Origin: Bradyrhizobiaceae bacterium
GTDB taxonomy: Bacteria; Pseudomonadota; Alphaproteobacteria; Rhizobiales; Xanthobacteraceae
Length of the DNA: 33,220 nucleotides
Assembly: GCA_947481635.1 (NCBI GenBank)
Contig: CANKHJ010000031.1
Coordinates: 1-33,220 of the forward strand
Direction: 5' to 3'
Within the stretch, counting starts at the first letter, position 1; each line of letters opens with the position of its first letter. Positions 1-33,220 of this stretch are shown here, in pieces. Below the pieces are notes generated by a model. It was given only the letters and a program-made list of their open reading frames with translations, did not search any database and was not told where the DNA came from. A program made the position numbers and the translations under genes.

Positions 1-110
1 CCCTGCAATGGAGCTGCCTATTATTTCTAAGCCAAGGGGATAGACTTGCGAAAGACCAAGCGGCGCCAACGCGACCTGCGCCTGCGATCGATCACGGAAG
101 CGCGCCGGTC

Positions 111-953
111 ATGACGGATGTCCTCGCCGCGGCGCCGTCGGCCGATCCAACTCTGGAAGCCGAACTGGCGGGCGACGGTCGCAAGTCCATTGCTACCGCC
201 CTGCGCAACAGCCTCTACCTCGGTACGTCGCTATTTCTGCTCGGCCTGGTCTGGGAACTGATCTCCCGGCGCGTCGGCGTCGATGTTCTCCCGGGGCCGG
301 TCGCTTCGATCCTGGCGATCGAGCAGGCGCACAAGGAGGGCTATCTCTGGTCGGATATCGGCATCACGGCCTATCGCATCGGCGGCGCGTTCCTGATCGC
401 TCTTGTGGTCAGCATCGTTGCCGGCGCGCTGCTCGGGCGGTCGCGCGTTGCTGAGCGGCTGTTCGGACCCTGGGTGACAATCGGCGCGTCGATCCCCTCC
501 CTGGTGGTGATCGTGGTGGTCTATCTTTCCGTGGGGATCAACGATCACGCGGCGATGATCGGCACCGCGTTCATCGTTGCACCGCCGATGATCTACGCGG
601 TCTGGGACGGCATCCGGTCGATCAATCCAGACCTGCAGGAAATGGCTCGGGTGTTCGCCGTGCCGCGGCTGACGGTGCTGACGCGGGTGATCCTGCCGCA
701 GACCACGCCGTTCATTTTCACCGCGGCGCGCACCGGGCTTTCGCTGACGTGGCGCATCATGATTTTCGTAGAGCTGCTCGGGCGCTCCTCGGGCGTCGGC
801 TACCGCATCCAGTATTTCTATAATCTTGTCGACATGCAGCGCGTGGTGGCGGCGGCGCTGCCATTCATCGCGCTGATGCTGGCGTTCGAATTCGGCGTGT
901 TGCGCCCGTTGGAGCGCTGGGTGTTCCGCTGGCGCCGGGAAGAAGCCAAATGA
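111..953 (+). CDS. ABC transporter permease (SsuC/TauC type)
   Basis: Inner-membrane subunit of an ABC importer of the sulfonate/nitrate/taurine class. The 280-residue protein has a soluble N-terminus and then about six hydrophobic segments. The EAA cytoplasmic loop that docks the ATPase lies around residues 177-200 (LQEMARVFAVPRLTVLTRV), followed by a Pro-Gln pair. Length is typical for the family. Its stop overlaps the ATPase start (ATGA, 950-953), so the two are translationally coupled, and the matching receptor is at 4475. The reading frame stays open upstream to the window edge, but there is no in-frame ATG or GTG before 111, so this ATG is the best start. Only a weak, distant GGAAG precedes it. 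The substrate cannot be read from the sequence; neighbours suggest an organic acid or aromatic compound rather than necessarily a sulfonate. Confidence 0.9.
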   Translation: MTDVLAAAPSADPTLEAELAGDGRKSIATALRNSLYLGTSLFLLGLVWELISRRVGVDVLPGPVASILAIEQAHKEGYLWSDIGITAYRIGGAFLIALVVSIVAGALLGRSRVAERLFGPWVTIGASIPSLVVIVVVYLSVGINDHAAMIGTAFIVAPPMIYAVWDGIRSINPDLQEMARVFAVPRLTVLTRVILPQTTPFIFTAARTGLSLTWRIMIFVELLGRSSGVGYRIQYFYNLVDMQRVVAAALPFIALMLAFEFGVLRPLERWVFRWRREEAK

Positions 954-1705
954 CCGCACGCCTCGTCTTCAAGACTATCGGACGGACCTTCCGCAGCGGC
1001 CAGCACACCACCACGGCGCTGGCCGGCGTCGACCTCACGCTGGAGCCGGGCAGCTTCACGGCGATCGTCGGGCCCAGCGGCTGCGGCAAGTCGACATTGC
1101 TGCACATCGCCGCCGGCCTGGACACGCAGTTCCAGGGAACGTTCACGCGTGATCCGGCCAACGCCAAATTGGCATGTCTGTTTCAGCAGCCGCGGCTGCT
1201 GCCGTGGCGCTCGGCGCGCGACAATGTTTCCTTCGTGCTCGAGGCGCGCGGCGTCAGCCGGCAGGAGGCGCGGCGCCGGGCCGGAGAGATGCTCGATCTG
1301 GTCGGGCTGGGGCCCGCCGCCAACCGCTATCCGAGCCAGCTGTCCGGCGGCATGCAGCAGCGGGTCTCGCTGGCGCGTGCGCTCGCGGTCGACCCCGATC
1401 TGCTGCTGATGGACGAGCCGTTCTCGGCGCTCGATGAGCTGACCGCGGCGCGCTTGCGTGAAGAACTGGTGGCGCTTTGCGCGCAGCGGGCGCGCACGAT
1501 CCTGTTCGTCACCCACAATATCCCGGAAGCTTGCTATCTGGCCGAGCGTGTGATCGTGATGACCGCGCATCCCGGAACCGTGATGGCCGAAGTCGATATC
1601 GATCTGCCGCGCCCGCGTAGCGCGGACGATCCGAGGCTCGCGGAAGTTGCAGCCCGCGTCCGCTTGTTTATCGACAATGGTCGCTCCAAAGAGATCGCCG
1701 CATGA
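950..1705 (+). CDS. ABC transporter ATP-binding protein (SsuB/TauB type)
   Basis: Cytoplasmic ATPase that powers the importer formed with the preceding permease. All ABC motifs are present in the 251 residues: Walker A GPSGCGKST at 41-49, Q-loop glutamines at 79-80, signature LSGGMQQR at 131-138, Walker B LLLMDE at 151-156, D-loop SALD, and the switch histidine in FVTHN (residue 189). The motif spacing and the sequence after the H-loop fit the nitrate/sulfonate/taurine ATPase group. It overlaps the permease upstream and the DapA-like gene downstream (ATGA at 1702-1705), which places a lyase gene inside a transporter operon. Confidence 0.95.
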   Translation: MTARLVFKTIGRTFRSGQHTTTALAGVDLTLEPGSFTAIVGPSGCGKSTLLHIAAGLDTQFQGTFTRDPANAKLACLFQQPRLLPWRSARDNVSFVLEARGVSRQEARRRAGEMLDLVGLGPAANRYPSQLSGGMQQRVSLARALAVDPDLLLMDEPFSALDELTAARLREELVALCAQRARTILFVTHNIPEACYLAERVIVMTAHPGTVMAEVDIDLPRPRSADDPRLAEVAARVRLFIDNGRSKEIAA

Positions 1706-2601
1706 CCGACTATTCCCTGCCGCATGGAATTTACCCGTATCTGGTCTCGCCGATCGACAGCAGCGGACGCGTCGATGAAGCGCTGATCGAGAAGCTGGTG
1801 AACGACCTGATCGAAGCTGGTGTCGACGGCATCACGCCGCTCGGCAGCACCGGCGAGGTGATGTATATCAGCCCTGCGCAGCGCCGCGCGATCGTGTCGG
1901 CAACCGTGCGCGCCACCGCCGGCCGCGTCCCGGTGGTGCCCGGCATGACCGCCTTTTCCACCTTCGACGCCGTCGATCAGGCGAAGGAATTGGAGCAGCT
2001 CGGCGCGAATGGCCTGGTGGTGATGCGCCAGAACGCGTTTCCGGTCACCGAAAAAGGCACCATCAGCTATTTCGGCGACGTCGCCCGCGCGGTCTCGCTG
2101 CCGATCGTGCTCTATACCAACCCGGCGCTGCTCGGCAGCGACTTCACGACCGAAAGCCTGATGGCGCTCTCGGACCTTCCCAACATCCGCTACATCAAGG
2201 ATGCGACCAGCGACACCGGCCGCATCCTGTCATTGACCAATCGCTTCGGCGCAAAGCTCGAAGTGTTCAGCGCTTCGGCTCATATCCCGGCCTTCGTGTT
2301 TCTGCTTGGCGGCGTCGGCTGGATGGCAGGCCCGGCCTGCGTAATCCCGCAGGCGGCGGCCGAGCTCTACCGCCGGGTCAAAAGCGGCGACATCGCCAGC
2401 GCCATGGAGTTGCAGCGGCCGCTTTGGGCAATCAACGAGTGTTTCCGCCGCTATCCGCTCGCGGCCTGCATCAAGACGGCGCTGCAGTTGCGGGGCTATG
2501 ATGTCGGCGATCCGATCCCGCCGCAGGGACCGTTGGACGGCAAGGCGCGCGACGAAATCGCCGCGGCGCTCGCTGCGGCCGACCGCGCGATCGGCCGCTG
2601 A
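1702..2601 (+). CDS. DapA/NAL-superfamily lyase (dihydrodipicolinate synthase-like)
   Basis: A class I (Schiff-base) aldolase/hydratase of the DHDPS/N-acetylneuraminate lyase superfamily, 299 residues, the usual length. The pyruvate-carboxylate binding motif GSTGE is at 48-52, the catalytic tyrosine is Y138 (LYTNP), and the Schiff-base lysine is K166 in RYIKDAT. Members split or form C-C bonds next to pyruvate or related 2-oxo acids. Because it is translationally coupled to an ABC importer and followed by FAD oxidoreductase and VOC genes, I infer a catabolic aldolase or hydratase rather than the biosynthetic DapA of lysine synthesis. The exact substrate is unknown. Confidence 0.85.
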   Translation: MTDYSLPHGIYPYLVSPIDSSGRVDEALIEKLVNDLIEAGVDGITPLGSTGEVMYISPAQRRAIVSATVRATAGRVPVVPGMTAFSTFDAVDQAKELEQLGANGLVVMRQNAFPVTEKGTISYFGDVARAVSLPIVLYTNPALLGSDFTTESLMALSDLPNIRYIKDATSDTGRILSLTNRFGAKLEVFSASAHIPAFVFLLGGVGWMAGPACVIPQAAAELYRRVKSGDIASAMELQRPLWAINECFRRYPLAACIKTALQLRGYDVGDPIPPQGPLDGKARDEIAAALAAADRAIGR

Positions 2602-2617
2602 GGCAGAGGTGACGAGC

Positions 2618-4024
2618 ATGAATTCCGGCGAATCCGAAGTTGTCCGCGAGCTGCGCGAAACGCTTGGCGACCAGGCGGTCCGTTCTTCCAGCGAAGACAT
2701 CATCAAGCTGATGCAGGACGAGTCGTGGCTCTCGCCGGTGCTGCAGCGCGAGCTTGATCGCCGAAACGCAAAGGAAGGCGCCAAGCTCGGCGTCCAGGCC
2801 GTGATCCGGCCTTCCAGCGAGGATGACGTCCGGCAGATGGCGGCGATTGCCGCACGGCACCGGGTGGCGATGACGCCGCGCGGCGCCGGCACGTCGAATT
2901 TTGGTTTGCTGGCGCCGGAGGAAGGCGGACTGATCATCGACTTCCGCGGCTTGACCGGCGAGCCGGAGGTCAAGGATGGCAGCGTGCGCGCCCCGGCCGG
3001 CACGCTGCAAGGCAAGATGGAACGCGCCGCCCGCGACAAGGGCCAGGAAATGCCGGTGCTCACCACGACCTACTCGGTCGCGACGATCGGCGGCTGGCTC
3101 TGCGGCGGTCACGCCGGTCTTGGCAGCAGCGTGCATGGCGCGGTGTGGGACGGCCTCGTTGAGGAAGTCCGCGTCGTCACGGTCGAGGAAAAGCCGCGCA
3201 CGCTGACATTTCGCGGGCATGAGATCGATCCATTGCTTCATACCTTCGGCACGGTCGGCATCGTCACCGAGACGACCATGCGCGCCGATCCGCTGCATGA
3301 ATGGCTCGAAGTCGTCGGCTTTTTTCCGAAGTTCGCTCAGGCATCGGCCTTCGTGCAGGAGATCTCCAACGACATGCGCTATCGCCTGCGCGTCGCGACG
3401 GCCCAGGACGAGGGACTGATGCCGGGGCTGCGCCAGTTGTCGTCGATCATGCAGCCGGGCGCCGGTGTGCTGCTGATCATCGATCGCGATCAGTTTTCCG
3501 ACGCGAGCAAGCTTGCTGAATCGCATGGCGGGTCACTGGTCGAGTGGCAGGTCTGGAAGCCGACATCGACCGGCAAGCCGTCCGTCGCGCAGATGGTCTA
3601 TGGCCACCGCATGCTCTGGGTGAAACGCTACCTGCCGGAGGCGGCGTTCTGCCATATCTATTATGACGCCGACAGGCCGGATGAGACCGTGCGGCTGCTC
3701 AAGGAGCGGTTCGGGGACGAATTGCTGTTCGAAATGAAGTTCATTCGCTCGCCCTGGATGCTGCGCGCACTTGGAATCAAAAATGGCGACTCGCTGCCGG
3801 CGGCGTTGTGCGTCGTGCGCAATGGCTCGGAACACGGCAAGGTCGACGAGATCCACGCATTCTGCGATGGCGCCGGCATCAAGTACCAGAATGCGCATAC
3901 CAACGTCATTGAAGAGAATGGCCTATTCTCGAATGTCGAGCCGATCGTGCGCCTGAAGTCCGAGCTCGATCCTTACAACCTGCTCAGCCGCGGCCGGCTG
4001 CGCTCAGCGGTAACACGCCAATGA
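2618..4024 (+). CDS. FAD-binding oxidoreductase (PCMH/GlcD type)
   Basis: Flavoprotein of the FAD_binding_4 (PCMH-type) superfamily, 468 residues from this start. The FAD domain covers about 58-230: an AVIRPSSEDDVRQMAAIA entry strand at 61-78, TPRGAGTS at 86-93 contacting the pyrophosphate, and ATIGGWLCGGHAGLGS at 155-170. The C-terminal half is the substrate cap and ends in a PYNLLSRGRL tail, close to the DPxNxLNPGK-like end of 2-hydroxyacid and aryl-alcohol oxidases. The frame is open 120 nt further upstream, inside the preceding gene, but ATG 2618 has a GAGGTG ribosome site about 7 nt away and gives a normal N-terminus. Relatives include glycolate/D-lactate dehydrogenases, so it may oxidise a hydroxy acid in the pathway fed by the upstream importer. 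It overlaps the VOC gene by ATGA. Confidence 0.82.
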   Translation: MNSGESEVVRELRETLGDQAVRSSSEDIIKLMQDESWLSPVLQRELDRRNAKEGAKLGVQAVIRPSSEDDVRQMAAIAARHRVAMTPRGAGTSNFGLLAPEEGGLIIDFRGLTGEPEVKDGSVRAPAGTLQGKMERAARDKGQEMPVLTTTYSVATIGGWLCGGHAGLGSSVHGAVWDGLVEEVRVVTVEEKPRTLTFRGHEIDPLLHTFGTVGIVTETTMRADPLHEWLEVVGFFPKFAQASAFVQEISNDMRYRLRVATAQDEGLMPGLRQLSSIMQPGAGVLLIIDRDQFSDASKLAESHGGSLVEWQVWKPTSTGKPSVAQMVYGHRMLWVKRYLPEAAFCHIYYDADRPDETVRLLKERFGDELLFEMKFIRSPWMLRALGIKNGDSLPAALCVVRNGSEHGKVDEIHAFCDGAGIKYQNAHTNVIEENGLFSNVEPIVRLKSELDPYNLLSRGRLRSAVTRQ

Positions 4025-4437
4025 GCCTCACAAAGATGGATCACGTCGCCATCGAGGTGGCGGACATCGACCGCTATATCGATCTTCTGGTCGGGACCGG
4101 CGGCATGAAGCTGCTGCGGCGCGCGACGGCGTTGCGCACCGGCACCCGCATGGCGATGGTCGGCGACCCCAATGGCATGAAACTTGAATTGATCGAGAAT
4201 GCCGAAGCGACCGTGCCGCGATATCTCCATGTCGCGTTCCGGAGCGCGGATGCCGAGGACACCGCGAAGGACCTGATCGACAAAGGATGGTCCGTGACCC
4301 GTGGCCCGGTGGAATTGAAGGACGCCCAGGCGCGCAGCATGCTGCTGAGCGACCCGAGCGGATTTGAATTGCAGGTGCTCACCTATCAGTCGACCAGTCC
4401 CGACATTGTGGAATGGTCCCCGGACGAGCCGGCCTGA
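4021..4437 (+). CDS. VOC family protein (glyoxalase/dioxygenase superfamily)
   Basis: A 138-residue single-module vicinal-oxygen-chelate protein. It has the typical start MDHVAIEVADIDRYIDLL and end LLSDPSGFELQVLTY, where DPSGFELQV carries the metal-ligand glutamate of the second beta-alpha-beta-beta-beta unit. An N-terminal histidine (MDHVA) supplies another ligand. The family includes glyoxalase I, extradiol dioxygenases and epimerases, and one such module usually acts as a dimer. It is translationally coupled to the FAD oxidoreductase (ATGA, 4021-4024), which suggests work on the same metabolite. The reaction cannot be assigned. Confidence 0.8.
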   Translation: MSLTKMDHVAIEVADIDRYIDLLVGTGGMKLLRRATALRTGTRMAMVGDPNGMKLELIENAEATVPRYLHVAFRSADAEDTAKDLIDKGWSVTRGPVELKDAQARSMLLSDPSGFELQVLTYQSTSPDIVEWSPDEPA

Positions 4438-4474
4438 CGAGACGTCACGGACCGGACAACAGACGAGAGATGAC

Positions 4475-5476
4475 ATGACACGCATGCGGACATTCACTGC
4501 ATTCAGTTTTGCTCTGGCGCTCGGCGCCATCGGCTTGTCCGGCGAGGCGCACAGCGCGGATCCGGTTCTGCGGTTTGCCGTCATCACCTCAGGTGGACAA
4601 TCGGAGGTGCCTTACGCCATTCAGAAGGGCGGCCTCGACAAGAAATATGGCATTCAGATCGAGATCATCGACTTCGCTGCGCCGGGCCAGCAATACACCA
4701 TGATTCGGTCGGATGCGGCCGACATCGCCGGCGGCAATTTCATCGACCTGATGCGCCAGCGCAAAGCCGGCGTCGGCATCCAGGCGGTTCACGGATTCAT
4801 GGGCTACAACAATCTGTTCGTCACCAAGGCGGATTCTTCAATCAAGACCTTCGAGGATCTGAAGGGCAAGAAGGTCGGCAACTTCGGCACCACCTTCCTG
4901 GATTGGCTGATCGTCCGCGTCGCGGGCAAGAAGGGCTACAACATCGATCTCGAGAAGGATGCGACGCTGGTCCAGGGCGCGCCGCCGCTGCTCGGCCAAT
5001 TCCTGACCAAGGGAGAGGTCGACGCCATCTTTCAGTTCAGCACGCTCACGCTCGCGCCGGTGTCGCGCAACGAACAGCGCGTCGTCAGCTATCTTCCGGA
5101 CCTGATGAAGAAAGCCGGCCTCGGCGCCGATCCGTTCTATCTGACCTGGATGCTCAGCGAAAAGTGGAGCAAGGCCAATCCGGAAGCCGTTGGACGCCTC
5201 TCGGCGATGCTAAACGAGGCCTATCAACTGCTCAAGACCGACGACAGCCTGTGGCCGACGCTTGCGGAACGCATCCGCATCACCGACCCCGCGTTGATCG
5301 TCGCCTATCGCGAGCATGCGCGCAAATACAGCAATCCGGCGTATCGGGCGGACCTGCTCAAGCCGACGCAGGACTTGGTGACCGATCTGGTCTCGATCGC
5401 CGGCGAGCAGGCGGTCGGCATCACGGGAATCGATCCGGCGGCGTTTCTGTTTCCAACGCCCACGCCGGCCAAGTGA
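4475..5476 (+). CDS. ABC transporter substrate-binding protein (NMT1/SsuA-like)
   Basis: Periplasmic receptor of the importer encoded at 111-1705. From this start it has 333 residues and a clear Sec signal peptide (MTRMRTFTAFSFALALGAIG, predicted cut after AHSA). The mature part follows the SsuA/TauA/ThiY fold: LRFAVITSGG, a hinge-region FEDLKGKKVG at about 120-130, and DAIFQFS in the second lobe. The open frame extends 111 nt upstream into the VOC gene, but that would bury the signal peptide, so ATG 4475 is chosen; it lies after GAGAG in a 37-nt gap. The receptor gene being separated from its permease and ATPase by three enzyme genes supports one operon for uptake and breakdown of one compound. 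Confidence 0.88.
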   Translation: MTRMRTFTAFSFALALGAIGLSGEAHSADPVLRFAVITSGGQSEVPYAIQKGGLDKKYGIQIEIIDFAAPGQQYTMIRSDAADIAGGNFIDLMRQRKAGVGIQAVHGFMGYNNLFVTKADSSIKTFEDLKGKKVGNFGTTFLDWLIVRVAGKKGYNIDLEKDATLVQGAPPLLGQFLTKGEVDAIFQFSTLTLAPVSRNEQRVVSYLPDLMKKAGLGADPFYLTWMLSEKWSKANPEAVGRLSAMLNEAYQLLKTDDSLWPTLAERIRITDPALIVAYREHARKYSNPAYRADLLKPTQDLVTDLVSIAGEQAVGITGIDPAAFLFPTPTPAK

Positions 5477-5508
5477 CAATCGGTCTCTCGAAGCGGTGCT
5501 GACCTACG

Positions 5509-7068
5509 ATGGCGCAATCAAGTTCGGCTAATGGCGGTGTTCCCGCATTCGATGAATCCTTCGACGTCGTCGTCGTCGGTTTCGGATTTGCGGGAGCGTT
5601 CGCCGCAATTCATGCGGCCGATGCCGGCTGCCGCGTGCTGCTCGCCGAGAAGCAGCCGATCCCCGGCGGCATCTCGATCTGCTCCTATGGATCGATGCGC
5701 AGCGCGCATGATGCCGACGCTGCCTTCGCCTATCTGAAGGCGACCAATGCCGGCCGCACGCCGGACGACATCAGCCGTGCGCTGGCCGATGGGATGACCA
5801 AGATCGAGGCGGAGATCCGCGAGCTCGCGAAAGTCAGCAACGCCGTGGTCGAGACCCGCGACAATGGCGGCAATTATCCGTTCCCCGGTTACGACACGTT
5901 CTACGACACCAACATCGCGCAGGTGCCGGGTTACGACGATTCACGCATGCTCTATCCGCATATGCGCGGCGGCCGTTCCGGCAATGGCTGGCGCGTGCTC
6001 AAGGTGCTGCAGGACAATATCGCCAAGCGCAATATCGAGGTGCGTTGCGATTTCCCCGCCGAGCGGCTGATCGCGAACCACGATCGCGAGGTGCTCGGGG
6101 TTCGCTTCAAAGACAAGAGCGGAAACGCTGTCGCGGTGAAAGCCCGGCGCGCGGTGATCCTGGCCTGTGGCGGCTTCGAGTCGAGCACGTCGATGAAGGA
6201 GCAATACTGGGAGAAGTCTCCGGTGCTTCCGGTCGCGACGACCGCGAATACCGGCGACGGCATCCGCATGGCGCAGGATCTCGGCGCCGAGCTGTGGCAC
6301 ATGTGGCATTACCACGGCGCCTACGGCTTCAAGTATCCCGATCCGGCGATCGAGCTGTCGGTGCGCGCCAAGCGGCTGCCCGATTGGTTTCCCGGCCTTG
6401 AGCACAAAGCCAAGGTTCAAATGGCCTGGATCATCGTCGACCAGGACGGCCGCCGCTACATGAATGAGTACACGCCGTATGCCCAGGACACGACGCACCG
6501 TCCGATGGAGCATTACGACTCGGCGCGACAGATTTTCCCGCGCATCCCGTCGCGGATGATCTACGACGAGAATGGACGCAAGCTCTATCCGGTCGGCCAG
6601 GCGATCTACAACAAGCTCGGCATCACGTTCGAATGGAGTGACGACAACCTGCGCGAAGTCGAGCTCGGCATCATCAAGAAGGCCGACACGATTGCCGGGC
6701 TGGCGCAGCACCTCGGCGTCGATGCCGCGATCCTCGAAGCCACCGTCGCGCGCTGGAATGAATCCTGCGCCCGCAACAAGGACGAAGAGTTCGGCCGTCC
6801 GTCGGGCACGATGATGCCGCTCGACACGCCGCCTTATTATGTCGGCGATCTTTATCCGATGGTGTCCAACACTCAGGGCGGCCCGGTGCATAATGCCCGG
6901 CAGCAGGTCATCGACGTGTTCAACGCGCCGATCTCGCGGCTCTATTCCGCCGGCGAACTGGGCAGCGGTTTCGGCTTTCTCTATCTCTCCGGCGGCAACC
7001 TCTCCGAATGCATTGTCGGTGGCGGCATCGCCGGACGCGGCGCCGCCGCGCTCTCGCCCTGGGACTGA
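5509..7068 (+). CDS. FAD-dependent oxidoreductase (fumarate reductase flavoprotein/3-ketosteroid dehydrogenase-like)
   Basis: A 519-residue FAD_binding_2 flavoprotein. The dinucleotide-binding fold opens at 19-33 with VVVGFGFAGAFAA, and the conserved acidic residue ending strand 2 is in LLAEKQ. The family's FAD-closing segment is at the C-terminus: NTQGGPVHN, then LYSAGELGSGFGFLY and SGGNLSECIVGGGIAGR. The capping domain between them carries the substrate site. There is no signal peptide or heme motif, so it is a soluble cytoplasmic enzyme. Known relatives reduce or desaturate C=C bonds next to a carbonyl or carboxylate (fumarate, urocanate, 3-ketosteroids). It follows the receptor gene by 32 nt and probably belongs to the same operon. 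The substrate is unknown. Confidence 0.85.
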   Translation: MAQSSSANGGVPAFDESFDVVVVGFGFAGAFAAIHAADAGCRVLLAEKQPIPGGISICSYGSMRSAHDADAAFAYLKATNAGRTPDDISRALADGMTKIEAEIRELAKVSNAVVETRDNGGNYPFPGYDTFYDTNIAQVPGYDDSRMLYPHMRGGRSGNGWRVLKVLQDNIAKRNIEVRCDFPAERLIANHDREVLGVRFKDKSGNAVAVKARRAVILACGGFESSTSMKEQYWEKSPVLPVATTANTGDGIRMAQDLGAELWHMWHYHGAYGFKYPDPAIELSVRAKRLPDWFPGLEHKAKVQMAWIIVDQDGRRYMNEYTPYAQDTTHRPMEHYDSARQIFPRIPSRMIYDENGRKLYPVGQAIYNKLGITFEWSDDNLREVELGIIKKADTIAGLAQHLGVDAAILEATVARWNESCARNKDEEFGRPSGTMMPLDTPPYYVGDLYPMVSNTQGGPVHNARQQVIDVFNAPISRLYSAGELGSGFGFLYLSGGNLSECIVGGGIAGRGAAALSPWD

Positions 7069-7103
7069 ACGCAGCGCAACGCTTTCGGCCAGGCTCCTAT
7101 TTT

Positions 7104-7157
7104 GGCGGCGCGCTGATCGCCGCCGGCCTTCATCGTGCCGTTTCGAATGCCGAAACG
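7104..7157 (+). other. Two hairpins in the gap before the Bug gene
   Basis: In the 188-nt gap after the flavoprotein gene, GGCGGCG (7104-7110) pairs with CGCCGCC (7118-7124) around a 7-nt loop, and CGTTTCG (7139-7145) pairs perfectly with CGAAACG (7151-7157) around AATGC. Neither is followed by a T-run, so they are weak terminators at best. The second could equally be an operator for the Bug gene at 7257. Confidence 0.35.
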
Positions 7158-7256
7158 ATCGCACTTCGCGGATCGCTTCAACCTGTCGCGGTCTAGTCTC
7201 CCCGCATCCGTACCGGACGATCAATGGTGCGGAATCCAACAGGGGGAGACGCGGCA

Positions 7257-8237
7257 ATGGCACCCACCAGGCGTGACGTCGTTGTGATGGGAGGGGCGGC
7301 GTCTCTGCTGGCCTCGACCGGCATCGGTGTGGCCGACACCTGGCCGACCAGGACTGCGACCGTGATCTCGCCCTATCCGCCGGGCGGCGGCAGCGACATC
7401 ATCGCGCGCATGGTCGCCGATGCCTTGACCGAGTCTCTCGGGCAGAAATTCATCATCGAGAACATTGCCGGCGCGGCCGGAGCGTTGGGGGGCGCCAAGC
7501 TGGCAAGGTCCAACCCTGACGGTTACACCATCCTGGTCAGCGGCAGCGCGCCGCTTGCCGCCAACAAAGTGGTGCAGAAGGATCTCTCATACGATCCGCA
7601 GCTCGATTTCACGCCGATCTCGCTGGTGACCGAAACGCCGCTTCTGCTCACCTGCGCGACCAATGTGCCGGTGCACTCGATCAAGGACTTCATCGCCTAC
7701 GCGAGAGCCAATCCGGACAAGGCCAATATCGGTAATCCAGGCGCGGGCACCAAGGGGCACATCGCCGCCGCGATCCTGGCGAGCCGGGCCGGCATCAAGC
7801 TCACTCACATTCCCTACAAGGGCTCGCCGCCGCTGCTGACCGACCTTCTCGGCGGTCATGTTCAGTTCGGGGTCGATACCGCGTCGAATTATCTTCAGAA
7901 CATCGAGGAAGGAAAAGTCCGCGCGATCGCCGCGACGTCGTTGAAGCGGGCGCCGCGGTTGCCGAGCCTTCCGACCGTGGCGGAGCAGGGAATTGACGGT
8001 TTCAATGTGACCGGCTGGTTCGCCGCCGTCGGGCCCAAGGGCATGCCGCGCGACATCACGATGAAGATCGTCACGACGTTGAAAACGTGGCTCGCGACGC
8101 CGCAAGCCCAGAAGAAGCTTGCGGACATCTCGATGACGCCGATCGGCAGCACGCCCGAGGAACTGGCCGAGGCAACCGAGCTGGAGATCAGCTCGATCCG
8201 GCCGCTGGTGGCGGCCGGCATCGTCGAGCGGACCTGA
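7257..8237 (+). CDS. Bug/TctC-family tripartite tricarboxylate receptor, probable Tat substrate
   Basis: Periplasmic solute-binding protein of the Bug (TctC) family, 326 residues. ATG 7257 follows AGGGGGAG at 7241-7248, a much better start than the ATG at 7224 in the same frame. From it the N-terminus has a twin arginine (TRRDVVV, residues 4-10), a hydrophobic core and an alanine/valine cut region before DTWPTR, which suggests Tat export. Family motifs include PPGGGSDIIARM, IENIAGAAGALG, NPDGYTIL, and THIPYKGSPPLLTDLLGG around the ligand pocket. Bug proteins bind carboxylates, amides or aromatic acids. No TctA or TctB membrane gene is in the window. The SnoaL-like gene follows by 6 nt. Confidence 0.9.
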   Translation: MAPTRRDVVVMGGAASLLASTGIGVADTWPTRTATVISPYPPGGGSDIIARMVADALTESLGQKFIIENIAGAAGALGGAKLARSNPDGYTILVSGSAPLAANKVVQKDLSYDPQLDFTPISLVTETPLLLTCATNVPVHSIKDFIAYARANPDKANIGNPGAGTKGHIAAAILASRAGIKLTHIPYKGSPPLLTDLLGGHVQFGVDTASNYLQNIEEGKVRAIAATSLKRAPRLPSLPTVAEQGIDGFNVTGWFAAVGPKGMPRDITMKIVTTLKTWLATPQAQKKLADISMTPIGSTPEELAEATELEISSIRPLVAAGIVERT

Positions 8238-8243
8238 CGGGCG

Positions 8244-8867
8244 ATGCAACCCGACAGCAATGGCCGCCTCCAGGCGCTGCTCGACCGTGAGGAGCTGTTC
8301 GATCTGGTGCGGCGCGAGCGCTTCGCGCGAGACCAGCGCCGCTTCGACGTCATGCGCGATTGCTTCGACGACGATGCTTATATCCGAACCAGCTGGTTCG
8401 ACGGGCGTGGTGGAGAAGCCTATGTCGAGGCAACACGCAAGTGGATGAGCTCGACCGGCAACAGCAAGCACTGGGTGTTCCCGGCCTTTGCCCAGGTTGC
8501 CGGCGACCGCGCGACGGTCGAGAGCCCGGCGATGATCTTCAACCGGGCGAAGCTCGAGGGCGTGGAAATCGACTTCCACGTCTTCTGCCGGTTTTTCTCG
8601 CGCGCCGTGCGAAAGAATGGGGTCTGGAAGCTGCTGAGCTTTGAAGTCTTCTTCGAGCGGGACATCATGCGTCCGGTCAATCCTGGCGAAAACCTGCCGA
8701 TCGACGCAGCGCTGCTCTCCACCTTCCGTCCGTCCTATCGCTTCCTCGCCTACATCCAGACCAGCCGCGGGGTGACCGTGAACCCGGATCTGCTTGGCGA
8801 TGACCGGCCTGATCAGTTGGACGCCTTCCACGCGGACGAGGATCGCTGGCTCGCCCAACGCGACTGA
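8244..8867 (+). CDS. Nuclear transport factor 2/SnoaL-like protein
   Basis: A 207-residue protein whose first 150 residues look like the SnoaL_4/NTF2-like cone fold. It has an N-terminal helix pair with the common sequence DREELFDLVRRERFARDQRRFDVMRDCFDDDAYIRTSW (positions 8304-8396 approximately encode the middle), then strand-forming segments VESPAMIF, DFHVFCRFF and GVWKLLSFEV. Such domains serve as isomerases, cyclases, dehydratases or small subunits of ring-hydroxylating dioxygenases. The extra 50 residues at the C-terminus (YRFLAYIQTSRG...) are common in SnoaL-like relatives of aromatic catabolism. It starts 6 nt after the Bug gene and is probably co-transcribed. No reaction can be assigned. 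Confidence 0.75.
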   Translation: MQPDSNGRLQALLDREELFDLVRRERFARDQRRFDVMRDCFDDDAYIRTSWFDGRGGEAYVEATRKWMSSTGNSKHWVFPAFAQVAGDRATVESPAMIFNRAKLEGVEIDFHVFCRFFSRAVRKNGVWKLLSFEVFFERDIMRPVNPGENLPIDAALLSTFRPSYRFLAYIQTSRGVTVNPDLLGDDRPDQLDAFHADEDRWLAQRD

Positions 8868-8888
8868 GCGACACGCGTTTGGCGGTCG

Positions 8889-9329
8889 CTATTTCGCGAG
8901 CGCGGCGATCCCCGCCATCGCGACCGCGGTGTCCTGATGCGCGGCCATGCCGGAGAGGCCGATGGCGCCGATGACCTTGCCATCGACCACGATCGGTATA
9001 CCGCCTTCGCCGACATTCATTCCGAATGTCAGGACCTTCAGTCCCGCGCCGCCGGCGGCCAGCATGTCTTCCAGCGCCCTGGTCGGCCGGCGGAATTCCA
9101 GCGCGGTGCGCGCCTTTTCCTCGCAGACGCGCGCCGAGGCGATCTGCGTATTGTCGAGCCGGTGCAGCATCACCAGATGGCCGCCGCTGTCGACGATGGC
9201 GATCGCCATCGGCCATTTGTTCTTCTCCGCCTCGGCCTCAGCGGCCGCCATCACCTTTTTCGCGGTCTCCAGCGAAATCGGCGCGCCATAGGTCAGTGGT
9301 ACGGGGGCAGCGGTCGGGGCGGTCGTCAT
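8889..9329 (-). CDS. GlcG/HbpS family protein (DUF336-type)
   Basis: A 146-residue member of the GlcG/HbpS heme-binding-like family. Diagnostic segments are ISLETAKKVMAAAEAEA, the IAIVDSGGHLVMLHRLD core strand pair, the KARTALEFRRPT helix and the GGIPIVVDGKVIGAIGLSG turn. The frame is open 51 nt further upstream, but ATG 9329 has AGGAGA 6 nt before it and gives the family's usual start. Members form octamers and bind heme, flavin-like ligands or small acids; they often accompany glycolate, propanediol or aromatic catabolic genes. It is convergent with the SnoaL-like gene (21 nt apart) and 75 nt downstream of the LysR gene on the same strand, so it may be under the same promoter as LysR. Confidence 0.85.
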   Translation of the reverse strand: MTTAPTAAPVPLTYGAPISLETAKKVMAAAEAEAEKNKWPMAIAIVDSGGHLVMLHRLDNTQIASARVCEEKARTALEFRRPTRALEDMLAAGGAGLKVLTFGMNVGEGGIPIVVDGKVIGAIGLSGMAAHQDTAVAMAGIAALAK

Positions 9330-9404
9330 GACGTCTCCTGATGTCTGATCGAGACCAAACGTAACCCGGCTTTGGCTCAATGGCTAACTCTGAAGTGCGG
9401 GCGG

Positions 9405-10310
9405 TTAGAACCGATCCCACGCCGGCTCGGATCCGAAGCGTTCGGCCAGGAAATCTATGAACACCCGCGTCTTCGCGGCGAGATAACGGTTCGGCGCGAA
9501 GATCGCGTAGACGCCTAGACTGATCGGTTCGTAATCCGGGAGCACGGGTGCGAGCTTGTGCGCCGCAATGTCCGGACCGATCAGGAAGGTCGGCAGCAAT
9601 GTGATGCCGTTGCCGTGCAGGGCTGCCGCGCGTAGCACGTCGCCGTTGTTCGAGCAGAGCCACGACTTGACCGGCACTGACACAGTCTCACCGCGATAGG
9701 CCAGCTCGAAATGCTGCGCCGCCTGCGAATGTCCGAAACTCAGCGCGCGGTGCTGGATCAGGTCGTCCGCGGACTTCGGTGTGCCGTGCTTTTTGAGATA
9801 ATCCGGCGACGCCGCCAGTACGCGCCGCGCCGGGGCGAGCTTGCGCGCAATGAGGCTTGAATCCGGCAGCGCGCCGATCCGCACCGTGACATCGACGCCT
9901 TCCTCGAGCGGATCGATGAAGCGGTCATTGAGGATCAACTCGATGCGCAGATCGGGATAGGCGACCATGAATTCAGCGATCGCCGCTCCGAGATAGAGCG
10001 TGCCGAACGACATTGGCGCGTTGACCTTTAACAGTCCTCTCGGCTCCTCGTGCAGCCGCGACACTGCGCTTTCGGTGGCTTCGACATCGGCGAGGATCCC
10101 GGTAATGCGCTCGTAATAGGCGCGGCCGGCTTCGGTCGGGGCGACGCGCCGTGTGGTGCGATCGAGCAGCCGCGCGCCAAGCAGATGCTCCAGTTCGGCG
10201 ACCGCCTTGCTCACCGCGGAGCGCGTCAGCCCCATGCGGCGCGCGGCTTCGGCATAGCTTCCCGCCGACACCACGCGGGCGAAGGCGGTCATGGCGTCGA
10301 GCTTGTCCAT
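9405..10310 (-). CDS. LysR-family transcriptional regulator (divergent to pirin)
   Basis: A 301-residue LysR regulator. The N-terminal winged helix-turn-helix is at about 2-60, with the recognition region YAEAARRMGLTRSAVSKAVA at 19-38 and the wing LLDRTTRRVAPTEAG. The effector-binding domain begins near residue 90 (GLLKVNAPMSFG). The KAVAELEHLLGARLLDRTTR pattern and the DVTVRIGALPDSSLIARKL segment place it in the CrgA/AaeR-like group, whose members often sit next to pirin genes. It is transcribed away from the pirin at 10433 with a 122-nt shared gap holding regularly spaced repeats, the classic arrangement for a LysR controlling itself and its neighbour. Confidence 0.93.
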   Translation of the reverse strand: MDKLDAMTAFARVVSAGSYAEAARRMGLTRSAVSKAVAELEHLLGARLLDRTTRRVAPTEAGRAYYERITGILADVEATESAVSRLHEEPRGLLKVNAPMSFGTLYLGAAIAEFMVAYPDLRIELILNDRFIDPLEEGVDVTVRIGALPDSSLIARKLAPARRVLAASPDYLKKHGTPKSADDLIQHRALSFGHSQAAQHFELAYRGETVSVPVKSWLCSNNGDVLRAAALHGNGITLLPTFLIGPDIAAHKLAPVLPDYEPISLGVYAIFAPNRYLAAKTRVFIDFLAERFGSEPAWDRF

Positions 10311-10366
10311 TGGACTATTGTATCCAATCTGGAACCAGAATGTCCAAAATAAGCAGGATTGTCCAA
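10304..10366. promoter_or_regulatory. Phased TNTCCAA repeats in the LysR/pirin intergenic region
   Basis: Four copies of a 7-mer lie on the plus strand: TGTCCAT (10304), TATCCAA (10321), TGTCCAA (10341) and TGTCCAA (10360), spaced 17, 20 and 19 nt, close to two helical turns. In addition ATTGGA (10309-10314) and TCCAAT (10323-10328) form a perfect inverted repeat with an 8-nt spacer over the LysR start codon. I infer a multi-site LysR operator controlling both divergent genes. Confidence 0.6.
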
Positions 10367-10432
10367 GCGCCGTCAGGTCCTTAGGTGTAGGTCCGAGGCC
10401 GGCGTCGTGGCCGGTGAATTAGGAGACAAGCC

Positions 10433-11137
10433 ATGCTCAACCTGCGCAAAGCCGAGGACCGCGGACGTGTCGATCTCGGCTGGCTCGACAGCCACCACAC
10501 CTTCTCGTTCGGCCATTATCACGACCCGAAATACATGGGGTTCGGGCCGCTGCGGGTCATCAATGACGACCGCGTCATCGGCGGCGGCGGTTTCCCGACC
10601 CATCCGCACCAAAACATGGAGATCATCTCCTATGTGCTGGAAGGCGCGCTCGCGCATCGCGACAGCATCGGCACCGGTTCGGAAATCCGGCCGGGCGACG
10701 TGCAGCGCATGTCGGCGGGCACTGGAATCCGGCACAGTGAGTTCAACGCCTCGCAGACCGAGCCGGTGCATTTCCTGCAAATCTGGATCGTGCCGGAAAA
10801 GAACGGGCTTGCGCCGGGCTACGAGCAGAAGAGCTTCGATGCGCCCAGCAAGCGCGGCCAGCTCCGCCTGGTCGGCTCGCGCGACGGACGCGACGGATCG
10901 GTGACGATTCACCGCGACGTCGATCTCTACGCGACACGGCCGGGTGACGGCGGCACCGTGACCCACGCGCTGGGCGCCGGCCGCATCGGCTGGGTCCAGG
11001 TCGCGCAAGGCAGCGTGACGCTGAACGGCGAACAGCTCCGCCCCGGCGACGGGGTGGCGCTCGATGCCGGAGCGAAGATCGCGCTCACCGGCACGTCGGA
11101 CGACGCGGAGGTGCTGGTGTTCGATATGGCTGCGTGA
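10433..11137 (+). CDS. Pirin family protein (YhhW-like bicupin)
   Basis: A 234-residue pirin of the YhhW type. The N-terminal cupin has FGHYHDP and FPTHPHQNMEIISYVLEG. The four metal ligands of this family are visible as H57, H59, H101 and E103, at the same positions as in E. coli YhhW, which cleaves quercetin in vitro. The C-terminal cupin (from about 150) is degenerate, as is usual. Its start is well supported by AGGAGA at 10421-10426. It is divergent from a LysR gene, an arrangement seen widely in proteobacteria, and is likely induced through it by an electrophile or phenolic signal. It ends just before a good terminator hairpin. The physiological substrate is unknown. Confidence 0.93.
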   Translation: MLNLRKAEDRGRVDLGWLDSHHTFSFGHYHDPKYMGFGPLRVINDDRVIGGGGFPTHPHQNMEIISYVLEGALAHRDSIGTGSEIRPGDVQRMSAGTGIRHSEFNASQTEPVHFLQIWIVPEKNGLAPGYEQKSFDAPSKRGQLRLVGSRDGRDGSVTIHRDVDLYATRPGDGGTVTHALGAGRIGWVQVAQGSVTLNGEQLRPGDGVALDAGAKIALTGTSDDAEVLVFDMAA

Positions 11138-11144
11138 AGCAACC

Positions 11145-11187
11145 GAAGCTGGCGGCTCTCAGGGCCGCCGGCTTCTCTTCGCTTGTT
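11145..11187 (+). terminator. Rho-independent-type terminator after pirin
   Basis: GAAGC-T-GGCGGC (11145-11156) pairs with GCCGCC-G-GCTTC (11164-11175), a 12-bp stem with one T-G wobble and a 7-nt loop, followed by the T-rich tract TCTTCGCTTGTT. It starts 7 nt after the pirin stop codon. Confidence 0.7.
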
Positions 11188-11242
11188 GCGGTGATAAACT
11201 GCATCGGCGAAGAGTCGTTCGCGTGCACTGAGAGATTTAAAC

Positions 11243-12202
11243 ATGGCAGGTCATCGCCTGGATGCATCGGCACGAACCGTTCACTGGGGGTTCTTCGACG
11301 CGGCGCTCCCGCCGCTGATGGCGGTGAATAGTGGCGATACCGTCGTGATCTCGACAGTGTCAGGATCCGCGGAGCAACTTCCGAAGGTCTCGCCGGAGAC
11401 TCCGTTCACGATCCCTGCGGCTTTGACCGACATTCACGCCAATGTGCCGCAAAAGCTCGGCCCGCATATCTGCACCGGACCGATCGCGGTGCGCGGCGCC
11501 AAAGCCGGCCAGGTTCTCGAGGTCCGGATCAAAGCCATCGAACTGCATTACGACTGGGGCTACAACGCGATCCGGCCTGGGGCTGGCGCATTGCCGGATG
11601 ATTTCCCGAACTCCCGCGTAATCCATATCCCGCTCGATCGAGAGCGGATGGTTGGGACAATGGCCTGGGGCGCGGAGATTCCATTACGCCCGTTCTTCGG
11701 CATCATGGTGGTCGCGCCGCCGGCTGCCGCGGGCACGGTGTCGAGCCGGCCACCGGCACCCAACGGCGGCAACATGGACAACAAGGAACTGGTTGCGGGG
11801 ACGACGCTGTTCCTTCCGATCCAGGTCGACGACGCGTTGTTTTCCGTCGGCGATGGCCACGGCGCGCAAGGCGATGGCGAGGTCTGCATCAACGCGATCG
11901 AAACCGGACTGATCGGAACCTTCGAGCTTCACGTGCGGTCCGACATGACGATCGAATGGCCGATGGCGGAAACCGACACGCACATGATCACGATGGCGTT
12001 CGACCCCGATCTCGATCAATGCGTGGTGTTGGCGCTGCGCGAGATGATCAAGCTGATCTGCCTGCGTACCGGAATTTCACGCGAGGATGCCTATACGCTT
12101 TGCAGCCTTGCCGCCGATCTCCGCGTCACGCAGGTGGTGAACGGGCACAAGGGGATTCACGTGATGCTTGAAAAGCGTTACCTCGTCCCGTCTCGGACCT
12201 GA
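11243..12202 (+). CDS. Acetamidase/formamidase family protein
   Basis: A 319-residue member of the FmdA/AmdA amidohydrolase family, which hydrolyses short amides such as formamide or acetamide to the acid and ammonia. Diagnostic features are the N-terminal VHWGFFDAALPPLMAVNSGD, a central GPIAVRGAKAGQVLEV, and the family core PNGGNMDNKEL followed by LFLPIQVDDALFSVGDGHGAQGDGEV, where acidic and histidine residues bind the metal. The length is typical of the shorter group. The gene stands alone between a terminator and a convergent operon (12 nt to its stop), so it has its own promoter in the 11188-11242 gap. GAGAG about 8 nt before ATG serves as ribosome site. An amide released from N-heterocycle cleavage is a possible substrate, but this is speculative. 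Confidence 0.88.
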   Translation: MAGHRLDASARTVHWGFFDAALPPLMAVNSGDTVVISTVSGSAEQLPKVSPETPFTIPAALTDIHANVPQKLGPHICTGPIAVRGAKAGQVLEVRIKAIELHYDWGYNAIRPGAGALPDDFPNSRVIHIPLDRERMVGTMAWGAEIPLRPFFGIMVVAPPAAAGTVSSRPPAPNGGNMDNKELVAGTTLFLPIQVDDALFSVGDGHGAQGDGEVCINAIETGLIGTFELHVRSDMTIEWPMAETDTHMITMAFDPDLDQCVVLALREMIKLICLRTGISREDAYTLCSLAADLRVTQVVNGHKGIHVMLEKRYLVPSRT

Positions 12203-12214
12203 AAGGCCAGGCCG

Positions 12215-13216
12215 TTACTCCGGCTTGGTCCCCGCGATCTTCGCCAGACGTCCCTTCTGCTCGTAATCGCTTTTGACGAAGGCAGTGAATTCCGCGGGCG
12301 GCATGTTGGTCGGAATGTAACCGAACGGCTTGAGATTCTTCTGATTGAACTGCTCGTTGTTGAGCGCCTCGGAAATGTCCTTCTGGATTTTCTGAATCAC
12401 CGCGGGCGGCGTGCCCGCGGTGGTGAGCACGCCATACCAGGGACGCGGGCCGATATTCGGGAAGCCCGCCTCGGCAAGCGTTTCGACGTCCGGGAATAGC
12501 GGGTGCCGCTCCGGGCGGTCCATCGCCAGCAGCTTGATCTTTCCGGCCTGCGCCAATGGCGGCGCGCTCTGCGTGCCGGCCAGCGCCAGTTGGACTTCAT
12601 TGGCGGTCAGTGCGCTGAACACCAGCGATGCGCCGCGATAGGGCACATGCGCCATTTCGATTCCGGTGTCGGCCTTGAGCGCTTCGTAGAATAGATGGAT
12701 CGCGCTGCCGATGCCGTAAGAACCGTAATTGAGGGTTGGGCGGGTCTGCTTCGCCCAGGCGACCAACCCCTTCAGGTCGCTGACGGGCAACGACGGATGC
12801 GCGATCACGATCTGGCTCACGTCGGCCACCAGCGTGACCGGCGCCAGATCCTTCAGCGGGTCGTAGGGGATGTCCTTGACGAAATAAGGAGCGGTGATCG
12901 ACTGATCGGTCGAGAATAGCAGCGTGTAGCCGTCCGGCTTGGCGCGCGCGACGGTATTGGCTCCGATGGTCGAGTTGCCGCCGGTCAGGTTCTCGACCAC
13001 AACCGGCTGATTCCACTTGGCCTGAAGCTCGTTGGCCAAAGCCCGGGCCATCACATCGACGCCGCCGCCGGTGGCAAATGGCACGATCATTCGCACCGCG
13101 CGATCGGGGTAATTCTGGGCAGCCGCCATCGTGGGGAGTGCGATCGCAATGGCGACGCACATCACCAAGCCGAGACTGCGGGTCTTTTCCAGGCGGCCTG
13201 ATCGATCGACGCTCAT
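12215..13216 (-). CDS. Bug/TctC-family tripartite tricarboxylate receptor
   Basis: Periplasmic solute-binding protein, 333 residues. The Sec signal peptide runs over residues 1-34 (core LGLVMCVAIAIALPTMAAA, cut before QNYPDR). The Bug signature follows: VPFATGGGVDVMARALA, VVENLTGGNSTIGANTVA, KPDGYTLLFS, and MAHVPYRGASLVFSAL. The start is well supported by AAGGAG 7 nt upstream. It is the last gene of the minus-strand cluster that starts with the class II aldolase, 133 nt after the flavin reductase-like gene. It probably captures a hydroxy- or oxo-carboxylate for that pathway. No TctA/TctB partner is nearby. Confidence 0.92.
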   Translation of the reverse strand: MSVDRSGRLEKTRSLGLVMCVAIAIALPTMAAAQNYPDRAVRMIVPFATGGGVDVMARALANELQAKWNQPVVVENLTGGNSTIGANTVARAKPDGYTLLFSTDQSITAPYFVKDIPYDPLKDLAPVTLVADVSQIVIAHPSLPVSDLKGLVAWAKQTRPTLNYGSYGIGSAIHLFYEALKADTGIEMAHVPYRGASLVFSALTANEVQLALAGTQSAPPLAQAGKIKLLAMDRPERHPLFPDVETLAEAGFPNIGPRPWYGVLTTAGTPPAVIQKIQKDISEALNNEQFNQKNLKPFGYIPTNMPPAEFTAFVKSDYEQKGRLAKIAGTKPE

Positions 13217-13349
13217 GGGAGAACTCCTTGAAAATTCACCGGGACAATCGGCCGTTCACCGGCTGAAGGCCTAGTGGGATTAGGGTTGTCGCCATGCCTG
13301 CAAGATATAGCGGCCGGTCGCTGTGCCTCAGATGTGTGCAGCTGCCTGG

Positions 13350-13973
13350 CTAATCGGGCCGCGGCGGCGTGCGCAGCTGAAACCAGCTCTTCATTTCGGT
13401 GTACCAGCCGGCGCCGTGCATCCTGCCGACGGCGTCGAGTTTCGGCGTGTCGATGTAGCATTTCGCTGCATCGAGCACGGCCTCATCCTTGACGTGGATC
13501 ATGTTGATCCGCCCGATGATGAATTGCCGGTGCGATGCGAAGTCGAGCACCTGGAAGCGGGTGCATTCGAGCGAGGCGGGACAGCCGGCGATGCGCGGCG
13601 GCTTGACCGTGACCGACGGTAGGGTGGCGAGGCCGGCGACCTCCAGCTCGTTGACGCTCTGGTGATAGTCGACGCCGGTGCGGACCATCTGCTCCATCAT
13701 GTCCCGAGTGACAATGTTGACAACGAACTCGCCATGCTCCTGAATGTTGCGCGCCGTGTCCTTGTAATCCGGCACGCCGCGCTCCGCGCCGCCGACGGAA
13801 ATCCCGATCAAAGGCGGATCGTCGCTGACGATATTGAAGAATGAAAACGGCGCGGCGTTCAGCTGGCCCTTGGCATTCTGGCTCACCACCCACGCGATCG
13901 GTCGCGGCGCGATGACCGAGATCATCAGCTTGTGGGTGTCTTTGATCGAGAGTGTGTTCGGGTCAAATTGCAT
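13350..13973 (-). CDS. Flavin reductase-like domain protein (flavoredoxin-type FMN-binding)
   Basis: A 207-residue protein of the flavin reductase-like split-barrel family. Visible family segments: MISVIAPRPIAWVVSQNAKG at 17-36, where the P-R-P-I-A-W turn binds FMN, NAAPFSFFNIVSDDPPLIGISV at 40-61, and GEFVVNIVT. This group includes flavoredoxins and proteins that supply reduced FMN or act directly in ring or C=C reduction. It starts 9 nt after the stop of the 2-hydroxyacid dehydrogenase gene, so the two are co-transcribed. I see no strong ribosome site before ATG 13973, which suggests translational coupling. A partner oxygenase is not encoded next to it. Confidence 0.85.
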   Translation of the reverse strand: MQFDPNTLSIKDTHKLMISVIAPRPIAWVVSQNAKGQLNAAPFSFFNIVSDDPPLIGISVGGAERGVPDYKDTARNIQEHGEFVVNIVTRDMMEQMVRTGVDYHQSVNELEVAGLATLPSVTVKPPRIAGCPASLECTRFQVLDFASHRQFIIGRINMIHVKDEAVLDAAKCYIDTPKLDAVGRMHGAGWYTEMKSWFQLRTPPRPD

Positions 13974-13982
13974 GATTGACGA

Positions 13983-14981
13983 TCAATAGCCGGTGTTCGG
14001 ATCGACGACGTTGTCCAGGGGCTCACCGCGCGCGAAGCGATCCAGGTTCTGAATGATCTGGCCGGTCAGCCGTTCATGATGATTCGGAGAATACCAGGCG
14101 ACATGTGGCGTCAGGCGCACATTCGGGTGGTGATAGAATTCATGGCCGTCCGGCAACGGCTCCGGCTCGGTGACGTCGAGCGTTGCATAGCCGACCTTGC
14201 CGCTCGTCAGCGCGCGCGACAGCGCCGCATGATCGACCAGCTTGCCGCGCGAGACATTCACGAGATGCATCCCGGGTTTCGCGCCGCCGAGCACGGCATC
14301 GTTGATGAGCCCTGTGGTTTGGGCTGTCGCGGGCGCACACAGCACCAGATGATCACAATCTGCCACCAGCGCGTGGATGTCGCGGCGCATCTCGACGAAG
14401 TCCAATGACGACGGCGTATTGCTGCGCCGGATCGCCGTGACCTTCATGCCGAAGGCATGCGCGCGGATCGCGACCTCGCGGCTGATGGCTCCCAATCCGA
14501 CCAGGCCGAGCGTCTTGCCCTTCACGCCGCCCAACGCCATCGCGCGCCAGAGTTCTTCGTCGCGCAGGCGAAGCGCCTCCGCGCGTGACGCGACGCGGAC
14601 CTCGCTCAAACGCTTTTCGCGGTCGATCACGACATTGATGACGTATTCGGCAATCGGAGCGGCGGTGATGCCGCGGCTGCACGTGACGGTCACGCCCTGA
14701 TAGGCCCAGCGCGGCACGGCATCCGCCCCGGCGGATGCGAGCTGGATCCAGCGCACATCGAACGGCCACCCGGGCGGTGGCTCGGCAGGCGCCTTCCACC
14801 ACGCCGAAATGAACGTGAAGATCGCATTCGCGCCGGACGGCGGCAGCCACGCCGGCTGCCCGGTGCAGTCGATCACCTTCGGCCGCGACCCATGCGCGGC
14901 GAACAGGGCGCGGTTCGCGGCCTCGAGTTGGTAGGCGACGACGGGGGCCACGGCGCTAGGTGCGGTAGTCGATCGGATCAT
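13983..14981 (-). CDS. D-isomer specific 2-hydroxyacid dehydrogenase family protein
   Basis: NAD(P)-dependent reductase/dehydrogenase of D-2-hydroxy acids, 332 residues from the ATG at 14981. The nucleotide-binding fold shows LGLVGLGAISREVAIRA (GxGxxS at 162-167, with Ser replacing the last Gly). The catalytic triad is complete: R245 in VNVSRGKLVD, E274 in DVTEPEPLP and H293 in LTPHVAW. The ATG start would overlap the end of the aldolase gene by 26 nt. A GTG at 14951 lies 4 nt past the aldolase stop (5' end 14951) and gives 322 residues starting at V11; neither start has a clear ribosome site, so the start is uncertain. Pairing with a class II aldolase suggests the aldolase makes or uses a 2-oxo/2-hydroxy acid. 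Confidence 0.9.
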   Translation of the reverse strand: MIRSTTAPSAVAPVVAYQLEAANRALFAAHGSRPKVIDCTGQPAWLPPSGANAIFTFISAWWKAPAEPPPGWPFDVRWIQLASAGADAVPRWAYQGVTVTCSRGITAAPIAEYVINVVIDREKRLSEVRVASRAEALRLRDEELWRAMALGGVKGKTLGLVGLGAISREVAIRAHAFGMKVTAIRRSNTPSSLDFVEMRRDIHALVADCDHLVLCAPATAQTTGLINDAVLGGAKPGMHLVNVSRGKLVDHAALSRALTSGKVGYATLDVTEPEPLPDGHEFYHHPNVRLTPHVAWYSPNHHERLTGQIIQNLDRFARGEPLDNVVDPNTGY

Positions 14982-15735
14982 TCTCGATCAGCCGCAGGCA
15001 GGCGTCCCAGGCGAGATCCTCATGCGGTGCGTAGGTCCGGTTGGCCTGCTTCTCCGAAATTTCGCAGACCTCCTTGGAGGGCGTGATGATCTTCGCGCCG
15101 CCCGCCAGGGCCGCCACTTGCGCCTGGCACGCGCGCTCCAGGAAATAGATCCAGTTGAAGGTGCGCGCGGCTGTCGGCCCGCCGACCAGCAGACCGTGGT
15201 TGCGCAGGATCAGCGCGTTGTGCGGCCCCATATCCGCGACGATGCGTTCGCGCTCGCCGATATTGAGCGCGAGCCCCTCATAGTCGTGGTAGCCGATGCG
15301 ACCGAAAAACTTCATCGCGATCTGCGTGATCGGCAGCAGGCCGTGTTCCTGCGCCGACACCGCCATGCCGGCCGCGGTGTGGGTATGCAGCACGAAGTTG
15401 AGATCCGGCCGGTGCATGTGAATCGCAGAATGGATGGTGAAGCCAGCCGGATTGACGCGCTGCGGCGGCTTGCGTCCGGTGTCGACCATTTCGCCCTCGA
15501 CATTGATCTTCACCAGGTCCGAGGCGCGGACTTCGTGAAACAGCGCGCCGTATTCGTTGATCAGGAAATAATGCTCCGGCCCCGGAATCCGCGCGCTGAT
15601 ATGGGTGTAGATCAGGTCGGTCATCCGAAAATGCGCCACCAGCCGGTAGAGCGCGGCCAGTTCGCAGCGGATGCGCCATTCTTCGGCGTCGGCTTGAAGC
15701 GGCGGGCTGCTTGCGGTTGCGATCGTGTCGGTCAT
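14956..15735 (-). CDS. Class II aldolase/adducin family protein
   Basis: Zinc-dependent class II aldolase/decarboxylase-like protein, 259 residues. The zinc ligands are visible as H117 and H119 in FVLHTHTAAGM and H180 in ALILRNHGLLVGG, and NPAGFTIHSAIHMHRPDL precedes the first pair as in fuculose-phosphate aldolase relatives. The frame continues upstream to a GTG at 15786, but ATG 15735 gives the more usual N-terminus; neither has a strong ribosome site. It is the first gene of a minus-strand operon with a 2-hydroxyacid dehydrogenase, a flavin reductase-like protein and a Bug receptor. The adducin-like group without a sugar-phosphate context often acts on small aromatic or hydroxy-acid substrates, so the reaction stays open. 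Confidence 0.88.
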   Translation of the reverse strand: MTDTIATASSPPLQADAEEWRIRCELAALYRLVAHFRMTDLIYTHISARIPGPEHYFLINEYGALFHEVRASDLVKINVEGEMVDTGRKPPQRVNPAGFTIHSAIHMHRPDLNFVLHTHTAAGMAVSAQEHGLLPITQIAMKFFGRIGYHDYEGLALNIGERERIVADMGPHNALILRNHGLLVGGPTAARTFNWIYFLERACQAQVAALAGGAKIITPSKEVCEISEKQANRTYAPHEDLAWDACLRLIENDPIDYRT

Positions 15736-15970
15736 GGTCGAGGGACACCCTGCTGGATGATGGATTTCAATAGACCCATCCGCCACAAAAACGGAATCCG
15801 GCCATCATAGGCCCGCGGGCATCGGCCGCTGGCACCATTGCGGTTGCCCATATTTCCAAAGGATATAGCCCCAACGAAGCCATAACTTGTGCCGGGGGTG
15901 CCGATCGATACTCTTCCGGTTCAGCCCGGCAGAATTGGGCCGACAGGACGCACGGAGAGGGGAAAACACC
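15736..15970. promoter_or_regulatory. Divergent promoter region (aldolase operon / Bug gene)
   Basis: The 235-nt gap separates the minus-strand aldolase operon from the plus-strand Bug gene and must hold promoters for both. A weak plus-strand candidate is TTGTGC (15887-15892), a 16-nt spacer and TACTCT (15909-15914). GGAGAGG just before 15961 is the Bug ribosome site. No clear operator repeat was seen. Confidence 0.35.
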
Positions 15971-16954
15971 ATGACGTTCCAGAAGACCATTCTAGCAGGC
16001 GCCGGTCTCGCCGCGGGGTTGTTAGCCGGCGTGATCGTCACGCCCGCGTCCGCTCAGTCCTATCCCTCGCAGGACGTCCATTTCATCTGCGCCTTCCCGG
16101 CCGGATCGAGCTCTGACATCATCGTGCGCTACATGGCCGAGAAAATGCGGCCGCTGATGGGACGCACCATCGTCGTGGAGAACCGCGCCGGCGCCGGTGG
16201 CAACATCGCCACCGAATATCTTGCGCGTTCGAAGCCCGACGGCCACACCATCATGCTGCATTCGGCCAGCGCGATCGCCGCCAACATGCATCTGTTCAAG
16301 AAGCCGCCGATCGACGCCGGCACCGCGATCCAGATCGCGGCGACCATCAACCGCCAGGCCTTCATGCTGGCGGTCGATGCCAGCACGCCGCATAAGACGC
16401 TCGCCGATCTCACGGCCGCGCTGAAGCAGAAAGGCACCAAGGGCAGCTTCGCGACCAATGCCGGCACCGCGACCGTGATGGGCGCGCTCTACAAGCAGGC
16501 TGCCGGACTCGAGACCACCGCGGTGGTCTACAAGGTCGGCAGCGACTCGATGAATGAATTGAAGTCCGGCGTGTTGGATTTCGGCATCTACGATCCGGTG
16601 TTCTCGCTGGCCCAGCAGCGTGCCGGCGTGTTCCGGATCCTCGGCATCGGCATCAACAAGCGCCTTCAGGCGGCGCCCGAGCTTCCGACCATGGAAGAGC
16701 AGGGCGTCCCGAATGTCGACCTGCTGGGCTGGTGGAGCGCGATGGTTCCGGCCGGCACGCCGAAGCCGATTGTCGATCAACTGAACAAGTGGATCAGCCA
16801 GGTGGTCGAGATGGAAGAGACCAAGAAATTCCTGAACGGCTTTGGCAGCGATCCGTGGGTCACCACGCCGGAAGAGGGGCAGGCCCGGCTGAAGAAGGAC
16901 ATCCAGGATTGGGCCGAATACGTCCGGGTCGCCAAGATCGAGCCACAGGGCTGA
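15971..16954 (+). CDS. Bug/TctC-family tripartite tricarboxylate receptor
   Basis: Periplasmic solute-binding protein, 327 residues from ATG 15971 (ribosome site GGAGAGG). The Sec signal peptide has core ILAGAGLAAGLLAGVIV and is cut after PASA, before QSYPSQ. Bug features are CAFPAGSSSDIIVRYMAEKM, VVENRAGAGGNIATEYLA and KPDGHTIML. It departs from the family norm in the second lobe, where the usual IPYKG ligand loop reads VVYKVGSDSMNELKSG. The frame stays open 84 nt upstream, but that would place 28 residues before the signal peptide. A strong terminator hairpin follows, so it is probably transcribed alone. Confidence 0.92.
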   Translation: MTFQKTILAGAGLAAGLLAGVIVTPASAQSYPSQDVHFICAFPAGSSSDIIVRYMAEKMRPLMGRTIVVENRAGAGGNIATEYLARSKPDGHTIMLHSASAIAANMHLFKKPPIDAGTAIQIAATINRQAFMLAVDASTPHKTLADLTAALKQKGTKGSFATNAGTATVMGALYKQAAGLETTAVVYKVGSDSMNELKSGVLDFGIYDPVFSLAQQRAGVFRILGIGINKRLQAAPELPTMEEQGVPNVDLLGWWSAMVPAGTPKPIVDQLNKWISQVVEMEETKKFLNGFGSDPWVTTPEEGQARLKKDIQDWAEYVRVAKIEPQG

Positions 16955-16981
16955 ACGGCTCAGACGTCTGTCGCGAGGTTC

Positions 16982-17024
16982 AAGGGGCGGGTACCGGGAA
17001 ATCCGATATCCGCCCCTTTCGCTT
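16982..17024 (+). terminator. Terminator hairpin after Bug gene
   Basis: AAGGGGCGG (16982-16990) pairs perfectly with CCGCCCCTT (17010-17018), 9 bp with a 19-nt loop that can fold further, followed by TCGCTT. It lies 27 nt after the Bug stop codon and separates it from the LysR gene. Confidence 0.65.
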
Positions 17025-17117
17025 AGGCGGTCATCGTCCGGGCCTGTGCTAGAGTAGGGCCGGCGGGTCTTGGCTCCGTCTCGGTGCTTCCGGCTGGGCC
17101 GGGTGAGACAAGATAAA

Positions 17118-18053
17118 ATGGACGAAAAGCAGATCGAGAGGTTCGTCGACGTCGTGAAGAGCGGCAGCCTCAGCCGCACCGCGAAGCGCCTCAACATCTC
17201 GCAGCCGGCCTTGAGCAAAAGCCTGCGCCAGCTCGAAGAGCGGCTCGCGACGCGCCTGCTCCATCGGACACCGCGCGGCGTGCATCCCACCGAGCTGGGG
17301 GAGGCGTTCTATCACCGGGCCCTGAACATCGCCGCGGAATTTCGGCGCGCGCATGAGGACCTGGAAAACCTGAAAGGCTCGGCGATCGGCGACATCGCCC
17401 TGGGGGTGACACCCGGTCCTGGCATTCTGGACGGCGTGATCCCCACGGTCGTGACGCGTGTGACCAAGTCGCGACCCAAGCTGAAATTGACGGTGCGCAG
17501 CGGCACGGTTTCGGAATTGCTCCCGGCGTTGAAGCGAGGCGAGCTCGATCTGTTGTTCACCGTGCTCGACGAGCGGATCGACGCACGCGAGGTCAAGACC
17601 CAGCTGATCTTTCAGGATCACTTCGTCATCATCGTGCGCGCCAAGCATCCGCTGCTGGCCTCCAAGGCAATCACGCTGAGCGAATTGCTGGTCTATCGCT
17701 GGGTCCTGCTGCAGGACGCGCTGCCGCTGTGGCGCGGGATCGAGGATTGCGGACGCAATCTCAAGATCCAGGCGCCGTTTGCGCCGATCGAAAGCAACTC
17801 CGTGGTGTTCGTGCGCGCCATGGTGGGACAGACCGATTATATCGGCCTGCTGCCGCGCTATGCGGCCGAGGCCAGCGCCGGATCGGGGATCCGCGCGATA
17901 CCGCTGGAGCAGATCGCCGAGCACAAGATGCTGCCGCAACTGGTCAGACCGATGGGGCTGGTCCATTCGAAGGAAAGCGAACTGACGCCGGGCGGCCGCG
18001 CCTTGCTGCGCAGCGTGCTGACCGTGTGCCACGAACTGAAGCTGATTCAGTGA
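17118..18053 (+). CDS. LysR-family transcriptional regulator
   Basis: A 311-residue LysR regulator. The helix-turn-helix is SLSRTAKRLNISQPALSKSL at 17-36, followed by the dimerisation helix RQLEERLATRLLHRTPRGVHPTE. The effector-binding domain starts near residue 92 with GDIALGVTPGPGIL. ATG 17118 starts the conserved MDEKQIERFVDVVKSGS sequence; 16 further in-frame codons upstream lack family similarity. Its effector domain style (LKRGELDLLFTVLDE, EDCGRNLKI) resembles GbpR/PcaQ/CbL-like regulators of aromatic or sugar catabolism. It is followed after 90 nt, on the same strand, by the bicupin-Bug-DUF1116 genes, which are its most likely targets together with the Bug gene upstream. Confidence 0.93.
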   Translation: MDEKQIERFVDVVKSGSLSRTAKRLNISQPALSKSLRQLEERLATRLLHRTPRGVHPTELGEAFYHRALNIAAEFRRAHEDLENLKGSAIGDIALGVTPGPGILDGVIPTVVTRVTKSRPKLKLTVRSGTVSELLPALKRGELDLLFTVLDERIDAREVKTQLIFQDHFVIIVRAKHPLLASKAITLSELLVYRWVLLQDALPLWRGIEDCGRNLKIQAPFAPIESNSVVFVRAMVGQTDYIGLLPRYAAEASAGSGIRAIPLEQIAEHKMLPQLVRPMGLVHSKESELTPGGRALLRSVLTVCHELKLIQ

Positions 18054-18083
18054 CGCGATCTGAGCGATAGCGAGCGTCGGATA

Positions 18084-18110
18084 TTGACACAGGGCGGCGC
18101 GCCTTATCAC
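18084..18110 (+). promoter_or_regulatory. Candidate sigma-70 promoter for the bicupin operon
   Basis: A consensus -35 hexamer TTGACA (18084-18089) is followed by TATCAC (18105-18110). The 15-nt spacer is short, so the -10 assignment is weak, but no other TTGACA stands in a gap of this region. The ribosome site GGGAGG (18132-18137) precedes ATG 18144. Confidence 0.4.
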
Positions 18111-18143
18111 CTAGCCCTCAAACAGCCGTAACGGGAGGTTTCG

Positions 18144-19061
18144 ATGCCGCGTGAAATCACCATCGTCAGCGTCGCCGATGTCCCGCTGATCGAGCAATCG
18201 ATCGGACGCGAGGGACAGATCCTGGCAAAGACCTTCCCGCTCGATACCGGCGTCGAAGGTTGCCGGATGGACTTCACCTGGCTGGTCCATGGCAAGGGCT
18301 ACGGCACGCCGCGCCACCGTCACACCTTCGACCAGTTCCGCGTCACCTTCGACGGCGTGCGTCAATCGGACGACGGCGACATGGGTCCGGGCGAGTGCGG
18401 CTATTTCCCGGAAGGCGTCGCCTACGGCCCGCAGCACCAGGACGAACGGGAATCCGGACTGATCCTGCAATTCGAAGGTCCGAGCGGAATTCCTTATCTC
18501 ACGCATGAGGAACTGGACGTGGCGCGCCAGAAGCTGATCGCCGAGGGCGGCACCTTCGCCAAGGGCGTCTATACGAGAATCTTTCCGGATGGCCGCAAGA
18601 TCAACAAGGACTCGCACGCCGCGTGCTTCGAAGCGATCACCGGCAAGAAGATGGAATTCCCGCAGCCGCGCTACGACCGGCCGATCCTGATCAAACCGCA
18701 GGTGTTCAACTGGGTGGCGGACCGCAAGCTTGCCGGCGTCGCGCACAAGCACCTCGGCACTTTCAGCGAACGCCGTTCCAGCCTGCGGCTGACCAGGCTG
18801 TCACCCGGCGCGAAGATCCCCGCGCATGTCCAGAAGGATGCCGAGATCCTTTATCTCACCGCCGGCAGCATCACCTATGGCGGCAAGTCCTGGACCGGCG
18901 GCACCTCCGAGACCGAAGGCACCTATATCTATATTCCGCCAAATGGTGACGTGCAGGACATCGCCACCGCGAGCGGGGCGGAGTTCTTTGTCATCGCGCT
19001 GCCGATGATCGCCGACATCGAGGCCGAGCAGCGCGCCGGCCGCCGCAATCGGGCGGCCTGA
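18144..19061 (+). CDS. Cupin-fold protein with two cupin domains
   Basis: A 305-residue protein with two cupin barrels. In the first, metal-ligand-like histidines are H58 and H60 (GTPRHRHTFDQFRV) and H98 (GPQHQD), although the usual glutamate after HxH is replaced by Q64. The second barrel (about 205-295) contains LSPGAKIPAHVQKDAEILYLTAG (split over the motif positions H and E) and IYIPPNGDVQDI. No signal peptide is present, so it is cytoplasmic. Possible roles are ring-cleavage dioxygenase, isomerase or ligand sensor. Only 1 nt separates its stop from the next Bug start, so the two are coupled. The specific reaction is not recognisable. Confidence 0.8.
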   Translation: MPREITIVSVADVPLIEQSIGREGQILAKTFPLDTGVEGCRMDFTWLVHGKGYGTPRHRHTFDQFRVTFDGVRQSDDGDMGPGECGYFPEGVAYGPQHQDERESGLILQFEGPSGIPYLTHEELDVARQKLIAEGGTFAKGVYTRIFPDGRKINKDSHAACFEAITGKKMEFPQPRYDRPILIKPQVFNWVADRKLAGVAHKHLGTFSERRSSLRLTRLSPGAKIPAHVQKDAEILYLTAGSITYGGKSWTGGTSETEGTYIYIPPNGDVQDIATASGAEFFVIALPMIADIEAEQRAGRRNRAA

Positions 19062-19062
19062 G

Positions 19063-20043
19063 ATGCGCAGCCTTCGTGGATTGGTATTCGCGGTCGCGCT
19101 CACCGCCGCGACGATGCTCTCCGTTGTCACGGATGCGCAGGCGCAGGCTTACCCATCGAAGCCGATCACGATCATCTGCGCACAGCCGCCGGGCAGCGGA
19201 CCGGATACGATGCTGCGGCTGTTCGCCGATGTCATGAGCCGCAACATGGGCCAGCGCGTTCTGGTGGTGAATCAACCGGGCGCTGCCGGCGTGTTGGCCG
19301 CGAATACCGCCGCCAAGGCGGCACCGGACGGTTATACCTTGCTGCTCGTGCTCGGCGCCGTGCATACGATCGTGCCGGCGATGCAGACCATGCCGCTCGA
19401 TCCGGTCAAGGACTTCACCTTCATCTCGCTGATGTATGTGTCGTCCGGAGTCTTGCTGGTCCCGCCGCAAAGCCCTGCCAGGAATTTTGACGAACTCGCG
19501 GCCCTGCTGAAGCAGAAAGGCCCGGACGCGCTTTACGGTTCACCGGCGATCGGCTCGCCCGGGCACCTGCAGGGCGGGTTGCTGGCGGAGAAGCTCGGCG
19601 TGGCCGCAAAACACGTCGCATATCGCGGCGGCTCGGATTTGATGCGGGATCTGATCGGCGGATTGGTTCACTTCGCATTTCTCTCGACCATTCAGTCGGT
19701 CGCCCCAATCGCGCAGAACCAGGCGCGTGGGATTGCCGTCGCGACCGAAACCCGGATCAGTACGTTGCCGGACGTGCCGACACTCAAGGAGCTTGGTTAC
19801 GGCGACGTCGCAGTCGATTCCTGGTTCGGCATCGGTGGTCCGAAGGGGCTCCCCCCGGACGTCGTGGCGCGGATCGGCGCCGAACTCGCGGCCGCCGCCA
19901 AGGATCCGGCCATCATGAAGCGCGCGGAGGCCGATCACGTCGCACTTATCCCTGGGTCGCAGGACGCGTTCATGAAACTGCTTTTGTCGGACTATGAGCG
20001 GCTCGGCGCCGGCGTGAGACGATTGGGAATCAAGGCCGATTGA
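19063..20043 (+). CDS. Bug/TctC-family tripartite tricarboxylate receptor
   Basis: Periplasmic solute-binding protein, 326 residues. The Sec signal peptide (MRSLRGLVFAVALTAATML) is cut after DAQA, before QAYPSK. The Bug features are CAQPPGSGPDTMLRLFADVM, VVNQPGAAGVLAANTAA, APDGYTLLLV and KHVAYRGGSDLMRDLIGG. It lies between the bicupin (1 nt gap) and the DUF1116 gene (TGATG overlap), so all three are one translationally coupled operon. This suggests that the Bug ligand is the substrate of, or a signal for, the bicupin and DUF1116 proteins. Confidence 0.92.
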   Translation: MRSLRGLVFAVALTAATMLSVVTDAQAQAYPSKPITIICAQPPGSGPDTMLRLFADVMSRNMGQRVLVVNQPGAAGVLAANTAAKAAPDGYTLLLVLGAVHTIVPAMQTMPLDPVKDFTFISLMYVSSGVLLVPPQSPARNFDELAALLKQKGPDALYGSPAIGSPGHLQGGLLAEKLGVAAKHVAYRGGSDLMRDLIGGLVHFAFLSTIQSVAPIAQNQARGIAVATETRISTLPDVPTLKELGYGDVAVDSWFGIGGPKGLPPDVVARIGAELAAAAKDPAIMKRAEADHVALIPGSQDAFMKLLLSDYERLGAGVRRLGIKAD

Positions 20044-21272
20044 TGAGCCGTCTCGACCTCGACAACAAAACGCTCTTCGATATTCTCATCAACGCAAGAC
20101 CGCGTCTGCTCGGGCTTGCCGCGGCGATCGATGTCGTCCCGGGGATGAAGCGCGACTTGGTGCTGCATGCCGGTCCGCCGATCGGCTGGAGCGATATGTC
20201 AGAAGCGATGAAGGCGGCGATTGCCGGCGCGCTGGTGTTTGACGGGCAGGCCTCGGACCTTCAGCGCGCGACGCAACTGGCGGGCTCGGGAAGGATTCGC
20301 TACGCGCCGGCGCACGATCATCATGCGGCCGGGGCGATGTCGGGGATCGTGACCTCCACGATGCCGGTCTTCATCGTCGAGGACAGTGTCTCCAAAGTCC
20401 GCTCCTTCGTCACCATGAACGAAGGCCTCGGCCAGGCGCTGCGCTTCGGCGCCAATGGCCCGCCGGTGTTGGAACGGCTGCGTTATATGCGCGACTCGCT
20501 GGCGCCGCTGTTGAACCGGGCGATGCAGTTGCGCGGCCCGATCGATCTGGCGTCGCTGGTTGCGGAAGCACTGCGGCGCGGCGACGAATGCCACAACCGC
20601 AACAAGGCGGCGACCGCGCTGGTGCTGCGCGAGATTGCGCCGGCTTTGGTCGAGACCGGCGCGCCGCATGCCGAGATCGCGGCGGCGTTGCGCTTCATCA
20701 TCGGCAACGACCATTTCTTTCTCAGTCTGTCGATGGCGCATGCCAAGGCCGTGACCTTGTCATTGGAGCAAGCGGGCATCGGCAGCCTTGTGACGGTGAT
20801 GGCCGGCAATGGCCGCGAAGTCGGCATCCGCACCAGCGGCGCCGGCGCGCGTTGGTTCACCGCAACCGCCGAGGTCGCGCGGGTGCGGTTGTTCGAAGGG
20901 CGCACGCTTGAAGAAGCGACGCCGACAATGGGCGATTCCTATGTGACCGAGGCGATCGGCCTGGGTGGCTTCGCGCTCTCGGCTGCGCCGGCGATCGCGG
21001 AATTCATCGGCGGAACGGTTGCCGAACTCGCCGAGCGTTCGGAACTGATGCGTGAGATCGCGGTCGGTGAGCATCCGCTCTTCGTGATCCCGCAACTCGG
21101 ATTCCGCGGCGTGCCGTCTGGGATCGACGTGATCAAAGTGGCAGAGCGGGGCATTGCGCCGATCGTGAATACCGGCGTGGCGTCGCGCCATCCCGGCGTC
21201 GGTCAGATCGGCGCGGGCATTCAGTCGCTGCCCTTGGCGCCGTTTGTCGCGGCCGCGGCTGCGCTGAAATGA
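20043..21272 (+). CDS. DUF1116 family protein (AllG/YlbE-like, without its usual partners)
   Basis: A 409-residue DUF1116 protein. Strong family signatures are DLVLHAGPPIGW, RYAPAHDHHAAGAMSGIVT, MPVFIVED, SFVTMNEGLGQALRFGAN, a RGDECHNRNKAA block, NDHFFLSLSMAHAKA and PTMGDSYVTEAIGLGGFALS. In E. coli the DUF1116 protein YlbE (AllG) is a subunit of the anaerobic oxamate carbamoyltransferase, together with FdrA (AllF) and YlbF (AllH), in allantoin breakdown. Here neither FdrA, AllH nor a carbamate kinase is in the window; the gene is coupled to a Bug receptor and a bicupin. The ATG at 20043 overlaps the Bug stop (TGATG); a TTG one codon earlier is less likely. It may therefore act on a different amide or carbamoyl substrate. 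Confidence 0.88.
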   Translation: MSRLDLDNKTLFDILINARPRLLGLAAAIDVVPGMKRDLVLHAGPPIGWSDMSEAMKAAIAGALVFDGQASDLQRATQLAGSGRIRYAPAHDHHAAGAMSGIVTSTMPVFIVEDSVSKVRSFVTMNEGLGQALRFGANGPPVLERLRYMRDSLAPLLNRAMQLRGPIDLASLVAEALRRGDECHNRNKAATALVLREIAPALVETGAPHAEIAAALRFIIGNDHFFLSLSMAHAKAVTLSLEQAGIGSLVTVMAGNGREVGIRTSGAGARWFTATAEVARVRLFEGRTLEEATPTMGDSYVTEAIGLGGFALSAAPAIAEFIGGTVAELAERSELMREIAVGEHPLFVIPQLGFRGVPSGIDVIKVAERGIAPIVNTGVASRHPGVGQIGAGIQSLPLAPFVAAAAALK

Positions 21273-21274
21273 GA

Positions 21275-21318
21275 CGCGGGCAGCGAGACCGGGACGATTC
21301 CCGGTCTCGCCCCCGCGC
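21275..21318. terminator. Strong bidirectional terminator between convergent operons
   Basis: GCGAGACCGGGA (21283-21294) pairs perfectly with TCCCGGTCTCGC (21299-21310), 12 bp with the 4-nt loop CGAT, and flanking CGCGGG/CCCGCG can extend the stem. It sits 10 nt after the DUF1116 stop and 15 nt from the cupin stop on the other strand, so it can end both transcripts. A T-run is missing on the plus side. Confidence 0.75.
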
Positions 21319-21324
21319 CAGAGA

Positions 21325-21804
21325 TTACTTGGTCGTCTCGAGCGCCAATCCCAGCACGCGCGCTTCGATCTCGTCCGGGCTGAAGCTGAACCGTTCGGTC
21401 AGCACCGCGGTCGACAGGTCCGGCTTTTCGCCTTCGGCATAGAGACCGAGCGCGTTGGCGCGGACTTCCGGATCGCAGGCCGGGGCGTGGCACTCGACCA
21501 GCGTGCAGTCGGTGGTGCCGCGGTTCCAGGCCCAATGCAGCGCGTTGCGCGGGATGCGCGAGAAGTCGCCCTTCTTCATCAGGAAGCCGCCGTCTTCCAT
21601 GAACACCCAGACTTCGCCCTCGAGCACGTAGTTGATCTGCTCGCAATCATGGCGATGCGGATTGGAGTGATATCCGGGCGCGCGCGTCGCGACCATCAGA
21701 TTGCAGTCATTGCCATAGACCATCTTGGTCGACATGGCGCCGCCCCGGATCTGCAGGACGTTCTGTCCGTCGAGGACCTCGTGTGCTTTGGCGTGTAATG
21801 ACAT
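21325..21804 (-). CDS. Small cupin domain protein
   Basis: A 159-residue single-domain cupin. Motif 1 is NPHRHDCEQINYVLEGE (H50, H52, E55 as metal ligands) and motif 2 is IPRNALHWAWN (H90). ATG 21804 is supported by AGGGAGA upstream; an in-frame extension of 61 codons overlaps the ferredoxin-like subunit gene and is not real. It is the last gene of the minus-strand cluster with the molybdenum hydroxylase, 28 nt after it. Such cupins can be dioxygenases, isomerases or sugar/aromatic-binding regulators. I cannot assign a substrate. Confidence 0.85.
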   Translation of the reverse strand: MSLHAKAHEVLDGQNVLQIRGGAMSTKMVYGNDCNLMVATRAPGYHSNPHRHDCEQINYVLEGEVWVFMEDGGFLMKKGDFSRIPRNALHWAWNRGTTDCTLVECHAPACDPEVRANALGLYAEGEKPDLSTAVLTERFSFSPDEIEARVLGLALETTK

Positions 21805-21832
21805 GGTATTCTCCCTTCGATCTTCCAGGTGT

Positions 21833-22321
21833 TCAGGTCTTTTGTGACAGGCGGTCTTGATTGGCGCGCGAGACGTCGAGTGCGGCTTCGACGATCGGTT
21901 GATAGCCGGTGCAGCGGCAAAGATTTCCGGAAATCGCCTCGCGAATGGCGTCCTCGTCGGCAACCGGGTTATTCGTGAACAAAGCATGCAACGCCAGCAC
22001 CATGCCGGGCGTGCAGAAGCCGCATTGCAGCGCGTGGCGTGCGCGGAACGCGGTCTGTAATTCGGTCAGGCCGGCATGCGGCAGCGATACGCCTTCGATG
22101 GTCGTGATCGATGCGCCCTCGGCCTGGACCGCGAGCATCAGGCAGCTGCGAACCGCCTCGCCATCCAGCAGGATGGTGCAGGCTCCGCAGACGCCGTGCT
22201 CGCAGCCAAGATGCGTGCCGGTCAGTCCGAGCTCGTTGCGGATGGCGTCAGCCAGGCTCTGCCGCGGTTCGGTGTCGAACTGGGCGCGGCGTCCGTTGAT
22301 GGTCAGCGTGGTGCGGGTCAT
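21833..22321 (-). CDS. Molybdenum hydroxylase small subunit, (2Fe-2S)-binding (CoxS/XdhC-type)
   Basis: Electron-transfer subunit of a xanthine oxidase/CO dehydrogenase-type molybdenum hydroxylase, 162 residues. The plant-type [2Fe-2S] cluster is held by C40, C45, C48 and C60 (CEHGVCGAC...C) and the second, helical cluster by C100, C103, C135 and C137 (CGFC...CRC). Both are complete, so the subunit can pass electrons from the molybdenum centre to FAD. Its start overlaps the stop of the FAD subunit (ATGA, 22318-22321). The order large, medium, small along the minus strand is one of the two usual orders for this family. Confidence 0.95.
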   Translation of the reverse strand: MTRTTLTINGRRAQFDTEPRQSLADAIRNELGLTGTHLGCEHGVCGACTILLDGEAVRSCLMLAVQAEGASITTIEGVSLPHAGLTELQTAFRARHALQCGFCTPGMVLALHALFTNNPVADEDAIREAISGNLCRCTGYQPIVEAALDVSRANQDRLSQKT

Positions 22322-23193
22322 GGCGCCGCCTTTCCGGCATCCTTCAACGCCGCGGTCAAAGCGCGCCGTGTGAGCACCGGCGCGATGCGCCGTCGATAGG
22401 CGCGGCTGGCATTCAAGCTGTCGGACTCGATGAGAGTCTCGGGAATGGCTTCGGCCGCCGCCGAGATCGCCACGGCGTTCACCGGCTTGCCGATCAGATG
22501 CGCCTCCGTTGCCGGACAGCGCACTGGCGTCGGGCCGACCGAGCCGAGCACTACGCGCGCGGATGTACAGGTGCCGTCCTTCGCGATCGCCAGCCATGCG
22601 GCCGCCGACACGATGGCGAAATCGCCCTTGCGCAAGGCGATCTCCTCGAAGCCGCTCCCGGCTGTCGCGGCGCTCGGGATCCTGATCTCGGTAAGCAGTT
22701 CGCCGGGCTGGATCGCGGTCTCGAACATGCCCTGGAAGAAATCGTCGGCCGCGACGATGCGCTCGCCGGCGCTGGAGCGGATCACGAACCTGGCCTGGAG
22801 CGCGAGCGCCGCCACCGGCAATTCGGCCGCCGGATCGGCATGAGCCAGGCTGCCGCCGATGGTGCCACGCGCGCGCGTCGGCGGATGGCCGACCTCGCGC
22901 AGCACGCGCTGCAGCAGTGGCGCATGTTGCGCCACCAAATTCGAGTCGAGCACCGCGCCCTGGCGCGTCATCGCGCCGATGCACAGCTCTCCGCCCTGCA
23001 TCCGGATATGCGACAGCGTCTCGATCCGGTTGAGGTCGATCACCAGCGTCGGGCGCGCGAGGCGCAGGGCCAGCATCGGCATCAGGCTCTGTCCGCCGGC
23101 CAGGAAGCGTGCGTCCGATCCATGACGGTTGAGATGCGCGATCGCATCCTCGATGGTCTTCGGCGCGACATAATCGAAAGGTGCGGGCTTCAT
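22318..23193 (-). CDS. Molybdenum hydroxylase medium subunit, FAD-binding (CoxM-type)
   Basis: FAD subunit of the same enzyme, 291 residues. Both FAD-binding signatures are present: AGGQSLMP at 32-39 and TIGGSLAHADPA at 111-122. The C-terminal CO_deh_flav_C domain follows at about 180-290 (EEIALRKGDFAIVSAAAWL). ATG 23193 overlaps the large-subunit stop (ATGA, 23190-23193), and the gene ends in the same way on the small subunit, so all three are made in step. Electrons go from the two iron-sulfur clusters to FAD and then to NAD, quinone or another acceptor that is not encoded here. Confidence 0.95.
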   Translation of the reverse strand: MKPAPFDYVAPKTIEDAIAHLNRHGSDARFLAGGQSLMPMLALRLARPTLVIDLNRIETLSHIRMQGGELCIGAMTRQGAVLDSNLVAQHAPLLQRVLREVGHPPTRARGTIGGSLAHADPAAELPVAALALQARFVIRSSAGERIVAADDFFQGMFETAIQPGELLTEIRIPSAATAGSGFEEIALRKGDFAIVSAAAWLAIAKDGTCTSARVVLGSVGPTPVRCPATEAHLIGKPVNAVAISAAAEAIPETLIESDSLNASRAYRRRIAPVLTRRALTAALKDAGKAAP

Positions 23194-25508
23194 GCGGCAC
23201 CGGGCGTGCGCGCGAACAGGATGCGTTCCGGCGTCAATGGCAGCGTCGACAAGCGCGCGCCGGCGCCGAGCGCATGCGCGACCGCATTGCCGACCGCCGC
23301 CGCGACGCCGGAGGGGCCGACTTCGCCGACGCCCTTGATGCCGAGCGGATTGGTCGGAGACTTTTCCTTCTCGATCACGATCGCGGTGATCGGCGGCGCG
23401 TCGTGGACCGAGGGCAGCAGATAATCCGCGAAGGTGCCGGTCAGCAGCACGCCTTGCTGGTCGTAAGCCAGCTCTTCGAGCAGCGTGCCGCCCAATCCCA
23501 TCACGACGCCGCCAACGATCTGGCCCTCGACGATCATCGGATTGATCGCGGTGCCGACATCGCAAGCCACCAGATAGCGTTCGACGCGGATCTTGCCGGT
23601 CTCTTCATCGACCGCCACGTCCGCAAGATGCACCGCGAACACGCTGGTCCCGCCGGGCACCGCGCGGATGTAGCTGGTCGAGGTGAGACCATCATTGTCG
23701 ACGATGTTGGCGACCGGCGGTGGCGGCATCAATTCCGGATTGCCCGGCAGCAGCAGGCGGGCGACGCTGCCGAGCGTCATCCCCATCTCCTTGGCGCCGA
23801 GCAGCTCGATCCGGCCGTCGATCAGTTGCAGATCGTGTTCGGCGACTTCCAGCTTCTGCGCGACGGTGCGGATTGCCTTTTCCTTCACCGTGAGCGCCGC
23901 GGCATAGACCGCATGGCCTGACATCACCGCGGTGCGGCTGGCGTATGAGCCGCCGCCAAACGGGATCAGGCCGGTATCGCCGTGGCGCACGGTGATGCGC
24001 TCGATCGGAATCGTGAGCACCGCCGACGCCACCTGGGCCAGGCTGGTTTCGTGTCCCTGGCCCTGCGAAGAGCAGCCGCTGAACACCTGCACGTTGCCGT
24101 GCTGGTCCACCTCGATACGCGCGCCTTCGAACGGGCCGAGGCCGGACGGCTCGACCAGCACCGCGAGGCCGCGCCCGCGCTTGATGGGGCCTTCGGATTT
24201 CGGCAGCGGCTTGTCCCAGCCGAACTCGGACAATGCGCGTTCGAGCACGGCCGGAAAATCGCCGCTGTCGAAGATCGTCGGACGCTTGACGCTTTCGGTG
24301 CCGACCGCCCAGGGCAGGTCCGCCGGCGGGATGAGATTGCGCCGGCGAAACTCGGCGCGATCGATGTTCAATTTGTCCGCGAGGAGATCCACCGCGCGTT
24401 CGCGCGCGAAATTCGCCTCGAACATGCCGGGCGCACGCAGCGTGCCGCTCGGCGTCTTGTTGCTCAGCGCGGCGATCGCATGGACACGGTAATTCCGGAT
24501 CCGATAGGGGCCGGGGAATGACGCGGAAGCGTGCGAAGGAACCACGTCACCGTGGGTACGGATATAGGCGCCGAGGTCGGACACCAGCCGCACGTCGAAG
24601 GCGGTGATCATGCCTGCGGCATTGGCGGCGGCGACAACCTCGAACCGCATCTCGCGCGAGTGATTGATCGCCGAGAAATGCTCGTAGCGATCCTCGATCC
24701 AGCGGATCGGCTTCCCGATGCGCAGCGCAACCCACGGGATCAGGAAGTCTTCCGGGTAGAACTCGCCGCGCGCGCCGAAGCTGCCGCCGACGTCGGGCTC
24801 GATGAAGCGGATCGAGCCTTCCGGCATCTTCAGCATCGTGGCGAGCAGCGCGCGGTTGGTATGCGGCACTTTAGTCGGGCCGAACACTTCCAGGCTGTGA
24901 CGCGCACGGTCGTAATGCGCCAGCAATCCGCGGGTCTCGAGCGGCATCGCCGAGTGGCGCTGGATCGAGAAGGTATCGCGCACCACGGCGGCAGCGGTCG
25001 CGATCTCGGCATCGACATTGCCGATGTCGAAGGTCCATTGCGAGGCGATGTTGCCGGCCGGATGGAGCTTCTGGCTGTCCGGATTGAGCGCAGCGACCGA
25101 GTCCGGCACCGGCGGCAGCGGCTCCCACGTAATGTCGATCAGTTCGGCGGCGTCTTCGGCAATCGCGCGCGAGGTCGCGATCACCACCGCGATCGGATCG
25201 CCGACATAGCGCACGACGTCGCGCGCCAGCACATGCTGGAGAAACGGCGCCATGTCGCCATGGCACGGGATGCGGCAGGGAATGGCCGTCAGCCCGGCGG
25301 GCAGGTCGGCCGCCGTGACGATGTCGATCACGCCGTCGAGGCTCTTGGCCGCCTCCAGGCTGACAAAAGTCATCCGCGCATGCGGATGAGCGCTGCGGAC
25401 GATGACGGCTTCATAAGCGAAAGGGAGCTTCAAATCGGCGACATAGCGTCCTTCGCCGCGAAGGAAGCGTTCGTCTTCCAGCCTGAGAGCGCGCGCGCCG
25501 ATGGTCAA
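23190..25508 (-). CDS. Molybdenum hydroxylase large subunit, molybdopterin-binding (XDH/CoxL family)
   Basis: Catalytic subunit with the molybdopterin cofactor, 772 residues, a normal length. Two family domains are visible: the a/b hammerhead at about 15-125 (RFLRGEGRYVADL...) and the cofactor-binding domain, with SRTAVMSGH, GCSSQGQGHETSLAQVAS and the catalytic base E729 in KGVGEVGPSG. The active-site loop reads EPSGLGPFEGARIEV, not the VAYRCSFR loop of form I CO dehydrogenase, so it is not a CO oxidiser; it should hydroxylate an organic ring or aldehyde. It begins with TTG at 25508; no ATG or GTG gives a better start, and the RLEDERFLRGEG sequence right after it is the family's normal beginning. 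Upstream lies a 231-nt gap. Confidence 0.93.
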   Translation of the reverse strand: MTIGARALRLEDERFLRGEGRYVADLKLPFAYEAVIVRSAHPHARMTFVSLEAAKSLDGVIDIVTAADLPAGLTAIPCRIPCHGDMAPFLQHVLARDVVRYVGDPIAVVIATSRAIAEDAAELIDITWEPLPPVPDSVAALNPDSQKLHPAGNIASQWTFDIGNVDAEIATAAAVVRDTFSIQRHSAMPLETRGLLAHYDRARHSLEVFGPTKVPHTNRALLATMLKMPEGSIRFIEPDVGGSFGARGEFYPEDFLIPWVALRIGKPIRWIEDRYEHFSAINHSREMRFEVVAAANAAGMITAFDVRLVSDLGAYIRTHGDVVPSHASASFPGPYRIRNYRVHAIAALSNKTPSGTLRAPGMFEANFARERAVDLLADKLNIDRAEFRRRNLIPPADLPWAVGTESVKRPTIFDSGDFPAVLERALSEFGWDKPLPKSEGPIKRGRGLAVLVEPSGLGPFEGARIEVDQHGNVQVFSGCSSQGQGHETSLAQVASAVLTIPIERITVRHGDTGLIPFGGGSYASRTAVMSGHAVYAAALTVKEKAIRTVAQKLEVAEHDLQLIDGRIELLGAKEMGMTLGSVARLLLPGNPELMPPPPVANIVDNDGLTSTSYIRAVPGGTSVFAVHLADVAVDEETGKIRVERYLVACDVGTAINPMIVEGQIVGGVVMGLGGTLLEELAYDQQGVLLTGTFADYLLPSVHDAPPITAIVIEKEKSPTNPLGIKGVGEVGPSGVAAAVGNAVAHALGAGARLSTLPLTPERILFARTPGAA

Positions 25509-25739
25509 AGGTCAGCCTGTTGATCTGCTAAGTCGAGGTGATGGGCCATGCCTTCGGTTTATCGGTTCGACGAACCTTTAAGCCTGCGAGAAAGCATGCG
25601 GTCTGCTCGCGGATGCGCTCCGACCTTGCATAGGGCCCGCTAAACCGGCTGTAAATTGAAATACTTGTTCCAGTTATAACCGATGCGACTAGCGCGTTTC
25701 GCACGCGAAAAATACTCCGGTGCCGGCCCGCCCTGAGGC
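25509..25739 (-). promoter_or_regulatory. Gap upstream of the molybdenum hydroxylase operon
   Basis: This 231-nt stretch holds no convincing gene. It contains the most A/T-rich patch nearby (about 25650-25690), probably a minus-strand promoter for the hydroxylase genes, and a perfect palindrome TTTCGC-AC-GCGAAA at 25697-25710, immediately after the UGSC gene. The palindrome could be an operator; the TTTTT next to it on the minus strand could also weakly end the UGSC transcript. No standard -35/-10 pair is clear. Confidence 0.4.
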
Positions 25740-27497
25740 TCAGTCCGATCCGCCGAACCGCTTTGTCCAGGCGTCGGATACGGTGACGGCCTTGGACACG
25801 TTCAGGCCCTGTTCGCCGATCTGCCCCGCAATGAAGTTCCGGTTGCGATCGGGCGATCCGGCGACGACGATGTAGAATTCCTCCGGCTTATGCACGACCG
25901 GAACCATGCGGTTCGGATCGTCGCTCAGGGCGAATTCTGCGGACAACCGTCCGGCCTTGACCGCCTGATGCAGATTCAGGCCGCTCTGCGATCGGTTGAG
26001 GCGATCGTCGAATTGCCAGGCGGGCACCTTGGCGTGCTCGAACAGGAAGCGCCGCACGTCGTCCTTGGAATAGCCGGCGCGCGCGATGATGCCGGCCACC
26101 AGCGGCGACAGGCAGATGATCGGCGAGACCTCACCGCCGAAATGCTCCATGTGGTACAGGATCGAGCCGCCCAGCTCGCGCGACACTTCATAGGCGATGT
26201 GGCGGAGATGCTGTTCGGCGTCGCCGATCGACAGGAAGCTGTGGCTGATGACGTCGGCGGATTGCACCGTGACGACGTTGTCGCCGGCGGCAAATCCGCG
26301 ATCGGTGCTCGACGGCGGCCAGGGGCTGAGATCCTCAGCCTCGGCCAGCACCGGATAATAATTGCGCCCGAACGACGCCATGTCGGTTTCGCCGAGGCGA
26401 TAGCCGGCGATATTGAGCAGGCATAACCGCAGGAAACGGCTGACGCTCATATTCGCCTGGGTCTGCGGCAGCATCACGCCCTGGCCCGACGCGAATCCCA
26501 ATTGTTTGATGATCGGGCCGTTCAACAGGATCAGCGGTGTCCAGCCCGCAGTGCTGCCGATATGTTCGACACCAAAGCGCGGATCCGCAATCGCTTCGAC
26601 GATCGCCAGCATCACCGGTATGTATTCGGGCTTGCAGCCGGCCATCACGCCATTGACCGCCACATTCCAGACCGTGGCGTTCAGGTTCTTCGGCTTCAGC
26701 ACGCCGATCACCTCCTCGGGCGAGCGGTCGGTGAGGCTGAGCATCTCGTCGACCAGGTCGAGGGTCGGCGGAACGATCGGCAATCCGTCGCACCAGACAT
26801 TCTTGACGAAATGCGCGTTGATCTCCTGGAGGTCGCCCTTGAACACGATCTCGCGCGCCGCCTTGGCATTCGAGAGGCTTGCCGCTGGCGCTGCGCCGCG
26901 TCGCGGCGTTATCGCGACCGGCGTGGTCAACGCCGCGATCACCGCGTCGATCAGGTCGGCCGCCATCGCCTGCACCTCCTCGGTGCTTTTGACAGCGATG
27001 TTCGGCGGCGGCATCTCGACGATCCGCGTGTCGCTCAGCCCTTCGGCGCGCGCGACCATGCGGACGGTGTTCGAGAATCCCTGGCAGACCATCCCGACAG
27101 CAGGAATGCCGATGCTCTCAGTCCATGTGATGGCCCGCGACACGGCGGGCGAGCAGGTCCCTCAACAACCGGGCGCGGCGATCAATCCATCGATCCGGTA
27201 TTCGCGCAGGATCTCCGGAAGCGTCCGGTCGGGATAATTGCCCCAGCTTAGCGTGCGGCCGGACGGCAGGTTGAAGAACTCCATGCCGGCGAAGCGCTTC
27301 GCCAGCAGGTCGGCAAAGGCAGCAAGCAGGATGTCGCCATTCCTGAAATTGGTCCAGATGAAGCCGATCCGCTTGCCGGTAAGATCGCCGAGCGGGGCCG
27401 CCGGCGCGAAGCCGCGTGTCGCGCGCGCTGATTCGGATTTGGTCTCGGGCGCCATGCCGACGGGACTGACGACTTCGTAAACCGGCTTGTCCGACAT
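25740..27497 (-). CDS. UGSC-family selenoprotein (UGA at codon 112 read as selenocysteine)
   Basis: One 585-residue gene interrupted by an in-frame UGA (27162-27164). The first 111 codons end IDGLIAAPGC; the frame then continues past the UGA as GTCSPAVSRAITWTES for 473 more codons with no other stop. The resulting Cys-Sec-Gly-Thr-Cys (111-115) is a variant of the U-G-S-C motif that names the UGSC family, and the flanks fit: a strand-forming DGLIAAPG before it and E127 with GIPAVGMVCQGF after. The second frame has only a GTG start without ribosome site, and the start at 27497 has AGAGGA 6 nt upstream. A SECIS-like hairpin follows the UGA. The C-terminal part (about 190-585), with NLNATVWNVAVNGVMAGCKP, is conserved in appearance but unknown to me. 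UGSC function is unknown; a thiol/selenol redox role is inferred. It follows a Bug gene by 49 nt. Confidence 0.82.
27133..27150 (-). promoter_or_regulatory. Bacterial SECIS-like stem-loop after the internal UGA
   Basis: On the mRNA, starting 11 nt after the UGA, GCCCGC pairs perfectly with GCGGGC around the 6-nt loop CGUGUC. A G is the second loop base, 19 nt from the UGA. Bacterial SECIS elements are short hairpins directly behind the UGA with a G among the first two loop bases and 16-37 nt spacing, so this fits. It lies within the coding sequence, as usual in bacteria. SelB binding is inferred, not shown. Confidence 0.65.
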
Positions 27498-27546
27498 TGG
27501 CAGTCCTCTTGGGCGATCCTCGTGTTGCGCTGTCTCCGACGACGGA

Positions 27547-28521
27547 TCAGTCGACCTTGATATTCCCGTCCTTGACGATCTTGCGATAGACCGCAAGATC
27601 GCTCCGGATCTTTTCGACGAACTCGGCCGAGCTGCTGCCGATCAGTTCGAACGCGAAGGTCTCGTTGCGCTTCTTCACCTCGGCATCGTTCAGCGCCTTG
27701 GCGAATTCTTTTTGCAGGAACTGGACGATCGGAGCCGGCGTGCCGGCGGGCGCGAAGATGCCGACGCTGATGTCGATGCCGATGCCGCCGAGACCGGCCT
27801 CGGCGAAGGTCGGCACATTCGGCGTCTTCGGGTTGCGCGTTGCGCCGGCATAGGCGAGCGCCTTCAGCGTGCCGGCTTCCAGTTCGCCGCTGACGCCGGT
27901 GATGGTGCTGACGGTCATGTCGATATGGCCGGCCAGCAGCGCCGGCTTGAGCTCGGCATTCCCCTTGTAGGGAATGTGGACCAGGTTGGTGCCGGTCTGG
28001 AGCTTGATGCGCTCGAAACCGAGATTGTGAACGCTGGCGCTGCCGACCGTTCCATAGCTCAGGCCACCGGCTTTGGACTTGGCCAGCGCGAGCATCTCCG
28101 CGACGGTGTTCGCCGGGAAGTCCTTGTTGACGACGATGTAGAAGTCCTGCCGCGTCACCTGCGTGACCGGAACGAAACTCGTCAGCGGATCATACGGGAC
28201 TTTGGCGAGCAGGGCGGGGTTGATCGCGAAATGGCCGTTGTCGGCAATCCAGAGCGTATGGCCGTCCGCCGGCGACTGCATTACGGCCTCGGCGGCGATG
28301 AAACCGTTTCCGCCCGGACGATTCTCGACCACGACCGGCTTGCCAAGGTTCTTCTCGATCGCCTGGGCCAGCAGCCGCGCGATGATGTCGGATGTGCCGC
28401 CGGCCGCGTAGGCGATGATCAGCTTGATCGGCCGGGTCGGGAAATCCTGGGCCAGCGCCGGGTTGCAGGTGAAGGCAAATGCCAGTGCGCCTAGCGCTGA
28501 GACAAGTCGACGAATGCTCAT
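27547..28521 (-). CDS. Bug/TctC-family tripartite tricarboxylate receptor
   Basis: Periplasmic solute-binding protein, 324 residues. The Sec signal peptide MSIRRLVSALGALAFAFTC is cut after PALA, before QDFPTR. Bug motifs: IAYAAGGTSDIIARLLAQAI, VVENRPGGNGFIAAEAVM, SPADGHTLWIA and VHIPYKGNAELKPALLAGHI. An ATG at 28533 four codons upstream is a possible alternative; earlier in-frame codons would precede the signal peptide without reason. It is the first gene of the minus-strand cluster, 49 nt before the UGSC selenoprotein gene, and is transcribed away from the NicX-like gene. It probably delivers the compound handled by the hydroxylase. Confidence 0.9.
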   Translation of the reverse strand: MSIRRLVSALGALAFAFTCNPALAQDFPTRPIKLIIAYAAGGTSDIIARLLAQAIEKNLGKPVVVENRPGGNGFIAAEAVMQSPADGHTLWIADNGHFAINPALLAKVPYDPLTSFVPVTQVTRQDFYIVVNKDFPANTVAEMLALAKSKAGGLSYGTVGSASVHNLGFERIKLQTGTNLVHIPYKGNAELKPALLAGHIDMTVSTITGVSGELEAGTLKALAYAGATRNPKTPNVPTFAEAGLGGIGIDISVGIFAPAGTPAPIVQFLQKEFAKALNDAEVKKRNETFAFELIGSSSAEFVEKIRSDLAVYRKIVKDGNIKVD

Positions 28522-28629
28522 AGGTTTCTCCATCGCGGCCTGGCAGGGTTGGCGCGACCCTATTGCCAAGGCGCTGGTCCGGGTAGCATCAATCCGGCGA
28601 TGCGATAGCCAAATGGAATATGTCGAAAG

Positions 28630-28655
28630 CGGACAGGCATTCCGTGGCATGTCCG
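28630..28655. promoter_or_regulatory. Inverted repeat in the Bug/nicX-like divergent promoter
   Basis: CGGACA (28630-28635) and TGTCCG (28650-28655) form a perfect inverted repeat with a 14-nt spacer, 34 nt before the plus-strand start codon in the 167-nt divergent gap (28522-28688). A regulator binding here could control both operons. No regulator gene lies next to it. The ribosome site of the plus-strand gene is GAGGTGAGAG directly before the ATG. Confidence 0.35.
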
Positions 28656-28688
28656 GGCGGATATGGTCCGTTGGCAACGAGGTGAGAG

Positions 28689-29699
28689 ATGGCGGTCAGT
28701 CAATCTGAGTTGACGCAGGCGTGGCGCACGGTGCTCGACCTGTCGAAGGTTCGCCCGGATGAAACCGTCTGTCTGCTGATCCGCCCGAATATCCAGCTGC
28801 GCAATCTCGAAGCCGCCGAACACGCGCTACGCGACATTGGTGCATTTTCCTTCAAACTCGAGCCGGTGATGGACAAAAGGCCGCTGCGCGACAACGCCGT
28901 CGCGATGGCGGCGCTGAAGTCCTCGCAGATGGTGATCGATTTCATGGGCCTGCATATCCTACGCGGCAACGAGCAGGACGAGGTCGCCAAAGCCGGGACG
29001 CGCGTGCTGTACACCGTGGAGCCGCCCGATGCGCTGGTCCGGCTGATCCCGACCGCGGACGACAAGCGGCGCGTCCGCAATGCCGAAGCGGTGCTGCGCG
29101 GCGCGCGCCAGATGCATATCGTCTCGAAAGCCGGCACCGACCTGACCGTCGATCTCGGCGAGTATCCGATCCTTTCGGAATGGGGCTACAGCGACGAGCC
29201 GGGCCATTGGGATCATTGGCCCGCCGGCTTCGTCGCGACTTGGCCGAATGAGCGGAGCGCGCGCGGCAAGGTGGTGCTCAGCCCCGGCGATATCATCTTC
29301 CCGTTCAAGGCTTATGTCCGCGAGACGATCACGCTCCGGATCGAAGCCGGCTATGTCCGCAACATCGACGGCGGCTTCGATGCCGAGGTGCTGCGCGAAT
29401 ACATGGGCGAATATCGCGACCCCGAAGCCTATGCGGTGTCGCATCTCGGCTGGGGGCTCAATCCACGCGCGCGCTGGAGCGCGTTGGCGACGCTCGACAA
29501 GGCGCAGACCAACGGCAATGACGGCCGCGCCTTTGCCGGGAATTTCCTGTTCTCGACCGGACCCAACACCGATGCCGGCGGCACCCGCGATACGCGCTGT
29601 CATTTCGACATCCCGATGCGCCATTGCTCGGTGTCGGTCGACGGTAAGCAAATGACGGTCGAGGGCAAGGTCGTCGCCGAAGGCCAGACGCCGCTCTGA
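28689..29699 (+). CDS. NicX-like 2,5-dihydroxypyridine 5,6-dioxygenase
   Basis: A 336-residue protein closely resembling NicX, the iron(II) enzyme that cleaves 2,5-dihydroxypyridine to N-formylmaleamate in nicotinate breakdown; the superfamily also contains M29 aminopeptidases. Shared segments are EPPDALVRLIPTADDKRRV, YSDEPGHWDHWPAGF, SPGDIIFPFK, HLGWGLNPRARW, and NFLFSTGPNTDAGG. The three iron ligands of NicX (H265, H318, D320 in P. putida) correspond to H252, H305 and D307, with identical spacing. The ribosome site is strong (GAGGTGAGAG). It leads a plus-strand operon with two SDR genes. Activity on a related N-heterocycle or hydroxy-aromatic is possible; the deformylase, amidase and isomerase of the known nic pathway are not in the window. 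Confidence 0.88.
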   Translation: MAVSQSELTQAWRTVLDLSKVRPDETVCLLIRPNIQLRNLEAAEHALRDIGAFSFKLEPVMDKRPLRDNAVAMAALKSSQMVIDFMGLHILRGNEQDEVAKAGTRVLYTVEPPDALVRLIPTADDKRRVRNAEAVLRGARQMHIVSKAGTDLTVDLGEYPILSEWGYSDEPGHWDHWPAGFVATWPNERSARGKVVLSPGDIIFPFKAYVRETITLRIEAGYVRNIDGGFDAEVLREYMGEYRDPEAYAVSHLGWGLNPRARWSALATLDKAQTNGNDGRAFAGNFLFSTGPNTDAGGTRDTRCHFDIPMRHCSVSVDGKQMTVEGKVVAEGQTPL

Positions 29700-29721
29700 C
29701 CTTGAAACAAGGAATCGTGAC

Positions 29722-30528
29722 ATGCGTCTCGCAGGCAAGACGGCCCTCGTCACCGGCGGCGGCAACGGCCTCGGCCGCGGTATCGTCGAAGGACTCTGCG
29801 CCGAAGGCGCGTCGGTGCTGTTCCTGGAAATCGAGAACGACTGGGTGCGGCAGACCGAGGCAGATTTCCGCGCTCGGTCGATGACCGTGATCGGCGTGCA
29901 TGGCGACGTCACCAAGGTCGCGGACGTCAAGGCAGCGGCGGAACGCTGCATGGCCGAATGGGGACGGCTCGATATACTCGTGAACAATGCCGGCGTCTCG
30001 ATGCCCCTGGCGATCGATCTCGCCGACCTGCCGCTCGACGAATGGCACCGGCTGATCAACGTCAACCTCACTGGACCGTTGCTCTGCACCCAGGCGGTGG
30101 TGCCACTGATGAAGCAGGGTGGCGGCGGCAGTATCATCAACATCACGTCGATCTCGGCGCGCTCGTGTTATCCGGGCGCCGGCGCCTACAGCATCAGCAA
30201 GGCCGCGCTCGAAGCGCTGACGCTACAATCCGCCGTCGAGCTCGGGCCGTTCAACATCCGCGTCAATTCGATGAGCCTCGGCTGGTTCAGGTCGGCGTTG
30301 AATGAGCACGTCTACCAGAAGCCCGGCGAGCTCGCGCGCCGCGAGGGGATGATCCCGCTGGGGCGGATCGGTTCGGCCGAGGATTGCGCGCGGCTCGCGG
30401 TGTTCCTCGCGTCCGACGACAGCAACTACATCACCGGCGAATCGATCGAGAGCGATGGCGGACTGCTTGCCGCCGGTCTGAAATATTCCGTGGAGCTTGC
30501 GCGCCTGCGGCCCGCGACCAAGGCTTAG
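29722..30528 (+). CDS. Short-chain dehydrogenase/reductase (canonical)
   Basis: A 268-residue classical SDR, cytoplasmic NAD(P)-dependent alcohol/ketone oxidoreductase. The cofactor motif TGGGNGLG is at 11-18, NNAG at 88-91, the structural N115 in INVNLTG, and the catalytic S143, Y156 and K160 (YSISK) are all present. An acidic residue (E36 in LFLEIEN) at the end of strand 2 suggests NAD over NADP. It starts 22 nt after the NicX-like gene with AAGGA as ribosome site. The C-terminal tail is about 15 residues longer than usual. It likely oxidises or reduces an intermediate of the same pathway. Confidence 0.93.
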   Translation: MRLAGKTALVTGGGNGLGRGIVEGLCAEGASVLFLEIENDWVRQTEADFRARSMTVIGVHGDVTKVADVKAAAERCMAEWGRLDILVNNAGVSMPLAIDLADLPLDEWHRLINVNLTGPLLCTQAVVPLMKQGGGGSIINITSISARSCYPGAGAYSISKAALEALTLQSAVELGPFNIRVNSMSLGWFRSALNEHVYQKPGELARREGMIPLGRIGSAEDCARLAVFLASDDSNYITGESIESDGGLLAAGLKYSVELARLRPATKA

Positions 30529-30540
30529 AGAGAACACCCG

Positions 30541-31326
30541 ATGGATTTGAATCTCCGCGGCAAGACCGCGCTGGTGACCGGCGCGTCCAAGGGCATCGGT
30601 CGTGCGGTGGCGTTCGGTCTTGCGAGCGAAGGCTGCGACCTGCACATCACAGCGCGTAGCAGCGAGGCGTTGATCCAGCTCGGCTATGAACTGGCCCAGC
30701 GTTTCGGCGTTCGGGTCGAGCCTCATGCCGGCGATCTCGCGGATGCCGGTTTCGCATCGGAACTCGCAAGCCGCATCGGTGCGGTGGACATCCTGGTGAA
30801 TAATGCCGGCGCGATCCCGCGCGGCAATCTCGCAGAGGTCGACGAGGCGCGCTGGCGCCAGGGCTGGGAGCTCAAGGTGTTCGGCTATATCCGGCTCTGC
30901 CGGCTCTTCTATCCACTGATGTGCGAGCGCCGCAGCGGCGTGATCATCAACATCATCGGCGTGTCCGGCCAGCGCGCCGACGCCAATTACATCGCGACGG
31001 TCACGGCCAATTCCGGCCTGATGATGTTCAGTGAATCGCTCGGCGGCGAAAGCGTGCGGCACGGCGTGCGCGTCGTCGGCGTGAATCCGGGGATCGTCGC
31101 CACCGACCGCTTCATGGGAAACATCAAGCAACGCGCGATCAAGATGTATGGCGATGAAGCGCGCTGGACCGATATCCTGAAGGACCTGCCGATCGGGCGC
31201 TTGGCCAGGCCGGAGGAAATCTCCGATGCCATCGCCTTCCTGGCGTCGGAGCGGGCGAGCTACATCAGCGGCGTCACCATCACGATTGATGGGGGTCTCA
31301 AGTCACGGCCCCCGACCGGAATATAG
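30541..31326 (+). CDS. SDR-family protein with altered active site
   Basis: A 261-residue SDR-fold protein. The cofactor motif TGASKGIG (13-20), NNAG (87-90) and the C-terminal SYISGVTITIDGG are normal. The catalytic residues are not: aligned to the classical pattern, Ser is G140, Tyr is T153 and Lys is N157, while the structural Asn position is K112 (ELKVFG). Lys and Asn appear exchanged, and Y150 lies three residues before the usual Tyr position. I recall similar YIA...GN patterns in other SDRs, so this looks like a subfamily rather than decay. It may have altered chemistry or act only as a binding partner. It follows the canonical SDR by 12 nt (ribosome site GAGAGA). Confidence 0.87.
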   Translation: MDLNLRGKTALVTGASKGIGRAVAFGLASEGCDLHITARSSEALIQLGYELAQRFGVRVEPHAGDLADAGFASELASRIGAVDILVNNAGAIPRGNLAEVDEARWRQGWELKVFGYIRLCRLFYPLMCERRSGVIINIIGVSGQRADANYIATVTANSGLMMFSESLGGESVRHGVRVVGVNPGIVATDRFMGNIKQRAIKMYGDEARWTDILKDLPIGRLARPEEISDAIAFLASERASYISGVTITIDGGLKSRPPTGI

Positions 31327-31333
31327 GAATATA
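31318..31333. repeat. Tandem 8-mer GGAATATA x2
   Basis: Two adjacent copies of GGAATATA, the first containing the TA of the SDR stop codon TAG (31324-31326). It is unusual in GC-rich surroundings but short; a slippage product is likely. Confidence 0.4.
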
Positions 31334-31448
31334 GGCCGAGAAGCTCGTCGGCCGTCAAAGGTTAGTCGGTCCGGTTTATTGCGCAGAACAAGCCGTTATG
31401 TCTGGGCGCGCCGCCTGCCGATTTGCGCAAGCTTCAATCCCCAGCGGC

Positions 31449-31464
31449 TTAACCACTTCTTAAC
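31449..31464 (+). promoter_or_regulatory. Consensus CtrA-binding site upstream of the DUF4347 gene
   Basis: TTAACCACTTCTTAAC matches TTAA-N7-TTAAC exactly, the full CtrA box of alphaproteobacteria. It sits in the 281-nt gap before the surface-protein gene. A possible -10, GATAAT, lies at 31492-31497, which places the box at about -40 to -55, where CtrA usually activates. Control by CtrA of this cell-surface gene is inferred. Confidence 0.6.
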
Positions 31465-31607
31465 TATCGATGGCCGGTGCGAATTCCGCATGATAATTGT
31501 GTGGGTCTCGACTGCGCGGAAACGTTGCGCTTTCGAGTGGCGTTTTGACCGAGCGCCCGAGAGGCCGACCGGATCAACCGGTAGCGCGTATGGTCTTGGG
31601 GTGCCCG

Positions 31608-33220
31608 ATGGGTGATCTGGGGGATTTTGCGCGGCGGCTCAGCCGCGCCGGAACGGCTGCGGCGGACTCGACCAAAAACCCGACCAATAACAAGCCGACC
31701 AAGCGCCGTCGCGCGCTCGGTATCATGGCGCTCGAACCGCGCATCATGTTCGACGCCGCAGCCGCCACGACCGCCGCCGATGTTACAAATCATGCCGACG
31801 CGGCAGCCGATCACGCGGCCGTCGCTGCGGCCGAGCAAGCCGCCCCGCAGCCGGCGCATCAGGAAGCGGCTCACCAGGCAGCGGCCTCGCCGGGAACCAG
31901 CAACGACCATGACATCAACCCCGCGTCGGTCGAAGCCGCCACGGCGCCGGTGGTGCGCGACCTCGTCATCATCGACTCCGCCGTTCCCGACGCGCAGACA
32001 CTGATTGCGGGTCTCAAGGAAGGATCGCGCGCGTTCATCCTCGATAGCAGCCGCGACGGTCTCGCGCAGATCGCCGAGATCATCGACGCCAATGGTCTGC
32101 ATGATCTGTCGTCGATCCAAATCCTGTCGCATGGCCGCGAAGGCCAGGTGCGGGTCGGTTCGACCACGCTCACCGCCGCGGATCTTCCCGGACACGCCGA
32201 CGCCCTCGCTGCGATCGGCGCCTCGCTCGCGGCCGATGGCGATATCCTGCTCTATGGCTGCGACGTCGGCGCCAATCCGGCCGGCGCGCAGTTTCTCAAC
32301 GACCTCGCGCGCCTGACTGGCGCCGACGTCGCGGCCTCGACCGACCTGACCGGCGCGGCGGCGCGCGGCGGCGACTGGACGCTGGAGGCTTCCAGCGGCC
32401 AGATCGAGGCCGGCCTGCCGATCGCGGCGGCGGCGCTGGACAGCTACGACCATCTGTTGATCGGCACGAGCACGCGCTACGCGGACAACACTTTGGTCGT
32501 TTTAGACGGCAGCTTTGCCGAGACCTCGATCGTCGTGTCGGGCGCCGATCCGTATCTCTACGACCTCAATGTCCAGACCTTCATCCAGCATCCAGCGGCA
32601 GGCGACCTCAGAATCAGAATAACGTCGCCGTCCGGAACTTCGGTCACGCTGACCGATCGCAATGGCGGCTCGAACGCCAACGTTTTCAACGGGACGATCT
32701 GGGACGACAGCGCCAATCCCGGCGGACAGGTGCCTTACGCCAGCAACAATGGTCTGGTGACCGACCAAGTCTACGCAAATAACGTGGTGGTCCCCCGGCT
32801 GGTACCGCAAGGCGCGCTCGGCGCCTTTATCGGAGAGAATCCGAACGGAACTTGGCGAATCCAGGTCGACAAGATCGGGTCGTCGGTTGGCACGCTCAAC
32901 GGATGGTCGCTCGACCTGACGACATTGCCAGAGGCCCCGCCAAAGTTGAGCCAGACTTTCGGCAACACGACGCCCATTGCCATCAATAACAATACGGTCA
33001 TCGCCTCGTCGATCTTTGTTTCTGGCGCCCGGAATGCGGTGCTCGACTTGGACGTTCAGACATTTGTCAGGGCTAATTTACCGGCCGACATGATCATGAC
33101 CTTGACCTCTCCGTCGGGTACGGTCGTGACACTGACGTCGCAGAATGGCCTTGCTTCTTCTTCTGATCTCACCAGCTCTTTCAACGGCACCATCTGGAAT
33201 GACGATGGCGCGAAGCTGGC
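31608..33220 (+). CDS. DUF4347 large surface protein with P-domain-like repeats (5' part, runs off the window)
   Basis: The first 537 codons of a protein that continues beyond the window. Residues 30-35 are basic (PTKRRR), followed by the LEPRIMFDA motif at 42-50 that begins many giant DUF4347 adhesins. An Ala/His/Gln-rich linker (51-112) leads to the DUF4347 domain (about 117-270): VIIDSAVPD, ILSHGREGQV with H175, DILLYGCDVGAN with C218, and LTGADVAASTD. From about 285 come proprotein-convertase P-domain-like modules of about 161 residues with FNGTIWDD and LTSPSGT motifs; one is complete and the second is cut by the window end. No classical signal peptide is seen, so type I secretion is likely. 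ATG 31590, in frame, is an alternative start. Confidence 0.85.
   Translation, partial: MGDLGDFARRLSRAGTAAADSTKNPTNNKPTKRRRALGIMALEPRIMFDAAAATTAADVTNHADAAADHAAVAAAEQAAPQPAHQEAAHQAAASPGTSNDHDINPASVEAATAPVVRDLVIIDSAVPDAQTLIAGLKEGSRAFILDSSRDGLAQIAEIIDANGLHDLSSIQILSHGREGQVRVGSTTLTAADLPGHADALAAIGASLAADGDILLYGCDVGANPAGAQFLNDLARLTGADVAASTDLTGAAARGGDWTLEASSGQIEAGLPIAAAALDSYDHLLIGTSTRYADNTLVVLDGSFAETSIVVSGADPYLYDLNVQTFIQHPAAGDLRIRITSPSGTSVTLTDRNGGSNANVFNGTIWDDSANPGGQVPYASNNGLVTDQVYANNVVVPRLVPQGALGAFIGENPNGTWRIQVDKIGSSVGTLNGWSLDLTTLPEAPPKLSQTFGNTTPIAINNNTVIASSIFVSGARNAVLDLDVQTFVRANLPADMIMTLTSPSGTVVTLTSQNGLASSSDLTSSFNGTIWNDDGAKL

Follow-up and report, generated by a model that had tools for sequence, protein, structure and literature searches.

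The Interrupted Reading Frame

The question raised by this locus is whether two apparent genes on the minus strand, which a mechanical list of open reading frames gives as 27162-27596 and 25740-27143, are 2 genes, one damaged gene, or a single gene in which an internal UGA is read as selenocysteine (Sec). The locus lies in what we call the window, the whole stretch of 33,220 nucleotides analyzed, which is the entire contig C31 of genome G000 (4.9 Mb in 338 contigs). An earlier note, made from the letters alone, had held that the 2 frames are one, separated only by the UGA at 27162-27164, and that they encode one selenoprotein of the UGSC type. Translation of the minus-strand frame 27497-25740 with TGA as U agrees, since stops occur at just 2 places, codon 112 (27164-27162) and codon 586 (the terminal TGA, 25742-25740), and reading through the former reproduces the motif the note had described, C111-U112-G-T-C115.

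The features are collected in Table 1. The AGAGGA ahead of the ATG at 27497 is a plausible ribosome site as read from the sequence, and inspection of the sequence 5' of the GTG at 27143, the only start then left to the downstream half, finds no ribosome site at normal spacing, as the note had also said. GC content at codon positions 1, 2, and 3 differs little across the UGA, being 0.61/0.52/0.79 on one side and 0.63/0.45/0.84 on the other. An Rfam search of 25500-27800 gives 3 matches at E ≤ 5, each far below gathering, and PADLOC finds 0 families. ARAGORN calls a tRNA-Ser (gga) at 32350-32441, within a long open frame, 31497-33218, that continues past the window end; either the tRNA or the frame is likely spurious.

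Table 1. Features of the locus, in window positions
Feature	Positions	Strand	Basis or remark
Complete selenoprotein gene	25740..27497	-	585 residues, ATG to terminal TGA, one in-frame UGA; homologs open through the site
Sec112 codon TGA, motif C-U-G-T-C (residues 111-115)	27162..27164	-	TGA or Cys at aligned homologous sites
SECIS-like hairpin, stem GCCCGC/GCGGGC (27150-27145 with 27138-27133), loop CGTGTC (27144-27139)	27133..27150	-	Folding, conservation
Ribosome-site-like AGAGGA ahead of ATG	27504..27509	-	Read from sequence
UGSC domain (residues 10-191)	26925..27470	-	Pfam PF24696; predicted flavodoxin/Rossmann-like alpha/beta fold
C-terminal domain (residues 215-585, about 370 aa)	25743..26855	-	Without Pfam match, without clear PDB relative
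TctC/Bug solute-receptor gene, directly upstream, 49-nt gap to ATG	27547..28677	-	Same strand as selenoprotein gene

The Sec Codon in Homologs and Paralogs

A pattern search of a genome collection yields at least 80 homologous loci, whose record titles name Proteobacteria, Chloroflexi, Acidobacteria, Actinobacteria, Firmicutes, and other phyla. The Sec site can be read 97 times in these loci and, among the matches listed, it is TGA in 83, Cys in 13, and TAG in 1. A second set comes from genomes of the same family, of which 30 of 248 have a match at E ≤ 0.001, and here the aligned codon is TGA, TGC, or TGT, with ATG once; the 2 sets overlap slightly, L023 and L089 being one gene. Among homologs with Cys, the nearest (L024-L028, at 37-39% identity) have C-C-G-A-C in a single frame open across the site, so that the in-frame UGA aligns to Cys as the note had anticipated. 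The closest relative among the matches listed, L072 from a Burkholderiales MAG at 57%, has TGA at the equivalent codon and the same C-U-G-T-C. With Cys at codon 112 in an open frame in the former and TGA there in the latter, the read-through pattern is more than chance.

The note had called both the Thr of the motif and the Cys before Sec unusual, and on this point the homologs disagree with it. Among the matches listed, 52 fused UGA relatives have Cys before Sec in 28 cases, Ala in 16, and Gly in 5, and Sec-Gly is followed by Ser in 40, by Thr in 5, and by Ala in 4, so both are common variants in the fused subfamily.

In G000 the Pfam model of the UGSC domain matches 3 genes, and in all 3 the matched stretch contains a single TGA. 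Besides the window gene, there is a UGSC fusion on contig C46 with the motif L-U-S-T-C and a stand-alone UGSC gene on contig C6 with D-U-G-S-C. The latter lies directly behind a gene (L022, G000:C6:2222-4224) whose product has an N-terminus with C-P-T-C fused to the C-terminal domain also present in the window protein. The C-P-T-C had raised the suspicion that this N-terminus is thioredoxin-like, which is unproven, as it has no Pfam match and phmmer finds a PDB thioredoxin only at E = 0.54. The single TAG is at the Sec codon of a fused UGSC gene of Blastococcus endophyticus (L114), which keeps a hairpin-like sequence behind it. UAG-encoded Sec has been reported in Geodermatophilaceae, with UGSC-motif proteins included, in the accessible text of PMC5330540, and L114 fits that report.

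A SECIS-Like Hairpin behind the UGA

The bacterial SECIS is described in general terms, in the part of PMC1088965 available, as a hairpin just downstream of the UGA with a small loop containing G. The window gene has such a hairpin in that place, its loop starting at nucleotide 21 when the U of UGA is taken as 1. Because its folding energy is no better than that of shuffles (z = 0.38), the evidence for it consists of position and conservation. In scoring hairpins, we require the loop to start at nucleotides 20-24 and draw the line at a score of at least 14. Among the matches listed, that score is reached by 70 of 80 distinct UGA rows, with the other 10 below it, versus 0 of 13 Cys rows (Mann-Whitney p = 1.8 × 10−8, ignoring relatedness). 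The same-family set has 16/16 for UGA versus 1/21 for Cys. The 13 Cys rows are mostly poor peptide matches. A closer control is given by the five C-C-G-A-C rows (L024-L028), whose peptide is nearly unchanged: their scores are 3.5-12, and 3-4 of their 6 stem pairs remain. One stand-alone UGSC gene, L069 of genome G052, is a Cys copy with a hairpin score of 16.5 in a genome with Sec machinery, and is perhaps a recent Sec-to-Cys change.

Conservation was followed in 54 aligned rows, being the window and 53 plus-strand TGA rows that have P1 as best query and a bit score of at least 250 among the matches listed. Stem cells are paired in 91.7%, versus 32-53% when the partner is slid by 1-3 columns. 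Shuffles reach the observed value in 1/500 for paired cells, 0/500 for both-side cells, and 1/500 for the covariation score; on the remaining two of five measures, the number of pairs changed on both sides and the number of pair types, the stem is not above shuffles (470/500 each). The outer stem pair changes from G-C to A-U in 8 rows. Third-position entropy over the stem-loop, taken for this and for the residue counts above from 52 of the 53 TGA rows with the window excluded, is 0.62, 1.15, 1.00, 0.14, and 0.68 at codons +5 to +9, and 3 of these 5 values are the lowest among 59 codons compared. The residues at codons +5 to +9 are well conserved too; equally conserved codons outside the stem-loop are free at the third position, with 1.44 at Gly +1, 1.64 at Gly +18, and 1.74 at Pro +20.

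Selenocysteine Machinery

The selA, selB, selC, and selD genes that the note had proposed to look for are all found in G000: selB at 420 bits, selA at 595 bits, selD at 430 bits, and a Sec tRNA, each above its cut-off. The anticodon of this tRNA is tca, confirmed by ARAGORN, a check made on the window genome only. Across the 30 homolog-bearing genomes, a Sec tRNA of at least 73 bits and selB over its cut-off mark the identical 15. The Rfam gathering score for the Sec tRNA, 47, is passed by 28 of the 30; we use the line of 73 bits because no score falls between 54.6 and 73.8, and take matches below it as tRNA-Ser. Both selB and the Sec tRNA are present in 10 of 11 genomes in which a UGA copy was seen versus 5 of the 19 others, which include G020 where no UGSC site was read (Fisher p = 0.0017, uncorrected for phylogeny).

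With the UGSC domain passing its Pfam model, the Sec machinery, the Cys homologs, and the hairpin all in hand, we are highly confident that the locus encodes one polypeptide, a two-domain protein of the UGSC superfamily, whose UGA is decoded as Sec by selABCD via the downstream hairpin. The single UGSC selenoprotein is what the earlier note had claimed, and none of the observations it had named as refuting this was made; the C-terminal domain was not part of its account.

Two other genomes deserve mention. G014, the exception among the 11 genomes with a UGA copy, carries a UGA-bearing UGSC gene with hairpin (L053), and its draft, rated 99% complete, has no selB over the cut-off and a best Sec tRNA match of 48.4 bits. 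In Xanthobacter aminoxidans, at L058 and beyond (G144:C77:115500-132461), about 17 kb hold a fused UGSC gene together with a TrxR-like gene and C-domain genes, and with selB and the Sec tRNA each in a second copy, as if in a transferable Sec cassette.

Domains and Predicted Structure

PF24696 matches the window protein with 82.8 bits against a gathering cut-off of 25. The NCBI equivalog model NF041046 (UGSC_fam), with a curated cut-off of 125, is passed by the stand-alone UGSC protein of G000 at 133.7 bits and failed by the window protein (64.6) and the C46 fusion (64.2), so that both fused members of the genome fall under NCBI's UGSC cut-off. We take the window protein on this account to belong to a sister branch of UGSC with an extra C-terminal domain. 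When family members are scanned against Pfam, 49 of 52 match UGSC, the other 3 (L144, L146, and L150) being C-domain-only; for the C-terminal domain the scan gives no family, with otherwise at most 4 of 52 members matching any one family and a best E of 0.0052. Of the alignments used, A2 holds the window and 51 of the at least 80 loci, excluding partial, TAG-bearing, and near-duplicate loci, with L132 (TAG) and L139 (frame shift, extra stops) dropped; A3 is without L078, and A4 has 29 loci. The C-terminal domain occurs in relatives also alone or behind a different N-terminus, and in some the UGSC and C-terminal domains are 2 separate genes. In those two-gene relatives that were read, the UGSC domain is whole, with Sec or Cys, which puts the break elsewhere than at the UGA.

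The fused protein is predicted with a mean pLDDT of 90.2 and a pTM of 0.92, and the model places Sec112 between the strand 104-110 and the helix 115-128. Fold matches of the UGSC domain are of Rossmann, flavodoxin, and receiver types, with a VIA Z of 10.9 over 127 residues for a designed protein and at most 9.6 for natural ones; many unrelated folds score close together against it. A thioredoxin fold is absent among the fold matches listed for the model of the window protein, and a missing match proves nothing. Still, the predicted Rossmann-like fold disagrees with the guess of a Trx-like fold in the text available of PMC2398784. The C-terminal domain modeled alone has a pLDDT of 93.9. A fold search of PDB with the whole model or the C-terminal domain gives no match at E ≤ 0.001, and by sequence no PDB entry comes below E = 0.08 with the fused protein, a PrdB/GrdB profile, the UGSC domain, or the C-terminal domain as query. 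The best fold match of the C-terminal domain, a class I fumarate hydratase (E = 2 × 10−3, TM 0.25, VIA Z 5.4 over 92 residues), was rejected as too weak.

Kinship with Proline and Glycine Reductases

A clue to function comes from a scan of 52 family members against NCBIfam at E ≤ 1, in which, among the matches listed, PrdB is matched by 31 (best E = 1.7 × 10−4), GrdB by 13 (best 2.2 × 10−3), GrdF by 11, and GrdH by 8. The window protein itself has no match at E ≤ 1 to the PrdB, GrdB, and TIGR01918 models and reaches no cut-off, and the C46 fusion has none at E ≤ 0.01 to PrdB/GrdB-type models; the stand-alone UGSC protein of G000 matches GrdF at 0.0034 and GrdB at 0.0044. In the reverse direction, the UGSC model was tried on three PrdB/GrdB-type proteins: GrdB (L155) and PrdB (L163) of Geosporobacter, each above its own cut-off, match at 1.8 × 10−5 and 2.3 × 10−5, and a PrdB-like protein of Chloroflexi (L156) has no match at E ≤ 0.01. 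A single hhalign comparison joins the UGSC domain to PrdB/GrdB at 97.3%, E = 2.2 × 10−11, with Sec column on Sec column and U-G-x-C aligned, and the C-terminal domain as a control gives 0.3%. Judged from these profiles, the UGSC domain is distantly related to the Sec domain of PrdB and GrdB.

The likeness to PrdB and GrdB (TIGR04483, TIGR01917, TIGR01918) thus comprises the profile kinship, Sec at the aligned place, and an E..GIP after the helix, and L155 even has the same U-G-T-C as the window protein. The window protein differs in having no PrdB/GrdB match of its own and in its second domain. Against a profile of three GrdE/PrdA sequences, the C-terminal domain scores 0.5% (the UGSC domain gives 18.8%, E = 0.0012), and the fused domain is therefore without likeness to the pyruvoyl-type partner. 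A further comparison is FarB, a GrdB-like protein proposed for monofluoroacetate dehalorespiration in Synergistota (PMC10838667, as far as its text is available), which shares a GrdB-type Sec nucleophile with a proposed attack on the polarized carbon of a small carboxylate, but works with a separate GrdE-like partner, FarE, and has no fusion. We found no published statement of the UGSC-PrdB/GrdB kinship in the open literature, subscription papers and database notes lying outside that search. What is new here is this kinship and the TrxR link described next; the family itself is known, and the gene is a fused variant of it.

Gene Neighborhood

TctC genes flank L072 on both sides, as one stands next to the window gene. 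Such genes are numerous in genomes of this kind, several being in the window, so the TctC link is the weaker one and may be background. A recurrent neighbor is a TrxR-like gene. By tblastn recount, with many loci ending at contig ends, a TrxR-like match of at least 200 residues is found in 22 of 80 loci among the matches listed, from several phyla and 21 of them on the same strand, and C-x-x-C is kept in 22 of 22. G000 has 19 matches to the TrxR model, none on the window contig; of the 2 that score above 250 bits, one neighbors the C46 paralog, where a TrxR-like gene, the UGA-bearing UGSC fusion, and selB follow in a row on one strand (G000:C46:11815-16349). The ORF-based count of neighbors is a lower bound because it missed TctC in L072 and TrxR in L089. 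By that count, 12 of 80 loci among the matches listed have another C-domain gene next downstream; in L081, L085, L092, and L097 a TrxR-like gene comes directly after it.

Proposed Mechanism and Alternatives

Sequence and gene neighbors suggest a reductive bond cleavage like that of the proline and glycine reductases. The scheme we have in mind would begin with the TctC receptor encoded next door delivering a substrate, probably a carboxylate, which the C-terminal domain would bind and polarize. The Sec112 selenolate would then attack an electrophilic carbon and break a carbon-heteroatom bond, Cys115 (U-x-x-C), perhaps aided by Cys111, would displace the product to leave a selenenylsulfide, and an NADPH-dependent partner of the TrxR type would restore the selenol. 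We arrive at this from homology, motif, and neighbors, and infer from them the substrate, its activation, and the electron route. The underlying chemistry of PrdB and GrdB is in part general background. An outline of the GrdB/GrdA chemistry is found in the accessible portion of PMC13188914.

The selenoprotein reading together with such a PrdB/GrdB-like mechanism, TctC-delivered carboxylate and TrxR-type electrons included, is the one toward which we lean, by a little better than an even chance. More tentatively, and with the odds somewhat against it, UGSC plus the C-terminal domain may form a widespread and unrecognized branch of the proline/glycine reductases, driven by NADPH through TrxR, contained in one polypeptide, and opening imported organic acids reductively. 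If true, a new substrate-activating domain takes over the place of the pyruvoyl subunit in soil and water bacteria. The PrdB/GrdB link, the recurrent TrxR-type neighbor, and the conserved C-terminal partner would make of an orphan family an enzyme open to test, for which both a chemistry and an electron donor are predicted.

The alternative that survives best keeps the selenoprotein and makes it a general thiol-disulfide or peroxide oxidoreductase, as the Trx-like reading would have it, instead of a reductive bond-cleaving enzyme. The TrxR-like neighbors would suit this equally, C-U-x-x-C gives neighboring thiols, and the partial text of PMC2398784 describes UGSC as likely Trx-like in fold. 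We think it unlikely, with a real minority chance, as the predicted domain matches the flavodoxin, Rossmann, and receiver types given above and as it leaves the large conserved C-terminal domain and the PrdB/GrdB kinship unexplained.

Any UGA-Sec codon yields some termination, and the UGA might on that account be a switch that allows the full-length enzyme when selenium is plentiful and otherwise a truncated product of 111 residues with regulatory value. That is quite improbable, because the short product stops ahead of the catalytic residue and nothing points to a function for it. Least probable of all, to the point that we set it aside, is a UGA that is a true stop between 2 genes, a pseudogene, or a Cys codon misread in sequencing: the ORF list and the two-gene relatives would suit a split, but UGA is at the same codon in many phyla and in 3 of 3 UGSC-domain genes of G000, the hairpin and its wobble constraint lie behind it, the GTG is without a ribosome site at normal spacing, and the two-gene relatives that were read keep the UGSC domain whole.

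The UGSC Family in the Literature and in Annotation

UGSC selenoproteins have been published since 2008, and in that marine survey they are fifth of 51 prokaryotic selenoprotein families by number, with 255 sequences (Table 2 of PMC2398784, in the part available). The window protein shares with the UGSC family (PF24696; NF041046) the domain, the position of Sec or Cys, and the U-x-x-C motif, and differs from it in falling below NF041046, in U-G-T-C for U-G-S-C, in the Cys before Sec, and in the C-terminal fusion of about 370 aa. A UGSC fusion with a domain named "Unknown_1" is reported in the same 2008 text (PMC2398784, in the part available). Where a homolog lies in a plasmid record (24 of them), the match falls on features named "hypothetical protein," and one record adds "UGSC family (seleno)protein." The latter is the Halalkalicoccus jeotgali plasmid NC_014299.1 (H3), where the match covers a hypothetical protein together with the UGSC family (seleno)protein, and the two-domain pairing may by this pair of features extend to archaea.
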